Shown here: one piece after another, positions 1-64,000 of the stretch
Position numbering within the stretch: the stretch's first letter is position 1
Layout: every line of letters starts with the position of its first letter
Origin: Clostridia bacterium
GTDB lineage: Bacteria; Bacillota; Clostridia; RGIG7378
NCBI GenBank assembly: GCA_017559445.1
Contig: JAFYSJ010000025.1
Location: 1-64,000, forward strand
DNA length: 64,000 nt
Direction: 5' to 3'
Notes under the pieces: model-generated
Told to the model about the DNA's origin: nothing
The model's database searches: none
Seen by the model: only the letters and a program-made list of their open reading frames with translations
Translations under genes and position numbers: made by a program

Positions 1-1224
1 CCAAAGCTGTCTAGAAATACACCAGTCCTGAATGTTCTCCATCCAATTGTAATAAATCTTAGAGAATCTCTCAGGTACAAACTTAGTCTTACCTGTCTTA
101 ACTACGTCAATAGCAGGACCTGCAAGAGGCTCCATCTTAACGTACCACTGAGGAGAAACAACAGGCTCTACTGTTGTACCGCAACGCTGACATGTACCAA
201 CGTTGTGTGTGTAAGGCTGAACCTTCTCAAGAAGGCCCTGTGCCTCAAAGTCAGCAACAATAGCCTTACGTGCCTCATATCTGTCCATACCAGCATACTT
301 GCCAGCATCTTCAGTCATCTTAGCATGCTTGTCGATAACTGTAATGAGAGCCAAATCGTGTCTCTTAGCAACCTCAAAGTCGTTGGGGTCATGTGCAGGA
401 GTAATCTTAACGCATCCTGTACCGAAATCCTTCTCAACGTAATCATCTGCAATGATTGGAATCTCTCTATCTGTCAAAGGCAACTTGAGCATCTTGCCAA
501 CAAGTGCTGCGTATCTCTCATCCTCTGGGTTAACGGCAACAGCTGTATCACCAAGGCATGTCTCAGGTCTAGTTGTAGCAACTACAAGGTAACCGGAACC
601 ATCTGCAAAAGGATATCTAAGGTGCCAGAAGGAACCTGCCTGGTCCTCATACTCTACCTCGATATCGGAAATGGATGTACCACACTTAGGGCACCAGTTG
701 GACATACGAACGCCTCTGTAAATAAGGCCCTTTTCGTAAAGTCTGCAGAATACTTCTAAAACAGCATCAGACAAACCTTCGTCCATTGTGAATCTCTCTC
801 TATCCCAGTCACAAGAAGTACCCATCTTCTTAAGCTGCTCGACGATGCGTCCACCATATACACGGCGCCACTCCCAAGCTCTCTCAAGGAACTCCTCTCT
901 TGTGATGTCTTCCTTGGAAATGCCTTCCTTAGCCATCTGGTCTACAATCTTGGCCTCTGTTGCAATACTTGCATGGTCTGTACCAGGGAGCCAAAGTGTC
1001 TCAAAACCAGACATTCTCTTATATCTAACGAGAATATCCTGCAATGTGCAGTCAAGGGCATGTCCTGTGTGGAGCTGTCCTGTAATGTTTGGTGGAGGCA
1101 TAACAATAGAGAAAGGCTTCTTATCTGGGTTCACCTTTGCATGGAAATATTTATTTTCAACCCACTTGTCATAAAGACGTGATTCAACCTGCGCGGGATC
1201 ATATGTTTTAGCTATCTCTCTCAT
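1..1224 (-). CDS. valS: Valine--tRNA ligase, N-terminal part (runs off the window)
   Basis: Charges tRNA-Val with valine in the cytoplasm. I translated 408 codons from an ATG at 1224, preceded by GGAG. The start [20 protein letters not shown] is typical of bacterial ValRS. The class I HIGH-type signature is seen as [15 protein letters not shown] near residues 45-60, and the window ends inside [13 protein letters not shown], just before the second half of the catalytic core. The family is about 880 residues, so roughly half lies beyond base 1. It has its own promoter at 1278-1306 and only about 47 bases of leader, so no T-box fits. Short open frames on the plus strand here are shadows. Confidence 0.97.
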
Positions 1225-1277
1225 ATAGCAAATCTCCTAAACATTTGTTATTAGCCTACTACGGCACTATTTGAAGA

Positions 1278-1306
1278 ATTATACAATATTTTTGTTGGAT
1301 TGTTAA
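1278..1306 (-). promoter_or_regulatory. Promoter of valS
   Basis: On the minus strand, TTAACA (1301-1306), a 17-base spacer and TATAAT (1278-1283). The expected start near 1271 gives a short leader without T-box features. Confidence 0.8.
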
Positions 1307-1390
1307 GTCGTTTAAGTTGATGAAAACTACCGTTTTTTACTTTGAAACATTATGTAAGTACGATATTTTAATCAAAAAAATTTAATAAAT

Positions 1391-1444
1391 AAACAAAAAA
1401 GCAAAAAGTGCCTAATCAATGGTCTCTCCCATCAATTAAGCACT
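1391..1444 (-). terminator. Intrinsic terminator of the dgt-yfbR-deacetylase operon
   Basis: Imperfect long hairpin (arms 1406-1421 and 1430-1444) followed on the minus strand by a T-rich tract. It lies beyond repeat array 1, so the array is inside the transcript. Between here and the valS promoter (1307-1390) I see only AT-rich sequence. Confidence 0.8.
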
Positions 1445-1460
1445 CAAAATCTAAATCTTC

Positions 1461-1645
1461 ACTAGCACCAACGGTGCGGCCTACTAGGACCGAAGGTCCG
1501 GTTCACTAGCGAGTGAAACGAGCGGATACTAGCAAGCTTTGCTTGCGGCCACTAGGACCGAAGGTCCGGCCTACTAGCGCAGCGGCTCACTAGCGCGATA
1601 GCGCGGCTACTAGCCGAAGGCGGCCACTAGCTCAGCGGCTCACTA
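1461..1645. repeat. ACTAG-hairpin array 1 (9 units)
   Basis: Nine units of 16-23 bases, each beginning ACTAG (1461, 1483, 1505, 1528, 1551, 1573, 1589, 1609, 1626) with a final ACTA at 1642-1645. Inserts in order: CACCAACGGTG; GACCGAAGGTC; the non-palindromic CGAGTGAAACGAG; CAAGCTTTGCTTG; GACCGAAGGTC; CGCAGCG; CGCGATAGCGCG; CCGAAGGCGG; CTCAGCGG. The array starts directly behind the deacetylase stop codon (TGA then TAG TGA on the minus strand) and ends 16 bases before the terminator hairpin, so it is a 3' UTR element. Confidence 0.95.
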
Positions 1646-2863
1646 TCAATAAGTTCTCAACACTTGGCCATTTGGCAAATTAGTTGTAACATACTTAGCC
1701 CAGTTTGCAGGGCATGTAATTGTATTTGGATCGCCGTCACTTACTGTCCAGTAGCTCTCTGGCTGATTTGCAAGCCACCACTCAAAGTCCATGCGCTCCT
1801 CATAGTATCCTGTGGATCTAATTCTAGGAACAAATGACTTGTGATTTACAGAAGTTGTCATATGAGCTGGCTCTGCACCTACCAAGAAAACAGCCTTGTT
1901 TTCGTAAGATACACCGTTATATGTACCAGACAAAATCACTTCTGCCATTGCAGAGTCATACTCACCATATGGCAATGCCAAACTCTTAAGCTTATATCCT
2001 GGAACATAACTCTCCATAGCTTCCTGATTCTTACCAAGCTGGTACTTAATCTGGTCAGCAGACAAATTCTTAAGGGATGTGTGATTATATGTGTGGTTAC
2101 CAATCTCCCAACCCAAATCAATCAAATAATTAAGTCTCTGAGCAACTGTACCTGCACCATCGAATACACCTTGGCCAAGGTTTACGTAAATAATACCTGT
2201 GAATCCAAAGTCAGGATACTTCTCAGCAAACTTCTGCATTACGTATACTGCACACTTTGGATTAAGCTCAAGTTTACCATTAACCTCAATAAGGCTGAAC
2301 TGAGAGCTTACACCATCATCAAAAGTAAAGATAATTGGCTTAGTTCCAGCGGGAATTGTAATGTTGTTATTAAGGTAGTCTTCCATGGAAACAAGTCTGA
2401 ATCCAGCGTTATAAAGTCTCTCGCACAAGTCGTACAAGTAGTCAAAGCTGTTCATATACTGTCTAGTTCCTGTGGAATAGTTGGGGCTGTCAGCATCTGA
2501 GAACTGATGCCACATAACAATTGGCAAGTCTCCTGCCTCGTTTACACGCAAATTGGACAAATCCACATCTGTCAAATCTGTTGTATCATCTGGCACATAT
2601 GTAGGTCTAGCAGTAGGTGTGACTGTAGGTGCAGATGTTGGTGTACCTGTAGGCACATCTGTTGGTACTGCTGTTGGATCTGGTGTCATATGTACATCTG
2701 GAGTTGGTGTAGGATCTCCATTTGGTGTAGCTGTTGCATAAATTGGCGTTGGTGTTGGCTGCTCTACCTGAACATTCCCCTTGTAAAGCATTACACAAAT
2801 AACGCCACAAAGCACCAAAATTACTAAACACAATATGATATTTATCTTATTTCCGTTGTTCAT
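1646..2863 (-). CDS. Membrane-anchored polysaccharide deacetylase (NodB family)
   Basis: Predicted metal-dependent deacetylase acting outside the membrane on an N-acetylated polymer, possibly peptidoglycan; the substrate is not shown by the sequence. Residues 7-26 form an N-terminal membrane anchor, 35-92 a Pro/Thr-rich linker, and 114-405 the NodB domain. The metal and catalytic motifs are visible as TFDDG (180-184), HTYNH (257-261) and LPYG (297-300). The ribosome binding site GAGG overlaps the TGA stop of yfbR eight bases upstream, which suggests translational coupling. Its stop is directly followed by repeat array 1. Confidence 0.9.
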   Translation of the reverse strand: MNNGNKINIILCLVILVLCGVICVMLYKGNVQVEQPTPTPIYATATPNGDPTPTPDVHMTPDPTAVPTDVPTGTPTSAPTVTPTARPTYVPDDTTDLTDVDLSNLRVNEAGDLPIVMWHQFSDADSPNYSTGTRQYMNSFDYLYDLCERLYNAGFRLVSMEDYLNNNITIPAGTKPIIFTFDDGVSSQFSLIEVNGKLELNPKCAVYVMQKFAEKYPDFGFTGIIYVNLGQGVFDGAGTVAQRLNYLIDLGWEIGNHTYNHTSLKNLSADQIKYQLGKNQEAMESYVPGYKLKSLALPYGEYDSAMAEVILSGTYNGVSYENKAVFLVGAEPAHMTTSVNHKSFVPRIRSTGYYEERMDFEWWLANQPESYWTVSDGDPNTITCPANWAKYVTTNLPNGQVLRTY

Positions 2864-2871
2864 CTAAAACC

Positions 2872-3450
2872 TCAATCCATTTCATCCAATGTCAGTGCAT
2901 ATGCCGCCAAGAAATTGTCTACAAAATAGTCAACCTCTGCCATGTGCATATCCTTAATAGACTGCAAAATAGAATCAGCAGCCTTGGAAAATTCGCGATT
3001 ACCTACCTTGCTCTCCTCTACGCACTTAACGTATGCAGAAAGACGGTCTGCAGCCTTAACCAACTTCTTAATCTCTGGGTCAGAATCCTTAAGCAATGGG
3101 TCATATGTGGGCTGCATTTCCTGAGGAAGCATGGAAAGTAGTTTGTTGTTTGCAATCTCCTCAACTCTCCTGTATGCGTCGGAAATCTCAGGATTATAGT
3201 ACTTAACAGGTGTTGGCATATCGCCTGTGATAATCTCACTGCAATCATGGAAAAGAGCTGCAACTGCAATTTTGTCAGAATTGTAGTCCTTACCATAGTA
3301 TGTGTTACCAATTACGGCCAATGCGTGAGCAATAACTGCAACTCTATAGCTGTGCTCCTCTAGATTCTCCATATTGGTATTGCGCATGAGGGCCCATCTG
3401 TTTATGTACTTCATTCTAGCCAAATAGGCGTAGAAAATATTGTTCTTCAT
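2872..3450 (-). CDS. yfbR: 5'-deoxynucleotidase, YfbR-like HD protein
   Basis: Hydrolyses deoxyribonucleoside 5'-monophosphates to deoxynucleosides and phosphate. The 192 residues match the E. coli YfbR pattern along the whole length: INRWALMRN with R18 and W19, EEHSYRVA (H33), LFHDCSE (H68, D69), GDMPTPVKY and KAADRLSAY (D135). It lies 12 bases downstream of dgt with a GGAGG site, so the operon removes triphosphate from dNTPs (Dgt) and phosphate from dNMPs (YfbR). Nothing is odd in the sequence. Confidence 0.93.
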   Translation of the reverse strand: MKNNIFYAYLARMKYINRWALMRNTNMENLEEHSYRVAVIAHALAVIGNTYYGKDYNSDKIAVAALFHDCSEIITGDMPTPVKYYNPEISDAYRRVEEIANNKLLSMLPQEMQPTYDPLLKDSDPEIKKLVKAADRLSAYVKCVEESKVGNREFSKAADSILQSIKDMHMAEVDYFVDNFLAAYALTLDEMD

Positions 3451-3462
3451 TAATCCTCCAAA

Positions 3463-4611
3463 TTAAAGCAGGTAAATAGACTCAAATGCCTTGATTGCAT
3501 ATCCGTCTGTCATACCAGACAAAAAGTCTGCTACCTTATGCTCATCTGTCTCTGTTTCATTATACGAATGTTGACGAATAAAAGTTCCAAACTGTCTGTG
3601 AAGGTCCAATTCGCTGGCTTCCATTTCATCTATAGACATTGTTGTAACTGCCTCGTACAAAGACTCAAAAAGGCCTTCCAACATATTTTCTGTAGTCTTT
3701 TCGTATCTCTTAATCTTATCTGCCTTATAAATTCGCTCGTAGTTCTGCTCAATGAGTTCCTTAAGAGCCTGACCCTTTTCGTCACTCAAACGGATAATAT
3801 CCTCACCATAGCTGTTCTCAATAACATCCATAACAAGGGTATTAATAATCTCACCATTATTTTTACCAAGAACCTTACGGCAATGGCTATCTGCCTCGTC
3901 GGAAATAAGGCCTACGCGAATGGCGTCTTCTATATCTCGCCCAACGTAAGCGATCTTATCCACTAATCTAACAAGGCAACCCTCCAATGTGTATGGTCTC
4001 TGGGCTGCAATATTAGGATCCTTAAGGGAATCTCTAGACTTAGTTGTGTCTCTGTAGAGAATGTACTCGTTCTTAAGCTCACCGCAATGGCAAACAATAC
4101 CGTCTCTTACCTCGTATGTAAGGTTAAGTCCGTGATGTCTTACGCCGTCCTTATCAACATGCTGTCCAAGCCTCTCAACTACTCTAAGGCTCTGCTCTTC
4201 ATGTCTAAATTTAAATGGATTTTTACACTCTTTGAGGCACTTATTAATAACTCTTTCACCTGTGTGGCCAAATGGGGCGTGACCCAAATCATGGCCCAAA
4301 GCAATTGCACGTGTAAGTTCTGTGTTAAGACCAAGTGTCTTAGAAATAGTCTCAGAAATTGCTGAAACGTTAAGAACATGCTCAAGTCTTGTGCAAACAT
4401 GATCATTCTTAGTGTTAAAGAAAACCTGAGTCTTGTGTCTCAATCTTCTAAACTGGGATGAATACTGAATACGGTTAGCATCTCGCTCGTAAATAGTACG
4501 AATGTTGCATGGCAATTCTTCCCTGTCTCTGCCACGGGATTCATTACTAAAAGATGCGTATGGGCGCAGGATCAGTCGTTCTTGATCTTCTTTAATCTGT
4601 GTCCAATTCAT
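3463..4611 (-). CDS. dgt: Deoxynucleoside triphosphate triphosphohydrolase (Dgt family)
   Basis: HD-domain enzyme that cleaves dNTPs to deoxynucleosides and tripolyphosphate. The HD signature is present as RLRHKTQVF, TRLEHVLNV and ALGHDLGHAPFGHTGE. I chose the ATG at 4611 (382 residues, MNWTQIKED) because GGAGG sits six bases before it; an in-frame TTG at 4617 would abut the binding site. First gene of the operon with yfbR and the deacetylase, from a promoter at 4741-4770, with a hairpin-rich leader of about 120 bases. Confidence 0.92.
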   Translation of the reverse strand: MNWTQIKEDQERLILRPYASFSNESRGRDREELPCNIRTIYERDANRIQYSSQFRRLRHKTQVFFNTKNDHVCTRLEHVLNVSAISETISKTLGLNTELTRAIALGHDLGHAPFGHTGERVINKCLKECKNPFKFRHEEQSLRVVERLGQHVDKDGVRHHGLNLTYEVRDGIVCHCGELKNEYILYRDTTKSRDSLKDPNIAAQRPYTLEGCLVRLVDKIAYVGRDIEDAIRVGLISDEADSHCRKVLGKNNGEIINTLVMDVIENSYGEDIIRLSDEKGQALKELIEQNYERIYKADKIKRYEKTTENMLEGLFESLYEAVTTMSIDEMEASELDLHRQFGTFIRQHSYNETETDEHKVADFLSGMTDGYAIKAFESIYLL

Positions 4612-4734
4612 AAGCAACCTCCGAAATCAGTGTTTGATGTTTAGTGAATGTCTCTATGTTCACTTCGTTCACATTATATGTTCGCAATGCTCACGTGCTT
4701 GCATATCTCACGTGCGCAAGCACTTCTCATCCAT
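4612..4734 (-). other. Hairpin-rich 5' leader of dgt
   Basis: The predicted leader contains GTGCTTGC and GCAAGCAC as an inverted repeat around 4698-4726 and a direct repeat GTGAAC-GAA-GTGAAC around 4653-4668. No known riboswitch motif is recognised. Together with 4735-4978 (promoter, terminator of mfd, repeat array 2) this accounts for the gene-free stretch between dgt and mfd. Confidence 0.5.
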
Positions 4735-4740
4735 TTAAAC

Positions 4741-4770
4741 ATTATACCAAGCATAGGGTTGTTGTGTAAA
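4741..4770 (-). promoter_or_regulatory. Promoter of the dgt operon
   Basis: Minus strand TTTACA (4765-4770), 18-base spacer, TATAAT (4741-4746). Confidence 0.7.
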
Positions 4771-4794
4771 TGTTTTGCTTGTTCTGTCCCAAAG

Positions 4795-4822
4795 CAAAAC
4801 AAAACCGAGGTTTCCCCCGGTT
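4795..4822 (-). terminator. Intrinsic terminator of the yebC-glmU-pth-mfd operon
   Basis: Hairpin with arms AACCG and CGGTT (4803-4822) followed on the minus strand by TTGTTTTGCTTT. It lies beyond repeat array 2. Confidence 0.85.
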
Positions 4823-4855
4823 GTTAGATGTTCTATTAGCGCATCTGTTCGGCCT

Positions 4856-4982
4856 ACTAGCGTAGCGGCTCACTAGCCGAAGGCGGCCTACTAGCAACGC
4901 AGTTGCGACTACTAGCGCAGCGGTTCACTAGCCGAAGGCGGCTCACTAGCGCAGCGGTCTACTAGCCGAAGGCGATCACTAG
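4856..4982. repeat. ACTAG-hairpin array 2 (7 units plus one inside the end of mfd)
   Basis: ACTAG at 4856, 4872, 4890, 4911, 4927, 4945, 4961 and 4978; a degenerate unit beginning ATTAG lies at about 4836. Inserts: CGTAGCG, CCGAAGGCGG, CAACGCAGTTG, CGCAGCG, CCGAAGGCGG, CGCAGCG, CCGAAGGCG. The last ACTAG (4978-4982) contains the mfd stop codon (4979-4981), and the next insert, GCAACGCAGTTTGC, is the coding sequence of the last Mfd residues. The array lies between the mfd stop and its terminator. Confidence 0.95.
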
Positions 4983-7900
4983 CAACGCAGTTTGCCCAAC
5001 AGTTCCTTCACCGCTCCAACTGCCACTGCATTGTCCATGGACACCTTAAGTCGTATGCTAGGACGCTCACTTGCGTTAAATGTAAGCTTATCGCCATACT
5101 CACCCACCAGCTGAAGTAATGCCTGAGGCTTAATCTTGCTACCCAAGTCATACTTCATCTCGGCATGGCCCTTTTCGATGTGAACCACAGTAAATCCACA
5201 TTCTGTTGCAAACGCCTTAACAAGAGCAACCTGAATAAGGTTTTCTGTTTCCTTAGGAACATCACCGAATCTATCGATCAGCTCATCCCTCATATCCATA
5301 GCCTCATCCTCGTTAGACAAGGATGCAATACGCTTGTAAATATCAAGCTTTGCGGAGTCGTTAGGCACATACTCTGGTGGAATGTATGCGTCGATAAGCA
5401 CCTCGATGGTTGCCTCCACCTTTTCCTGCTCTACAGGCTCTCCTGTTAACTCAGCAACAGCCTGGTTAAGCAACTTACAGTACATATCGTATCCAACAGA
5501 TGCCATGTGTCCATGCTGCTCAGGTCCCAAAACGTTACCTGCACCACGAATTTCCAAGTCTCGCAATGCAATTTTGTAACCTGCTCCGAACTCTGTGAAC
5601 TCCTTAATAGCACGGATACGAGCCTCTGCTGTTTCGTTAAGCACTTTATCTCTGCGATGCAAAATATATGCATATGCCAAGCGATTACTACGTCCTACTC
5701 TGCCTCTTATCTGATAAAGCTGAGCCAATCCCAATCGATCTGCATTCTCTACGATAATAGTATTAGCATTTGGATAATCCAAACCAGACTCAATAATTGT
5801 AGTAGAAACAAGAACGTTATACTCGTTGTTGTAGAAGCTGTGCATCTTCTCTTCCAGCTCCTTTTCGCTCATTTGTCCATGGGCAAATTCTACCTTTGCC
5901 TCAGGTACAAGCTTACGAATTTCCTCCGTTTTTTGCTCAATGTCTATTACTCTGTTGTACAGATAGAACACCTGTCCATCTCTGGCAAGCTCTCTGCAGA
6001 TTGCTTCCCTTACAACATCGTCATCCTGCTCCATTACGAATGTCTGTACTGGATATCTCTCCTCCGGTGGTTCCTCGATAATAGAAATATCTCTAATGCC
6101 ACTCATGGACATGTGGAGTGTTCTAGGAATTGGTGTGGCAGTCATAACCAAAGTATCTACATTTGGCTTTAGGGTCTTAATCCTTTCCTTGTCTGCTACG
6201 CCAAAACGCTGCTCTTCGTCGATTACAAAAAGTCCAAAGTCGGAGAACTTTACGTCCTTAGACAATATTCTATGTGTACCTACAAGGATATCAATCTCAC
6301 CCTTTTCGAGACGTGACAAAATATCTGCCTGCTGGGCCTTGTTCTTAAAACGGCTAAGGCTCTCGATGCGAATTGGATAGTCCTTCATTCTTCGCTCAAG
6401 CGATTCTGTCTGCTGCTGGCACAAAACTGTAGTTGGTACAAGGTATGCAACCTGCTTACCATCCATTACAGCCTTAAACATGGCTCTAGTGGCAACCTCT
6501 GTCTTGCCATAACCTACGTCACCGCAAAGAAGTCTGTCCATGATGCGCTCTGACTCCATGTCCTGTTTGATTTCCTTGATACAACGAAGCTGGTCCTCTG
6601 TCTCTACGAAATCAAACTTTTCCTCAAACTCTCTCTGCCAATCTGTGTCTGGTGAGAAAGCGTGTCCCTTGGTTGTTCTGCGCTTTTGGAACAGCAAAAT
6701 AAGCTCTGCTGCCAATTCCTTAAGGGATTCCTTAACCTTTGCCTTAGTCTTTTGCCACTCTAGGCCACCTAACTTGTTTACCTTGGGGCCACCGCCACCT
6801 GTACCAATGTATTTTTGGATAAGATCCAGTCTATCGGATGGCAAATAGAGCACGTCTGTGCCACTATACTTTACCTTGATATATTCTCTAGTTGTTTTGT
6901 CAATGGTCAGCTTTTCCAGACCCTGGTATATGCCGATACCGTGGATATTGTGTACAACGTAATCGCCAATGGAAAGCTCTGCGAAATCTGTAATTGACTT
7001 AGCATCCTTTGTCTTAGCCTTTGTGCCTGTGCGAACAGCCTTGCCTGTTAACTCCTTGTCAGTCAAAACAACCATTCTAGCCGCTGGATACTCATATCCA
7101 GAGCTAAGCTGTCCAACCAAAATTGTTACTTGTCCGACGATTGCATCAAAGTTGTACTCTCTGCGAATTGCAGCCGTAACTCCCTGTGCCTCAAACATGG
7201 ACTCCAAGGCCTTAGCCCTAGTTCCGCTATTTGCTACAACAATTACCCTATATTCTCTAGCACACCAATCCTTAATGTCGGAAATAAGCTGTGCTTCTCT
7301 GCCGGAATATGCTGTAAGCTGACGCATTGGAACGGAGAAAGCCTTAATATGCTGCTCGGATACAACAGAGTTAATAACCAAAGTGTCCTTGGACTCAATC
7401 TTAGTCAGAAGTTTATCCTTAGATAAAATATTTCCCTCTGCTGCTGGAAGTACGCTACCCTTTTCTCTAAGCACGCGAACAAGCTCACCATACTCCATAG
7501 CGTAGTTTGTAAATCTTTCGTATACCCTTGGCTTTTCGTCCAGTACAATCAAAGCATCCTTGTGGATGTAGTCAAAAAGGTCTGCATCCATGGTGGAAAT
7601 AAGCCTCAAGTATCTATCTACCGGACTGGTCCAACCAGATGTTTCGAATCTCTCGAAGTCGCTATGGATTGCCTCTTCTACCTTCTGAATACGCTCCTTG
7701 TAGTGAGAATCCTTGTGAGAGGATGCGTAAATGTTAAGCTCAGCCAATGCCTGTTCCTTAAGGCCACGTCTGTCCTCTGCTGTAAGGATAATGTCTGTGG
7801 CCGGCAAAATTGTAATGCTATCTACACTGTCAATGGATCGCTGTGTAAACCTATCGAAGTATCGAATTGTGTCGATATCGTCTCCCCAATACTCCAAACG

Positions 7901-8467
7901 GATTGGGTTATCTGCACCAACTGGGAAGATATCAACAATACCTCCACGGATGGCGAACTGACCCTGTCCTGAAACCTGTGGTTCTCTCACATATCCTGCT
8001 GTAACCAAGTCCATAACAAGCTGGTCTACAACCAAAGTCTCTCCTGAAGACAAATAAATCTCTGCACTCTTAAAGACATCTGGCCTTGGAAGCCTATGGA
8101 ACATGGCCTCAGGAGATGTGATTACAAATTGATATGCATTTTTAGAAATCTTGTCTAATGCTGCGATTCTGCTTCTAACATTATCTCTGGAGAAACCGTC
8201 CACGCTATGCATGAGGATTTCCTTAGACAAAAACAGACATGCCTCGTTGTCAAAGAACTTAAAGTCATCAAAAATACGCTTTGCAGCCAATTCGTTTGCT
8301 GCAACGTAAATGATTCTGCGGCCCAATGCCTTAGAAATTGCAAAGCAAATATGGGCCTTCTCCGTTAAGGAGGGCCCTATTAACGCTGCCTTTCCCTCTG
8401 TTTTGAGGGTCTGGACTACGCCAGTTATGGCAGTAGTATTCAAAATTGGCTCTACAAAAGCCTTCAT
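4979..8467 (-). CDS. mfd: Transcription-repair coupling factor
   Basis: DNA translocase that removes stalled RNA polymerase and recruits UvrA. 1162 residues, full family length. UvrB-like N-terminal modules run to about 470; the CarD-like RNA polymerase interaction domain is at about 495-555 (GDYVVHNIHGIGIYQG, YLPSDRL); the RecG-like helicase has Walker A GDVGYGKTE (649-657) and DEEQRFG (750-756); the TRCF C-terminal domain follows. The start lies three bases after the pth stop with a weak binding site, so translation is probably coupled. The last residues (L-R-C) and the TAG stop lie inside a unit of repeat array 2. Confidence 0.97.
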   Translation of the reverse strand: MKAFVEPILNTTAITGVVQTLKTEGKAALIGPSLTEKAHICFAISKALGRRIIYVAANELAAKRIFDDFKFFDNEACLFLSKEILMHSVDGFSRDNVRSRIAALDKISKNAYQFVITSPEAMFHRLPRPDVFKSAEIYLSSGETLVVDQLVMDLVTAGYVREPQVSGQGQFAIRGGIVDIFPVGADNPIRLEYWGDDIDTIRYFDRFTQRSIDSVDSITILPATDIILTAEDRRGLKEQALAELNIYASSHKDSHYKERIQKVEEAIHSDFERFETSGWTSPVDRYLRLISTMDADLFDYIHKDALIVLDEKPRVYERFTNYAMEYGELVRVLREKGSVLPAAEGNILSKDKLLTKIESKDTLVINSVVSEQHIKAFSVPMRQLTAYSGREAQLISDIKDWCAREYRVIVVANSGTRAKALESMFEAQGVTAAIRREYNFDAIVGQVTILVGQLSSGYEYPAARMVVLTDKELTGKAVRTGTKAKTKDAKSITDFAELSIGDYVVHNIHGIGIYQGLEKLTIDKTTREYIKVKYSGTDVLYLPSDRLDLIQKYIGTGGGGPKVNKLGGLEWQKTKAKVKESLKELAAELILLFQKRRTTKGHAFSPDTDWQREFEEKFDFVETEDQLRCIKEIKQDMESERIMDRLLCGDVGYGKTEVATRAMFKAVMDGKQVAYLVPTTVLCQQQTESLERRMKDYPIRIESLSRFKNKAQQADILSRLEKGEIDILVGTHRILSKDVKFSDFGLFVIDEEQRFGVADKERIKTLKPNVDTLVMTATPIPRTLHMSMSGIRDISIIEEPPEERYPVQTFVMEQDDDVVREAICRELARDGQVFYLYNRVIDIEQKTEEIRKLVPEAKVEFAHGQMSEKELEEKMHSFYNNEYNVLVSTTIIESGLDYPNANTIIVENADRLGLAQLYQIRGRVGRSNRLAYAYILHRRDKVLNETAEARIRAIKEFTEFGAGYKIALRDLEIRGAGNVLGPEQHGHMASVGYDMYCKLLNQAVAELTGEPVEQEKVEATIEVLIDAYIPPEYVPNDSAKLDIYKRIASLSNEDEAMDMRDELIDRFGDVPKETENLIQVALVKAFATECGFTVVHIEKGHAEMKYDLGSKIKPQALLQLVGEYGDKLTFNASERPSIRLKVSMDNAVAVGAVKELLGKLRC

Positions 8468-8470
8468 ATA

Positions 8471-9091
8471 CTACTTTCTGCTTTCGTTATATTTATTCAT
8501 GGCCTTTTCAACGCCAGAATCTAATATTTCAAGTGCAGCGTCTGCTGCCTTCTCAAGTGCAGGAGTCAAAATCTCCATGTCCTGAGCTGTGAACTTACCG
8601 AGAACATAATCCTTAGCCTCGATAATACCGTGACATCCAATACCTACTCTAATACGTGGGAATTCCTGTGTATTAATGCAAGAAATGATGGACTTCATGC
8701 CATTGTGGGAACCTGCGCTACCCTTCATTCTCATACGAAGGCGACCAAGTTCCAAATCCATATCGTCATAAATAACGATAATGTTACCTGCTGGAATCTT
8801 AAAGTATCCTGCAAGGTCTCTAATGGACTCACCACTTAAGTTCATGTATGTCAAGGGCTCCAAAAGATAGAGCTCCTTGCCGTTATAGTCAACCTTAGTG
8901 TACATGCCGTTGAACTTTTTAAGCTTAAGACTTGCGTTAAGCTTGGATAAAAGACAATCTATTACCATAAAGCCAACATTATGTCTTGTCTTAGCGTACT
9001 GGCTACCAGGGTTGCCTAAACCAACGATAAGGTATCTGTTGTCAGATACCTTATTAGTTGAAGATTTTACTGTATTTTTCTTACCAAACAT
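8471..9091 (-). CDS. pth: Peptidyl-tRNA hydrolase
   Basis: Releases peptides from peptidyl-tRNA that has dropped off ribosomes. GLGNPG (25-30), the catalytic histidine in TRHNVGF (H38), the acidic YDDMDLELGRLR segment (about 108-119) and GSAGSHNG all match the Pth family. The 206 residues include a 17-residue N-terminal extension rich in Lys and Ser. It follows the uridyltransferase gene by five bases with only AAGG as binding site, and is third in the yebC operon. Confidence 0.95.
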   Translation of the reverse strand: MFGKKNTVKSSTNKVSDNRYLIVGLGNPGSQYAKTRHNVGFMVIDCLLSKLNASLKLKKFNGMYTKVDYNGKELYLLEPLTYMNLSGESIRDLAGYFKIPAGNIIVIYDDMDLELGRLRMRMKGSAGSHNGMKSIISCINTQEFPRIRVGIGCHGIIEAKDYVLGKFTAQDMEILTPALEKAADAALEILDSGVEKAMNKYNESRK

Positions 9092-9096
9092 TAAAT

Positions 9097-9831
9097 TTAC
9101 CTTTTGCTCATGATGCTCTCAGCTGTTGCCAACTGCTCGGGAGTGTTGATACCAAGAGTCTCTGTGTAATCATCGCTCATAAAGATACCGATTCTACCGC
9201 CATCCTGTGCAATAATTGTCAATGCATCAGGCAAATAGTACTCGCCCTGTGCATTGTTATTGTTAATACGAGGAAGTGCTGCGTCCAAAGCCTTTCTATC
9301 AAAGCAGTAAACACTTGCGTTAATCTCACGAATCTCCAAAATCTCTGGAGTTGCATCCTTATGCTCGCGAATTTCCTTAAATGTACCGTCGCTATTTCTA
9401 ACGATTCTGCCAAGACCTGTTGCATCTGGAACTTCAGCTGTCAAAACTGTAACGCCATTGCCATCCTGCTCATGTGTAGCCATCATCTTAGACAATGTCT
9501 TAGATGTGATCAATGGGTTATCTCCGCAAAGAACGATTACATCTGTAACATCTGCTGGAACCTCAGGCATAGCCATCATAGTAGCGTGGCCTGTACCCTT
9601 CATCTCGTGCTGCCATGCAAATCTGCAAAGGCCATCACCGAGCATGTCCTTAAGTTCCTGACCCTTAAAGCCAATAACTGTAACAATCTCCTGCGCTCCA
9701 GAGTTGGAAGCTGCCTCAATTACCCAGTTAATCATGGGCTTACCAAGAACCTTGTGTGCTGTCTTTGGAATAGGAGAGTTCATTCTCTTACCCTCGCCAG
9801 CTGCCATAATAATAGCTGCGTACTTTCTCAT
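9097..9831 (-). CDS. Stand-alone UDP-GlcNAc pyrophosphorylase (GlmU N-terminal domain only)
   Basis: Predicted to make UDP-N-acetylglucosamine from UTP and GlcNAc-1-phosphate for cell-wall synthesis. The ATG at 9831 has GGAGG five bases upstream and gives 244 residues beginning MRKYAAIIMAAGEGKRM, the nucleotidyltransferase signature; GDNPLI and the metal-site region follow. It stops after LATAESIMSKR, where full GlmU (about 456 residues) continues into the left-handed beta-helix acetyltransferase. No frameshifted remainder of that domain lies downstream, since pth starts five bases later. A longer frame from 9957 would overlap yebC and is not needed. Confidence 0.88.
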   Translation of the reverse strand: MRKYAAIIMAAGEGKRMNSPIPKTAHKVLGKPMINWVIEAASNSGAQEIVTVIGFKGQELKDMLGDGLCRFAWQHEMKGTGHATMMAMPEVPADVTDVIVLCGDNPLITSKTLSKMMATHEQDGNGVTVLTAEVPDATGLGRIVRNSDGTFKEIREHKDATPEILEIREINASVYCFDRKALDAALPRINNNNAQGEYYLPDALTIIAQDGGRIGIFMSDDYTETLGINTPEQLATAESIMSKR

Positions 9832-9856
9832 ACTATCCTCCGCAATATTGACTATA

Positions 9857-10600
9857 TTAGTCCTCGTCCTCAACCTCGGGCATATCCCAGTTGTGGTATA
9901 CATTCTGTACGTCGTCGTTCTCATCGAACATGTCAAGCATCTTCTCCATCTTAGCAATCTGCTCTGGATCTGTAAGTGCTGTGTATGTAGAAGGAACCAT
10001 TGCTACCTCTGCAGACTCAAACTCATAACCTGCATTGGAAAGAGCCTCTCTAACTGTATCAAAGCTATCGGGATCTGTAGTAATCTCGTACATATCCTCC
10101 TCAAGCTGGAAGTCCTCTGCGCCTGCATCCAATGCCTGCATCATGAGCTCCTCTTCATCCTTAACGTTTGCGCTGTCGATAAGCAATACTCCCTGTCTGT
10201 TGAACATAAAGGATACGCATCCGCTGGCACCCATGTTACCACCGCACTTATCGAAAATATGTCTAACGTCACCAGCAGTTCTGTTAGCGTTATCTGTAAG
10301 GCACTCTACGATAACTGCGATACCGCCAATACCGTAACCCTCATATACCTTAGAATCGTAGTTAGCGCTATCAGAGCCAGCTGCGTTCTTAATAGCACGC
10401 ATAATGTTGTCATTAGGGATGTTAGCTGCCTTAGCCTTAGCAACAATGTTCTTAAGCTGGAAGTTACCATCGATATTTGGACCGCCTGCCTTAACAGCTA
10501 CAGCAATCTCTCTAGCAAACTTTGTAAAAAGGTGGCCTCTCTCTGCGTCAGCCTTACCCTTCTTTCTCTTAATATTATTCCATTTAGAATGTCCTGACAT
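9857..10600 (-). CDS. yebC: YebC/TACO1 family translation factor
   Basis: Member of the family first annotated as transcriptional regulators and now linked to relief of ribosome stalling. MSGHSKWNNIKRKKGKADAE is the classic N-terminus; the 247 residues cover the whole family length and end in an acidic tail, DMPEVEDED. AGGAG precedes the ATG. It is the first gene of the operon yebC-glmU(N)-pth-mfd. Confidence 0.95.
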   Translation of the reverse strand: MSGHSKWNNIKRKKGKADAERGHLFTKFAREIAVAVKAGGPNIDGNFQLKNIVAKAKAANIPNDNIMRAIKNAAGSDSANYDSKVYEGYGIGGIAVIVECLTDNANRTAGDVRHIFDKCGGNMGASGCVSFMFNRQGVLLIDSANVKDEEELMMQALDAGAEDFQLEEDMYEITTDPDSFDTVREALSNAGYEFESAEVAMVPSTYTALTDPEQIAKMEKMLDMFDENDDVQNVYHNWDMPEVEDED

Positions 10601-10646
10601 AAAAAACTCCTGTAATTGGCCTTCTTGGCCTCAAATTAACTATAAG

Positions 10647-10675
10647 AATATAATCCACCTACTAGATAATGTCAA
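10647..10675 (-). promoter_or_regulatory. Promoter of the yebC operon with overlapping dyad
   Basis: Minus strand TTGACA (10670-10675), 17-base spacer, TATATT (10647-10652). A dyad GTCAAA-N11-TTTGAC (10671-10693) overlaps the -35 box and ends at the murC stop. It could be an operator or part of the murC 3' end; it has no T-run. Confidence 0.75.
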
Positions 10676-10693
10676 ATTAGTAGGAATTTTGAC

Positions 10694-12076
10694 TTATTTT
10701 GCAAAGAAATCTGCAACTTTGTATACGTCGCCAGCACCCATTGTAATAACTGTCTTTTCCTCATGGGCTACTGTCTTGAGATACTCCTGAACCTCTGCAA
10801 AGGAAGCCATGTATACAGAATTGCCACCCTTTCTGTTTATCAAGTCAGACACCATCTGGGAATTAATATCGCCAGGATCTGCCTCTCTAGCGGCATAAAT
10901 ATCAACCATGATTACCTGATCTGCCAAGGAAAGTGCTGCTGCCTCATCCTTCATCAAATGCTTAGTTCTAGAGAATGTGTGAGGCTGAAAAACAACGCAA
11001 ACAGGCTTTTTAAGTTTCTTTGCTGTGTTAATAGATGCTCTAATCTCAGATGGGTGATGTGCATAATCATCGTAAATTGCAAGACTGCCTACGTTGCACT
11101 TAAAGTCAAATCTGCGACCAGAACCACGGAACTTAGCAATACCATCCACAATCTCTCCCCAGCTAAGGCCTGCCTTACGCATTGCTGCGCATGCGCAAAG
11201 GGAGTTAATAACGTTGTGCTCACCTGGAATGCGAAGCTTAATCTTAGCTCCTGGCTTACCATTTTCGTAAATAGTGTAGGATGCACATGCGTCATCGTCA
11301 TACTCCACGTTGATTGGATAATAATCTGCTGTGGAATCTGTGCTGCTACATGTTACTACATTAATGTCGGGTCGAACCTTGGCTGCAACTGCCTTAGTAT
11401 TGCTATCGTCCATGTTAATAACAAGGTTTCCGCCCTGGGAAATGTTGTTAGCAAACTTCTTAAAAGAGGTCAAAACCTGCTCCAAATTGTTGAAGTAATC
11501 AAGGTGCTCCAACTCAATGTTAAGAATAATGGCAACGTCTGATCTAAAGTTCAAAAAGCTGTCTCTATACTCACAAGCCTCGAACACAAAGTAATCCTGT
11601 CCATTGGATACTGGCATATCCACATCGGATCTAACTACGCAACCAACGTTGTAAGAATACTTCTTAGCGCTATCCGCCATACATGTAGCAATCATAGAAG
11701 AAGTTGTACTCTTACCGTGTGTACCAGAAATACCAATTCTATTGTCAAAGCAATCAATTACTCTGCCAAGGAACTGTGCTCTAGAAAGGATCTCAATACC
11801 TCTCTTACGAGCCTCTGCTACCTCTGGGTTAGAGCTATCAACTGCTGCTGTATACACGAGAATATCGCAATCTGCAGGGATATTAGAAGCCTCATGCTTG
11901 TCATAAACCTTAATGCCTCTAGACTCAAATGCAGATCTATCTGCTGGCAAATTTCTGTCAGAGCCGCTTACATTGCAACCGATATCAGATAAGATATATG
12001 CAATACCGCACATGCTTGAGCCAGCAATACCTGTCATAAATATATTTTTTCCCTTAAGACCATAATCGTAACTCAT
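10694..12076 (-). CDS. murC: UDP-N-acetylmuramate--L-alanine ligase
   Basis: Adds L-alanine to UDP-MurNAc in peptidoglycan precursor synthesis. The Rossmann-like start TGIAGSSMCGIA (15-26), the ATP loop GTHGKST (118-124) and the C-terminal segment with FQPHTFSRT are all present in 460 residues, the usual length. AGGAG precedes the ATG by eight bases. It lies 21 bases after ruvB and ends the PQQ protein-ruvB-murC operon. Confidence 0.97.
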   Translation of the reverse strand: MSYDYGLKGKNIFMTGIAGSSMCGIAYILSDIGCNVSGSDRNLPADRSAFESRGIKVYDKHEASNIPADCDILVYTAAVDSSNPEVAEARKRGIEILSRAQFLGRVIDCFDNRIGISGTHGKSTTSSMIATCMADSAKKYSYNVGCVVRSDVDMPVSNGQDYFVFEACEYRDSFLNFRSDVAIILNIELEHLDYFNNLEQVLTSFKKFANNISQGGNLVINMDDSNTKAVAAKVRPDINVVTCSSTDSTADYYPINVEYDDDACASYTIYENGKPGAKIKLRIPGEHNVINSLCACAAMRKAGLSWGEIVDGIAKFRGSGRRFDFKCNVGSLAIYDDYAHHPSEIRASINTAKKLKKPVCVVFQPHTFSRTKHLMKDEAAALSLADQVIMVDIYAAREADPGDINSQMVSDLINRKGGNSVYMASFAEVQEYLKTVAHEEKTVITMGAGDVYKVADFFAK

Positions 12077-12097
12077 ACTATGTCTCCTGTTTTTGAA

Positions 12098-13129
12098 CTA
12101 GTTGGGCAAATCCTTACCCATATGCCTATAAGCACTTAGTGTTGCCACTCTACCTCTAGGGGTCTTTTTGATAAAGCCAAGCTGCATCAAATATGGCTCA
12201 TAGATTTCCTCGATAGTATCTGTCTCCTCACCTGTACATGCAGACAAAGTCTCAAGTCCTACTGGACCGCCATCGAACTTATCAATAATGGCGCTCAAAA
12301 TGTTTCTGTCTGTGTTGTCCAAGCCAAGGCTGTCTACTTCCATGGCATCCAAAGCCATCCTTGCAACCTTAATATCAATCTTGCCGTGGTTCATAACCTG
12401 AGCAAAATCTCTAACTCGGCGCAAAAGTCTATTTGCAATACGTGGTGTACCTCTAGATCTCATAGCAACTTCCATAGCTGCATCATCTGAAATCTCAGAA
12501 TCAAAGATTCTAGCAGTACGCTTAACGATGTTACACAAATCCTCAGGTGTATATGGCTCAAGACGGTTAATCATACCGAATCTATCTCTCAAAGGAGCTG
12601 CCAACATACCTGCTCTAGTAGTAGCACCAATCAAAGTGAACTTAGGGAGCTGAAGTCTCATAGATCTGGCTCCGGGGCCTGTTCCCATTACGATGTCGAA
12701 CTGGAAGTCCTCCATAGCTGGGTACAAAATCTCCTCTGCTGTTCTGTTAAGTCTATGAATCTCGTCGATAAAGAGAACGTCTCTCTCCTCTAAGTTTGAC
12801 AAAAGAGCTGCAATATCTCCCTGCTTCTCAATGGCAGGACCAGATGTAACTCTAATGTTAACACCCATTTCGTTTGCAATAATATTTGCTAGTGTAGTTT
12901 TACCAAGTCCTGGAGGTCCATACAACAGAACATGGTCTAAAGCCTCTCCTCTAGACCTAGCAGCCTGGATAAACACTCTCATGTTATCCTTAACCTTATC
13001 CTGTCCTATATAATCCTCCAAGGTGGCCGGTCTGAGCTTTTCTTCAGACTGGTCTCCTGGGCCGTAGTTGTAATCCATTAGTCTGGAACCTTCTACGTCA
13101 AAATCAAACTTTTTAACAACGTCACCCAT
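12098..13129 (-). CDS. ruvB: Holliday junction branch migration helicase RuvB
   Basis: AAA+ motor of the RuvABC complex. Walker A GPPGLGKT (71-78), Walker B FIDEIHRL (120-127), the sensor segment GATTRAGML and the C-terminal winged helix are present in 343 residues. Its ATG shares one base with the TAA of the upstream gene (TAATG), so the two are probably translationally coupled. The usual partner ruvA is not next to it in this window. Confidence 0.97.
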
Positions 13130-14826
13130 TACTTAATCAAAACTCCGTAAATCTTCTGACCTCTAGTACCTACAACAATTGTATTATTAAATACTGTTGG
13201 AGAACCCTCAACGTTAGCCTCTAGATTGAGCTTGTAGAGAGTCTCGCCTGTTTCTCCATCAAAGAGATACATATAACCCATGGAATCACACTGGATAATA
13301 TATCCCTTGCCATCCTCTGTATAAACAGCTGTTGGAGAACTCCAGCAATAGTAAGGCATGTTCTTAGTCCAAACTACTGCGCCTGTCTGCTTATCCATGC
13401 AGTAAAGTCTACCTCTGTAAGAACCATCTGTACGTGCTACTGAGAAGTAAACATATTTATCCATGTTACATTTGCCTACCAAGGGAGTAGCCAATGTACC
13501 ACCAGTAACTGCCTTGTCCAAGGAACAGTAAACATACTTAACCCACAAAACCTCGCCTGTCATGGCATCGATCTTACGGATAATACTGTATCCATCCTTG
13601 TCCTGCTTATCTACACCACATGCTGTATAAAGTGCCAAGGAGTTGTCGGATTCAACCTCCAGAACAATTGCTCCGTCGGAGTCGTCTGTCAAATCCATAA
13701 CCCACAATGGCTCGAATGTGTTGATATCGATGCACTGAAGTGTACCATTGTTATCCTGCACAAACATGTAGTTTTTGTAAAAAGCAGGAGTTGCCTCAAT
13801 ACCAACTGTACCGCTAATAAGAGGCTTATAATAGTACTTATAAAGCTCAGGCTTAATGGAAATCTTATAATTCTCCTGATCAAAATTAGAATTAAGTCTA
13901 AGAGAATATATAAGTCCATTCTCACCACAGATAAATGCTGTATCGGATGCGGCATCAATCTTAACTGTGGAGTCTGATGCAGCCCAGGTACGATCCGCAA
14001 CGCTATCTACCATGTCGATTGTATAAAGCAATGTGAAATCCACAAGGCTATAAATTCTATACTTAAATGGAATGTATGTCTCACCATTCAAGTTATCTCC
14101 CTGTCCTACAAACAATACGGGATAACCTCTAGGATCCAATGTAACTGTACCCTTAATAGGAGCACCAATGTTAATTGTACCTGTTCTAGTATACTCACCT
14201 GTCTCATAGTCCAAGAAGTAAACCTTACCATCCAATGTACCGTAGATAACCTCAACCAGAGAATCTCTATTCTTGTACTCTTCCTTAAAGTTCTGGCCCT
14301 TAAGATCATCTGCCTCCCACTTAACAATCAAGGGCTGACCATTCCAACCTACACCAGTCCAATCACCGATTGAACCAATGTTAGTGGACCAAAGGACCTC
14401 CAACTCACCTGTCTCAATCTCTACAAGGCCATAAGCTGCATTGTTGTTAAAGTTATTGCCTCTAAAGCAAGTAATACCCTCAATGGAAGAATAATAAAAA
14501 GGCGCGCCAAAACTAACTAAGTGCTCACGCTCAAAGTTAGTAACTACCTTGTTATCAATTGTGTAAACCTTATGAACAAAATCATAAGTAGATGGTGTAT
14601 GAACCAAAGCAATTGACTCAATATTCACAGTTAAATCAGGAATCTGTCTCTCTACTCTATCCTCTACACTACCGTGCTGAACAATCTGTTCAAGCGGTGG
14701 CTTGTACACCTCCTGCAATGGATCACGGGTTACAAAAATAAAGCTCTTGTATAAAAACGAGAACAGTGTAATGCATGCCAAAACAACTGTGACATATATG
14801 GGCCAAAAAATCTTAGAATTAGCCAT
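13129..14826 (-). CDS. Membrane-anchored PQQ-like beta-propeller protein
   Basis: Predicted extracytoplasmic beta-propeller of the BamB/PQQ repeat type with unknown partner. Residues 5-30 form a membrane anchor. From about residue 90 there are repeated blade motifs such as [58 protein letters not shown] and [15 protein letters not shown], at least six blades. No enzyme motif is seen. GAGG precedes the ATG. It heads the operon with ruvB and murC, which may only be shared transcription. Confidence 0.85.
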
Positions 14827-14836
14827 AATACCTCAA

Positions 14837-14875
14837 TAAAAAACAGACATGAAGCCTGTGTGCATTCATGTCTGT
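14837..14875 (-). terminator. Intrinsic terminator after asnS
   Basis: Perfect 11-base-pair stem (14843-14853 with 14865-14875) followed by TTTTTT on the minus strand. Confidence 0.92.
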
Positions 14876-14910
14876 ATTATACCAATTTAAGCCCAATATG
14901 AAAAGCAAAA

Positions 14911-16305
14911 TTAGAATTCTGCAGAACCGGTTGTTCTTGGGAATGGAAGTACGTCACGGATGTTTGTTACGCCTGTGATGTACATAAGTGCTCTCTCGAA
15001 TCCAAGGCCGTAACCTGCGTGCTTAACAGAACCATACTTACGTGTATCCATGTACCAGCTGTAATCCTCTGGGTTAAGACCAAGCTCCTGAATTCTGCTC
15101 ATGAGAACGTCGTAACGCTCCTCTCTCTGGCTACCACCAACAATCTCACCAACACCTGGAACAAGCAAGTCAGCTGCTGCAACTGTAAGACCATCATCGT
15201 TATTTCTCATATAGAAAGACTTAATAGCCTTGGGGTAATCTGTTACGAATACTGGCTTACCAAATACCTTCTCTGTGAGATATCTCTCGTGCTCTGTCTG
15301 AATATCTGCGCCCCACTCAACCTTGTAATCAAAGGAATCGTTGTGCTTCTTAAGAATCTCTACAGCCTCTGTGTATGTAATACGGCCAAAGTCTGCATTA
15401 ACAAGAGCTGTAAGTCTCTCGATCAATGTCTTATCAACAAAGCTATTGAAGAAAGCCATCTCATCTGGGCACTTCTCAAGAACATACTTGATGATGAACT
15501 TCATCATGTCCTCTGCAAGGTCCATGTAATCGGACAAATCTGCGAAAGCAATCTCAGGCTCAACCATCCAGAACTCTGCTGCATGTCTAGCTGTATAAGA
15601 CTTCTCAGCTCTGAATGTAGGACCAAATGTATAAATCTTGTTAAATGCCATACAGAATGTCTCACCCTCAAGCTGACCACTAACTGTAAGGTTAGTAGGT
15701 TTGCAGAAGAAATCCTGAGAGTAATCTACCTTGCCATCCTCTGTCTTAGGAGGGTTTACTGGGTCAAGTGTTGTTACGCGGAACATATCACCTGCACCCT
15801 CACAGTCACTACCTGTAATCAAAGGAGTATTTACGTATACAAATCCTCTCTCCTGGAAGAATGTGTGAATAGCAAATGCCAAAACAGATCTAACTCTGAA
15901 GATTGCAGAGTAAAGGTTTGTTCTAGGTCTAAGGTGTGCAATTGTACGCAAGAACTCTACTGAGTGACGCTTCTTCTGCAAAGGATAATCAGGAGCACAT
16001 GCACCCAAAATCTCTGCTGTAGTTGCTCTAAGTTCATATGCCTGCTTAGCACCAGGAGACAACTGAACAATACCTGTAGCTGTCAAAGATGCGCCTGTGG
16101 AAGCACCTGCAATATCCTTGTAATTGGAGAGGATCTGGCTATCTGCAAAGATCTGAAGGTTCTTGAAGCAAGTACCATCGTTAACCTCTACGAAACCAAA
16201 GCTACCATTGTCTCTGGATGTTCTAACCCAACCACTGATAGTAACTTCCTGGCCCAAATACTGCTCATATTGTTCATTTAACAATCTAATGTCAATTCTG
16301 CTCAT
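14911..16305 (-). CDS. asnS: Asparagine--tRNA ligase
   Basis: Charges tRNA-Asn. 464 residues with an N-terminal OB fold ([20 protein letters not shown]) and a class II core: motif 2 around [21 protein letters not shown] and motif 3 [15 protein letters not shown] near the C-terminus. The SD GGAG lies about ten bases before the ATG. It follows the two-TM gene by 20 bases and is closed by a strong terminator. Confidence 0.97.
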
Positions 16306-16325
16306 TTTTCAAAAACTCCGTAAGC

Positions 16326-17393
16326 TTATTTATCAAATGGTGATTTGTATCCTGAACCACCAAACAGTCCTGTCTCTGCAGGCTTAGAAGACTTAGAAGG
16401 TGTATTGCTACCAACTGTGCCCTGGAACAATGCATCCTTGTTATATGTGCTTCTATAATTATTATCAGAATTACCTACCTCAGGAATTCTGAAATTATCT
16501 CTATTAGGCTTATTTACAGTCTCCTGCACTGTAGCCTTCTCCTCAACATTAACTGGAGCAACCTCAGGCTCCTCGTCAAGGCTAGGAATTCTAAATGGCT
16601 TATTAGTAGAGAATGTAGTCTCTCTAACTGGAGCTGGCTCCTCAACCTTGGGTTCCTCCACGAAATGACTAAAGTTACCCTGGAACAAGGACTCTGTCTC
16701 TCTAGCAGGCTCAAATGTTGTGCGATGCTGCTTAACCTCTTCTACCTCAGATGTTGTAGCAACGTTAGTATCCAATGAACGAGTAAATCCACGGAAGGCA
16801 GGTCTCTCAATAGGCTTGCGCTCATATCTGTAAGAATTCTCCACCTGATCATCCTCAACTACTGGAGGAACTGTCTCTGGAACCTTCTCCTCAAGCTCTG
16901 CCTCTGCTTCTGCCATATCCATATGGTAGTCCTCAAAGTCTCTCTCTGTTGGATCCTCTCTGCGAATAATAGATGAATCCTCAGTTCTGCGAGCCCTATT
17001 AGTATCAAATACCATAGGCTCATCATCCAAACCAAAGAGATTATCTGTAACACCAACTTCTGCTCTGTAGCTGTACAAATCGCTAGGCTCATCATCCTCT
17101 ACAGGAGTCTCCTCACGACGCTTGAACAAATCTGTTCTCAAAGGCAATCTGCTAAGAAGTGTAGAATCGTCCTGATCCTCAACTGGCTCGTCTTTCTCTG
17201 CCTTGCGAAGACTATAAATAAAGTAAGCGCAAAGACCGATGATTGAAAGCAGCAACAGGATAATCAAAAATCTACGCATATCCTGCTTAGACAACAAAAG
17301 GGAAATAACTACAAATACCAAAAAGACGCCCGCTGCAATCATGGGAGTCAAATACTTGTTAATCTTGGGTTTATTATCTTCACTATGAAACAT
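16326..17393 (-). CDS. Two-TM protein with long disordered acidic tail, function unknown
   Basis: I do not recognise this 355-residue protein. Residues 14-35 and 40-62 look like two closely spaced membrane helices with a short basic turn (KQDMRR). The remainder, about 290 residues, is rich in Glu, Pro, Ser and Arg, lacks hydrophobic blocks and is probably disordered in the cytoplasm; short motifs such as LFxGxFSHF/ALFQGTVG recur. Good GGAGG site. Shares the transcript of asnS. Confidence 0.7.
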   Translation of the reverse strand: MFHSEDNKPKINKYLTPMIAAGVFLVFVVISLLLSKQDMRRFLIILLLLSIIGLCAYFIYSLRKAEKDEPVEDQDDSTLLSRLPLRTDLFKRREETPVEDDEPSDLYSYRAEVGVTDNLFGLDDEPMVFDTNRARRTEDSSIIRREDPTERDFEDYHMDMAEAEAELEEKVPETVPPVVEDDQVENSYRYERKPIERPAFRGFTRSLDTNVATTSEVEEVKQHRTTFEPARETESLFQGNFSHFVEEPKVEEPAPVRETTFSTNKPFRIPSLDEEPEVAPVNVEEKATVQETVNKPNRDNFRIPEVGNSDNNYRSTYNKDALFQGTVGSNTPSKSSKPAETGLFGGSGYKSPFDK

Positions 17394-17422
17394 AGCAAAC
17401 CTCCATACGTATAGATAATGGC

Positions 17423-17431
17423 ATTATAACA
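17423..17431 (-). promoter_or_regulatory. Extended -10 promoter of the two-TM protein-asnS operon
   Basis: TGTTATAAT on the minus strand, an extended -10 element with no convincing -35 box. Confidence 0.55.
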
Positions 17432-17456
17432 CCATAAATATGTATTTTCTATCAGT

Positions 17457-18140
17457 TTATTTAGCAAATGACGCCATAAAATCCGGCATTTTTTCAAATC
17501 TTAGGGTCTGTCTGTCTCCAACAGGGTGTCTAAACTCTAAAATTCCAGCAAACAAACACAGGTCGCCCTTGGTATACGCCTTGTGTCCTGGGCCAGCCTG
17601 AACATGTCCGTACTTCTCGTCACCAACTATTGGATATCCTCTGCTAGACAGCTGAACTCTAATCTGGTGAGATCTACCTGTGTGCAAATCCACCTTCCAA
17701 AGAGTTTTGCCCTCTGCTCTACCAAGGACTTCAAATGCCAATTCAGAAAGCTTGCCATCTTTGTCCACCTTTGAGACATTAGTCTCTCCATCCTTGGACA
17801 AATAATCCTTGTAAACACCAGAATTTTCCTTAGGACCACCGTATGTCAAAGCATAGTACTGCTTTAAAACCTTGCGGTTTCGAATATCCTCAGACAATCT
17901 AGATGCCGCCTTAGAAGTTCTAGCAAATACCATAATACCTGCAGTTGGCATATCCAATCTGTGAACCAAACCTAAGAAAACCTCTCCTGGCTTATCGTAC
18001 TTTTCCTTAATATATTCCTTAAGGATAGTAAGCATGTCTGGTCTATCGGATCCATCTGACTGAGACAAAATACCAGCTGGCTTAACAGCCACAATCACAT
18101 GGTTATCCTCGTACAGGATTTGTGGCATATTCTTTATCAT
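17457..18140 (-). CDS. RluA-family pseudouridine synthase
   Basis: Predicted to isomerise uridine to pseudouridine in rRNA or tRNA; the exact site cannot be read off. The catalytic motif HRLD lies at residues 60-63 with D63, followed by TAGIMVFARTSKAA, typical of the family, and GRSHQIRVQLSSRGYPIVGD. There is no S4 domain at the N-terminus. I chose ATG 18140 because it forms an ATGA overlap with the stop of the methyltransferase gene and has AGGTGG upstream; a GTG at 18149 is less likely. Last gene of the nadD operon. Confidence 0.92.
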   Translation of the reverse strand: MIKNMPQILYEDNHVIVAVKPAGILSQSDGSDRPDMLTILKEYIKEKYDKPGEVFLGLVHRLDMPTAGIMVFARTSKAASRLSEDIRNRKVLKQYYALTYGGPKENSGVYKDYLSKDGETNVSKVDKDGKLSELAFEVLGRAEGKTLWKVDLHTGRSHQIRVQLSSRGYPIVGDEKYGHVQAGPGHKAYTKGDLCLFAGILEFRHPVGDRQTLRFEKMPDFMASFAK

Positions 18141-19000
18141 TTTGTCCACCTAGCGTAAGCACCACATGGCAATACGATGCCAGAGGATGTAACAGGCAAA
18201 CCGATTTCGTCACACTTTACCTTGCCACCATACTTCTTAACCAAAGTAAGTTCCAAGATATTTGCAGATGTTGCTGCAGAAAATCCTGTTGTATAGGAAT
18301 TAAGCAAGAAGAACAAAGGCTTCTCTGTCATAACTCCACATGTATCCTTAACAAGGTCATAGAGGCAATCCTCAAGCTTCCAAACCTCGCCATTAGTTCC
18401 TCTACCATAGCTTGGAGGGTCCATAATAACGCCGTCATAAAGGCTGTTCCTACGGATTTCTCTAGCAACAAACTTGTTTACATCGTCTACGATATATCTA
18501 ACTGGACGGTCTGTAAGACCAGAAAGAGCTACGTTTTCCTTAGCCTTTGCAACCATACCCTTAGATGCGTCTACATGGCAAACCTGAGCTCCTGCCTCAG
18601 CACAAGCAACTGTTGCTCCACCTGTATATGCAAAGAGGTTAATAACCTTAACTGGTCTACCGTTCTGTGCCTTGATTATATTACGCATCCAATCCCAGTT
18701 AGCTGCCTGCTCTGGGAACAAGCCTGTGTGCTTAAATCCCATGGGCTCAATGCCAAACTTCATGTTGTCGTATGAAATGTTCCACTGCTTAGGAATGTTG
18801 TGCTTAAACTGCCAAGCTCCACCACCAGAACTGCTACGGCTATATACCGCATCTGCAGACTTCCACTTTTCGGGATGGCTCTTGGGCCAAATTACCTGTG
18901 GATCTGGTCTAGCAAGGATAACATCCTTCCATCTCTCAAGACGCATGCCGTCGCCAGTATCAATCAGCTCATAGTCTCTCCACTTATCTGCTGTTGTCAT
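18137..19000 (-). CDS. Class I SAM-dependent methyltransferase (RlmI-like catalytic domain)
   Basis: 287 residues. The SAM-binding motif I is VINLFAYTGGATVACAEAGA (119-138) and the catalytic DPPSYGRG is at about 194-201, as in the COG1092-type 23S rRNA m5C methyltransferases. The N-terminal PUA domain of RlmI is missing and a different N-terminal segment of about 110 residues takes its place. Substrate unknown, RNA likely. The ATG shares one base with the aconitase-family stop (TAATG), which indicates coupling. Confidence 0.85.
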   Translation of the reverse strand: MTTADKWRDYELIDTGDGMRLERWKDVILARPDPQVIWPKSHPEKWKSADAVYSRSSSGGGAWQFKHNIPKQWNISYDNMKFGIEPMGFKHTGLFPEQAANWDWMRNIIKAQNGRPVKVINLFAYTGGATVACAEAGAQVCHVDASKGMVAKAKENVALSGLTDRPVRYIVDDVNKFVAREIRRNSLYDGVIMDPPSYGRGTNGEVWKLEDCLYDLVKDTCGVMTEKPLFFLLNSYTTGFSAATSANILELTLVKKYGGKVKCDEIGLPVTSSGIVLPCGAYARWTK

Positions 19001-21276
19001 TAGTTTTGCTCCCCGCTATCTCTGTTTTTATTAATCAAGCAACCAGCCAAGATAATCTTGCGCTCCTGCTCTGTAAGTCCTGGCAATGAGAATGTAATCT
19101 CTCTCTTTACCTCTCCATTTGCAGATACGATGCAACCATTAACCTGCTCTGTATAGTTAATAAGGCTATTACGTACATCTGTGAGAACAAGGAAATCACC
19201 TACACCGATATACTCTGCATCCTGCTCTGTGGCCTGAAGTGGCAACATACCCCAGTTAATAAGGTTGGAACGGTATCTCTTAGTAGCATACTCAGAAACT
19301 ACGTTGGCCCATCCGCCCAAAACCTTCTGACAAGATGCTGCCTGCTCTCTAGCAGAACCATCACCTGGACGAACTGCATAAATAAAGCTACCTACTCCTG
19401 TGTTATCCACGGAAATGCCATATGTATTCACAAGGTTCTCAGGCAAATTCTTGCCGAGGAACTCTGCAACCTTAGCTGTGCCCTCTGCTGTGTCTCTGCC
19501 TACTTCCAAGTCTCTAGTAACCTTTGCCTTAGCAACGTAACCTGGAACTCTACGAGAAAGAGTGAACTCAGAAAGTCTGTATGGGTTAGATCTGTAAGAG
19601 GATGTCTCACCAGATGGAATAAGCTCGTCTGTTGTTGTAACGCTGTCTCTAATATCTGCACAGCACTCCAAAACAAGGTTGTCTGGCAAAGCATGCATCT
19701 TGGGCCAATCTGCAATGTTGGGTCCCATAATCAAATCCTTGGAACCATCGCCCTTGCCGTAACCGTTATAAACTCTGTTCTCATAAACCTTGCTATCGAA
19801 GTTATACTCTGGAACCTCATAACCGCTCCAGTCCAAATCCTCTGCAGATGTGAGAACACCGCCTCTAGCTGCTGTAGCTGCAATAGATCTAGCATCCATA
19901 AGTGCAACTGTAGCAATCTGGCCCTCACCAGGCTTAGAACCTTCTCTGCTTGCAAAGTTTCTAGTGGAGTGACGAATGGACAATCCCTTGTTTGCAGGAA
20001 CGTCACCAGCACCAAAGCATGGTCCACAGAATGCTGTACGCAAAATAGCACCTGCTGCTGCAAGCTCTGTTGCTGCGCCATTTCTCATAAGCTCCAAGAA
20101 AACTGGCTGAGAGGATGGGTAAACATTAAGTGCGCATGCGCCGTTACCTGTGCTCTTACCAGAAAGTGCATATGCTGCTGCACAAATATTTTCAAATGTA
20201 CCACCGGAGCAACCTGCAATCTCACACTGATCCACATGGAACTCACCGTTGATCCACTTTTCTGTCAAGTTAAGCTTAACCTTTTCGCCAAGCTGTGCGT
20301 TGCATCTCTCCTCTGTCTCCTTGAGAATCTCGATTGGGTTAGCCAAGAATTCACGAATCTCATATGCATTGGATGGATGGAATGGAAGTGCGATCATGGG
20401 GTGAACTGTGCTAAGGTCAATGTCCACAACCTTGTCGTAGCAAGCGCCTTCCTTAGGCTGCAACTTGCGATACTCCTCACCTCTGCCGTGCATCTTAAGG
20501 TAATTCTCAGTCTTGTCATCTGTCTCCCAAATGGAGGAAAGACATGCTGTCTCTGTTGTCATTACGTCGATACCAATACGTGTATCCATGGAAAGCTTAG
20601 CAACACCAGGACCAAAGAACTCCAAAATACGGTTCTTAACAAAGCCGTTATCAAATACAGCCTTAACAAGTGCCAAAGCTACGTCCTGAGGACCCACGCC
20701 AGGATTCAATTCACCGTGAAGGTAAATAGCAACTACTTCTGGTCTAGCTACGTCATATGTCTGACCAAGGAGCTGCTTAACAAGCTCTGGACCGCCCTCA
20801 CCCATGGCAATAGTACCAATGGCACCATATCTTGTGTGGCTGTCAGAACCCAAAAGCATTTTGCCGCAACCAGCCATCATTTCTCTCATGTACTGGTGAA
20901 TAACTGCCAAGTGAGCAGGAACATAGATTCCGCCATACTTCTCTGTGGCAGAAAGGCCAAACAAGTGGTCGTCCTCGTTAATTGTACCGCCTACTGCACA
21001 AAGGCTGTTGTGGCAGTTAGTAAGAACGTATGGAATTGGGAACTTCTCCATACCACTGGCTCTGGCTGTCTGAATAATACCAACATATGTAATATCGTGG
21101 GATGCAAGTCCGTCGAACTTAATGCGCAAATTGTTATCCTTAGGAGCTCCACCTACACAGTGTGCAGACAAAATCTCCCAAGCCATTGTGTTGTCTCTAG
21201 AACCAGTTACTTCTGCAGATACTGGAACTAACTGTCCATTAACTAAAACGTGCTTCTGATCAATACACTTTACCAT
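19000..21276 (-). CDS. Aconitase-family hydratase (YbhJ-like)
   Basis: 758 residues of the aconitase superfamily, with [4Fe-4S] ligands predicted at C356 (AGCSGG), C417 and C420 (FCGPC) and the conserved SDSHT (144-148). Stretches such as DITYVGIIQTARASG and VLTNCHNSLCAVGGTINEDD resemble, as I recall it, the E. coli YbhJ subgroup rather than AcnA or AcnB. The substrate is therefore uncertain: a citrate/isocitrate-like hydroxyacid is a guess. The SD GAGG is well placed. Third gene of the nadD operon. Confidence 0.85.
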   Translation of the reverse strand: MVKCIDQKHVLVNGQLVPVSAEVTGSRDNTMAWEILSAHCVGGAPKDNNLRIKFDGLASHDITYVGIIQTARASGMEKFPIPYVLTNCHNSLCAVGGTINEDDHLFGLSATEKYGGIYVPAHLAVIHQYMREMMAGCGKMLLGSDSHTRYGAIGTIAMGEGGPELVKQLLGQTYDVARPEVVAIYLHGELNPGVGPQDVALALVKAVFDNGFVKNRILEFFGPGVAKLSMDTRIGIDVMTTETACLSSIWETDDKTENYLKMHGRGEEYRKLQPKEGACYDKVVDIDLSTVHPMIALPFHPSNAYEIREFLANPIEILKETEERCNAQLGEKVKLNLTEKWINGEFHVDQCEIAGCSGGTFENICAAAYALSGKSTGNGACALNVYPSSQPVFLELMRNGAATELAAAGAILRTAFCGPCFGAGDVPANKGLSIRHSTRNFASREGSKPGEGQIATVALMDARSIAATAARGGVLTSAEDLDWSGYEVPEYNFDSKVYENRVYNGYGKGDGSKDLIMGPNIADWPKMHALPDNLVLECCADIRDSVTTTDELIPSGETSSYRSNPYRLSEFTLSRRVPGYVAKAKVTRDLEVGRDTAEGTAKVAEFLGKNLPENLVNTYGISVDNTGVGSFIYAVRPGDGSAREQAASCQKVLGGWANVVSEYATKRYRSNLINWGMLPLQATEQDAEYIGVGDFLVLTDVRNSLINYTEQVNGCIVSANGEVKREITFSLPGLTEQERKIILAGCLINKNRDSGEQN

Positions 21277-21281
21277 ATTGA

Positions 21282-21875
21282 TTACCTCTTTCCTTCCGTG
21301 GAACCCTCCAAGAGCCCCTTATAAAAATCTCTAGTAATTAACGATGCTGGATGGACTGTTACGCCCCTTTGCTCGTTAAAAGTAATTACATTTTCTAAAA
21401 CGTGCAGGGTGGTTTCCTCTAGGCTCTTGCCTAGCATTTCCCTTGCGACCACTGCGTCACTGTGAATTCTGCCTACTTCACAATAGTCTGCACAGAACAC
21501 AAGCATCTCTAAATTAGACATGTTTGGCCTACCACATGTGTGGTTAGTTATGGAGTTTAGGATATCCTCATCCTCCTCACCAAACTCTTCCTTTGCCACA
21601 AACGCTCCTGCTATGGAATGCAGAAGCTGCGTTGCCTTAATCTGAATGTCATCCGGCTCGTAACCATTGTCCCTGCAAACCTTTATCAATTCCTGATCCG
21701 ACATTGCCTTAGCACAATCATGTAGCAATCCTGCTGTGTAAGCCTTGTCCACATGGATTCCGTATCTACCTGCCAGCTGACGGCACAAATCTGCCACGTT
21801 AAGCGAGTGTTGATACCTATGGGCTGACAACTTCTCAATAAGTATGTCCTTGGCCTGGTCAAAAGTCATGTTCAT
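21282..21875 (-). CDS. yqeK: YqeK-like HD-domain Ap4A hydrolase
   Basis: HD-domain phosphohydrolase; characterised YqeK proteins cleave diadenosine tetraphosphate symmetrically to ADP. YQHSLNVADL (H23), LLHDCAKAM (H52, D53), LHSIAGAF and FCADYCEVGR carry the metal site. Start fixed by the ATGA overlap with nadD, with which the gene is paired in most Firmicutes. 197 residues, usual length. Confidence 0.93.
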   Translation of the reverse strand: MNMTFDQAKDILIEKLSAHRYQHSLNVADLCRQLAGRYGIHVDKAYTAGLLHDCAKAMSDQELIKVCRDNGYEPDDIQIKATQLLHSIAGAFVAKEEFGEEDEDILNSITNHTCGRPNMSNLEMLVFCADYCEVGRIHSDAVVAREMLGKSLEETTLHVLENVITFNEQRGVTVHPASLITRDFYKGLLEGSTEGKR

Positions 21876-22471
21876 CTGTAAAGTCCTCGCTCATTAATGT
21901 AAGCCAAAACTTCTTCTGGAACTAAATCATCACAATCCAAGCCCTGTGAAAGTCTGTCTCTAACTTCGGTAGATGAAACCTCTGGCAAGTCCATGTTGGC
22001 GAACTCTACCAAGATGCCAAGTTCCTGTTTAAGCCAGTCTATTCTCTCCTGTAAATCTGGTCTCTCGTACCCACCTCTAGTAGATACGCCAAAGCTACAG
22101 TATTTGCCAAGTTCATTGGCTCTGTACCACTTGTGAAGCTCGTAAATAATGTCTGCTCCGTTTATGAAAACAAGCTGTGCATCAGGGTATTGTTCCTTAA
22201 GCTTAGCCAAAGTGTTGAAGGAATAGTTAATTTCCTTAGATTTAGTCTCCATATCTGAAACCATCACCTTAGGCTCATCATTAAAGGCCAAAACTGTCAT
22301 GTTAAACCTGTCCTCTGCACTAACTTCCGTATCTCCTTTGAACGGATGTGTGCCTGACGGGACAACAATCAAGGCGTCCAATGAAAACGCCTTAATGCTC
22401 TCTAATCCAAGAGCTACATGACCCTTATGAATGGGGTTAAATGACCCACCTAATACACCTATTCTTTTCAT
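21872..22471 (-). CDS. nadD: Nicotinate-nucleotide adenylyltransferase
   Basis: Makes deamido-NAD from nicotinate mononucleotide and ATP. GGSFNPIHKGH (9-19) is the nucleotidyltransferase signature and SSTEVRDRL the C-terminal motif; 199 residues. The start is certain: an in-frame TAA lies six bases upstream of the ATG. There is no ribosome binding site; instead TATAAT ends seven bases before the ATG, so the mRNA is probably leaderless. First gene of the operon nadD-yqeK-aconitase family-methyltransferase-rluA. Confidence 0.95.
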   Translation of the reverse strand: MKRIGVLGGSFNPIHKGHVALGLESIKAFSLDALIVVPSGTHPFKGDTEVSAEDRFNMTVLAFNDEPKVMVSDMETKSKEINYSFNTLAKLKEQYPDAQLVFINGADIIYELHKWYRANELGKYCSFGVSTRGGYERPDLQERIDWLKQELGILVEFANMDLPEVSSTEVRDRLSQGLDCDDLVPEEVLAYINERGLYR

Positions 22472-22478
22472 GGGTTAC

Positions 22479-22487
22479 ATTATAGCA
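22479..22487 (-). promoter_or_regulatory. Promoter of nadD, probably leaderless
   Basis: Extended -10 element TGCTATAAT on the minus strand (TATAAT at 22479-22484); only 7 bases separate it from the ATG at 22471. No good -35 box. Confidence 0.7.
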
Positions 22488-22515
22488 ATGGCATATGGGA
22501 TAATCTACCTTTTTC

Positions 22516-22544
22516 TTGTAAAGAATAGGGCAAAGTGTTATACT
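22516..22544 (+). promoter_or_regulatory. Promoter of serS
   Basis: TTGTAA (22516-22521), 17-base spacer, TATACT (22539-22544) with a TG extension. Divergent from the nadD promoter. Confidence 0.75.
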
Positions 22545-22580
22545 TTCGGGATATAAGACGATAATGTGGAGGTTTTTTTC

Positions 22581-23858
22581 ATGTTAGATATTAATGCTAT
22601 TAGACAAAACCCTGAAGAGATCAAGGCTAAGCTTGCTAAAAAGGGTTGTAATGTAGATTTTACAGAGTTTCTTCAGCTGGATGCAGAGCGCAGACAGTTG
22701 CTTCAGGAGGTAGAGTCCCTTAAGGCTCTCCGTAATAAGGTTTCCTCTCAGATCCCAGTTCTCAAGAAGAACGGCGAGGACGTTTCCGCAGTACTTGAGG
22801 AGATGAAGGTTACATCCGACAAGATTAAGGAGATGGATGATCAGGTTAAGGTTGTTGATCAGAAGATTTTTGATTTCGTTTCCTACCTTCCCAACATTCC
22901 TGCAGATGATGTTATTGCAGGTGGCAAGGAGAACAACGAGATGCTCCGCGTATGGGGTTCCAAGCCTGAGTTCGACTTCCCTGCTAAGGATCACGTAGAG
23001 CTTGCTAAGAATCTTGGCCTCATTGACTATGAGCGTGGTGCTAAGCTTAGCGGTAACGGTTTCTGGATGTACCGTGGTAAGGGTGCTTTGCTTGAGTGGG
23101 CACTTCTCAACTACTTCATCGAGACACATATGAAGGATGGTTACGAGTTCATTCTTCCTCCTCACATGCTTGGTGCACGTTGTGGTTTCACAGCAGGTCA
23201 GTTCCCCAAGTTTGCTGACGAGGTTTACTACGTAGGTGAGCGTAACGGTGACGATTCCGACAAGTTCTTGCTTCCTACAGCTGAGACAGCTCTTATTAAC
23301 ATGTATAGAGATGAGGTTCTTGATGAGGCTACTCTTCCCCAGAAGCTCTTCGCTTACACACCTTGTTTCCGTAAGGAAGCTGGTAGCTACCGTTCTGACG
23401 AGCGTGGTATGATCCGTGGTCACCAGTTTGACAAGGTTGAGATGTTCCAGTACACAACACCTGAGACTTCTGACGATGCTCTTATGGAGCTTGTTGGCAA
23501 GGCTGAGGCTCTTCTCCAGGGCTTGGGTCTCCACTACCAGCTTTCCAAGTTGGCTGCTGAGGACTGCAGTGCTTCCATGATGAAGACATATGACATCGAG
23601 GTTTGGATTCCTTCCATGGGCATTTACAAGGAAGTTTCCTCCTGCTCCAATGCTGGTGAGTACCAGGCACGCAGAGGTAACATCCGTTTCAAGAGAAAGG
23701 CTACTGGCAAGAACGAGTATATCCACTCTCTCAATGGTTCCGGTTTGGCAACATCCCGTGTTATCCCAGCTCTCCTTGAGCAGTACCAGCAGGCAGACGG
23801 TAGCGTTATCGTTCCTGAGGTTCTTCGCAAGTGGATGGGTTGCGATGTTCTTAGATAA
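22581..23858 (+). CDS. serS: Serine--tRNA ligase
   Basis: Charges tRNA-Ser. The N-terminal antiparallel coiled coil (about 25-105) is followed by a class II core with TAETALINMYRDEVL, the motif 2 loop CFRKEAGS and motif 3 GSGLATSRVIPALLEQYQ. I chose the ATG at 22581 (425 residues, MLDINAIRQNPEEIK) with GGAGG eight bases upstream; a GTG at 22566 lies inside the binding site. Codon use is richer in C-ending codons than the neighbours, as expected for a highly expressed gene. Confidence 0.97.
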   Translation: MLDINAIRQNPEEIKAKLAKKGCNVDFTEFLQLDAERRQLLQEVESLKALRNKVSSQIPVLKKNGEDVSAVLEEMKVTSDKIKEMDDQVKVVDQKIFDFVSYLPNIPADDVIAGGKENNEMLRVWGSKPEFDFPAKDHVELAKNLGLIDYERGAKLSGNGFWMYRGKGALLEWALLNYFIETHMKDGYEFILPPHMLGARCGFTAGQFPKFADEVYYVGERNGDDSDKFLLPTAETALINMYRDEVLDEATLPQKLFAYTPCFRKEAGSYRSDERGMIRGHQFDKVEMFQYTTPETSDDALMELVGKAEALLQGLGLHYQLSKLAAEDCSASMMKTYDIEVWIPSMGIYKEVSSCSNAGEYQARRGNIRFKRKATGKNEYIHSLNGSGLATSRVIPALLEQYQQADGSVIVPEVLRKWMGCDVLR

Positions 23859-23885
23859 GACAAGCTAACAACTTTAGATAAAGTA

Positions 23886-23914
23886 AATGGACAGTCGATT
23901 GACTGTCCATTTTT
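23886..23914 (+). terminator. Intrinsic terminator of serS
   Basis: Perfect stem ATGGACAGTC / GACTGTCCAT with a four-base loop, then TTTTTG. Confidence 0.93.
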
Positions 23915-23957
23915 GTTACCTATATTGTTCTCTTAAAGATTCCAAATATTGATCTAA

Positions 23958-24008
23958 GCTATTCTTCCAATATTATAGCACAGAGAGCGTTACATATTTT
24001 CGCTGCAC
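23958..24008 (-). repeat. 3'-end repeat family 2, copy C (diverged)
   Basis: Contains GCGTTACATATTTTCGCTGC directly behind the stop of the gene at 24010. The same core occurs at 24681 and 25616; the outer part is diverged here. Confidence 0.75.
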
Positions 24009-24009
24009 T

Positions 24010-24480
24010 CTAGCCTTGTTTTTCAACAAGTTTAATTATACTGTTAATCTGTTTTTCTGTATAATTTCCAACATAAACATATTTACATTTGCCATACCTT
24101 AGATTAAATTTCAAATATTTATCTGACAAATGCACATATCCTATATATCTTTTCTTCTCTTTTCTTGTAAGCTTTACTATATCAATCGATATTACTTCGT
24201 TAATATCAATGTTATTATTCCATGAAATTAATGATTGCTTTTTTCCATAAAATCTATTAGTTGCCCAAAATAGACTATCCGTACTTTTAATCCAAGTATT
24301 TTCGATTTCGATGTAAGATGGAATTATAAAAATCTTACTCAAAAAAGCCACTATGAAAGTTGCAACAAAACAAAAAAGAAATTTATTATCATTTATAACT
24401 GAAACAAGAGCTATAGGACACACCAACATCAAGGCAAATATGTAAACTATTAAATCCTTTAAGGCATATATTTTTCTCAT
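24010..24480 (-). CDS. Small two-TM protein, function unknown
   Basis: 156 residues, not recognised. Two hydrophobic helices (about 10-30 and 32-52) are followed by a charged domain with alternating beta-like segments (FYGKKQSLISWNNNIDINEV, KRYIGYVHLSDKYLKF, KYVYVGNYTEKQI), which resembles small bacterial PH-like domains in outline only. The DNA is visibly more AT-rich than the flanking housekeeping genes, pointing to acquisition. GAGG lies four bases before the ATG. Confidence 0.7.
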   Translation of the reverse strand: MRKIYALKDLIVYIFALMLVCPIALVSVINDNKFLFCFVATFIVAFLSKIFIIPSYIEIENTWIKSTDSLFWATNRFYGKKQSLISWNNNIDINEVISIDIVKLTRKEKKRYIGYVHLSDKYLKFNLRYGKCKYVYVGNYTEKQINSIIKLVEKQG

Positions 24481-24636
24481 TTTTCCTCACTATATTTCTA
24501 CTTAAAATTGTAATTTTAGTCTGATATTTTATTATTCCATATGCTGAATAACAAATGTATAAAATTTAGGATTGGTTTAGCTCCAGTTCAAAACACTCAA
24601 AGCGCCAAGCATACTAGCGCTGTTTATTTAAAACCT
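24481..24636. other. AT-rich intergenic stretch with IS-end-like palindrome
   Basis: Contains TAAAATTACAATTTTA (around 24503-24518), a perfect palindrome repeated nearly identically at about 25286-25301 at the end of the IS30 relic, and a weak hairpin AGCGC/GCGCT at about 24601-24623 that holds one lone ACTAGCGC. No gene seen. Confidence 0.5.
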
Positions 24637-24700
24637 AGACTACTCCGACTCTATCTATACGGTATCACAAGGAGTGTTACATATTTTCGCTGCGGTCCAC
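24637..24700 (-). repeat. 3'-end repeat family 2, copy B
   Basis: About 64 bases nearly identical to copy A at 25567: shared blocks are GGTATCACAAGGAGTGTTAC and TTCGC-GC-GTCCA. Minus-strand reading gives GTAaCAC..GTGaTAC, a weak hairpin. It sits 10 bases behind the stop of the gene at 24711. Confidence 0.85.
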
Positions 24701-24710
24701 TCTTCTTTTT

Positions 24711-25163
24711 CTAAAATCTCTTAATTTTTCTATTTTCTAATTTTTTTAATTCTTCTTTTTCGGCTTTGGTAAATTTAAACTCATTATAATCAACCAATTC
24801 CCACCAAATGTTTATAACAACAAAATATGCTGTGCTAATCATAAAAATTGATATCCATATCATCAGCAAAAGCTCCTGTGAAATAATACTCATAACAAAT
24901 CCACCAGTAAATACATCAACAAGCACTAAAACTGAACTTAAAATTGCTAACAATAGATATATGTATAAAGGAACTATTTTAAAATAATTGCATGGATAGA
25001 ATTTTTCATCTTTAAATTTGATAATTTTTCTAAATATTGAATTATCTTTTACTCTATATTTATATCTTAGTTTTGTCGACATAGGTCTTCTAGTATCAAA
25101 ACAAAAAGAAAATGTTAGAGCCAAAAATGCCCACATTGTTCCTGTAAAGGATAACAAATTCAT
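24711..25163 (-). CDS. Small three-TM protein, function unknown
   Basis: 150 residues from an ATG at 25163 with AGGAGG six bases upstream (a GTG directly before it is too close). Hydrophobic segments at about 2-22, 63-86 and 95-122, and a basic C-terminus KLENRKIKRF. AT-rich like its neighbour. No family recognised; the two genes look like one acquired block between serS and the acyl-CoA synthetase gene. Confidence 0.7.
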   Translation of the reverse strand: MNLLSFTGTMWAFLALTFSFCFDTRRPMSTKLRYKYRVKDNSIFRKIIKFKDEKFYPCNYFKIVPLYIYLLLAILSSVLVLVDVFTGGFVMSIISQELLLMIWISIFMISTAYFVVINIWWELVDYNEFKFTKAEKEELKKLENRKIKRF

Positions 25164-25279
25164 CACACACCTCCTAAAATCCCCAATTAATTTTTTTATT
25201 CCATAACTTGCGACATAAGTTATCGATGTTGCACCCCAGATAATAAGGGGGCTTTTCGTGAAATTTTGAGAAACAGATT
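25164..25279. other. Hairpin-bearing intergenic stretch
   Basis: Two inverted repeats: ATAACTT/AAGTTAT (about 25202-25222) and a C4/G4 stem followed by TTTT on the plus strand (about 25232-25257), which looks like a terminator although no plus-strand gene precedes it. No gene seen. Confidence 0.45.
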
Positions 25280-25450
25280 TTACTTAAAAATTGTAATTTT
25301 AAATTGAACACCTGTGGTTTGAATTAAGTCACTATGCAACCTTACTTTAATAATACACCTTACTAGAAATGAGTCAAACAACTCTTCAGGTGTTGAATAA
25401 CCTAATGATTTCTTAAGTAATGCATTCATGTCATCTAAAAACCTAAGAAT
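25280..25450 (-). pseudogene. C-terminal relic of an IS30-like transposase
   Basis: The minus strand translates for about 56 codons as a fragment containing FLDDMNALLKKSLGYSTPEE and LFDSFL, which resembles the end of IS30-family transposases (…PRK.LGY.TPEE.F). It has a stop codon just upstream in frame and no start or catalytic DDE part, so it is a remnant. It ends at TAA 25280-25282 next to a palindrome that recurs at 24503. Confidence 0.5.
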
Positions 25451-25480
25451 CTATTCAGCTTGATTTTACAACCTGCCAAA

Positions 25481-25519
25481 CAAAAAGAAAACCGCCTACA
25501 GATATAAATCCGTAGACGG
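25481..25519 (-). terminator. Intrinsic terminator of the glycosyltransferase-acyl-CoA synthetase operon
   Basis: CCGcCTAC (25492-25499) pairs with GTAGaCGG (25512-25519); on the minus strand TTTTCTTTTTG follows. Confidence 0.82.
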
Positions 25520-25566
25520 GGAATGAACTTTATTTGATTTAAGCTATTATAAGAATATTGCCTTTT

Positions 25567-25634
25567 TTATCTATTCTACTCCTACTCTACCCATATGGTA
25601 TCACAAGGAGTGTTACATATATTCGCCGCAGTCC
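25567..25634 (-). repeat. 3'-end repeat family 2, copy A
   Basis: Begins two bases behind the ligase stop codon and lies before its terminator. Same blocks as copy B (GGTATCACAAGGAGTGTTAC, then TTCGCCGCAGTCCA). Confidence 0.85.
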
Positions 25635-25636
25635 AA

Positions 25637-27487
25637 TTAGTGTGTTACCTTGTTGGCTTCTACGTTTCTCTTAACCTTGTTTGTAGATGTACGTACAAAG
25701 TCTTCCTTACGAACCACGAGAGCACGTACCTTCTTGTATGCAGGGAGAGACTCGTTCATAGTCTTAATTTCGCCCCAGAGAAGGTCGTAAATATCCTGCT
25801 CCTCTGTATGTCCAGCTGCCTCCAAAGCCTTGTAATCAGGGAAAACCTGAGCTGTAACAATAAGGTCATCGGACTTAGTATCTTCCTCGCCTGTTACCAT
25901 GGCCTCGTTCACATATGGCAAGCGAACAATCTTAGTCTCCAGCTCTTCTGGATAAATGTTCTTACCATTCTTAGTAACGATAACATTCTTAGATCTACCA
26001 GCAATGTACAAGAAACCATCCTCGTCGAAGTAACCAAGGTCACCTGTCAAGAACCATCCATCTCTAAATACCTGTGCTGTTGCCTCAGGGTTCATGTAGT
26101 AACCCATCATAACGTTGTCACCCTTAACACCGATTTCACCGATGCCCTGGTCGTTGGGATTCAAAATCTCAACCTGAACGTTAAGAAGTGGTCTACCTAC
26201 AGACTCATACTTGTTACCCTTAGTCTCGTTAACTGTAACAATTGGAGATGTTTCTGTAAGACCATATCCCTGACGGATTGTAAAACCAAAGTCCTCAAAT
26301 GCCTTAAGCACCGCTGGGTTAATAGCAGCAGCTCCGCTAATAATAAGCTTAAGTCTGCCACCCATCTTAGCGTGAATATCCTTAAATACTGTTCTACGAA
26401 TATCCAAGCCTACCTTATCTGCTGCATCGCAAATAGCCATACCCTTCTCTACCTTGGCCTTAGTCTCTGGGTTAGAAGAAATTGCAGAATCAACTCTTCT
26501 ATAGAGAACTTCCAAAATAGCAGGAACCATCATAGTAATGGTGGGCTTAAACTCGTTAAGAGCAATAGCAATACCCTTTAAGCTCTTGCAGAAACCAATT
26601 GCTGTACCTCTGTTAATAACTGTAAGGAAACCAGCTGTGCAGCAGTATGTGTGGTGCAAAGGAAGGATTGTAAGCATTGTGTCTCTCTCATCACAGTAAA
26701 GAGAATGCAATACGGAGAACATATTTGCACAGATATTCTTCTGAGAAAGCATAACAGCCTTGGAGTTAGATGTTGTACCAGATGTAAATACCAATACACC
26801 CAACTTCTCAGGGTTAACAGGACGAGCCTCATATGCATTGTTACCCTTGTGATACTTCTCTGTACCACTAAGAATAAGCTCCTTCATGGAGTACTCCTCC
26901 TCTGTGGAAACTCCAATATCCATGTTGATCAAAAACTCAAGCTGTGTGTCGCCGTGAGCAACTACCTCAGCAATCTTAGGAGCCATGGACTTAGAATAGA
27001 ACAAAGTCTTAATGCCACCTGCTACGATCTGTGTATGAATATCCTCTACTCCAAGCTCCTTGTCCAAAGGAACGATTACGGAACCACCAGCACCGATTGT
27101 CAAATAAGAAAGACACCACTCATATCTGTTTTCGCTGATAACACCAACGAATCCGTCAAGCATACCAGCCTCTTCCATTGCAGTACCAAGACCGTAAATG
27201 TCCTCTCTAAACTGAATATAAGAAACAGGTCTAGAGAAATTGCCTCCCTCGCCATCCAAATGGAATGCTGGCAAATGGCCATATGTTGCTGCAGCCTTAT
27301 CTACCAACTCTCTAAAGTCATATACTCGATCTGCTGGTCTATGGTATCCTGGCAAACCAAGCTTGCCCTGAAGGTTATTTAAAGCCTCCTTAGCAGTAGC
27401 CTTAGCTGTCTTCTTGTCATTAACCTTTTCTTTCTGCTGGTCGCGGTTCTCTTTAACCTGCTTAGCAATAGTTGTAAAAACGTTCAT
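25637..27487 (-). CDS. AMP-forming long-chain acyl-CoA synthetase-like ligase
   Basis: ANL-superfamily adenylate-forming enzyme of 616 residues; fatty acid to acyl-CoA is the likely reaction. The ATP/AMP loop VFTSGTTSNSKAVMLS (233-248), YGLTETSP, the hinge GWFLTGDLGYFDEDGFLYIA and the C-terminal lysine region KVKRNVE are present. A Lys/Asp-rich N-terminal 40 residues precede the catalytic domain. The start has AGGGGG upstream. Thirty bases downstream of the large glycosyltransferase gene, and probably cotranscribed. Confidence 0.9.
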   Translation of the reverse strand: MNVFTTIAKQVKENRDQQKEKVNDKKTAKATAKEALNNLQGKLGLPGYHRPADRVYDFRELVDKAAATYGHLPAFHLDGEGGNFSRPVSYIQFREDIYGLGTAMEEAGMLDGFVGVISENRYEWCLSYLTIGAGGSVIVPLDKELGVEDIHTQIVAGGIKTLFYSKSMAPKIAEVVAHGDTQLEFLINMDIGVSTEEEYSMKELILSGTEKYHKGNNAYEARPVNPEKLGVLVFTSGTTSNSKAVMLSQKNICANMFSVLHSLYCDERDTMLTILPLHHTYCCTAGFLTVINRGTAIGFCKSLKGIAIALNEFKPTITMMVPAILEVLYRRVDSAISSNPETKAKVEKGMAICDAADKVGLDIRRTVFKDIHAKMGGRLKLIISGAAAINPAVLKAFEDFGFTIRQGYGLTETSPIVTVNETKGNKYESVGRPLLNVQVEILNPNDQGIGEIGVKGDNVMMGYYMNPEATAQVFRDGWFLTGDLGYFDEDGFLYIAGRSKNVIVTKNGKNIYPEELETKIVRLPYVNEAMVTGEEDTKSDDLIVTAQVFPDYKALEAAGHTEEQDIYDLLWGEIKTMNESLPAYKKVRALVVRKEDFVRTSTNKVKRNVEANKVTH

Positions 27488-27517
27488 AAATCCCCCTAAA
27501 TGTCGGTACCCTAAGCC

Positions 27518-30500
27518 TTAGAATGGCCAAGAAGGTATCCACTTAAGCACATTATCTACATATGACCTCTCTACTGGATATCCAGAAAGAACAGGCCAGA
27601 ACATAATAAACAGTATACCACATGCTGCTGTGAAGGCATAACAGTATTTTGTGTACTTTGGATTACTCTCCATGAAATACTCCATTACGTATACAATTGC
27701 GATGATTGCAAATGGCACACATGAGAAGTAGTGGTAAATAAATACCAATCTGGAAACCAAAATCCAAGGCAAATACTGAGACCAGTATGCTACCAATACA
27801 GGAACAATACGTCTATCCTTCTTAAACCAAGCAATTACTGTTGCGCATGCAACTGCTGGAACTGACATCCACCAAATAAATGGATTACCCATTGTGGATG
27901 CGCTGGAAGAAAGCTCGTTAAGCATGTCAGATCCTCTATAGAAGAGAACTGGCATTACATCCAATGGCCACTGCCACCAGTCAGAAGAGAATGGATGAGT
28001 TGCCTCAAGTCCAGAGTGGTAGTTAAACATCAAAGTCTGAGCATCCCACCATGCCTTAAGTCCCTTAGCATGTCCCTCTGCTGCCTGTACTGGAATATAG
28101 CTAAGCATGTAAATTCCAAGTGGAACAATTACAAAGCATACGCAGCAAAGCAAGATAATCTTCCAGAAATACTTGGACATAAAGTCCTTAATCTTACGTG
28201 CGTAGGAATCCACCTCATGGTACTTGGCTGTAAAGAACAATACTGCCAAACCAGCACCTGCATAAGCACCAATCCACTTAGCTGCAACACCCAATCCAAA
28301 CATGATGCCGCATACTGCAAGGTGAATAACATATCTCTTATATCCCATTTCTACTGCACCATATACGAAACAATCGTACATAAAGTAGAACATCAAGATT
28401 ATAAAGAACACAACGTATGTGTCGATAGTTGCAATTCTTGTCTGTGAGAAGTGCATGAAATCAAAGGCCAACAACGCTGCTGTGATAAATGCAAGATTTG
28501 TCTTCTTGAAAATCTTTTTACCAAAGGCATACATTAGAGGCACCATTGCAATACCAAAGAGTGCGCCCATGATTCTCCATCCAAAGGTGTTCATACCAAA
28601 GAGCATGATACCTACTGCAATAATGAGCTTACCAAGTGGTGGGTGAGTTGTCTCATACTGACATATACCATGAATATGCTCATATGCTGTACGTGCATGG
28701 TAAATCTCGTCAAAGATCATACCAGTCAAGATTGTGCTGGAATAATCCATTGTGCTCTGCTCGTCAGAAACCTCAGTAATAATCTTCTCTGTTCCATCTG
28801 CACTGACGTATGTTACAGACTTAATTGGCAAAGGCTCTCGGCTATCCGGCGCAGTGAAACAAATCTCGTTTACAGGGGCTCCCAAAACAGATGCACGGAT
28901 CACGATAGTATCTGTTACAGTGCCGCTTACATCGTAATATTTCCAGTCACAATACGTGTCGTAACTTCCCTCAATTGTGTAAATGAGAACTTCATTTCCG
29001 TCATCTGTCAGGTTATATACATGGTATCTATAATCGTCCAAGGATCTCTGTCTTACACCCTCGAACATATAGAGACGGTCTAGTTCAACCTCTTCCTCAA
29101 GCTGGATAACAATCTTGTCTCCTACTGCATTAGGTGTCCAAGCTGTCTCAGGGCATTCTGTAGTTCCCAAGTAAAACAGGGCCACAACTGCATATACCAA
29201 AGTAATGGCCGTCATGAGGATCCAATCCTTCTTAGTCCACTTAACCTTTGTGTACTTGTGGAAGTGAGATTTATCTGCCTTTTCCTCAATAGGTGTTCTG
29301 TCGATAGTAACAGGCTTGTATGCAGCCTTAGGCTTATCCTCTGCTCCAAAGTGTGCATTGTTCATGCACTTTCTAACAAAGAGAACTACCATCCAAACAA
29401 AGATTGCCACGTTTACAAAGGAAACCAATGAAACGAATGTCTTTTCGGAGCTTGACTGTGGATATGGCCAATTGTTTACCTGCTGCAAGTAGAGCATGTC
29501 CTGAATGTTTGCAATGGCTGTAAGAGTAATTGCTCCACCCATGGCATACATTTCCTTGTGATCCACAATAAGTGCTGCGAAAAGTGCAATAACTGCTGCA
29601 GGGAAAATATATCTCTCGTGCATTACAGGAGCGAACATAAAGTAGCCAAAGTTAAGAGCCAACGCAGTAAGCAAAACTCTATGACGGTTGTTTGACAAAA
29701 TGTTAAATGCCAAAAGAGCCACAGTAATAATAGCTACAAAAATCTTACCCCATGTTGTAAATGAGAAGATAAACCAAATAGTATCTCCACCAATTGTGTT
29801 GTATCCAAGCATGGACCAGAAGTTACATGCGTTAAGAGATGCGTAGTTGTACTCTCCTGCTGTGCTCATGAAGAGATCAAAGATCCAGCCGATTCCACCG
29901 TTCTTAAAGGAGAATGGCATGCAGATGCCAAAGCAAACAACTGCACCGAGTCCAATGCACAAAAGAGCCTCAATAACTCTCTTAAGTCTATTTTCCTTTT
30001 CGCAAATAATCACTCTGCGAAGGAGTTCAAATCCAAGCAATGGGAATGTAAAAATTGCCTGTGGCTTAGTCATAATAGCTACGCCCAAGCAAATTGTTGC
30101 CAAATAATACTTATCCTTCTGGATAAAGTAAATAGCGAGCATAACCAAAAGGAGCAATACAGAATCTGTCTGTCCCCAAAGGCATGTGTCCAAAATAGTC
30201 AATGGGCTAAGGGCCACAAGACACATTGCAAAGAAGCCAAATGTCTTGCCCTTAATCTCACCAATCCACTTGTATGCAAGCCATGCAAGACCCATGTTGG
30301 CCAAAATGCCAGGGATCTTAACAAGCAATGCCAAAGCCTCATAGCTGCCACCAAGCTTAGTGTTAATCCAAGCAAGTGGTGCCCAAAGATACATCATTCC
30401 TGGTGGATAATCAATAAATGATGCTGTGTTATAGATATTAAAGAGGTCAGTTCCTGCCTGATATGCCCATGCCATGTTTGTGCCAATATCGTAGTAAAAA

Positions 30501-30817
30501 CCCTTAAAATTAGCACTTACTACTAACTGCACAGCAAATGCACCTATCATTACAATAGGCAACGCAAAGGACATCTTGTCCTCATCAATTACAAACTTCT
30601 TAGCCCTTAAATAGCAATATGCCAGTACTGCCAGTCCGAAATACATGCATGTCCATTTAATAAAGAGAGGTGTGTATTCTGCACCCTCTGGAACTGTGCC
30701 TCCAATTTGGCCTGTAGTTACTCCGCCAAACAAAATGGAGCCAATTACGATTATGACCAGCGCTACTAAATATCGCTGCTTATTAATGGTTGTGGCTTTC
30801 CTTTTACCCTTACCCAT
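27518..30817 (-). CDS. Double GT-C membrane glycosyltransferase, C-terminal half PMT-like
   Basis: 1099 residues (ATG at 30817, five bases after GGAGG; a GTG at 30829 overlaps that site). Two membrane glycosyltransferase modules: N-terminal about 1-490 with many helices and the loop KGFYYDIGTNMAW (acidic first-loop residue), C-terminal about 530-1099 with MIFDEIYHARTAYEH at about 700-715, the PMT/GT39 signature that uses a polyprenyl-phosphate sugar donor. Between them is a soluble beta-rich insert (about 560-690). Probably glycosylates surface proteins or polymers, for example the Thr-rich linkers of exported proteins (inference). Confidence 0.85.
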   Translation of the reverse strand: MGKGKRKATTINKQRYLVALVIIVIGSILFGGVTTGQIGGTVPEGAEYTPLFIKWTCMYFGLAVLAYCYLRAKKFVIDEDKMSFALPIVMIGAFAVQLVVSANFKGFYYDIGTNMAWAYQAGTDLFNIYNTASFIDYPPGMMYLWAPLAWINTKLGGSYEALALLVKIPGILANMGLAWLAYKWIGEIKGKTFGFFAMCLVALSPLTILDTCLWGQTDSVLLLLVMLAIYFIQKDKYYLATICLGVAIMTKPQAIFTFPLLGFELLRRVIICEKENRLKRVIEALLCIGLGAVVCFGICMPFSFKNGGIGWIFDLFMSTAGEYNYASLNACNFWSMLGYNTIGGDTIWFIFSFTTWGKIFVAIITVALLAFNILSNNRHRVLLTALALNFGYFMFAPVMHERYIFPAAVIALFAALIVDHKEMYAMGGAITLTAIANIQDMLYLQQVNNWPYPQSSSEKTFVSLVSFVNVAIFVWMVVLFVRKCMNNAHFGAEDKPKAAYKPVTIDRTPIEEKADKSHFHKYTKVKWTKKDWILMTAITLVYAVVALFYLGTTECPETAWTPNAVGDKIVIQLEEEVELDRLYMFEGVRQRSLDDYRYHVYNLTDDGNEVLIYTIEGSYDTYCDWKYYDVSGTVTDTIVIRASVLGAPVNEICFTAPDSREPLPIKSVTYVSADGTEKIITEVSDEQSTMDYSSTILTGMIFDEIYHARTAYEHIHGICQYETTHPPLGKLIIAVGIMLFGMNTFGWRIMGALFGIAMVPLMYAFGKKIFKKTNLAFITAALLAFDFMHFSQTRIATIDTYVVFFIILMFYFMYDCFVYGAVEMGYKRYVIHLAVCGIMFGLGVAAKWIGAYAGAGLAVLFFTAKYHEVDSYARKIKDFMSKYFWKIILLCCVCFVIVPLGIYMLSYIPVQAAEGHAKGLKAWWDAQTLMFNYHSGLEATHPFSSDWWQWPLDVMPVLFYRGSDMLNELSSSASTMGNPFIWWMSVPAVACATVIAWFKKDRRIVPVLVAYWSQYLPWILVSRLVFIYHYFSCVPFAIIAIVYVMEYFMESNPKYTKYCYAFTAACGILFIMFWPVLSGYPVERSYVDNVLKWIPSWPF

Positions 30818-30847
30818 TACGTCCTCCACAAATTAAAGTGTCTTTTT

Positions 30848-30876
30848 ATTATACCATCTAGGTCCTATGCCCTCAA
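30848..30876 (-). promoter_or_regulatory. Promoter of the glycosyltransferase operon
   Basis: Minus strand TTGAGG (30871-30876), 17-base spacer, extended -10 TGGTATAAT (TATAAT at 30848-30853). Lies just behind the stop of the ABC-F gene. Confidence 0.75.
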
Positions 30877-30878
30877 CC

Positions 30879-32768
30879 TTAGGACATGGACTGTTCCCAT
30901 TGATCATAGAGCTCGGTGATCCTGTCATGAAGCTGGTTGTATTCCTTATACAAGTCCGGGTCTGTGCTAGTTGCGAACATCTCCTCTAGTTCCTGAGCCC
31001 TAGCCTCCAAAGTCATTATCTCCTTTTCGTAGTTAATGACCTGCTTGGCCTTTTTCTTATTCTCCTGCTTTGCTCGCTTTCTGTTCTGCTGCTCAAGCTG
31101 TTCTCTTCTGAGTCGCTCCTGCTCTGCCTCGGCCTCTTCCTGCTCCACTAATTCTCTGTACTCTGTGTATGATCCATCGAAAATCCTAAGCTTTCCGCCA
31201 CTTAAATCAAAAATCCTATCGACTGTATCCTCCAAAAGCATTCTATCGTGGGTTATGAGGATCAAAGTGCCTGTGAACTGAGAAATAGCCTGCTCCAAAG
31301 CACCTCTTGCGTCAATATCCAAGTGGTTAGTAGGCTCGTCGAACATAAGACAGTCCTTCTGCTGTAACAGAAGCTCTGCCAAATAAAGCCTTGCTCTCTC
31401 TCCACCACTTAAACTCTTAAGAGATTTGTCACACTCCTGGCCATGGAACATAAACTTACCTGCATAAAGTTTAGCTTCCTTTTCTGTCATGCCATGACCA
31501 TTTTCGAAAAGCTCCAAAATAGTCTGCTCCTCATTACCAAAGGAAACTTCCTGCCTAACTACGCCGTAGTTAACCCAGTCGCCAATCTTAACTGTTCCAG
31601 AATACCTAGTATCCTCACCAGTCAAAATCCTAAGAAGTGTACTCTTTCCGCAGCCATTTGCGCCAATAATACCTATACGCTGACCTCCCAAGATATCAAA
31701 GGAGATATTATCCAAGATAACTCTCTGATCAAAGGCCTTAGTTAAATTCTCAACCTTAACAATTTCGCGTGACAAAAATCTAGCATCCTCAAAGTTGATC
31801 CTAAGCATCTGCTTTCTGCCAATATTGTTGTCCTTGAGAACATCTGTTACTTCTCTCTGGTACTGTTCTCTAAGTCTATCTGCCACCTTAAGTCTACTGT
31901 TTGCAGATGAAATCTTGCGCATGGCCTTAAGTCTAACGGCCAACTCCTCCTGTCTGCGAATCTCTTCCTTAAGGCGAACTGCCTCCTTAGAGGCAAACTC
32001 TGCAATCATCTCCTTGGAAGAAATATAGTTAGAATATGTACATCTCTTAAACTTTAAGTGGGCAAACTCCAATTCGCCAATGGCTGTTGCAGTTTTCTCC
32101 AAGAAATATCTATCGTGGGAAACAAAAAGCACTGCCCCTGGGAAGTCCATAAGATATTTTTCGAGCCACTCCATGGCTGCAATATCTAAATGGTTAGTGG
32201 GCTCGTCCAAAATAAGCAAGTCTGGCTCCTGCAAAAGCGCTCTAGCCAAGGCAACTCTCATTTTTTCGCCGCCACTTAATAAATTAACTGGCACATCCAT
32301 AAGCTCTGGTCTAAGACCAAGTCCCATGAGAATCATACGAATCTTAGCTTCGGAAATATATCCGTCCATGCGCTCGTACTTGTCCACAAGCTGTGCATAT
32401 TTATTTAAGATGTCCTGAAAATCTGGGCTCTCTGTGTCCTCGATAAGTGTGGCAAACTCTGCAATACGCCTCTCCAGGGCTGCAGTCTCCTCACTATAAA
32501 GAGCATTACAAATACCCTCCTCAGTTTCAAAGACTAAGTCTGCCAAATTCTGAGACATATATCCAATCTTAAGGCCTCTACCTAAAGATACCTTGCCGTA
32601 ATCTGGCTGCACCTTGCCTGTTATTATCTTAACCAATGTGGACTTGCCTGAGCCATTGGAGCCAATTAGGGCCATTCTATCTCCGGCTTCCAATGTAAAT
32701 GAAACATCATTTAGCACCTGCTTAGTGCCATAATGTTTACTTACCTGATTTACTGTTATGATACTCAT
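30879..32768 (-). CDS. ABC-F family ATPase with C-terminal coiled coil (Uup-like)
   Basis: Soluble ribosome-associated type ABC protein, no membrane domain. Two ATPase cassettes: GSNGSGKST (about 36-44), LSGGEKMRVALA and LLILDEPTNHLD in the first; GANGCGKST, LSGGERARLYLA and LMFDEPTNHLD in the second, joined by a charged two-helix linker (about 240-320). The last 90 residues are a Glu/Lys/Arg-rich coiled coil as in Uup. Role by family: resolving stalled ribosomes or, less likely, antibiotic protection. ATGA overlap with the upstream gene. Confidence 0.93.
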   Translation of the reverse strand: MSIITVNQVSKHYGTKQVLNDVSFTLEAGDRMALIGSNGSGKSTLVKIITGKVQPDYGKVSLGRGLKIGYMSQNLADLVFETEEGICNALYSEETAALERRIAEFATLIEDTESPDFQDILNKYAQLVDKYERMDGYISEAKIRMILMGLGLRPELMDVPVNLLSGGEKMRVALARALLQEPDLLILDEPTNHLDIAAMEWLEKYLMDFPGAVLFVSHDRYFLEKTATAIGELEFAHLKFKRCTYSNYISSKEMIAEFASKEAVRLKEEIRRQEELAVRLKAMRKISSANSRLKVADRLREQYQREVTDVLKDNNIGRKQMLRINFEDARFLSREIVKVENLTKAFDQRVILDNISFDILGGQRIGIIGANGCGKSTLLRILTGEDTRYSGTVKIGDWVNYGVVRQEVSFGNEEQTILELFENGHGMTEKEAKLYAGKFMFHGQECDKSLKSLSGGERARLYLAELLLQQKDCLMFDEPTNHLDIDARGALEQAISQFTGTLILITHDRMLLEDTVDRIFDLSGGKLRIFDGSYTEYRELVEQEEAEAEQERLRREQLEQQNRKRAKQENKKKAKQVINYEKEIMTLEARAQELEEMFATSTDPDLYKEYNQLHDRITELYDQWEQSMS

Positions 32769-33346
32769 ATGTAAAGCACCTCCAAGGCATCCAAAACTGT
32801 CTCTAGTGCCCTTAACTGTTCTTTGTTAATTGATTTTTCTTGCCAATAAAGATCCATTACATGTTTTGTTATGGACTGGGCAAATATCCTACGTCTGTAA
32901 TTTAATTTAGATTCTGCTCCAACAAGAGTCAAAATCTCTGCTAAAGCATTGTTTGTCTCTGCGTTTTCTTGTCCAATTGTAATCTTAGAAAGTTTCTTCC
33001 TAGCAAATCCTATCTTGAAGCCTAAACTTACTGGAGATTTGTCCTCTTCCACTGTGGTGCCAAACAAAGAGGTTAAGTTTTCCTTATTTCCTAACTCTTT
33101 TGTTATCTCATGGAACCACTGTAAGGATGGAACTATTTCCAAAACACCTGCATCTGTGACCAAACTTGTGTCAACCATGGAAGTTGTGCCCAAAGTTACA
33201 ACAACTCTTTGACCCATTGCCACAGCTTCTGCCACATTTCCGCGAGATTCCTTGATCATCCTAGAAGAAGACAACACAAAGCCCTCCCCCCTATTGCAAA
33301 GGTGGAAGGGCATTTTGTCAAAAACTAGTAAGGAATCTAAACCCAT
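32765..33346 (-). CDS. Conserved-looking protein of unknown function
   Basis: 193 residues, not recognised. No membrane segment; a possible alpha/beta start (GQRVVVTLGTTSMVDTSLVTDAG) and a helical C-terminal third with an Arg/Lys cluster (KLNYRRRIFAQSITKHV). The ATG lies two bases after the ddl stop with no ribosome binding site, so translation probably depends on coupling. It overlaps the ABC-F start by ATGA. The tight packing says it is a real gene. Confidence 0.65.
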   Translation of the reverse strand: MGLDSLLVFDKMPFHLCNRGEGFVLSSSRMIKESRGNVAEAVAMGQRVVVTLGTTSMVDTSLVTDAGVLEIVPSLQWFHEITKELGNKENLTSLFGTTVEEDKSPVSLGFKIGFARKKLSKITIGQENAETNNALAEILTLVGAESKLNYRRRIFAQSITKHVMDLYWQEKSINKEQLRALETVLDALEVLYI

Positions 33347-33348
33347 GA

Positions 33349-34398
33349 TTAATACTTACGCTGTCTAGACTGGTGTCTATCGAATGCAAGGTCAATGAGG
33401 CTAGAAACAAGCTCGCCAAAGGATACACCATCCTGGGCCCACAACTTGGCATACATGCTAATAACTGTGAATCCTGGCAATGTGTTAAGCTCGTTAAATA
33501 CGATGTTGCCTGTCTCCTTGTCACAGAAAAAGTCTATACGTGAAAGGCCGCTGCAATCCATAGCCTTATAAACCTCAATTGCGTACTCTCTAATCTGATT
33601 AGCCAAGGCTGGGTCCAAATCGGCTGGAATGGAAATACGAGAATCGTCTCCGCGGTTATACTTAGCATCATAATCGTAGAAATCGTTACATGGAACAACC
33701 TCGCCTACACCAGATGCCTTAGGGTTGTCATTACCCAACACTGCGCACTCAATCTCGCTACCCTTAACGAACTCCTCAACAATAGCCTTGGAATCGTAAA
33801 TCAAAGCTGTGTTAAGAGCCTCCTCAAGACCGCCAATATCGTCTACCTTGGAAATACCTACAGATGATCCTGCATTAGCTGGCTTAACAAAGCAAGGATA
33901 TCCAAGCTTAACGGAAATCTCATCAAAAATCTGTTCCTTAGATGTAACTAAGTCATGTCTTCTAACTGAAACAAACTTACACTGTGGAACGTTAGTTGTA
34001 GAAACAATGGTCTTGGTATATACCTTATCCATGCTGGCTGCAGAACTCAAAACGCCGCATCCTACGTAAGGCATATCAAGCATCTCAAAGAATCCCTGAA
34101 TAGTACCGTCCTCACCATTAGGTCCGTGAAGAACTGGGAACACGCAATCAATCTGACCACTGGTGCACATCTGTGCGAAAATGCCAAGGCCCTGATCATT
34201 GGCCTGAGCCTGCCACTGACCATTAGTAATATCCTCGTCCTTGCCCTCATAAAGGAGCCATGCACCTTCCTTGTTAATACCAAATCTAACAGGTGTGTAC
34301 TGTGTTCTATCTAAGTTATTCAAAACGGCCAATGCGGATCTGCATGATACCTCATGCTCCTGAGACTGACCTCCAAAAATTACTGCTACTGTCTTCAT
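33349..34398 (-). CDS. ddl: D-alanine--D-alanine ligase
   Basis: Makes the D-Ala-D-Ala dipeptide of peptidoglycan. ATG at 34398 with AGGAGG six bases before it; 349 residues starting MKTVAVIFGGQSQEHEVSCR. The ATP-grasp features GYPCFVKPANAGSSVGISKV, EFVKGSEIECAVLGN and the metal-site end IDFFCDKETGNIVFNELNTL are present. I cannot tell from these residues that D-lactate would be accepted, and there are no van genes nearby. First gene of ddl-unknown-ABC-F. Confidence 0.95.
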   Translation of the reverse strand: MKTVAVIFGGQSQEHEVSCRSALAVLNNLDRTQYTPVRFGINKEGAWLLYEGKDEDITNGQWQAQANDQGLGIFAQMCTSGQIDCVFPVLHGPNGEDGTIQGFFEMLDMPYVGCGVLSSAASMDKVYTKTIVSTTNVPQCKFVSVRRHDLVTSKEQIFDEISVKLGYPCFVKPANAGSSVGISKVDDIGGLEEALNTALIYDSKAIVEEFVKGSEIECAVLGNDNPKASGVGEVVPCNDFYDYDAKYNRGDDSRISIPADLDPALANQIREYAIEVYKAMDCSGLSRIDFFCDKETGNIVFNELNTLPGFTVISMYAKLWAQDGVSFGELVSSLIDLAFDRHQSRQRKY

Positions 34399-34426
34399 AA
34401 AATGCCTCCTAAAAAAGCGTAAGATT

Positions 34427-34455
34427 ATTTTAATTGTTTGAGTGGAAAGTTTCAA
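34427..34455 (-). promoter_or_regulatory. Promoter of the ddl operon
   Basis: Minus strand TTGAAA (34450-34455), 17-base spacer, TAAAAT (34427-34432). Confidence 0.75.
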
Positions 34456-34461
34456 GGGCAC

Positions 34462-34493
34462 AAAAAAACCGACATCCATTTGAATGTCGGTTT
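34462..34493 (-). terminator. Intrinsic terminator of tRNA-Arg
   Basis: Stem AACCGACAT/ATGTCGGTT (34468-34492), then TTTTTTT on the minus strand, two bases behind the encoded CCA. Confidence 0.92.
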
Positions 34494-34494
34494 A

Positions 34495-34571
34495 TGGTGC
34501 GCCTGTGGCGATTCGAACGCCAGACCTACTGCTTAGAAGGCAGTTGCTCTATCCAGCTGAGCTACAGGTGC
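34495..34571 (-). tRNA. tRNA-Arg (anticodon UCU), CCA encoded
   Basis: Folds as a standard cloverleaf on the minus strand: D arm GCTC/GAGC, anticodon stem ACTGC/GCAGT with loop CTTCTAA (anticodon TCT, reads AGA), T arm TGGCG-TTCGAAT-CGCCA, discriminator A and CCA. The acceptor pairs GCACCTG with CAGGCGC, leaving one A-C mismatch at 3:70. AGA is heavily used in the genes around it. Confidence 0.95.
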
Positions 34572-34582
34572 GCAACGGTGCT

Positions 34583-34611
34583 ATTATAGACCAGCACTCT
34601 CGATTTGTAAA
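34583..34611 (-). promoter_or_regulatory. Promoter of tRNA-Arg
   Basis: Minus strand TTTACA (34606-34611), 17-base spacer, TATAAT (34583-34588), about 12 bases before the mature 5' end. Confidence 0.85.
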
Positions 34612-34659
34612 GGTATTTTTAGCACTTTTTGTAAAATAAATTTTAACAATTTTATAGGC

Positions 34660-35250
34660 TTACAAGGCCCCCATATTAGATAAAATTTCATATACCCTGT
34701 GAGCAGGCAATCCCATAACTGTATGGTAGCTACCATTAATGCTAGTTACAAACCTAGCACCAAGTCCCTGTATAGCGTAAGATCCTGCCTTATCCATGGG
34801 CTCAAAAGTGTCTACATACCACTCTATCTCATCCATAGAAAGCTCTTTAAACACAACATCTGTTGTATCTACGATAGACTCACATACACCTGTGGACTTG
34901 TCGATTATGGTAAGGCCTGTAAATACGGTGTGTGCCTTGCCAGAAAGTTCCTGAAGCATAGAAATAGCATCCTGTCTATCCACAGGCTTACCGTACACAC
35001 GATATCCATCTTCTTTTTTCATGGCAACTACTGTATCGCTAGAAATAACAACAGAATTGTTATCCACCACAACCTTAGCCACTGCCCTACCCTTGCCTTC
35101 GCTATTTACTAAAACAAGCATATCCGGTGTAAGGTCAGCTGGAGTTACTGATTCGTCATATGCAGAAACAACTACCTCATGCTTAATTCCAATTGTATCT
35201 AATATTTCTCTCCTTCGTGGAGATGCAGATGCTAAAATAATTCTTTTCAT
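34660..35250 (-). CDS. maf: Maf-like nucleoside triphosphate pyrophosphatase
   Basis: House-cleaning enzyme that hydrolyses (modified) dTTP/UTP-type nucleotides; the family also affects septum formation. LASASPRRREIL (about 6-17), SSDTVVAMKKEDGYRVYGKP and the C-terminal YAIQGLGARFVTSINGSYHTVMGLP are characteristic. I place the start at ATG 35250 (196 residues); an ATG at 35271 lies inside the terminator hairpin of the preceding gene. There is no clear ribosome binding site. Confidence 0.9.
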   Translation of the reverse strand: MKRIILASASPRRREILDTIGIKHEVVVSAYDESVTPADLTPDMLVLVNSEGKGRAVAKVVVDNNSVVISSDTVVAMKKEDGYRVYGKPVDRQDAISMLQELSGKAHTVFTGLTIIDKSTGVCESIVDTTDVVFKELSMDEIEWYVDTFEPMDKAGSYAIQGLGARFVTSINGSYHTVMGLPAHRVYEILSNMGAL

Positions 35251-35255
35251 AATTG

Positions 35256-35290
35256 TAAAACTGGCTCCCATCCTATGAGAATGAGAGCCA
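35256..35290 (-). terminator. Terminator after the surface protein gene at 35315
   Basis: Ten-base stem TGGCTCTCAT/ATGGGAGCCA on the minus strand (one G-U pair) followed by GTTTT. It directly precedes maf. Confidence 0.75.
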
Positions 35291-35314
35291 CATATTAACT
35301 AAAGCTAATCTAAA

Positions 35315-36112
35315 TTACTTCTTTTTCTTTGCAACAACAACTACAACAACTGCTGCTACTACTGCTACTGCAACAACGCCGCCAACGATGTACCAAATCA
35401 TCATGTCGTTAGGTTCTGTCTCTTCGCCCTTATCCTCTGTAGGCTTATTTGCATCGCCATTGTCAGGAGTTGTATTTCCGTTACCATCAACTACAGGACA
35501 TGCTGCCTCAGGATTCTGCATGTATGTCTCGAACTCAGCTTCTGTGCCGAAGAACAAGTTATCCATGTAGAATACAACGTCCTGCTCAGGATCTACAGAA
35601 GCACCTGTGATCTCCAAGTAGTAAATCTCGTTGATACCCATGTTGTCCTGGTTATCAAATGCGGAACCCCAGTACTCATAGAAAGAGAGCCATGTGTTAT
35701 ACTCCTCTGCCTCCATGATGTTAAGGGAAATAAGCTCGTTACCAGCCTTATCAAGAACTGTGAGAGTAAGCTGCTCTACGTTACAATTCTCTGGGAAGTA
35801 GAACCATGCATCAAAGTAAGACTCGTCTGCAATTGTGAATGTGTGAACGTCGAATCTAGCCTGGAACTCTACAACGTAGTCCTCAAGTGTCTTCTCATAG
35901 TACTTACCGCTAGTAATCTTAGCAGAGTAGTTACCATACTTAGCAACTGTGTTGTCTGCACTTACTCTAGCCTTACGGTAGTACTCGCTGTTAGCTGTTG
36001 TCTTACCATATCCGTTGCCATCCTCAAAACCGATGATTGTAGCAGCAAATGCTGTGGAGCACATGGATACTGTCATAACAAGCACAAGTAACATTGCCAA
36101 AAGTTTCTTCAT
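35315..36112 (-). CDS. Surface protein with beta-sandwich domain and C-terminal membrane anchor (paralog 1)
   Basis: 265 residues: signal peptide 1-24 (MKKLLAMLLVLVMTVSMCST..AFAA), an Asp/Tyr-rich beta-strand domain of about 170 residues that looks like a carbohydrate-binding type jelly roll (FYFPENCNVEQLTLTVLDKAG, DVVFYMDNLFFG), a linker rich in Asn, Thr, Glu, and a Val/Ala transmembrane helix ending KKKK. It has no sortase motif. The anchor is nearly the same as in the next gene. GGAGG precedes the ATG. Ligand unknown. Confidence 0.8.
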   Translation of the reverse strand: MKKLLAMLLVLVMTVSMCSTAFAATIIGFEDGNGYGKTTANSEYYRKARVSADNTVAKYGNYSAKITSGKYYEKTLEDYVVEFQARFDVHTFTIADESYFDAWFYFPENCNVEQLTLTVLDKAGNELISLNIMEAEEYNTWLSFYEYWGSAFDNQDNMGINEIYYLEITGASVDPEQDVVFYMDNLFFGTEAEFETYMQNPEAACPVVDGNGNTTPDNGDANKPTEDKGEETEPNDMMIWYIVGGVVAVAVVAAVVVVVVAKKKK

Positions 36113-36133
36113 ATTTATCCTCCATAAAATCCA

Positions 36134-36155
36134 AGGGCGTATATAAATACGCCCT
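36134..36155 (-). terminator. Hairpin between the two paralogous surface-protein genes
   Basis: AGGGCGTA/TACGCCCT stem; the minus-strand T tract behind it is weak, so it may be a partial terminator or mRNA-stabilising hairpin. Confidence 0.55.
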
Positions 36156-36182
36156 CAAATAAATTCACTTTAAGAAGTTAAA

Positions 36183-36983
36183 TTACTTCTTTTTCTTAGC
36201 AACTACAACAACTACAACTGCTGCTACTACTGCAACTGCAACTACACCACCAACAATGTACCATACCATCATGTCGTTAGCTGGTGTATCGTCATCTGCT
36301 GCAGGTGTCTCTGGAGCTGTTGTTGGCTCTGGAGTAGCTGTAGCGTTAGGATCCTGCCACTGCTCATCTACCTTCTCACCCTGGCCAAGAGCTGTCTTGT
36401 GATCAGCCTGTGCGCCGAAGTAGAAGTTATCAATGTAGAAGTAGGAATCCTCTGTTGCCTCTACAGCATCACACTCGATGATGAAGTAGCAAGGAAGAAC
36501 GCCATCATTGTCTGCATAATCCTGGAAGTAAAGGTAATCATAAACCTCGCTAAGGGAGATCCATGTATCCCACTCCTCAACTGTGTAAGAACCGAATGCG
36601 AAATACTCCCATGTATCATCGCAAAGGTAGAATACGATTCTGGAAACATTACCCTCTTCTGGAACGTAGATATCACAGTCGAATACCATGTCTGTTGTAA
36701 CCTTCTTCAAGTAAGTCTGATCACACCAGATACCGAACTGACTGAATCCCTCATCACCAGCAGGAGCTGTAATCTTCATAGAGTGCTGCTCGGACTTAAC
36801 CTGCTCTGTAGAGAGCTCTGTTGTTACGTGACGAAGAGAACAATCTGTATACCAGTGCTCTTCCCACATATTAGCATTAGCTGCCTTCTCAAAGCCGTAC
36901 AAAATCCAATCTGCACCAAATGCTGTTGCTGTCATAGTAAGTGCCATTGCAACAACAACAAGAACTGCCAAAAGCTTCTTCAT
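36183..36983 (-). CDS. Surface protein with beta-sandwich domain and C-terminal membrane anchor (paralog 2)
   Basis: 266 residues with the same plan as the downstream gene: signal peptide 1-23, beta-rich domain (VFDCDIYVPEEGNVSRIVFYL, DSYFYIDNFYFG), Thr/Pro/Ala linker (TATPEPTTAPETPAADD) and the C-terminal WYIVGGVVAVAVVAAVV helix plus KKKK. The ectodomains are clearly diverged while the anchors are almost identical at DNA level, as after tandem duplication. GGAGG lies seven bases before the ATG. Confidence 0.8.
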   Translation of the reverse strand: MKKLLAVLVVVAMALTMTATAFGADWILYGFEKAANANMWEEHWYTDCSLRHVTTELSTEQVKSEQHSMKITAPAGDEGFSQFGIWCDQTYLKKVTTDMVFDCDIYVPEEGNVSRIVFYLCDDTWEYFAFGSYTVEEWDTWISLSEVYDYLYFQDYADNDGVLPCYFIIECDAVEATEDSYFYIDNFYFGAQADHKTALGQGEKVDEQWQDPNATATPEPTTAPETPAADDDTPANDMMVWYIVGGVVAVAVVAAVVVVVVAKKKK

Positions 36984-37081
36984 AAAATTTCCTCCAAATA
37001 AAATGTCTGAAATAGTTATACTAAGTATAGATTAAAATATTATAAAAGAAAAGTGCCTTATATAAATAAACTATACTTTTT

Positions 37082-38026
37082 CTACAAAGTTCGCTCCAAA
37101 TACTGATCTAAGAACCTTAGAACTGTCTCCTTATCATGAAGGAACGCCACTCCGTGACTTGCCTCAGGAATAATAAGTAGCTCCTTCTCTCCCGCTGCTA
37201 CTTCTAGATTCTGTCTAGACATATCTGTTGGCACAAAATTATCCCTTCCTCCATGAATCATGGCAATAGGCTTAGTCCACTTGGCCAAATGTTCCCTTGT
37301 GTCGCAAGCCTTAATGTCGAACTTGGCAAAAATCTTGCAATAAAGGGAGAAAATATTAAGCAATGGAAATTCGGGCAAATGCATGCTGTTAGTGATTATG
37401 TGTTTAAACTGCTCGTAAGGAGAAGTAAATCCACAGTCCACCAACAATCCAACCACATTGTCTGGTAAATCCAAGCTGGTAGCCATCATTACAGAGGATG
37501 CTCCCATGGAGATTCCCTCCAAAATAAGCCTTATCTTGTCCTTACCGAATCTTTCATTTAAGTAATTGGCCCATGACAAAACATCGTATCTTTCTTTAAT
37601 TCCAAAGCATGTGTACTTTCCTTCACTCATGCCTCTGGCTCTCTGATCAACCAATAATACGTTATAACCCTTGTCCACGTAATATCTAGTGATTACAGCG
37701 CCATCGTTAAAACCTGTGCTATGCCATCCGTGAAAGAATATAATAAACTTTTCTGGATTATCAGATGTCAAATAAAGCCTACCCTTAAGAGTCAATCCAT
37801 CATATGACTTAACGCTTACAATCTCCTGTCTAGAATGGGCGTTGAGAGCCTTAATATTGTCCATAATGTAGTCGTAATTACGATACCATGCTGTCGTCTT
37901 ATCCGGCATTACATCGCACACATCGGCAATATGTGGAGCCTTACAAATGGCCACCTTAAAAAAGTATGCTCCCACGGCAAAAAGGATCACAATTAATCCT
38001 ACAATTATTCCTAAAAACCACCACAT
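37082..38026 (-). CDS. Membrane-anchored alpha/beta hydrolase
   Basis: 314 residues; N-terminal membrane helix (3-24), then an alpha/beta hydrolase of the BAAT/prolyl-oligopeptidase-like type with FFHGWHSTG (oxyanion region), nucleophile S173 in GISMG, D262 in GGRDNFVP and H291 in EASHGVAF. Substrate unknown, ester or amide likely; it resembles B. subtilis YqkD in layout. It starts one base behind the RDD gene and ends the operon MATE-sppA-RDD-hydrolase. Confidence 0.87.
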   Translation of the reverse strand: MWWFLGIIVGLIVILFAVGAYFFKVAICKAPHIADVCDVMPDKTTAWYRNYDYIMDNIKALNAHSRQEIVSVKSYDGLTLKGRLYLTSDNPEKFIIFFHGWHSTGFNDGAVITRYYVDKGYNVLLVDQRARGMSEGKYTCFGIKERYDVLSWANYLNERFGKDKIRLILEGISMGASSVMMATSLDLPDNVVGLLVDCGFTSPYEQFKHIITNSMHLPEFPLLNIFSLYCKIFAKFDIKACDTREHLAKWTKPIAMIHGGRDNFVPTDMSRQNLEVAAGEKELLIIPEASHGVAFLHDKETVLRFLDQYLERTL

Positions 38027-38027
38027 T

Positions 38028-38603
38028 TTACTTCACATTAGCCACAACCCTGGTATCTCCCAAGCGGTCGTGAAGGCATCTCCTATCCGCGTCAAAAAAT
38101 CCAATTATATATCCGATAAGCAAAATGGAAGACAAGAACCTACCAATTGTCTCTCTAAAAATAATGTCAATTACTTCGTTTTTGTCATCCAGTGCCACTA
38201 CTTTAATATGCATAAGCATCTTGCCTGGTGTTGCATACAAAAAGATTGTGAACAAGATGAAATAAGCAGCCACTACCACATAGAACAAACTATCGTTAAT
38301 GCTATAGTTAAACAAGATAGCCTTGTTTGTGTCCATGACATTTAAGATGTTCATTATGCCAACCGGCATTCTTATAATCCACGCAATCAAAGCTGCCAAG
38401 GCAGAGTCAATAATGAAAGCCACAATTCGCTGTGCCATACCTGCATTTACGTATGCTGGCTTAGACTCTACTATAACCTTAGGCTCCTCTTTAACTGGTT
38501 CCTTAACTGGTGCTGGCTGAGGTTCCTGCTGAACTACTTCTTCCTTGGCCAAAGCCTCTTCTACCTGTTCCACAGGAGTATTTAATGTTTCATTATTTTC
38601 CAT
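38028..38603 (-). CDS. RDD-family membrane protein
   Basis: 191 residues from ATG 38603 (MENNETLNTPVEQ); an ATG at 38612 is possible and no clear binding site decides. A Glu/Pro/Val-rich cytoplasmic N-terminus of about 55 residues precedes the RDD domain: QRIVAFIIDSALAALI, PGKMLMHIKVVALDD and the final DRRCLHDRLGDTRVV, with three membrane helices. Family members are small transporters or membrane factors of unclear role. Overlaps the end of sppA by 11 bases. Confidence 0.85.
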   Translation of the reverse strand: MENNETLNTPVEQVEEALAKEEVVQQEPQPAPVKEPVKEEPKVIVESKPAYVNAGMAQRIVAFIIDSALAALIAWIIRMPVGIMNILNVMDTNKAILFNYSINDSLFYVVVAAYFILFTIFLYATPGKMLMHIKVVALDDKNEVIDIIFRETIGRFLSSILLIGYIIGFFDADRRCLHDRLGDTRVVANVK

Positions 38604-39594
38604 AGTTAACATACATTGGTACCCCGCTTCCAAACTGGCTAATCCACTCCAAAGTTACCTGTGCCTCTGTCTTAGCTGTTGTCTTAAAGTTATTTGCTGT
38701 TGCAAAGATCATTGACCAGAAATCGTTTGCTCCGCTGTAGCTAAGATCGTAGCATGGTGCCTCCTGGTTCATGATGTTGTAGAACTCCTCTGCCCCACAG
38801 ATTTCATCAATAAGACCTGCCTGAAGTGCCTGATTGGCTGTGTAGATTCTACCATCTGCCAAGGCCTTAACTGCTACTACATCCATGTTTCTACCTGTTG
38901 CAACAATATTCACGAACTGCTCGTAAGATTCATCCACAACTGACTGATAAATGGCCAACTGTCCCTCTGTCATCTCAGAGCCAATGGAACTCATTCCCTT
39001 GTTTTCACCGCTGGTGATCAAAACTTCCTCAATACCAACCTTGTCAAAAAGTCCTGCCAAGTTATATGTGGACATGATTACACCAATGGAGCCAGTTGTG
39101 CAGTTCCTGTTGGCATACACCTTATCTGCTGCCATGGCGATATAGTATGCTCCGGAGCATGCTGTACTACGGAAGTATGCATAAATCGGCTTACCTGTAA
39201 CATCCTTATACTCCATGAGCTTAAGATAAAACTCGTCACTTTCGTAAACTGTTCCGCCAGGGCTGTCCACATCAAGAATAATGCCCATACAGTTATCAGT
39301 TGTCATCAGAATATTAACCAATTCCATGTAATAGCTGTGGTCATATGAAATAGTTGCACCAGAAAGCAGGTCTGTAGATGTATCTGGTACGGCCTGAATT
39401 GTTCCATAGATGTCGATCACTGCGTAGAAATCACCTACGGGAATCTGAGATGCTCCAGATGTCATCTGATAAAGCACATCGTCCCACATAGATGTCTGAT
39501 TCTCTGCCGCCTTGTGGCTCAATACGCTAGAAACGCCTGTTACGATAAACAGAGCACAAGCTAAAATTAAACAAAGTATTTGCTTTTTCTTCAT
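38593..39594 (-). CDS. sppA: Signal peptide peptidase SppA (S49 family)
   Basis: Degrades leftover signal peptides in the membrane. 333 residues: N-terminal anchor 6-26, S49 domain with VDSPGGTVYESDE (109-121), catalytic S147 in STACSGAYYIA and K199 in SGENKGMSS, as in the short Gram-positive type. GGGAGG precedes the ATG. Follows the MATE gene by 11 bases. Confidence 0.93.
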   Translation of the reverse strand: MKKKQILCLILACALFIVTGVSSVLSHKAAENQTSMWDDVLYQMTSGASQIPVGDFYAVIDIYGTIQAVPDTSTDLLSGATISYDHSYYMELVNILMTTDNCMGIILDVDSPGGTVYESDEFYLKLMEYKDVTGKPIYAYFRSTACSGAYYIAMAADKVYANRNCTTGSIGVIMSTYNLAGLFDKVGIEEVLITSGENKGMSSIGSEMTEGQLAIYQSVVDESYEQFVNIVATGRNMDVVAVKALADGRIYTANQALQAGLIDEICGAEEFYNIMNQEAPCYDLSYSGANDFWSMIFATANNFKTTAKTEAQVTLEWISQFGSGVPMYVNYGK

Positions 39595-39605
39595 AATATC
39601 CTCCC

Positions 39606-40982
39606 TTAATCAGCTAATTCCTTTTTAAGTGTTCTCTTAGTTACTGGTACTGCCAAAACAAATGACAAAAGATCTGCCACTGGCTGGCAAAGCAAAACCC
39701 CTGTGAATCCAAAGATTGCCGGCAAAATTAATGCACATGGAATCAAGAAAAGTCCCTGTCTAGACAATGCCAAGAATGTGGCCTTGCCAGAAAGTCCCAT
39801 GGTCTGAAGCATCATATTTGCCATGACTGTAAATGTCATAAATGGGAACATAATGCACTGAAGTCTCAATGCCTCCATGCCGACCTTGGCAACTGCTTCT
39901 GAGTTCTTAAAGAACCATACAATATCATAGGAGAAAATAGCTCCAATTGCAGACAAAACTGTCAAGAACACAAATCCCACCTTGACGCAGAACCAAAATG
40001 CCTGTCGAACTCTATCCTTTCGTCCCGCTCCGTAATTAAATCCACATACGGGCTGGAATCCCTGGCCAAATCCAATAAGTGCAGATGCTGCAAATCCCAT
40101 TACCTTGTTTACGATAGTCATGGCAGAAACTGCATCGTCCGCAAATCCAAAGGTCAATATTGCCTGTTCCTTAATAGTGGCATTAAGAATAACCATGGCA
40201 ACTGCTCCCATTCCCTGTCTTGCCAAGGACGGAATTCCGCCAGAGAAAATATCTTTAAAGCACTGCCAAGTAGGCTTAAAATTCTCAATATGCATCTGCA
40301 CAGATGTGCTCTTAGTAATTCCAAAGAGCAGAATCAAGAAGCTGATAACCTGGCTAATAACAGTAGCCGCTGCAGCTCCCAAAATCCCCATGTCAAAGGT
40401 GTAAATAAACAGTGGATCCAATGCAATATTAAGAACACCACCAAGTCCAATTCCAACCATACCAAAGAAGGCATTTCCCTGGAATCTCAGCTGATTATTC
40501 AAAACAAAGGAGCCCATAATAACTGGAGCGCCCATCATAATAATAGACATATAGTCCAGCACATAAGGCAATGCTGTATCTGTACTTTGGAGCAAATACT
40601 TAGCCACTGGGTACCTAAAGATTAAGCCTAGAGCAGTAAGGACAAATCCGCAAATAATGCTAATACCTAATCCAGTAGTAGCCATCTGCTCCGCTCCCTT
40701 GGTATTGCCCTTGCCCAGTTCTCTAGCCATGTAGTTGCCAGATCCGTGGCCAAAGAAAAATGCTATGGCCTGCATAATAGTCATAAGTGGGAATACAAAT
40801 CCTACCGCTGCTGTGGCGCTACTGCTGTCCCCAATACCACCCACAAAATAGGTGTCTGCCATGTTGTAGATGGATGTAACCACCATACTAATAATGGTGG
40901 GCAGAGCCAATTTACCAATAAGCTTCTCTACTGGCTGGGTGGTCATCCTTATGAGCTTTTCTTGCTGTGTTTCTCTAGCCAT
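39606..40982 (-). CDS. MATE-family multidrug/ion antiporter
   Basis: 458 residues with 12 predicted helices in two similar halves; LALPTIISMVVTSIYNMADTYFVG at the start and GFGQGFQPVCGFNYGA in the middle are family hallmarks. Substrate unknown. I use ATG 40982; the ATG at 41015 would lie upstream of the predicted transcription start. AGGAG sits about 15 bases before 40982, unusually far. Confidence 0.9.
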   Translation of the reverse strand: MARETQQEKLIRMTTQPVEKLIGKLALPTIISMVVTSIYNMADTYFVGGIGDSSSATAAVGFVFPLMTIMQAIAFFFGHGSGNYMARELGKGNTKGAEQMATTGLGISIICGFVLTALGLIFRYPVAKYLLQSTDTALPYVLDYMSIIMMGAPVIMGSFVLNNQLRFQGNAFFGMVGIGLGGVLNIALDPLFIYTFDMGILGAAAATVISQVISFLILLFGITKSTSVQMHIENFKPTWQCFKDIFSGGIPSLARQGMGAVAMVILNATIKEQAILTFGFADDAVSAMTIVNKVMGFAASALIGFGQGFQPVCGFNYGAGRKDRVRQAFWFCVKVGFVFLTVLSAIGAIFSYDIVWFFKNSEAVAKVGMEALRLQCIMFPFMTFTVMANMMLQTMGLSGKATFLALSRQGLFLIPCALILPAIFGFTGVLLCQPVADLLSFVLAVPVTKRTLKKELAD

Positions 40983-41017
40983 GGCGAATATGTAATCTCC
41001 TACGCAACTATACATAA

Positions 41018-41046
41018 AGTATAGAACTAATTATTGGGTGAGTAAA
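41018..41046 (-). promoter_or_regulatory. Promoter of the MATE-sppA-RDD-hydrolase operon
   Basis: Minus strand TTTACT (41041-41046), 17-base spacer, TATACT (41018-41023). Confidence 0.65.
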
Positions 41047-41102
41047 GAAAAGGATTGTCCTTAAATGTAATATTCAGTCAAAGGATAGTTTAAATTCATG
41101 AA

Positions 41103-41108
41103 TATAAT
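41103..41108 (+). promoter_or_regulatory. -10 element of the GtrA/acyltransferase gene
   Basis: TATAAT ends 11 bases before the ATG at 41120, so the leader would be only a few bases and carries no ribosome binding site. The -35 region is poor. Confidence 0.5.
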
Positions 41109-41119
41109 GATGTTTTGCT

Positions 41120-42199
41120 ATGAATAATAAAGAAAACAAACCACAAAAGAACATGACTACATCCAAAAGTCTCGGCCGTTTTGCCGCTTCATCCACCTTA
41201 TCTGCCATTGTGGATGTGGTGTTGTACGCCTTCCTATACCACAATGCATTTCTAAGCCTTACACCTGCCCTACACACGTTCTGGGCAGTTGTCATTAGCC
41301 GCGTCACATCTTCCATAATCAACTACGCATTCAACTCCAAATTCGTATTCAAGGTCACTAATTCCGCCACAGTTTCCAAGTACTATTTGCTATGGTTCAT
41401 GCAGCTATGCCTTTCTTATTACTGCGCATATATTACCGCCAATGTATTTCTCCTTAACCCCACAATTTCCAAGGCTTTTTGCGACCTTATGCTCGGGTTA
41501 ATTAGCTTTAATATCCAAAAGAAATGGGTGTTTGTGGGTAGTGAAAAATCAAGTGGTCCCCTTGTTTCTGTAGTTAGAAGCATAGCGAAAATATTTTATC
41601 CAAAGTACAAGACTCTTTCCCCCGAAGAAAATAGTCCTTGCGTTTACGTTTGCCACCACATGAACATGCACGGTCCACTGGTGACCCTTATTTGGCTCAA
41701 AAGTCATCCTCATCCTATGATTTTGGACTGTTTCTTTAACTATGGCACATGTTATAAGCACTATAAGGACTTTACATTCACCATGAGATTCAAAAAAGCT
41801 CGCCATTTTTCCAAGCTTCTTTCCCTTATTGCTACCGTTATCACAGTTCCCCTTGTACGCAGTCTCCATGCCATTCCTGTGCACCGTGGTGGAAATAATT
41901 CTTTTGTTACTATGAAAACCTCCATGAAGGTTTTGGCAAAAGGCCACAATATAATAGTATTCCCTGACAAGGACTACGCCAATCGTCAGGGAAGTGATTC
42001 AAACATTTATGATGGATTCCTGTTGCTAGAATCCTTGTATTATCGCAAAACTGGCCATCATTTGGCATTTGTTCCACTTGTTGTTGATGACAACCACAAA
42101 AGAATCCTCCAAAAGGACCCTATTTATTTCGAATCCCAGGACTTTTACTCAGAACAACAACTGGTGGCAGACAAAATCCGCTACGCCATTACCAACTAA
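41120..42199 (+). CDS. Fusion of a GtrA-like membrane domain with a PlsC-like acyltransferase domain
   Basis: 359 residues. Residues 18-140 form a four-helix GtrA-like domain (GRFAASSTLSAIVDVVLYAF, SSIINYAFNSKFVFK, NIQKKWVF), a family tied to polyprenyl-linked sugar transfer. Residues 150-359 resemble glycerolipid acyltransferases: VCHHMNMHGPLVTLI (178-192) in place of HX4D, IPVHRGG (252-258), and VFPDKDY (280-286) in place of FPEG. The HX4D aspartate is replaced (H179-X4-H184), so activity is uncertain. No ribosome binding site. Its stop overlaps the convergent DUF6472 gene by four bases. Confidence 0.75.
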   Translation: MNNKENKPQKNMTTSKSLGRFAASSTLSAIVDVVLYAFLYHNAFLSLTPALHTFWAVVISRVTSSIINYAFNSKFVFKVTNSATVSKYYLLWFMQLCLSYYCAYITANVFLLNPTISKAFCDLMLGLISFNIQKKWVFVGSEKSSGPLVSVVRSIAKIFYPKYKTLSPEENSPCVYVCHHMNMHGPLVTLIWLKSHPHPMILDCFFNYGTCYKHYKDFTFTMRFKKARHFSKLLSLIATVITVPLVRSLHAIPVHRGGNNSFVTMKTSMKVLAKGHNIIVFPDKDYANRQGSDSNIYDGFLLLESLYYRKTGHHLAFVPLVVDDNHKRILQKDPIYFESQDFYSEQQLVADKIRYAITN

Positions 42200-42381
42200 A
42201 TCTGCTTGCGAACAATGGTGTACTCGTTGCCTGGACGGTACATAGGACAACTATTGTATCTACCCATCATGAACATTCCCGCCTCATCCTGATCCATGGC
42301 GTCCATGCTGTCGCAGTAGTACTCATCTGTCTCCATATCGTATACATAGTTCATGCAATCTTCGCAATTACTCTTACCCAT
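42196..42381 (-). CDS. DUF6472-like small Cys protein
   Basis: 61 residues, Asp/Glu/Met-rich, with cysteines at 6, 9, 23 and 45 (CEDC, YYC, SCPMYRPG) that could bind one zinc. The end RPGNEYTIVRKQ fits what I recall of DUF6472, a small family common in gut Clostridia. AGGAGG lies four bases before the ATG. Eight bases after the S66 peptidase gene. Function unknown. Confidence 0.8.
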   Translation of the reverse strand: MGKSNCEDCMNYVYDMETDEYYCDSMDAMDQDEAGMFMMGRYNSCPMYRPGNEYTIVRKQI

Positions 42382-42389
42382 ATGTCCTC

Positions 42390-43235
42390 CTAAATACTTA
42401 TGTCTTGGCCAATTACCAATGCCTTGGAATCTGCCCCATGTCCCACATCATTCGTGTAGGCAATTGGCAAATCCTTATTCCCAATTTCTCTTACTATTAA
42501 GTCTAATGCGGCATCTCTACCAAGCTTTTTGTCCAGCTCGGTAAATGTTCCGATTAAGACTCCCTTTACCTTATCAAAAGCTCCTTGGAGTCTAAGTTGC
42601 TCCATCATAGACTGGATTCTATACGCATCTCCGCTCCTACTTTCCAAAAACAGTACTTTATCTGTCAAATCTGGCATAATTCCTGTTCCAGATAACTTTA
42701 GGAAGCAGCGGATATTTCCTCCAACCAATGTTCCGGAAACCCCTCTACCCTGAAACATGTGCCATGTGGGTTCAAAAAGTTCCTGTCCCCCTGACATGGC
42801 CTTTTCAAACTCCCTGGCTTGGTACCCTGTGTCATCCAAAAAGAGATTCCTAATGGAATACAGAACCTGTGGGTTACCTGTTCTGTGGTATATACCGTTA
42901 ATGACACACGTTAAGTCACTATATCCCCACATTGGCTTAGGATTATTGGAAATAGCATCAAAATCAAGGTGTTCCAATACTCCAAGGGCCAAATCACCAC
43001 CAGATATATCAAAAATAGCCTTAACCTGAGGATCCAAGTACATATCCATAAGGGCCTGCGCTCTCTCCTGGCAACCGCTCTCCCTATACAAGGTGGGGCT
43101 TATCTTAACCTTAAGGCCAAAACTACTAAGCAGTCTAACAATATGCTCCTCCTGATAAGAATACATGGTATTCAAAGGATTAGAGCATCCAACCAAGGCT
43201 ACAGTATCTCCAATTGTAGGTAAAAGTTTAAACAT
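42390..43235 (-). CDS. S66-family LD-carboxypeptidase-like protein
   Basis: 281 residues of the MccF/LdcA family, which cleaves the L,D bond in cell-wall tetrapeptides or microcin C-type peptides. The nucleophile is S106 in MWGYSDLT; the Glu is in LFLESRSG and the His in NDVGHGADSKA. FDISGGDLALGVLEHLDFD is a usual family block. The ATG shares a base with the DUF362 stop (TAATG). It belongs to the operon DUF362-S66-DUF6472. Confidence 0.88.
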   Translation of the reverse strand: MFKLLPTIGDTVALVGCSNPLNTMYSYQEEHIVRLLSSFGLKVKISPTLYRESGCQERAQALMDMYLDPQVKAIFDISGGDLALGVLEHLDFDAISNNPKPMWGYSDLTCVINGIYHRTGNPQVLYSIRNLFLDDTGYQAREFEKAMSGGQELFEPTWHMFQGRGVSGTLVGGNIRCFLKLSGTGIMPDLTDKVLFLESRSGDAYRIQSMMEQLRLQGAFDKVKGVLIGTFTELDKKLGRDAALDLIVREIGNKDLPIAYTNDVGHGADSKALVIGQDISI

Positions 43236-44101
43236 TACTCAATCTCAATCAATTCGTATTCTCTAGATCCTACTCCCAATTCCTCAGAAGCAACAATTGT
43301 AAGAGCACCATTTCTGCTCTCTATTCTCTCAAGCAAATGGGCCTGTCCTGGGTCATCTGTTGCCTTATACACAAGGTCCAAACATGCCTGATCAATTGCT
43401 ACAGGATCCAAGGATACTAATACACCAATATCCTTCATGCAAGGGTCCTCTGCAACTGCACAGCAATCGCAGTCAACGGACATATTAGCCATTACGTTTA
43501 CATAAACTGCATCTCCACCAAAAAGATCTACAACAGAATATGCTGCATCTGCCATAGACTCCAAGAAAGAGTCGTGATCTGCTGTCCAAATCTTCTCTGG
43601 TTCTCCTGCGCCGTGAATGTATGCCTTGCCAAACTTAGAGCCAATACCAATAGAAAGCTGCTTAAGTGCTCCGCCATATCCACCCATGGGGTGACCCTTA
43701 AAGTGAGACAAAACAAGCAAAGAATCATAATTTGTAATATGGCTACCTACATAGTTCTTCTGAATTCTCTTACCATTTGGGATGTCCAAAACAAGATCTG
43801 GCTCCTCTGCATCTAAGATATCCACATCAAAGAGGTCGCACCAACCATGCTTTTTCATGGTTTCCATGTGCTTTTCTGTAGTATCTCTAGAACCTGCATA
43901 TGCCACGTTACACTCTACTACTGTGCCACCAACGTGGTCGATTACAGGCTTCCAAAACTCTGGGTGCAAGAAATTCTGGTTACCTGCTTCACCTGAGTGA
44001 ACCTTAATTGCAACCTTGCCTGTTAGCTCCTTGCCCAACAATTTATAAAGTTCCAAAACCTTCTCTGCTGTAATTGTTCTAGAAAAATACACCTTTGCCA
44101 T
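43235..44101 (-). CDS. DUF362-domain protein
   Basis: 288 residues matching the DUF362 pattern: KVAIKVHSGEAGNQNFLHPEF, a mid-region LLVLSHFKGHPMGGYGGALKQLSIGIGS and NMSVDCDCCAVAEDPCMKDIG, where four clustered cysteines could hold a metal. The 2x4Fe-4S ferredoxin part of longer members is absent. Function unknown. GGAGG precedes the ATG. A terminator of the superoxide reductase gene lies directly upstream. Confidence 0.85.
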   Translation of the reverse strand: MAKVYFSRTITAEKVLELYKLLGKELTGKVAIKVHSGEAGNQNFLHPEFWKPVIDHVGGTVVECNVAYAGSRDTTEKHMETMKKHGWCDLFDVDILDAEEPDLVLDIPNGKRIQKNYVGSHITNYDSLLVLSHFKGHPMGGYGGALKQLSIGIGSKFGKAYIHGAGEPEKIWTADHDSFLESMADAAYSVVDLFGGDAVYVNVMANMSVDCDCCAVAEDPCMKDIGVLVSLDPVAIDQACLDLVYKATDDPGQAHLLERIESRNGALTIVASEELGVGSREYELIEIE

Positions 44102-44117
44102 ATTTGTCCTCCTAAAT

Positions 44118-44146
44118 ATAAAAAGTCAGCGCCATATAACGCTGAC
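44118..44146 (-). terminator. Intrinsic terminator after the superoxide reductase transcript
   Basis: Stem GTCAGCG/CGCTGAC (44125-44146) followed by TTTTTATA on the minus strand. Repeat array 3 lies between it and the stop codon; 44147-44199 holds nothing I recognise. Confidence 0.85.
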
Positions 44147-44199
44147 CTATATAGCTATTTAATTATCCACCATGTAAATACTGGTGTCAATTCGTAATC

Positions 44200-44360
44200 A
44201 CTAGCGCGACAGCACGGCTACTAGCGCAGCGGTTCACTAGCGAGTGAAACGAGCGGATACTAGCCGAAGGCGGCTCACTAGCCGAAGGCGGTTCACTAGC
44301 ACCAACGGTGCGACCTACTAGCCGAAGGCGGCTCACTAGGACCGAAGGTCCGGCTCACTA
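44200..44360. repeat. ACTAG-hairpin array 3 (8 units)
   Basis: ACTAG at 44200, 44220, 44236, 44259, 44277, 44295, 44317 and 44335 with a final ACTA at 44357-44360, directly behind the TAA stop of the superoxide reductase gene (TAA TAG TGA on the minus strand). Inserts: CGCGACAGCACG (one base off palindrome), CGCAGCG, CGAGTGAAACGAG, CCGAAGGCGG twice, CACCAACGGTG, CCGAAGGCGG, GACCGAAGGTC. Confidence 0.95.
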
Positions 44361-44741
44361 TTAAATGTCTGCTTTCCAAAGACCGTGAAGATTGCAATAT
44401 GCGTATACAGCAACTGGCTTTTCATCAAAGAGGGAGAATGTTACAACTGGATCATCTCCAGGCTTAAGGCACTTGCGGTGTCCGCCTCTGTCTGTCTGAA
44501 GGTATACCCACTCAATGCTGTGCTCCTCTGTCATGGGATGAGCAACAGAACCAACCTCTACTCTAACAATATTCTCCAAAATAGAAACCACTGGAATATG
44601 CTTCTCATGGCTTGCCTCCACAACGCCAGCCTCAAGCTGGATCATCTTGGAACCGCAACAAACTACGGAAACACCAGAGCTCTTAACCATGCCTACGATA
44701 TTGCCACAATGAGGGCAGTAATAAAATCTGTTATCACACAT
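44361..44741 (-). CDS. dfx: Desulfoferrodoxin (superoxide reductase)
   Basis: Reduces superoxide to peroxide in anaerobes without making oxygen. 126 residues with both iron centres: Center I cysteines C9, C12, C28, C29 (YCPHCGN, VVCCGS) and Center II ligands H48, H68, H74, C116, H119, with the catalytic K47. Length and spacing are those of two-iron desulfoferrodoxins. Monocistronic between its own promoter and a terminator beyond repeat array 3; palindromes flank the promoter. Confidence 0.97.
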   Translation of the reverse strand: MCDNRFYYCPHCGNIVGMVKSSGVSVVCCGSKMIQLEAGVVEASHEKHIPVVSILENIVRVEVGSVAHPMTEEHSIEWVYLQTDRGGHRKCLKPGDDPVVTFSLFDEKPVAVYAYCNLHGLWKADI

Positions 44742-44760
44742 ATATATTTCCTCCTAAATG

Positions 44761-44826
44761 TTTGGATTATCTTTATTATGTCCAAAGTATATTCCTTTAA
44801 GAGGTATATGTCCGTGACAGTGTCAC
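44761..44826 (-). promoter_or_regulatory. Promoter of dfx with two dyads
   Basis: Minus strand CGGACA (44809-44814), 17-base spacer, TATACT (44786-44791). TTTGGA-N14-TCCAAA (44761-44786) covers the predicted start point, and a perfect 13-base palindrome GTGACACTGTCAC (44814-44826) abuts the -35 box. Both are candidate operators for redox control; neither matches the PerR consensus well. Confidence 0.6.
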
Positions 44827-44827
44827 A

Positions 44828-46891
44828 TTACTTTTCCCAGATCTGGAAATTAAGCTTCTGAGCAAGATCTCCTGCGGCCTCAATGAGCATTTCGTCGTAC
44901 TTATATACTTCAAACTCATCTGCCTTGTGTTCCATACCTGTCTGTTCCTCGGCAATTTTCACCTTGTGTGCATCTAACTGGCTTAAGCCCTTAAATGTTG
45001 TAAGGCAGGAATGCTTTTTGGCATCCATGTTCTTAGTTACAAAGAGCACTTCTCCCTTATCGCTTAAGCCCTTAAACTTAACCTGTTCCCTGGTCATGGG
45101 CATGAACTCCTGGAGCAGATGATATGCATTCCATCTTGCATGTTCCTGAGCCAACAAACTGTTGCGCTTAGAACGTGTAAAGTACTCATCGTACTTGTAC
45201 TCCTTGTTTTCCTTGCCATATTTCTGGGATATTAAATTCCATCCCTCTGGCTCATTTCCTTCCGTATATGTAAGACCAAGAAGATTTAACTTAACTCTCA
45301 AGTTCATGGCGCTATATATGTTAGAAGTCATTGTGAAATAATTCATGTCACTCCATGACTTCTCTGCCTTAGTTGCAATGTATTCATCAAAGTCAGGACG
45401 TGCTACTTCATCCGCCTTAGCAGCACGCTTTGTATAAACTACGTTAATAGCCTTAGCTGTCAAGGAAAGCGCATCATTTACAACAATGTTATGGCTATAA
45501 ATCTTGGAGTAATCTCCATAGTATGTTGTGTGAGCGCTATTTACAGCATAAATGTCAGAGCATACAAACATGTGATAGTTGTGGTAACCATCCATCATAG
45601 ATGTAATTCTGCTAGCTGTATCGATATTTCTATATACGTTATTAGTATCCACAACAACGATATTGTATGTATCGGGCTTACGCAACCTATCTGCCAAAAC
45701 CTCCAAGTTATCTCTCATATAAGGAGTCTTATCCTCCACATGAGCCACATATGGCATCTCTGGCAACTCAAAATACTGATCCTTAGACTCTGCCAGCTTA
45801 TCCAAAGCATGCTTGAGTCCGTCAATTGCCCACTCTTTTGCATCAATATTCTTGTCCCACAAATGGTAGTTAATTGGCTTTACCTTGTACTCTTCTCCCA
45901 CATAGGAAACAAGCTGGTTATTGAGGATAGACTGTCTATAAATCTCCTGGCTGAGCTCTGTGAATCCAAGGAAATATACGTTAATCTCCTTGTCTGCCTT
46001 AATAGATGCATCCTCATCTACAAAATCACTTGGCAAGAACTCTGTAATTGGATAATTTTCCATTAAGTTATGGGCCAAAATCTCCTGTCTAGAGAATGTG
46101 AAGATGCACTCGCCCATTCCGTTCTTTTCCACTAACTCTCTGCGGATTGTATGGGCCTTAGCCTCATCCACCTCAACATAAAGAGAAATATTCTTAACCT
46201 TGCCGCCCTTCTGCTTATACTGGATAAAAGTATCCATATATTCTAAATACTTGTCCTGCTTAGGAATTACAATATTAAATTTAGTCTTGTTACCAAGAAT
46301 GCGGCTTCTAAGTAATTTGTCTGTGAAATTACGTCTAAGAACAACATGCTTGTCTGCAATTAATGCAACTGCAGCATCGCGAGACACGTCATCAGACAAA
46401 AGAAGAACTGCGTTGTCGCTATTATTGGCATAGCTAATAGCCTCAGGGGAGTTACCCACTACGATATCGCATGCATCTGCATTAAGTCTCTTGGAAAGGC
46501 GCAATGCATTGGCCAAGGATCCGCTAAATACGTCAATAGCAGCAGAAACAGTAGCCAAAATAGCAAGCAATGCACCCAACATATATGTATACTCATAGAT
46601 TGGGGCAACATTTGTAAATGCAGATACCTGTTCTGGCTTAATATCTCCTGCGAACAACTTAATGGCACCTGTAATGCATGCCAATAGTTCGAAGACAATA
46701 TTATCGTACTGCTGAAGCTCAATAAGCTTGTAGCAATAAGGTATAAAGTAAAGAGCAAGATTTGTAACAAATACAAGTGTTACAAAGAGCACTGTCTCAT
46801 TAATCTTTTTGTGCAAAAGTCTAGCAATAGCATAGCTAACTAATAGGAAAACCTCTATTGTCAAAAGTACGCTGCTAATTGTATTCCACAT
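44828..46891 (-). CDS. Four-TM protein with TrkA-like nucleotide-binding region and C-terminal RyR-like domain
   Basis: 687 residues. Membrane helices at about 4-27, 33-52, 65-82 and 99-124. A Rossmann-like region follows (DACDIVVGNSPEAISYANNS, NAVLLLSDD), with a second alpha/beta region around 290-440 (INVYFLGFTELSQEIYRQS, YNIVVVDTNNVYRN). At 583-587 EHARW begins a segment (EHARWNAYHLL.., KKHSCLTTFKGLSQLD) that resembles bacterial RyR domains. Such TrkA-RyR proteins are thought to sense a nucleotide ligand. It could be a ligand-gated membrane sensor; ion conduction is not shown. Transcribed alone behind a terminator. Confidence 0.65.
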   Translation of the reverse strand: MWNTISSVLLTIEVFLLVSYAIARLLHKKINETVLFVTLVFVTNLALYFIPYCYKLIELQQYDNIVFELLACITGAIKLFAGDIKPEQVSAFTNVAPIYEYTYMLGALLAILATVSAAIDVFSGSLANALRLSKRLNADACDIVVGNSPEAISYANNSDNAVLLLSDDVSRDAAVALIADKHVVLRRNFTDKLLRSRILGNKTKFNIVIPKQDKYLEYMDTFIQYKQKGGKVKNISLYVEVDEAKAHTIRRELVEKNGMGECIFTFSRQEILAHNLMENYPITEFLPSDFVDEDASIKADKEINVYFLGFTELSQEIYRQSILNNQLVSYVGEEYKVKPINYHLWDKNIDAKEWAIDGLKHALDKLAESKDQYFELPEMPYVAHVEDKTPYMRDNLEVLADRLRKPDTYNIVVVDTNNVYRNIDTASRITSMMDGYHNYHMFVCSDIYAVNSAHTTYYGDYSKIYSHNIVVNDALSLTAKAINVVYTKRAAKADEVARPDFDEYIATKAEKSWSDMNYFTMTSNIYSAMNLRVKLNLLGLTYTEGNEPEGWNLISQKYGKENKEYKYDEYFTRSKRNSLLAQEHARWNAYHLLQEFMPMTREQVKFKGLSDKGEVLFVTKNMDAKKHSCLTTFKGLSQLDAHKVKIAEEQTGMEHKADEFEVYKYDEMLIEAAGDLAQKLNFQIWEK

Positions 46892-46933
46892 AAATTTCGC
46901 CTCCTAAGGCACATTAATGACAATATTTTACCC

Positions 46934-46976
46934 TAAAAAATAGAGAAAAGCCACTTCCGAAAAAGCGACTCCTCTC
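46934..46976 (-). terminator. Intrinsic terminator after ybjQ
   Basis: Stem around 46949-46970 with several G-U pairs followed on the minus strand by TTTTCTCTATTTTTT. Confidence 0.75.
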
Positions 46977-47003
46977 TTATATACCCTTTGCTTATTGCCT
47001 AAT

Positions 47004-47318
47004 TTAATTCTTGAACTTAACTGCTGTACCGTATGCGATAACCTCTGCAGCACCGTCCATAATAGAAGCAGATGCATAACGAATATTAACTACTGCATCT
47101 GCTCCAAGCTGCTCTGCCTCTGCTACCATACGCTTAGTAGCAATAGCGCGAGCCTCGTTCATCATCTCTGTGTATCCCTTGAGTTCACCACCAACAAGTG
47201 TCTTAAATCCCTGAAGAATATCCTTACCTACGTTCTTGCTCTGGATAGTACCACCGCGTACCAAGCCAAGCATCTCAAGTTCTTTACCTGTAATGTAATC
47301 AGTATTTACTAATATCAT
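47004..47318 (-). CDS. ybjQ: YbjQ/UPF0145 family protein
   Basis: 104 residues; LGLVRGGTIQSKNVGKDILQ and AEAEQLGADAVVNIRYASAS are diagnostic of the pentameric YbjQ family, sometimes called heavy-metal-binding, true role unknown. GGGGGAG lies six bases before the ATG, inside the end of the upstream gene, which it overlaps by 20 bases. Confidence 0.92.
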   Translation of the reverse strand: MILVNTDYITGKELEMLGLVRGGTIQSKNVGKDILQGFKTLVGGELKGYTEMMNEARAIATKRMVAEAEQLGADAVVNIRYASASIMDGAAEVIAYGTAVKFKN

Positions 47319-47523
47319 CCTCTTCTCCCCCTTTAATCTCTCTAATGCGGTCTATGCAAACATAAACAACTGTACTGGAAATAGCCAATGTGACAACAAT
47401 AGCAAATATCTTCCAGAACAATGTTGCAAGTGAAGCAATAACTGCCACCAAAATCACATAGTAAAGCAGCAACAGAACCGTAACTACAATTGGTGCTATG
47501 TACTTTTTAGCCTTGTTCTTCAT
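47299..47523 (-). CDS. Small two-TM protein next to ybjQ, function unknown
   Basis: 74 residues from ATG 47523 (MKNKAKKYIAPIVV), eight bases after GAGG; in-frame ATGs upstream lack spacing. Two helices (about 9-31 and 33-55) and an acidic C-terminus GGEEDDISKY. No family recognised. Confidence 0.7.
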   Translation of the reverse strand: MKNKAKKYIAPIVVTVLLLLYYVILVAVIASLATLFWKIFAIVVTLAISSTVVYVCIDRIREIKGGEEDDISKY

Positions 47524-47553
47524 ACGCATAACCTCTTTAAGTAAATATAACAT

Positions 47554-47746
47554 AGCATGATGGATTTTTCTACCAAAAAATAGTGTGCTACGCGCTCAAT
47601 ATATGCTTCGCACGTGAGATGCACTGCTTACACTAAATATTCGCGCACGGACATAAATGACTTAGCCACAATAATGTCCCATTCATTGATAAACAATCAT
47701 TTTCATTTCAAAATCCTGTGCTAAAATAAAGAAAAAAGGAGTTTTT
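47554..47746. other. Divergent intergenic region with short palindromes
   Basis: Contains GC-rich small palindromes in AT-rich sequence (GTGCTACGCGCTC, CGCACGTGAGATGC, ATTCGCGCACGG, 47582-47656) similar in style to the dgt leader. A plus promoter TTTTCA-16-TGCTAAAAT near 47700-47726 may serve the gene at 47747. Confidence 0.4.
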
Positions 47747-48907
47747 ATGGGAAGCTGGTTTTCTAATATACATGTTCGCAAAAGTAACAATGCAACTCCA
47801 TCTGCCATTTGTGACTTCATCAACAATCACATGACCTCCAAGAACTTCTCCCCCACACAATCCGAGGGTGACGCAGATGCATGTTTTGCAATTGTTAACA
47901 ATCCTGACTGTCAATGGATTTCAATTTATTCCGACAGCTTGTGCTTCGACAGTGCAAATAACATTTCTGAATACGGAACTCCTATGTCCCTTGCTTTTCA
48001 ATCCGATGTTTTATCCATCGGTTGTTTCGATAGCGATTACATGTTCCTCAACTTAATAGATGCGACAAACAATTTGGATTTGTGGGCAAGTTCCGGCCGT
48101 GCCAGTATCTTCAATATCAAAAGGCGTTCTAATCTTTCCCCTTGGAAAACAAAGGTAGACGATTTTGATAAATTTAAATCCCTTTTTCGCAGCAGATCTC
48201 CATTCGCAGAGGACGTTTTGTATGAAATAGATTCTTGTCTTCACCTACCTCAAGAACAATGCATGGGGTCCTATGAAATGCTTTCATGCTTTGACCTTAA
48301 GGATTTCACAACATATTTGTATTTCAAACTTCCCGACAACTTAAAGTCTCAGGAGCTACCAAAATTAGTACAAAAATCTCGTTCAACAATGCCCTGTTTC
48401 CTCGAAACACCAGCATGTGTCAATGCCTTAAATATAGGTGGTGAATCAAAAGGATTATCTGTTTATTTTGTAGGTCCGTATGTGGAAAATGATGAAATTA
48501 CTTTTTCCGATGTTAGTTTTGTAAAGTTTGTACGTTATTTCCCCACAAATACACCTATTGAATTACAGAAGGTCCAATTACCAGATGGGCAGTGGGCTTA
48601 CTACTACCATGATCCAAACTATAGGATTCCACCTAAGGTAGACGACAACCTCTCTCCTATTAAGAAATTTAATGTGGAGTGCGAACGAGAAATATGCGTA
48701 CGTTTTATACCTCATGGCAATCCACGAAAGGTCCTAGATATTACAGTTGTTCTTGTCCCAGATAAGAACCTAGCAGGACAAACTGGATGGAATGTATGGC
48801 GACTAGACTATTCCTCTAAAAAAGAATTCATCCAAAAATATAACGAGTCTCATTCATCAAATCCCCATTTCCACCCCAACTGTCTAAGAGAAGAAGATTA
48901 TGACTAA
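47747..48907 (+). CDS. Protein of unknown function, 386 residues
   Basis: Not recognised. No signal peptide or membrane helix. N-terminal part with WISIYSDSLCFDSANNISEY and FDSDYMFLNLIDATNNLDLWA, many aromatic and Asp residues; C-terminal part (about 270-386) with PDGQWAYYYHDPNYRIPPK and TVVLVPDKN. It is plus-strand, alone, with AAGGAG well placed. Codon use differs from the housekeeping genes (more T-ending codons), so it may be acquired or weakly expressed. Confidence 0.7.
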   Translation: MGSWFSNIHVRKSNNATPSAICDFINNHMTSKNFSPTQSEGDADACFAIVNNPDCQWISIYSDSLCFDSANNISEYGTPMSLAFQSDVLSIGCFDSDYMFLNLIDATNNLDLWASSGRASIFNIKRRSNLSPWKTKVDDFDKFKSLFRSRSPFAEDVLYEIDSCLHLPQEQCMGSYEMLSCFDLKDFTTYLYFKLPDNLKSQELPKLVQKSRSTMPCFLETPACVNALNIGGESKGLSVYFVGPYVENDEITFSDVSFVKFVRYFPTNTPIELQKVQLPDGQWAYYYHDPNYRIPPKVDDNLSPIKKFNVECEREICVRFIPHGNPRKVLDITVVLVPDKNLAGQTGWNVWRLDYSSKKEFIQKYNESHSSNPHFHPNCLREEDYD

Positions 48908-48916
48908 TCACAAAAC

Positions 48917-48943
48917 AAAAAGCAGGCCCTAAGCCTGCTTTTT
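48917..48943. terminator. Bidirectional intrinsic terminator
   Basis: AAAAAGCAGGC / GCCTGCTTTTT, symmetrical. Serves the plus-strand gene ending at 48907 and the minus-strand tRNA-Leu. Confidence 0.92.
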
Positions 48944-48945
48944 GT

Positions 48946-49027
48946 TGGTGCGGTCGGAGGGACTTGAACCCTCACTCTCTCGAAACGGCACCTAAAACCG
49001 TCGTGTCTGCCATTCCACCACGACCGC
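48946..49027 (-). tRNA. tRNA-Leu (anticodon UAG), CCA encoded
   Basis: Acceptor GCGGTCG/CGACCGC, anticodon stem ACGGT/GCCGT with loop TTTAGGT (anticodon TAG, reads CUA and relatives), long variable arm, T arm GAGGG-TTCAAGT-CCCTC, CCA. It starts only seven bases behind the stop of the rhomboid-like gene and is probably cut from that transcript. Confidence 0.95.
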
Positions 49028-49034
49028 GTACATA

Positions 49035-49910
49035 CTACTCATGAGTATGATTGTTAATGTGATCCATGCAGTACTCCTTAAGTCCTGAGCACTTAACACA
49101 GTATCTAAACTGCATGTTTGGATGCGACTCATCTGTTTTACCACACACACAACACTTGTGTCTATAGTTTTTTGTCACATTCTTTGCCTTTACCTTAACA
49201 ATTTTTGACTTGTACTGAGCCTTGCGAACCTTATTTTTTCCAAGGATCCATCCCCTCTCTGCCCAATCCTTACCAAACCAAATGAAATAGTTTGTAAGAA
49301 CTGCCAGTGCAGTCATTGCCATCAAAATATCGCCAAAAACAACGCTATTAAACACTTCAAGAACCAATAAGGCAAAGTGAATAATTCCTAGCCACTTTAC
49401 CTTAATCGGGATAATAAAGAAAATACGAATCTGCACCTCGGGGAACAATGTGGCAAAAGCCAGGAACAATCCCGTATTAAGCAGGCTGGAACTCATTTCA
49501 CTAAAAACGAACCAGCTAGGTGCAAACCAGTTAAATACATAACTCAAAGCGCAGAATACCCAACAGCACAAAACTCCTGATAAATACATCATATTAAATC
49601 TTGGTGCGCCGTAATATCCCTCAAGACTGGAGCCAATCCAGTGATAAAAATAGCAAACCATCACATTCCACAGAATCATGTCAAAAAATCCTGTGCCTAG
49701 CTCTGGCAATACAAAAACAAAGGTGAACAATCTCCACACCTGTCCCTTGAATAAATCAATAGGGTTAAGTGTAAGCCAACCAGCTAAATCAAAATCAAAC
49801 CTGTTACTCAGGATTGCATCTAACACAAATACGATGACATTACCTGCGATAATGTAAGTCATCAGATTCTCGATTGCATATTTGTTAAAGAATGATCTTA
49901 CCTTCTTCAT
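49035..49910 (-). CDS. Rhomboid-like membrane protein with zinc ribbon, catalytic serine motif missing
   Basis: 291 residues from ATG 49910 (MKKVRSFFNKYAIEN) behind AAAGGA. Six helices; the L1-loop motif WR (59-60, GQVWRLFTFVF) and IGSSLEGYYGAPRFNMMYLSGVL are rhomboid-like, but where GxSG should stand the sequence is EMSSSLLNTG and no matching histidine is clear, so it looks catalytically dead. The C-terminus carries a zinc ribbon: C253/C254, C256, C271, C274, C281, H284. tRNA-Leu lies seven bases downstream. Confidence 0.7.
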   Translation of the reverse strand: MKKVRSFFNKYAIENLMTYIIAGNVIVFVLDAILSNRFDFDLAGWLTLNPIDLFKGQVWRLFTFVFVLPELGTGFFDMILWNVMVCYFYHWIGSSLEGYYGAPRFNMMYLSGVLCCWVFCALSYVFNWFAPSWFVFSEMSSSLLNTGLFLAFATLFPEVQIRIFFIIPIKVKWLGIIHFALLVLEVFNSVVFGDILMAMTALAVLTNYFIWFGKDWAERGWILGKNKVRKAQYKSKIVKVKAKNVTKNYRHKCCVCGKTDESHPNMQFRYCVKCSGLKEYCMDHINNHTHE

Positions 49911-49925
49911 GCTTATATCCTTTCG

Positions 49926-49934
49926 TGATATAAT
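49926..49934 (+). promoter_or_regulatory. Extended -10 promoter of the metallophosphoesterase gene
   Basis: TGATATAAT (TATAAT at 49929-49934). Predicted start near 49941, so the opposite promoter at 49947-49975 lies inside its transcribed region. Confidence 0.5.
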
Positions 49935-49946
49935 CGGATTATCTAG

Positions 49947-49975
49947 ATTATACAATGAGGTTCTTCCATTGACAA
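49947..49975 (-). promoter_or_regulatory. Promoter of the rhomboid-like gene and tRNA-Leu
   Basis: Minus strand TTGTCA (49970-49975), 17-base spacer, TATAAT (49947-49952). The -35 box overlaps the TTG start codon of the divergent gene. Confidence 0.75.
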
Positions 49976-50823
49976 ATACAGGATTAATCCTAGGTGGTGT
50001 CGCAGGTCTTGCAGCCATAGGGGCAACAATTGGTTTAGTGACTCCTCGTCAGCTCTCTGTAAGCCACATAGAGTTAAGTACTCCTTTGCAGGGAAACACC
50101 TTTTTGCATATGTCAGACTACCACTATGAGCTACTTAGGGTTTCTCCTGACAAGCTCAAAAAGGCTATTTCCGACATCAGTCCCACTGCCATTTTGTTCA
50201 CAGGAGACCTTTTCTACAAGGCGCAAAATAGCACTTCTGCATTAAACCATTTTAAACAAATAGTTGGCGATATTCCCGTGATTATGTGCCTTGGAAATCA
50301 TGAATACAAGGCTTACCGAGTTGACACTCCTGACCCTGATGACCCACAGAATGTAGATGAATACATGTGCCGTGTTAAAGAAATGGGTTTTATCATTGGC
50401 AGAAATGAAATTGTTAACCAATTTGGGTATAACTTTGTTCTCTTGGACGATTTTAGAGAAAATCGTCATAATTTGGACAGCTATACCTCAACAATCCATG
50501 CTTTGCTCTCCTCTGTAGCGGGCACTCCCACAATTGTACTATGCCATAGTCCTGCTACTGCAGGCTTAATTGCCAAGCTACCCCTTGAAGAAAATGAGCG
50601 TCCCTCAATGGTCCTTTGTGGTCACTATCACGGAGGTCAGGTAGATTTACCTGGTCACCCAGAGTATTACCATTTCCGCTCCGAAATGAAACACCTTACT
50701 GGACATTTCCGTGGCCTTAAGGTCCACAACCACGTTCCAGTATATATTTCTAGAGGTTTAGGCTCCGTAGTTGTGCCAATTAGATTCGCCTCTACTCCCG
50801 AAATAACAGTTTTTAAAGCATAA
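49969..50823 (+). CDS. Membrane-anchored metallophosphoesterase (YkuE-like)
   Basis: Calcineurin-type phosphoesterase of 284 residues. I place the start at TTG 49969, eight bases after GAGG; upstream ATGs are in the wrong frame or lie before the promoter. Residues 4-24 form an anchor (TGLILGGVAGLAAIGATIGL). Metal-site motifs: SDYHYE, FTGDLFYK, LGNHEY, CHSP and CGHYHGGQVD. Substrate unknown. Its stop TAA is followed after five bases by repeat array 4. Confidence 0.87.
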   Translation: MTNTGLILGGVAGLAAIGATIGLVTPRQLSVSHIELSTPLQGNTFLHMSDYHYELLRVSPDKLKKAISDISPTAILFTGDLFYKAQNSTSALNHFKQIVGDIPVIMCLGNHEYKAYRVDTPDPDDPQNVDEYMCRVKEMGFIIGRNEIVNQFGYNFVLLDDFRENRHNLDSYTSTIHALLSSVAGTPTIVLCHSPATAGLIAKLPLEENERPSMVLCGHYHGGQVDLPGHPEYYHFRSEMKHLTGHFRGLKVHNHVPVYISRGLGSVVVPIRFASTPEITVFKA

Positions 50824-50828
50824 GCTTC

Positions 50829-51079
50829 ACTAGCGCGACAGCGCGTATACTAGCGCAGCGGCTCACTAGCGCAGCGAATACTAGCGTAGCGGTTCACTAG
50901 CGCGACAGCGCGTATACTAGCGTAGCGGCTCACTAGCGCGACAGCGCGTATACTAGCGCAGCGGCTCACTAGCGCGACAGCGCGTATACTAGCGTAGTGG
51001 CTCACTAGCGCGACAGCGCGTATACTAGCGTAGCGATTCACTAGCGCGACAGCGCGTATACTAGCGCAGCGGCTCACTA
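50829..51079. repeat. ACTAG-hairpin array 4 (14 units)
   Basis: ACTAG every 15-20 bases from 50829 to 51060, final ACTA 51076-51079. From 50896 it alternates almost perfectly between CGCGACAGCGCG (20-base unit) and CGYAGCG (16-base unit), giving a 36-base supra-repeat. It lies between the metallophosphoesterase stop and a bidirectional terminator. In the other four arrays the neighbouring gene is on the minus strand; here the array follows a plus-strand gene with its polarity unchanged. Confidence 0.95.
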
Positions 51080-51105
51080 AAAAAGGCGCCTCAAGCGCCT
51101 TTTTT
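51079..51105. terminator. Bidirectional intrinsic terminator
   Basis: AAAAAAGGCGC / GCGCCTTTTTT with a five-base loop, shared by the metallophosphoesterase gene and malQ; its A-run overlaps the last array separator. Confidence 0.93.
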
Positions 51106-51106
51106 C

Positions 51107-52606
51107 TCATCTCTTCGTTTCTTTTACAAGGTCCAAAATCTTATCTCTAAGAGCCTTTGTGTTATATCTTGGACTAACTCTCCATGTCCAATTACCCTGA
51201 GCCACTGAAGGAACATTCATTCTTCCCTGCTCATTTGTAAGCTGCAAATAATCCTGCAATGGAATAACTGCCAAGTTTGACTTGCTACTAAGTGCCAGCT
51301 GGATAGTAGCGTATGTAGCGCTCTGACCCTTCTTGCGTGGGCACTCTCTCTTAAATCTTGCAAGCACATCTCCTGTCAACTGGCTCGCCCATGACTTAGT
51401 GCAATCTGAGTCGTGGGAACCTGTGTAAACAACTGAGTTGCTATGTGGATATGTCTTAGGCAAGTACTCGCTGTTATCATCAAAGAAAGCAAACTGCAAA
51501 ACCTTCATGCCAGGGAATCCTGTGTCATCCAATAGTGCTCGCACATCCTCTGTAATGAATCCCAAGTCCTCTGCAATAATCTTTGCCTTAGGATACTTAT
51601 CCTTAATTGTGCGGAAAAGCTTAATGCCAGGTGCAGAAGCCCATTGTCCTCTCCTAGCATTCACATCACCAAATGGAATGTGATAATAACCTGCGAAACC
51701 TCTAAAATGATCGATTCTCAAAATGTCATACATTTTGAATGCATACTTAACTCTATCGCTCCACCAAGAGAAGTCCTGCTCCTCCATGAGCTCCCAATTG
51801 TAAATTGGGTTACCCCAAAGCTGTCCGTCTGGTGAGAAACCATCTGGTGGACATCCTGCCACGCATGTCGGGTTGTAATTCTCATCCAATAAGAACTGTT
51901 CAGGTGCTCTCCATACGTCCATAGAGTCATGTGCCACATAGATGGGCATATCTCCTACAATGACAATTTTATGGCTGTGGGCATAGTCCACAAGTGCCTG
52001 CCACTGTCTAAAGAACTCAAACTGAACCCACTTCCAGAATCCGCACTCCTCTGCGTATTCCTTAGCAAGCTTTCGAGCCTGCTCACAATCCTTATGCTCC
52101 TCTGGCCATGTGTACCAAGCGCAGTAATTGTGGCTAACCTTAAGGGCCATAAAGAGGGCATAATCCTCAATCCACTCCTTGTTCTTGCGAACAAAGCATG
52201 TGTACTCCTTGTAAAGGTCATGGTCCTTGTTAAATCTAGCATATGCCTTACGAAGCAAAACATATCTAGTATTAAAGAGCCATCCGTAATCTACCCTATC
52301 TGATGAATTCTGGTTCTCCTTAGCCTCATTTGAGGTCAACAAACCAACCTTAACCAACTGGTCAGGGTCAATAAAATAGGGATTACCAGCCACTGAAGCC
52401 GGTGACTGGTAAGGACTATCGCCATAAGATGTGGGGTTAAGTGGTAATACCTGCCATACTTTCTGGCTGGTCTCACTTAAGAAATCTATAAAATCGTAGG
52501 CGGCTTTACCAAAATTACCAATGCCATATGGAGATGGCAAACTGCTAATTGGCATCAAAATGCCGCACTTATGCTTAAAACCAAAATTATCCCTAGGTGT
52601 GCCCAT
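51107..52606 (-). CDS. malQ: 4-alpha-glucanotransferase (amylomaltase)
   Basis: GH77 disproportionating enzyme acting on malto-oligosaccharides or glycogen branches. 499 residues; SSLPSPYGIGNFGKAAYDFI at the start, IVGDMPIYVAHDSMDVW, the nucleophile region ILRIDHFRGF, the acid/base IIAEDLGFI and YTGSHDSDCTKSW are all typical. AAAGGAG lies five bases before the ATG. It follows pgi by 18 bases, joining glycogen/maltodextrin use to glycolysis. Confidence 0.96.
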   Translation of the reverse strand: MGTPRDNFGFKHKCGILMPISSLPSPYGIGNFGKAAYDFIDFLSETSQKVWQVLPLNPTSYGDSPYQSPASVAGNPYFIDPDQLVKVGLLTSNEAKENQNSSDRVDYGWLFNTRYVLLRKAYARFNKDHDLYKEYTCFVRKNKEWIEDYALFMALKVSHNYCAWYTWPEEHKDCEQARKLAKEYAEECGFWKWVQFEFFRQWQALVDYAHSHKIVIVGDMPIYVAHDSMDVWRAPEQFLLDENYNPTCVAGCPPDGFSPDGQLWGNPIYNWELMEEQDFSWWSDRVKYAFKMYDILRIDHFRGFAGYYHIPFGDVNARRGQWASAPGIKLFRTIKDKYPKAKIIAEDLGFITEDVRALLDDTGFPGMKVLQFAFFDDNSEYLPKTYPHSNSVVYTGSHDSDCTKSWASQLTGDVLARFKRECPRKKGQSATYATIQLALSSKSNLAVIPLQDYLQLTNEQGRMNVPSVAQGNWTWRVSPRYNTKALRDKILDLVKETKR

Positions 52607-52624
52607 GGGTACTCCTTTCGCCGA

Positions 52625-53965
52625 CTACAATCTAGCCTCTAACTCCTGCTTTCTATCTTCGTAGCCAGGCTTACCCAAAAGGGCAAACATATTCTTCTTA
52701 TACTCTTCTACGCCAGGCTGATCAAATGGGTTAACGCCCAAAAGGTATCCGCTAATACCACATGCCAACTCGAAGAAGCAAATCATCTGTCCAATAGTGA
52801 ACTCGTCAAGTGCTGGGATGTGTACCATGAGAATTGGGTTACCGCCATCGTTATGAGCCAAAACTGTGCCCATAGTAGCCTTGGAATTAATGTAATGCAA
52901 ATCCATGCCAGCCAAGAAATTCATGCCGTCATAGTTATGCTCATCTGCCTCCATAACAACATCGTCCTTAGCAGACTCAACATTAAGAACAGTCTCAAAG
53001 AGAACTCTTCTACCGTCCTGAATGTACTGACCCATGGAATGCAAGTCTGTTGTGCAGTCTACTGCTGCAGGGAAAATACCCTTGCCATCCTTGCCTTCAC
53101 TCTCACCATAGAGCTGCTTCCACCACTCACCAAAGCTGTGAAGTGCAGGCTCATAGTTTGTCAAAATCTCAATGCCGTATCCCTTGTTAAGCAAAAGGTT
53201 ACGTGCAACTGCGTAGCGATAACAGTCGTTGTTATTAAGGTCTGGGTCCTTGTAAAGGTCCATAGCATGTGCTGCACCTGCCATAAGCTGGTCAATATCT
53301 GCACCTGCAACAGCAATTGGCAACAAGCCTACTGCTGTGAGAACGGAAAATCTGCCGCCAATATCATCCGGTACAACGAACTCTCTGTATCCGCACTTAT
53401 CTGCAACTGTCTTAAGAGCACCTCTATGTGCATCTGTTGTAACTACGATACGCCTGGAGCACTCCTCCATGCCGTAGCGCTTCTCCATGTAGTCCTTAAT
53501 AACTCTGAAAGCAATAGCTGGCTCTGTTGTAGTACCAGACTTAGAAATAACGTTTACATAAACGCTCTTGCCCTCAAGCATCTTAAGGCAATCAACTAAA
53601 TAAGATCCGCTGATATTGCAACCAAGGAAAATAACCTGAGGCTTATCCTTGCCAGGTACCATGTTGTACATAGGTCCCTTGAGCATCTCGATAACGGCTC
53701 TAGCTCCCAAGTAGGAACCTCCGATGCCGATTACCACAAAGATGTCTGCATTATCGCGAATCTCCTGTGTAACTTCTTTAATTCTAGCGAATTCTTCTTT
53801 ATCGTAATTGAGGGGCAATCTAAGCCAGCCCAAAAAGTCGTTGCCAGCGCCTGTTCCCTCTGTAAGTGTCTTATGAGCGTCTGTAACTCTATCCTGCCAT
53901 GAATTAATGCAATTGTCACAAACTTTACCTGCACCCTTAGTGCAATCAAATCTCAAATTTGCCAT
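52625..53965 (-). CDS. pgi: Glucose-6-phosphate isomerase
   Basis: Interconverts glucose-6-phosphate and fructose-6-phosphate. 446 residues, the short Firmicutes type. [14 protein letters not shown] (about 79-92), [33 protein letters not shown] and the C-terminal [17 protein letters not shown] are present. AGAGG precedes the ATG. First gene of the pgi-malQ operon. Confidence 0.97.
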
Positions 53966-54029
53966 ATTGTTCCTCTTTATCTATTAATGCAGTTATATAT
54001 CTGTATTTTCTGCAAAATTATACCTATAT

Positions 54030-54058
54030 ATTATACCCCTATATACTTTTTAGGTAAA
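54030..54058 (-). promoter_or_regulatory. Promoter of pgi-malQ
   Basis: Minus strand TTTACC (54053-54058), 17-base spacer, TATAAT (54030-54035). A second TATAAT lies about 18 bases downstream. Confidence 0.7.
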
Positions 54059-54081
54059 GACAAAACAGGTCATTTATATAC

Positions 54082-54110
54082 AAAAAACGCCCAGCAAAAT
54101 GCCAGACGTT
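54082..54110 (-). terminator. Intrinsic terminator after the aspartate aminotransferase transcript
   Basis: Ten-base stem AACGTCTGGC/GCTGGGCGTT (three G-U pairs) followed by TTTTTTG on the minus strand. It lies beyond repeat array 5. With the promoter of pgi and the array this fills the 605-base gene-free stretch 53966-54570; 54111-54139 holds nothing else. Confidence 0.85.
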
Positions 54111-54139
54111 CATTATTTTAAGCAAAATTGTTGTTTTTC

Positions 54140-54573
54140 ACTAGCGCAGCGGCTCACTAGCAACGAAGTTGCGATCTACTAGCGCAGCGGCTCACTAGCA
54201 ACGTAGTTGCGGCCTACTAGCGTAGCGGCTCACTAGCGAGTGAAACGAGCGGATACTAGCAAGCTTTGCTTGCGGCTCACTAGCAACGAAGTTGCGATCT
54301 ACTAGCGTAGCGGCTCACTAACGAGCTTTGCTCGTGGCCTACTAGCGCGATAGCGCGGCTCACTAGCAACGTAGTTGCGGCCTACTAGCGCAGCGGCTCA
54401 CTAACGAGCTTTGCTCGTGGTTCACTAGCAACGAAGTTGCGATCTACTAGCGTAGCGGCTCACTAGCGAGTGAAACGAGCGGATACTAGCAAGCTTTGCT
54501 TGCGGCTCACTAACGAGCTTTGCTCGTGGTTCACTAGCAACGAAGTTGCGGCTACTAGCGCAGCGGCTCACTA
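54140..54573. repeat. ACTAG-hairpin array 5 (21 units, the longest)
   Basis: Units begin at 54140, 54156, 54178, 54194, 54216, 54232, 54255, 54279, 54301, 54317, 54341, 54362, 54384, 54400, 54424, 54446, 54462, 54485, 54509, 54533 and 54554; three (54317, 54400, 54509) have ACTAA followed by CGAGCTTTGCTCG. Other inserts are CGCAGCG/CGTAGCG, CAACGAAGTTG, CAACGTAGTTG, CGAGTGAAACGAG, CAAGCTTTGCTTG and CGCGATAGCGCG. The final ACTA (54570-54573) contains the stop codon of the aminotransferase gene. Confidence 0.96.
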
Positions 54574-55833
54574 AAAATTATATTTCTCATATGCTGCAAT
54601 GTTTGCGCAAAGGCAGAACACCTTCATTGCAACCTTAAGGTCCTGTACGGATACTGCAGATGGAGCAAGACGAATGTTGCTGTCCTGAGGATCCTTACCA
54701 TATGGATATGTGGAACCAGCATTTGTGAAGAACACGCCAGCCTTTGCTGCCATATCTACTACTCTAGCTGCACAGCCAGGCATTACGTCAACACTGATGA
54801 AGTAACCGCCTCTTGGAGAATTCCATGTAGCAACGTTGGAATTGCAAATTCCAGCCTTAAGTGTCTTAAGAACGCAGTCAAACTTAGGACGCATAATCTT
54901 AGCGTGCTGCATCATGAGCTTGTGAACATTCTCTGCATCCTTCAAGAACTCAACGTGCATCATCTGATTGATCTTGTCGTAGCCGATAGTTGCTGTATCG
55001 AACTGCTTAGCCAAGAAGTTAATGTTCTCTGGGCTAGCTGCAACTACTGCAATACCAGAACCTGCGAATGTAACCTTAGATGTGGACATGAATGTGTAAA
55101 CCATGTTGGGGTTACCAGCCTTGCGGCACTCCTCGATAATATCGAGAACCTTATCCTGCTTGTCCTCATAAAGGTGGTGCAAGCAATATGCGTTATCCCA
55201 GAAAATACGGAAGTTATCTGCTGCAGGCTTAAGGTTAGCCATACGCTTAACAACCTCGTCAGAGAATGTAATACCTGTTGGGTTAGAATACTGAGGAACT
55301 ACCCACATACCCTTAATAGTTGGGTCAGAGCTTACGAGCTCCTCGATAGTATCCATGTCTGGGCCATCTGCGTTCATCTTAACATTGATCATCTCAACGC
55401 CCAAATCCTCAGTGATTCTGAAGTGACGGTCATATCCTGGAACTGGACACAAGAACTTAACCTTAGGAGAATTAAGCCATCTCTCTCCACCCAATACGCC
55501 ACGGAGCAAGCAGTTTGCTACGATGTCGTACATAAGGTTAAGGGAGGAGTTACCACCTACATAAATGTTATCTGGTGTAAGACCAAGCAAATCTGCAAAA
55601 AGCTTTCTAGCCTCAGGAAGACCTGTTGGCAAACCGTAGTTACGGATATCTGCATTTGTTCCCTTTGCAATAAAGTCAGTTGGCTTGCACTTAAGCATAG
55701 CCTTAGAAAGGTTGAGCTGCTCTGTTGCAGGACGACCTCTACGAATGTCGATGTTTAAGCCCTTAGTCAGAATCTCGTTGTATTCCTGAACCATTGCCTC
55801 GTATGTCTTCTTAGAACAAATCTTATATCCCAT
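54571..55833 (-). CDS. Aspartate aminotransferase, Ic-type
   Basis: PLP enzyme predicted to exchange amino groups between aspartate and 2-oxoglutarate. 420 residues; the early block RGRPATEQLNLSKAML, GGNSSLNLMYD, PQYSNPTG, WDNAYCLHHL and the PLP lysine K253 in FMSTSKVTFAGSG fit the MocR-like Ic subgroup (PF12897) better than classical AspC. GGAG is five bases before the ATG. The stop TAG is part of the first separator of array 5. Confidence 0.9.
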   Translation of the reverse strand: MGYKICSKKTYEAMVQEYNEILTKGLNIDIRRGRPATEQLNLSKAMLKCKPTDFIAKGTNADIRNYGLPTGLPEARKLFADLLGLTPDNIYVGGNSSLNLMYDIVANCLLRGVLGGERWLNSPKVKFLCPVPGYDRHFRITEDLGVEMINVKMNADGPDMDTIEELVSSDPTIKGMWVVPQYSNPTGITFSDEVVKRMANLKPAADNFRIFWDNAYCLHHLYEDKQDKVLDIIEECRKAGNPNMVYTFMSTSKVTFAGSGIAVVAASPENINFLAKQFDTATIGYDKINQMMHVEFLKDAENVHKLMMQHAKIMRPKFDCVLKTLKAGICNSNVATWNSPRGGYFISVDVMPGCAARVVDMAAKAGVFFTNAGSTYPYGKDPQDSNIRLAPSAVSVQDLKVAMKVFCLCANIAAYEKYNF

Positions 55834-55863
55834 AAAAACTCCATAAAATAAATTTCTTTGGCA

Positions 55864-55893
55864 AGTTTACCATAAGTGAGACAAGGTGTTCAA
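55864..55893 (-). promoter_or_regulatory. Promoter of the aminotransferase gene
   Basis: Minus strand TTGAAC (55888-55893), 18-base spacer, extended -10 TGGTAAACT (55864-55872). Confidence 0.6.
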
Positions 55894-55903
55894 TTGTGAA
55901 AAG

Positions 55904-56896
55904 CTACAAGCATTTTGCTATATGTTGCCTAAAATTTTCACCTATTATCTTATTTACCAAATTTTCGTTATATTTTTTTACTAAAAGGTACTCTCGAAGC
56001 TTTTCGTGCTCAAAAACACCCCTAAAGTCATCATATTTGGTGTCAAATCCGTCCCAATCGCTTCCAAGGCCCAGATTGTCACTTCCCACAAACTGCAGAG
56101 CATGGTCAATATGTGCGTACATATCGTCTATGGAAACGGCATCTTTGTTGCTCAAAAAATAAGGAACGTAGCTTATGCCAACAAAGGCTCCTCTGTCGCC
56201 CAAAGCCTGCAATTGTTTGTCTGTTAAATTGCGTGGATGTTTGCAAATCGCATCACAGTTTGAATGGGTCGCAAACAGAATATTATCCTGTCCGTACTCC
56301 ATTACATCCCAGAATGTTTTATCAGAAAGATGTGAACAATCTACTCCCATACGGAGAGTTGCCATGTTTTTAAGGAGGATTCTTCCCCAATGGGTAAGTC
56401 CCGTGTCTATTGTTTCTGTACCAAAATGAGCATCTGCCCTTGGTCCTGTACATGCGCCACATCCTATGTGGTTATCGTCATTCCAGGTAAGGGTTATGAT
56501 CCTAACTCCATCGTGCCAAAGGCTTGGCAAAACATCTATATTTTTACCAAGAACCGCTCCATTTTCCACGGTCAAAATAGCAGCTACTCTACCTGTGGAC
56601 AAGGCCAAATCCAAATCCTTTTGAGTATGGACCTGCACCACCTTATCTCCCATCTTAGTTAGCTGACGGCGAATGGCCACCATATAGTCCAGATATTTTT
56701 CGTAATAGTCTGGCTTTATTCCATTAACTGGTGGTTGAGATGAATCTACGAAGATAGCCAAGCATTGTATCCACTGAGGACTAATGCTTAAGGCTCTGCG
56801 AAAGTCTAGGTCTAGACTATTACTTAACAGGTCACCCTTGCCTGGGTGCAGGACTAACTCCGTGGCGGTGTCGCAGTGAGAATCAGCATAAATCAT
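55904..56896 (-). CDS. M19-family dipeptidase
   Basis: Zinc dipeptidase of the renal dipeptidase family, 330 residues, no signal peptide, so probably cytoplasmic. YADSHCDTATE (first metal pair, 3-13), ILTVENGA (bridging Glu), ATHSN, and LGSDWDGF carry the metal site. ATGA overlap with yraN upstream. No terminator is visible behind it. Last gene of the lepB-rbgA-rnhB-yraN-dipeptidase operon. Confidence 0.92.
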   Translation of the reverse strand: MIYADSHCDTATELVLHPGKGDLLSNSLDLDFRRALSISPQWIQCLAIFVDSSQPPVNGIKPDYYEKYLDYMVAIRRQLTKMGDKVVQVHTQKDLDLALSTGRVAAILTVENGAVLGKNIDVLPSLWHDGVRIITLTWNDDNHIGCGACTGPRADAHFGTETIDTGLTHWGRILLKNMATLRMGVDCSHLSDKTFWDVMEYGQDNILFATHSNCDAICKHPRNLTDKQLQALGDRGAFVGISYVPYFLSNKDAVSIDDMYAHIDHALQFVGSDNLGLGSDWDGFDTKYDDFRGVFEHEKLREYLLVKKYNENLVNKIIGENFRQHIAKCL

Positions 56897-57255
56897 AAAA
56901 AGGCCTCCTCTATTATGTCTACAGTAACTCTATGGTCCTCTATCATAATCGAAACTACGTCAAATCTGACCCCGTTATATTCCCTATTGTTAATATAGTG
57001 TCTAGCAACCTGTTTAAGTCTATGTTGCTTTAACTTGTTTACTGATTCCTCAGGAGCTCCGTAACTTATTCCCTTGCGTGTTTTGACCTCGGCGAAAACC
57101 AGTTCGTTGTCCTTGAGCAAAATCAGGTCTGCCTCTCCAACTCCATAGATTCTGTACTGCCTCTCTAAGACTATGTAGCCCTTAGCCTCATATGCCTTAG
57201 CTGCCAAATCCTCGCCATAACTGCCTGTTCGTTTAGCCGCCTTTGTATCAGTCAT
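56893..57255 (-). CDS. yraN: YraN/UPF0102 nuclease-fold protein
   Basis: 120 residues; GSYGEDLAAKAYEAKGYIVL, GVGEADLILLKDNELVFAEVKTR show the restriction-nuclease-like core (E, D, ExK). It is usually found beside rnhB, as here, overlapping its end by eight bases. No ribosome binding site of its own is clear, so coupling is likely. Confidence 0.92.
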   Translation of the reverse strand: MTDTKAAKRTGSYGEDLAAKAYEAKGYIVLERQYRIYGVGEADLILLKDNELVFAEVKTRKGISYGAPEESVNKLKQHRLKQVARHYINNREYNGVRFDVVSIMIEDHRVTVDIIEEAFL

Positions 57256-57907
57256 TATTCATAAAGTTCTTGCAGAAACTACGTCTATGAATGGGGCTCA
57301 AACCATACTGCTTAATAGCATCAATATGGCTCTTAGTGCCGTATCCCTTGTGTCCTGCAAATCCGTACTCTGGATAAAGCTTATCCATTTCCTCCATGAT
57401 TCTGTCCCTTGTAACCTTGGCCAAAATAGAAGCCGCTCCAATAGTGTATGAAATGGCATCTCCCTTAATAAGTGGAACAAGGTTCACGTCAGGAATATCA
57501 AGCTTAACTGCGTCGATCAAAGCTGTCTTAGGTGCAACATCAAGGATAGAAGTCTTCATGCCATGCTTAGTTGCCTCTAAAATATTGATCTCGTCTATGG
57601 TGTCATGTTGAATCAACTGAATTGAATATGCCTCTGCGCGGGAAATAATTACGTCGTAGAGGGCATCTCTAATAGATTCACTAACCTTCTTAGAGTCGTT
57701 GATTCTATTGAGCATTGGGTCAATGTCTGCAAGACATCCTGCAGCACCTGCCTCGATAATCTCTCTAGGAAAAACTACAGAAGCTGTGCTAACTGGACCT
57801 GCCAAAGGGCCACGGCCAGCCTCATCTGTGCCACTAACTGGGCCCAAATCTATGTACTGTAGCTCATATTGAAACCTAATTGGATCAATCGGCTTTGCTG
57901 CGCGCAT
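57248..57907 (-). CDS. rnhB: Ribonuclease HII
   Basis: Removes ribonucleotides from DNA. 219 residues with the metal site in GTDEAGRGPLAGPV (about 25-38), KVSESIRDALYD, LIDAVKLDIPDV and AASILAKVTRDRIME. GGGGGAAGC precedes the ATG at 57907, which overlaps the end of rbgA by 23 bases. Confidence 0.95.
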   Translation of the reverse strand: MRAAKPIDPIRFQYELQYIDLGPVSGTDEAGRGPLAGPVSTASVVFPREIIEAGAAGCLADIDPMLNRINDSKKVSESIRDALYDVIISRAEAYSIQLIQHDTIDEINILEATKHGMKTSILDVAPKTALIDAVKLDIPDVNLVPLIKGDAISYTIGAASILAKVTRDRIMEEMDKLYPEYGFAGHKGYGTKSHIDAIKQYGLSPIHRRSFCKNFMNND

Positions 57908-58814
57908 GCTTCCCCCTGTTTAACTGCTCTAATCTAAGCTCCTCTGCCTTTGCTGCAAAGGTCTCCACATCTTCTACTCTATCTACTGTAATCTTGCCCA
58001 TGCGACCTTCTCTAAAGTCATGCATGATAAGGGATGCCGCCTTCTCATAGTCAATGGCACCACCTGACATACGGCAACCACGCTTCTGTCCAATAGTCTC
58101 CAGCAAGTCAAGTGCTGGCATAGTTGGAGCATCTGCAATACCGTATCTATTGACGAGAGCCTCTGGATATCTATCCTGCAAGAACTTAATAAACTCAATA
58201 GAAAGTTCTGCCACATCCAAAACGTCTTCTTTAATAGCGCCAGTAAATGCAAGTCTTACGCCAATGTCTGGAATCTCAAATCTAGGCCACAATACACCTG
58301 GTGTGTCCAAGAGTTGAATATTACCTACGTCGATCCACTGCTTACCTCTAGTAACGCCAGGCTTATCTCCAGTAAATGCTGCAGCTCTACCTGCCAAGGA
58401 GTTAATCAAAGTGGACTTACCTACATTAGGAATACCTACGATCATAGCTCTAACTGGCTGTGGCTTACGTCCCTTATCTTTTTGGGCCTGAATCTTGTCT
58501 GCCATAATAGAATAAGCCATATTTGCAACCTGCATGGCCTGCTTTCGCTCCTTGGAGTTAATGAAAAGACAAGGAATGTTCTTGTTCTTAAAATACTCCT
58601 GCCATGTTGCAGTAATTGCAGGATCTGCCATGTCGCTACGATTAAAAACCATAAGTCGACGCTTGTCTCCCAGCATCCTATCAAACTCTGGGTTATCTCC
58701 AGACAATGGAACTCTAGCGTCCATTACCTCGATAACCAAATCCACCAAGGATAAGTTCTCCTGTATTAATCTCTTAGCCTTGGCCATATGGCCAGGAAAC
58801 CACTGAATCTGCAT
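57885..58814 (-). CDS. rbgA: Ribosome biogenesis GTPase YlqF/RbgA
   Basis: Circularly permuted GTPase for late 50S subunit assembly. 309 residues; the order is G4 NRSD (58-61), then G1 GIPNVGKST (about 128-136), G2/G3 KPGVTRGKQW and DTPGVLWP, with IQWFPGHMAKAKR at the N-terminus and a C-terminal RNA-binding domain. Starts two bases behind the lepB stop. Neighbours lepB and rnhB are the usual Firmicutes context. Confidence 0.96.
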   Translation of the reverse strand: MQIQWFPGHMAKAKRLIQENLSLVDLVIEVMDARVPLSGDNPEFDRMLGDKRRLMVFNRSDMADPAITATWQEYFKNKNIPCLFINSKERKQAMQVANMAYSIMADKIQAQKDKGRKPQPVRAMIVGIPNVGKSTLINSLAGRAAAFTGDKPGVTRGKQWIDVGNIQLLDTPGVLWPRFEIPDIGVRLAFTGAIKEDVLDVAELSIEFIKFLQDRYPEALVNRYGIADAPTMPALDLLETIGQKRGCRMSGGAIDYEKAASLIMHDFREGRMGKITVDRVEDVETFAAKAEELRLEQLNRGKHARSKAD

Positions 58815-58816
58815 AA

Positions 58817-59536
58817 TTACTTAACCTTACCTATTGAATCTGTGGGGCCTACTCTAAAGAATACCTTGCCCTTAACATCCTCTACCTTAACACAGCCAAA
58901 GCTTCTGCTATCGATGCTAACTGTTCTATTATCTCCCATTACGAAGATATATCCCTCTGGAACAGTAATAGTGCTACCTGCAGCGCCTGCCATTGTCTTC
59001 ATAGTATCTGTCAAATACTCCTCTTCCAAAAGCTCGCCGTTAAGGTAAACCTCTCCATCCTTAATGGAAATAGTATCTCCTGCAACTGCGATTACACGCT
59101 TAATATAGTTAACTTCTCCTGGGTTAACTACTGGCAATGCATCTATCCACATTCCATACTTACCGTGCTGCTGAATGTACACGATAATGTCGCCTCTGTC
59201 TGGTTCATCGAACAAATATGCCATTCTGCTAATGAGCACCTTGTCACCATCGTGGCATGTTGGGTACATGGAAGAATGGTCAACCTGAATAGTCATAATA
59301 CCAAATCTTCTAATAAGACCACCAATAACAAAAGCTAAGAGTAATACTGCGATCCAGGACAAAATCTCCTTAACTGGGTCCTTCTTTTTAGCAGCCTTAG
59401 TTGGCTGCTCATCTACAGTCTCCTCTGTGGCGTTCTCATTCTCCACAACAACTTCCTCAGCTGTAGTCTCTACTACCTGAGGTTCTGCGTTCTCAAAAAC
59501 TTCCTGATTGTTTGTCATTTTAATTTCGTTTTCCAT
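58817..59536 (-). CDS. lepB: Signal peptidase I
   Basis: Membrane serine protease that removes signal peptides. 239 residues; an acidic N-terminal tail of about 50 residues precedes the single anchor (56-76). Catalytic S89 in DHSSMYP and K146 in YIKRVIA; MGDNRTVSIDSRSFG follows. An in-frame TGA 18 bases upstream fixes the region of the start. TATAAT (59544-59549) ends seven bases before the ATG and no usable ribosome binding site is present, so the transcript may be leaderless. Another TATAAT at 59599-59604 could give a longer leader. Confidence 0.94.
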   Translation of the reverse strand: MENEIKMTNNQEVFENAEPQVVETTAEEVVVENENATEETVDEQPTKAAKKKDPVKEILSWIAVLLLAFVIGGLIRRFGIMTIQVDHSSMYPTCHDGDKVLISRMAYLFDEPDRGDIIVYIQQHGKYGMWIDALPVVNPGEVNYIKRVIAVAGDTISIKDGEVYLNGELLEEEYLTDTMKTMAGAAGSTITVPEGYIFVMGDNRTVSIDSRSFGCVKVEDVKGKVFFRVGPTDSIGKVK

Positions 59537-59543
59537 ACCTGTT

Positions 59544-59549
59544 ATTATA
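59544..59549 (-). promoter_or_regulatory. -10 element of lepB, possibly leaderless
   Basis: TATAAT on the minus strand with seven bases to the ATG at 59536, the same spacing as at nadD. The -35 region is poor. Confidence 0.5.
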
Positions 59550-59604
59550 GCTCAAAATCCCTAATTCAAAAAGGGCCAATGAAATTTTGATTTTTCCGAT
59601 TATA

Positions 59605-59638
59605 AAGCAATACCGACATAGATTTCTCCATGTCGGTA
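59605..59638 (-). terminator. Terminator-like hairpin after rplS
   Basis: TACCGACAT/ATGTCGGTA stem (59611-59638); the minus-strand tract behind it (TTGCTTTATAAT) is only moderately T-rich. Confidence 0.65.
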
Positions 59639-59684
59639 CTTGTCTTTTAATGTTAATTTTTGTTCGATTCTGTCGAACTGCTGA

Positions 59685-60026
59685 TTACAGTCTCTCCTTA
59701 ATCTTAGCAGCCTTACCAGATCTACCACGCAAGTAGTAAAGCTTAGCTCTGCGAACCTTACCTCTGCGAACAACCTTGATAGACTCAATTCTGGGGGAGT
59801 TGATTGGGAAAACTCTCTCTACGCCTACGCCAGATGCAATACGTCTAACTGTGATTGTCTCGTTGATACCGGAACCCTTACGAGCAATGAGAACGCCCTC
59901 ATATGCCTGAAGTCTCTCACGGTTGCCCTCAACGATCTTGCACATAATGTGAAGTGTGTCACCAATACCGAACTGTGGGATATCTGATCTCAACTGCTCA
60001 GCTTCAATTGCCTTAATGTAATCCAT
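59685..60026 (-). CDS. rplS: 50S ribosomal protein L19
   Basis: 113 residues, whole family length: [33 protein letters not shown] and [37 protein letters not shown] lies well before the ATG. Monocistronic between its own promoter and a hairpin. Codon use is strongly biased, as for other ribosomal genes. Confidence 0.97.
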
Positions 60027-60135
60027 AATATAACCTCCTGAAATCGTGAGCGTTCATACCCGTTCATAACGGCAGCGGAGCGCTGAATTTAATTTCGCCC
60101 GCACGAAAATAAGGCATTCTCGCGCAAGCTTGCCA
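60027..60135 (-). other. Structured 5' leader of rplS
   Basis: About 100 bases with several small stems on the minus strand: CCGTT-ATG-AACGG, TTTCG/CGAAA, and palindromes GCAAGCTTGC and AGCGCT. It may be a ribosomal-protein autoregulatory leader; I cannot match it to the known L19 leader by eye. Confidence 0.45.
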
Positions 60136-60164
60136 ATATTACCATAATCCCTATGGATTTGCAA
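60136..60164 (-). promoter_or_regulatory. Promoter of rplS
   Basis: Minus strand TTGCAA (60159-60164), 17-base spacer, extended -10 TGGTAATAT (60136-60144). Confidence 0.65.
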
Positions 60165-60170
60165 GCACTT

Positions 60171-61142
60171 TTATTTGGTTTCTACAGGTATTCCTGTTAG
60201 GTCAAAATCTGGCACATACTCATCTGTGGCAGATGCCATATCTTGGTAAAACATCCTGTCTGTACCATGCTCTTCCAGATATTTTGCTACTTTTAAGTAC
60301 TCAAACTTTGATATAGGTCTGTTTATCTCCGGATAATCACAGGCCCTGCCTAGGGGCGTATATTGGCTCATAACGCTAATAACTATGTCGTCTCCATATG
60401 TGCTGGCCAAATAGTCTATGACATCCAATGTATCTCCCCTGTCTTTGGGCAGGATCAAATGCCTAACCACAACTCCAGAGGTCATAATTCCCTCAGAATT
60501 AATCTTAGGTTCACCAACCTGTCGGAACATTTCCTCAATTGCCTTAGATGCCACCTCAAAATAATCCTCAGCATCTGAGTACACCTTAGCCATTTGTCCA
60601 TTCATATACTTTAGGTCTGGCAAATAAATGTCCACTAAACCATCCAAGCTTCTAAGCGTCTCCACCCTATCGTAACCGCTTGTGTTATACACAATTGGCA
60701 AATGGTTTGGATTGACCCTATAAATCTTAAGAGCCTCCCTAATGCCGTGAACATAATGGCTTGGATTAACTAAGTTAATGTTAAGTGCCCCTTGATCTTG
60801 CAGATTCTTAAAAACCTGGGCCAACTGCTCAGAAGAAATGGGCGCGCCGTACTTTTCGTGGCTTATTTTGTAGTTTTGACAGAATACACATCCTAAGGAG
60901 CAACCTGTAAAGAAAACCGTTCCGCTGCCATGAGGCTTTCCCTCAGCCTCCCTCTTTTCCCTATTCTCTGGAAGTCCGCTTATTATGGGCTCCTCATAAT
61001 AGTGAAGAGCTGCCCTTGCCACATACATGGTAGATGGCATTTTGCAATATCCCTGTCCCCCATCTGGAGTTCTAAGGGCATTACACCTGCGTGGGCAGAG
61101 ATTGCATATGAAACTGTCCTTATTCTGTGTACCTGTAGTCAA
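60171..61142 (-). CDS. Radical SAM protein, PflX-like
   Basis: 323 residues of the COG1313 group related to pyruvate formate-lyase activating enzymes. The [4Fe-4S]/SAM motif is CSLGCVFCQN; an extra N-terminal cysteine set CNLCPRRCNA may hold a second cluster. IVYNTSGYDRVETL and VDIYLPDLKYMN are family blocks. The start is TTG at 61142, six to seven bases after GGGAG inside the end of the CapA gene, which it overlaps by 23 bases; the next ATG is too far in. Substrate unknown. Confidence 0.88.
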   Translation of the reverse strand: MTTGTQNKDSFICNLCPRRCNALRTPDGGQGYCKMPSTMYVARAALHYYEEPIISGLPENREKREAEGKPHGSGTVFFTGCSLGCVFCQNYKISHEKYGAPISSEQLAQVFKNLQDQGALNINLVNPSHYVHGIREALKIYRVNPNHLPIVYNTSGYDRVETLRSLDGLVDIYLPDLKYMNGQMAKVYSDAEDYFEVASKAIEEMFRQVGEPKINSEGIMTSGVVVRHLILPKDRGDTLDVIDYLASTYGDDIVISVMSQYTPLGRACDYPEINRPISKFEYLKVAKYLEEHGTDRMFYQDMASATDEYVPDFDLTGIPVETK

Positions 61143-62457
61143 ATTCTTCTCCCAAAATCTTATGAAGTTCTGACAAACTCTTATTCAAACTCTTAACGAC
61201 AACATCCGACATATACGGATAGTCAGCAATATCCCCTGACTCATAGGCATCTAGCGCCCTATGAATATCCACCAGCTGATATCTTGGATACTTGCCGCTC
61301 CAATCACTATTATCGTAGGCATCGTACATATAAAGTGGCACATAGTTCACATTCTCAACCACTGCCTTACCACCATAGGGCTTAGTAAGGGTGATATTTA
61401 GAGCTGCTGTACTATATGCATACTCATAATTCATGGAGGACAGGAAATTACCTAAGCAATAACTTAAAACTCCAGTTCCTGTACTACCATCCTCATAGGT
61501 CACTGTCCTATATTCCAAAGGCTGAGGCACATGGGCATGTCCACCCAAAACCAATGTTACTCCGTGGTCAAAGAGGTAGTCTGCCACTGCCTTTTGCATA
61601 CTGTTGCCTTTGATGTCGTATTCTGTTCCCCAGTGCATATAAAACGCAATGAAGTCTGCATTCTTCTCCTTTGCCCTGGCAAGACAATAGTCGATTCTTT
61701 CATAGTCAGGTGTTACGCCTTCTCTCTTCCAATCAACTGTAAAATAGTTAACCGCATATGTCTGATCCACCCTATGCCAATTGGTGTTGTATGTCATGGC
61801 GACAACTGCAATGGATATACCATCTATATCCACAACCACAACCGGATCGTCATAACCCTCTTGAGAATCAAAAGTTCCGTTATGCTCAATACCTGCCTGG
61901 TCCAAAACCTTAAGAGTATTAACAAGACCTGCATATCCAGAATCCAAGGAATGATTATTTGCTGTGTTCAAAAAGTCAATTCCTGCATCCTTCAGGTTGT
62001 ACGCCAATCTTTCTGGAGAAATAAAATATGGATATCCTTGATAATCCTTTGTGCCATTAAAGGTGGTCTCAATACATGCCATGGCATAATCTGCGTCACT
62101 TAGGATATTCTTCACATCCTTAAGGATATAAGAGAAATCGTATGTGTCTGATGCCTTATCATATCCTTGGTCATACATTTCCATATGCATGACAAGATCT
62201 CCCAGAACAGCCAAATTAACGGTAACAGGGGCTGGTGTGGGAGTTGGTGTTGGCACCTCTGTAGGTGCTACAGTCTGTATCTCTGTGGGAACTGATGTTG
62301 GCGTTGGATGGTTGGTGGGACTTGAACCCACACACCCTGTTGGCGCAGGAGTACTTACAGAGGCATAATCATTTCCATCCCAAGTAAAACCCACATAGGC
62401 TGCCAGCCCTAGGGTAACAACTAAAATTGCAACAAATAAACCCCTTAAGAAATTCAT
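61120..62457 (-). CDS. CapA-family protein (PgsA-like metallophosphoesterase fold)
   Basis: 445 residues: membrane anchor about 5-25, Pro/Thr-rich linker about 36-78, then the CapA domain (VLGDLVMHMEMYDQ, FISPERLAYNLKDAGIDFLNTANNH, DFIAFYMHWGTEY, VLGGHAHVPQPLEY). Family members take part in poly-gamma-glutamate or capsule export, but many have other roles. The linker is interrupted by GCVGSSPTNH, whose codons form a tRNA T-arm (62315-62331). AGGAG precedes the ATG. Confidence 0.88.
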   Translation of the reverse strand: MNFLRGLFVAILVVTLGLAAYVGFTWDGNDYASVSTPAPTGCVGSSPTNHPTPTSVPTEIQTVAPTEVPTPTPTPAPVTVNLAVLGDLVMHMEMYDQGYDKASDTYDFSYILKDVKNILSDADYAMACIETTFNGTKDYQGYPYFISPERLAYNLKDAGIDFLNTANNHSLDSGYAGLVNTLKVLDQAGIEHNGTFDSQEGYDDPVVVVDIDGISIAVVAMTYNTNWHRVDQTYAVNYFTVDWKREGVTPDYERIDYCLARAKEKNADFIAFYMHWGTEYDIKGNSMQKAVADYLFDHGVTLVLGGHAHVPQPLEYRTVTYEDGSTGTGVLSYCLGNFLSSMNYEYAYSTAALNITLTKPYGGKAVVENVNYVPLYMYDAYDNSDWSGKYPRYQLVDIHRALDAYESGDIADYPYMSDVVVKSLNKSLSELHKILGEEFDYRYTE

Positions 62458-62465
62458 CCTATCTC

Positions 62466-63071
62466 CTACTGGAAAACAATCTCTCCGAAGTCACATGGTC
62501 TGTGGAAGTCTGGATTCTCAGATGTTACGATGTGCCAGCTGCCGTAATGAGGAAGTGCTGTGTCATCTCCGCACTTGTAGAAGTTAGCCTTCATAACATG
62601 ACCTGGAACTGGTGCAAAGTCTGGATAAATATTGGAGAGCCATGTAAATGGAATCACATAGCTAACGGACCATCTATCTGCCTGAACCTTGCTCTTAATG
62701 TCAAAACCAATGCCGTTGGGGCGCTTGGGCTGCTGTCTCTCGTGTCTACCCTCTCCAAGGCCAAGGAGCAATGTGCCCTTAGAATTCATCTCAAAGTTAA
62801 GGTATCTCTGATCGCTCTCAGGAGTTGGCTGAACAAAGAACTCTACGCAGCTATCCTTGTAAACAGGCTCATTGGGCACTGTGTAGATGCTGCGTGGCAT
62901 GCTCTCCTCAACCTCAAATCTAACTCTCAAAGCCTCGTCGTCATAGCACATCTGCACCATAACCTTAGGCTCATACTCATTATTCATCCACATATAGTTA
63001 GAAATGTAGGCCTTCTCTGCCTTTTCCCAATAGAACTTTTTGGTGCAATCTACCTTGTTAATTCTGTACAT
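62466..63071 (-). CDS. CBM9-like carbohydrate-binding domain protein
   Basis: 201 residues from ATG 63071 (MYRINKVDCTKKFYWEKA), five bases after AAGGAGG. KVMVQMCYDDEALRVRFEVEE, VYKDSCVEFFVQPTPESDQRYLNFEMNSKGTLLLG and WSVSYVIPFTWL match the CBM9-like fold seen alone in many gut Clostridia. No signal peptide, so an intracellular role or moonlighting is open. Ten bases behind the J-like gene. Confidence 0.83.
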   Translation of the reverse strand: MYRINKVDCTKKFYWEKAEKAYISNYMWMNNEYEPKVMVQMCYDDEALRVRFEVEESMPRSIYTVPNEPVYKDSCVEFFVQPTPESDQRYLNFEMNSKGTLLLGLGEGRHERQQPKRPNGIGFDIKSKVQADRWSVSYVIPFTWLSNIYPDFAPVPGHVMKANFYKCGDDTALPHYGSWHIVTSENPDFHRPCDFGEIVFQ

Positions 63072-63081
63072 ATTTGCCTCC

Positions 63082-63960
63082 TTACTTTGTCCAGCAGGAC
63101 TCATACCATGTGTCCCAGATATATGTTACAAATGCTGCAATATTATCTGTTCCGTTGGGGTTAGCACCAACTGTAATGGAAACAATATATTCTGTGTTGT
63201 CGCTGGCTGTGTTTGTGAAAAGGTCTGTTCCCTCCACGTTAAATCCATAAATATGCATCTGACCATTTGCATCTGGGAGCAAAAGTGCGTTGTCTGCCTC
63301 TGAAGCAATTCTAACCTGCTCCTCTGTCAAATACTCATCCAAAGGAATAAGTATGCCATATCTAACGAGATACTCATACTGTTCGTAGTCTGTGACAATA
63401 ACGTCTACCTGCTTAGTTGCCAACATTGCATTAAACTGAGATCTAGTCTCTGTGTTATCTGCAATATATTCAGAAACAAGGCAAACTCTAATTGCAACGT
63501 GCATATTATCGTTAGTTGCCTTAAAGTAACCCTTTTCCAAGTCGTTATGCATTGTCTGATCCTCTACAAATGCGCCATAGAAAACAAGGTTCAAGTCAGC
63601 CTCTTCCTTGCTTGCAATAGATACAATACCCCAGATGAGGAAAACGATCATAAATGCAGCGAGCAAAATAATTACCTTGTTGTAGTACCAGAAGTTCTTA
63701 GCCTTTTCCTTAGCAATATATGCGTTACGCTCTTCCTCATCCTCGATTGTATCCGCAAAAGAACGTGTGTCGATGTTCATGATGCAATTGTATGCTTCCT
63801 GAATCTCTGCAAAGCTAACTGGCTTATCCATGCCCTCTGGCACGTAAGCATCCTCTTCGCTACGGCATCTCTTGGCCAAAATACCAAATCTGCGGTTGAT
63901 CTCCTGCTCAGTTGCATCCTGAGCCAATCCAAATATCTTAAAAGCTAATTCTCTATCCAT
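63082..63960 (-). CDS. J-domain-like N-terminus, one membrane helix and an extracellular domain
   Basis: 292 residues. Residues 5-60 follow the J-domain pattern (IFGLAQDATEQEINRRFGILAKR, SFAEIQEAYNCIM) but lack HPD, so DnaK stimulation is doubtful. A helix at 93-113 is followed by about 175 residues that look like a periplasmic-binding-type alpha/beta segment (AEADLNLVFYGAFVEDQT, KQVDVIVTDYEQYEYLVRYGI). AGGAG before the ATG. Function unknown; likely a membrane-anchored partner of the genes downstream. Confidence 0.75.
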   Translation of the reverse strand: MDRELAFKIFGLAQDATEQEINRRFGILAKRCRSEEDAYVPEGMDKPVSFAEIQEAYNCIMNIDTRSFADTIEDEEERNAYIAKEKAKNFWYYNKVIILLAAFMIVFLIWGIVSIASKEEADLNLVFYGAFVEDQTMHNDLEKGYFKATNDNMHVAIRVCLVSEYIADNTETRSQFNAMLATKQVDVIVTDYEQYEYLVRYGILIPLDEYLTEEQVRIASEADNALLLPDANGQMHIYGFNVEGTDLFTNTASDNTEYIVSITVGANPNGTDNIAAFVTYIWDTWYESCWTK

Positions 63961-64000
63961 ATTAGTGAACTCCTAATAACCGTAATTATCTACTTGATTA
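63961..64000. other. Window end, no feature assigned
   Basis: Only the ribosome binding site of the preceding minus-strand gene (AGGAG, about 63971) is visible. Confidence 0.5.

Follow-up and report, generated by a model that had tools for sequence, protein, structure and literature searches.

Arrays of ACTA-tagged mini-hairpins in a Clostridia genome, a candidate modular REP-like repeat family

Introduction

What kind of element are the five arrays of short, ACTAG-bearing hairpins that lie beside gene ends in a Clostridia bacterium, and what process could have built them there? In this study, we analysed these arrays in the window (the whole 64,000-nucleotide stretch of DNA under study, which is contig 33 of the 40-contig, 1.68-Mb host genome G000) and in the host and other genomes. 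The usual explanation for REP-like repeats is a RAYT transposase. The family described here is modular, has expanded in one species without a detectable RAYT, has strict head-to-tail polarity with starts at stop codons or terminator ends, and has a build that recurs in a distant phylum (Bacteroidota). Its arrays represent a good test case for how REP-like repeats arise, spread and choose gene 3' ends, and one that is testable by strain comparison.

Results

Five arrays beside gene ends

The arrays of the window, all with ACTA on the plus strand, and the terminator-like sites near them are located as follows.

1461–1645, plus strand: array 1, 9 units, ending at the stop codon of a minus-strand gene for a polysaccharide deacetylase-family protein (1646–2863)
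1406–1445, minus strand: terminator-like site past array 1
4856–4982, plus strand: array 2, 8 units, from which the last codons and TAG stop of mfd (4979–8467, minus strand) are derived
4803–4822, minus strand: terminator-like site past array 2
44200–44360, plus strand: array 3, 8 units, directly past the TAA of a minus-strand desulfoferrodoxin gene (44361–44741)
44123–44148, minus strand: terminator-like site past array 3
50829–51079, plus strand: array 4, 14 units with a period of 36, flanked by the stop of a plus-strand gene (end at 50823) and the two-way terminator of a minus-strand gene (51107–52606)
51080–51105, no single strand: two-way terminator-like site (A-run/GGCGCCTCAAGCGCC/T-run), recognised from its sequence and abutting the right end of array 4
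54140–54573, plus strand: array 5, 21 units, whose terminal ACTA gives the TAG stop to a minus-strand aminotransferase gene (54571–55833)
54085–54111, minus strand: terminator-like site past array 5

The arrays had been detected in a sequence-only reading, whose coordinates and count of about 60 units proved correct (9 + 8 + 8 + 14 + 21 = 60). That reading placed every array strictly between the last codon of a gene and its terminator, which is so for arrays 1, 2, 3 and 5, each with a minus-strand stop codon on one side and a terminator-like site 16–52 bases beyond the array, and is not so for array 4, which lies beyond the terminator of the minus-strand gene and before the stop of the convergent plus-strand gene. 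The five arrays together cover 1.8% of the window, in which ACTAG is under-represented (90 occurrences versus 137 expected, both strands), and more than half of those occurrences are inside the 1.2 kb that the arrays occupy. An Rfam search of the window at gathering scores identified two tRNAs only, with no RNA family match for the arrays. A two-copy 15-nt tandem repeat at 59742–59771 (CTTACCTCTGCGAAC) is unrelated to them.

A genome-wide family

The wider search suggested by the earlier reading revealed that the family is genome-wide. Three ACTAG spaced 8–24 nt apart were matched 540 times in the host genome, compared with 0–1 matches for a reversed control pattern, which shows that the order is not due to chance. 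Our array sample comprised the window and 40 further stretches chosen around listed arrays (41 stretches, 187 kb), and contained 53 arrays with 538 countable units, all found via one pattern and so possibly not representative of every array. Since the sampled stretches cover 381 of the 540 triple matches, the host genome is estimated to have ~75 arrays. The array analysis draws on one genome of the species, whose assembly is 96% complete and is broken by arrays, with the start of contig C9 and the ends of contigs C13, C23 and C27 falling inside them; as contig ends are often within arrays, genes inside long arrays may be missing from the assembly.

Units are ACTA-tagged DNA mini-hairpins

Each unit consists of ACTA, a hairpin that starts from the next base, and usually GG plus 1–3 bases. 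The hairpin begins exactly after ACTA in 503 of the 538 units, versus 133 in shuffled units. The sequence-only reading was right that the arrays have one grammar and a reused set of inserts; its constant part, however, is ACTA and not ACTAG, the G being the first base of the stem. Approximately 11 stem types were distinguished, which covary, are mixed within single arrays and have stems of 2–6 bp with loops of mostly 3 nt, in agreement with the roughly ten shuffled insert types described earlier. The main modules are GC-GNA-GC, GCC-GAA-GGC, GGC-GNA-GCC, GCAAC-GNA-GTTGC, GGACC-GAA-GGTCC, GCACC-AAC-GGTGC, GCGC-NNNN-GCGC, GCAAGC-YYY-GCTTGC and ACGAGC-NNN-GCTCGT, together with GCGAGTGAAACGAGC, GCGAATGCAATGAGC and GCGAACGAAGTGAGC. 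The latter three share a layout of GC, GA/AG, two covarying pairs and a GNA loop, and can pair fully only with tandem G.A/A.G pairs on the ACTA strand, the opposite strand having T.C mismatches.

A c(GNA)g loop is present in 280 units and c(GNNA)g in 36, and a further 40 units have tandem G.A with a GNA loop. The GNNA loops are not of the RNA-type GNRA, as their third base is a pyrimidine in nearly all. The d(GNA) triloop closed by a C-G pair is a known stable DNA motif, and the measured DNA hairpin GAACGCAGTTC melts at 68.9 C compared with 48.9 C after a swap of its closing pair (PMC5815330). The core of that hairpin, AACGCAGTT, is also the core of a common module in the host arrays.

There is good evidence, based on these loops and the three modules that need tandem G.A pairs, that the ACTA strand, as single-stranded DNA, seems to be the designed strand, and it is usually antisense (template) to the adjoining gene. 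This argument depends on loop identity and published melting data and not on computed energies, as in whole-array folding a DNA model (with parameters lacking special-loop terms) favoured the ACTA strand in 39 of 53 arrays and an RNA model favoured the sense strand in 48 of 53. Stem mutations did not favour G.U-tolerated changes for either strand (7 versus 6), and the two compensatory mutations counted within modules are too few to use. As a set, the units read like a natural catalogue of stable DNA mini-hairpins.

Order of units within arrays

Module matches were forward in 486 cases and reversed in none across the 53 arrays, so that units, up to 21 in number, are arranged head to tail only. 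From one unit to the next, the base that precedes ACTA switches between C and T in 295 of 463 steps; shuffles gave a mean of 219 and at most 252. Modules favour one linker phase, GCGAGTGAAACGAGC being flanked by a C-type linker and a T-type linker in 24 of 26 cases. Identical adjacent modules are depleted (no GCAAC pairs and no GCGC pairs), and simple slippage of units, which would not produce such depletion, was rejected. Blocks of three units common to different loci were found six times, versus 0.67 in shuffles (maximum 4), and blocks of four were also shared. This sharing is weaker than the raw counts suggest because some of the three-unit blocks are at contig ends and two of the three four-unit blocks join contig ends, perhaps of one locus split by the assembly (L055/L069). 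A CRISPR array, with identical repeats and unique spacers, was rejected as the inserts are a small reused set with none unique.

Right ends abut stop codons or T-tracts

Based on a simple codon-usage gene caller, 31 arrays are between tandem genes, seven between convergent genes and one between divergent genes. Of 34 right ends that face an antisense gene, 32 have the stop of that gene within 60 nt, compared with only 4 of 19 left ends for a same-strand stop (Fisher p 7e-8). In the sense of the gene, an array begins TAGTGA, and often this TAG or TGA is itself the gene's stop codon, or the stop codon lies immediately before it; TAG stops account for 16 of 34 at arrays and 8 of 46 elsewhere in the window (p 0.006). 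Comparison of C-termini with the sister species revealed that the L063 protein matches up to the array junction, with the same last residue, and that the mfd, L067, L072 and L053 proteins end within a few residues of the junction.

Five of the 32 arrays that abut an antisense gene lie past its terminator, starting right after the T-tract. Additionally, eleven arrays between tandem genes are oriented the opposite way, some of them immediately preceding a ribosome-binding site. The absence of arrays from 5' regions, as first described, was upheld in the window and not genome-wide, where several arrays (L047, L048 and L064 among them) run up to the promoter or ribosome-binding site of the following gene. 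The placement first described, at gene 3' ends, thus mostly holds in the window, and the sampled arrays have a clear polarity; the general rule is that the right end of an array abuts a stop codon or a T-tract, and not that arrays are always in a 3' UTR, because some are beyond the terminator or before gene starts. The flanking genes are ordinary and mostly housekeeping. A function via particular genes was rejected, as 50 flanking proteins had no common family beyond two pairs.

Distribution in other genomes

In the genus sister (G001, the only other genome of the genus compared), there were no triple ACTAG matches, and 398 genomes of the phylum had low or background numbers, apart from plain short-period ACTAG runs in a few; the family is absent from all of these. 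A strict-pattern scan of one genome per species found only two other records. One, in Alkalilimnicola, is a single match and probably chance. The other is a Muribaculaceae genome (Bacteroidota, buffalo rumen) with the strict pattern on two contigs, where short arrays have the same build with the linker CAA, in units such as ACTA-GC-GAA-GC-GGCAA and ACTA-GCGAGC-ATA-GCGAGC-GGCAA, the tandem G.A stems occurring again. Their right end abuts the stop of an antisense ORF in all four arrays inspected. No ACTA-hairpin arrays were present in the 148 Muribaculaceae family members searched, and the shared build would fit either transfer or an independent origin. A phage or plasmid origin was rejected, there being no array match in phages, plasmids or viral contigs.

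Several other repeats were observed. Plain (ACTAAAC)n or ACTANNC heptamer runs, which look like the joint between units without hairpins, occur near hairpin arrays.

L103, 592–680: heptamer run
L060, about 1644, reverse strand: heptamer run
L056, 1229: heptamer run
L039, 1061: heptamer run

A dispersed element of ~60 nt, CATTACTTTGGAACGACCCAAAGTAACCAAAGGTCGCCCGCTACTTCCGAAGCGCGGGAGGCACGG, is often beside arrays, and may predate them as one diverged copy is present in the genus sister (L154).

L040, 991: element copy
L041, 659: element copy
L043, 1059: element copy
L056, 1705, reverse strand: element copy
L060, 1302: element copy

The genus sister also has short repeats of other sequence (GAGGTAAGAGGTGAGAGGTGA; TACTTCTTGCTTCTTGCTTCT) directly past the stop codons of the orthologues of the genes neighbouring L053 and L067.

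Discussion

How the arrays may have arisen and spread

The best explanation of these results, to which we give about an even chance, is that the arrays are modular REP-like repeats acting at the DNA level, seeded at short joint matches and spread by copying via the shared joint, without a selected role. The linker (GG and a short pyrimidine stretch after the mini-hairpin) and ACTA would form a joint of ~7 nt. We infer that new arrays are seeded at short matches to this joint, mainly stop codons (the joint being TAGTGA in the gene's sense) and terminator T-tracts, and that arrays then grow and reshuffle as units or blocks are copied from other arrays through identical joints. The copying would probably take place at single-stranded hairpins, by template switching or recombination, while DNA is replicated. 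Arrays would be tolerated at gene 3' ends and so persist there. Copying through the joint would fix orientation, so the exclusive head-to-tail order is expected, and stop codons and T-tracts are natural seeds because the joint, read along the gene, includes TAG, TGA and TTTAG-like runs. Seeding via the joint would therefore explain the polarity without a role in RNA. A need for a stop alone would not, as CTAG has TAG on both strands. The spread of a mosaic repeat, put forward in the sequence-only reading, is supported by the shared grammar, shuffled inserts and some sharing of blocks between loci. Counted against this explanation are the rarity of identical neighbours, the better folding of the sense-strand RNA and the weakened block sharing. 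A route via reverse transcriptase was rejected, as the host has no match to PF00078.

The main rival is a lost or unassembled transposase. Possibly, the units are non-autonomous and were moved by a single-strand transposase (REP-associated Y1/RAYT or another HUH enzyme), with ACTA as the foot tetranucleotide read by the enzyme, as GTAG is in REPs. The design parallels REPs in its unpaired tetranucleotide 5' of the hairpin, covarying stems, supply of TAG stops and 3' placement (PMC3733652), the alternating linkers would fit an element made of two hairpins, and one Y1 transposase gene is present in the Muribaculaceae genome whose arrays share the build. However, a Y1 transposase (PF01797) was matched in neither the host (96% complete) nor the sister, units are head to tail only whereas RAYT-linked REPs also form inverted pairs, and in the Muribaculaceae genome the Y1 gene lies in a 3.3-kb locus without any ACTA hairpin unit. 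We consider this origin unlikely, and rejected the Y1 route for the host as assembled.

We regard as rather improbable that the arrays are functional 3'-UTR RNA elements, slowing translation termination or protecting mRNA 3' ends as reported for REPs near stops. Their orientation is fixed relative to the stop codon, four of the five window arrays are between stop and terminator, sense RNA folds well, and E. coli REPs ≤15 nt from a stop lower translation (as cited in PMC12306157). These points must be weighed against the five or more arrays that lie past a terminator with unchanged polarity, the three tandem G.A modules with T.C mismatches on the sense strand, the eleven arrays between tandem genes in the other orientation, flanking genes without a common function, and the absence of arrays from the sister species. 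The role at the mRNA 3' end suggested in the sequence-only reading is disfavoured by the structural rules of the ACTA strand, the arrays past terminators (5/32) and stem mutations without G.U bias.

Returning to processes at the DNA level, it is conceivable, but in our judgement quite improbable, that an unknown dedicated single-strand DNA process distinct from RAYT operates in two or more phyla, building arrays from a fixed library of very stable DNA mini-hairpins with polar seeding at stops and terminator ends. Very improbable is that the arrays are putative chromosomal sites bound by a topoisomerase or by nucleoid or replication factors and have been amplified as DNA elements, an idea put forward for BIMEs. 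Although the fixed joints are repeated with alternating linkers, and REPs and BIMEs are reported to bind several proteins (PMC2817692), both joints and stems are more variable than is typical of protein sites.

Comparison with known repeat families

No earlier description of an ACTA-hairpin family was found in a literature search that reached few subscription papers, in line with the earlier statement, also borne out by the Rfam search, that no exact named family is known with this build. Another family of the same phylum (L157 and genome G218) has dozens of (ACTAGCA)n heptamer arrays, which are similar in that ACTAG recurs, every 7 nt, in many arrays, and differ in having no hairpin modules between the heptamers. 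A further likeness is to the intergenic heptamer direct repeats TAACTGA of Beggiatoaceae, Cyanobacteria and Bacteroidetes, which are A/T-rich, 7 nt in length and present in numerous intergenic regions across scattered phyla (PMC4679880); the host joint NNCACTA has the same length, and plain ACTANNC runs lie next to arrays. However, the heptamer is another one, and TAACTGA repeats have no hairpins and in Beggiatoaceae are mostly upstream of start codons (PMC4679880), so that both unit and placement differ.

The closest known kind are the REPs (GTAG and CGTC superfamilies, RAYT/REPtrons) and BIMEs. REPs are likewise short hairpins that carry an unpaired tetranucleotide as an end tag and are divided into sub-types whose stems covary; they are mostly downstream of genes with tags often supplying a TAG stop and form tandem clusters, some families having no known transposase (PMC3733652). 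In the wide sense of the term, the host arrays share with REPs a high-copy, mostly intergenic palindromic hairpin, a location between tandem or convergent and rarely divergent genes, and a repeat end that gives a TAG stop to the neighbouring ORF. They differ from GTAG-type REPs in having ACTA at the hairpin end, stems of 2–6 bp compared with 6–9 bp in most GTAG REPs, and no Y1 transposase found, although a gap in the assembly could account for the latter; from CGTC-type REPs, which have a CGTC tag and loops of 4–5 nt, in their tag and mostly 3-nt loops; and from REPINs and BIMEs, whose unit is two inverted REPs, in having no reversed units. The text of PMC3733652 makes no mention of Firmicutes. 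Because tag, stem length, arrangement and transposase all differ, we refer to the arrays as REP-like and not as GTAG or CGTC REPs. With ~11 stem types mixed per array, head to tail only and with alternating linkers, they are best read as a modular REP-like repeat with a new build in one species of its genus.
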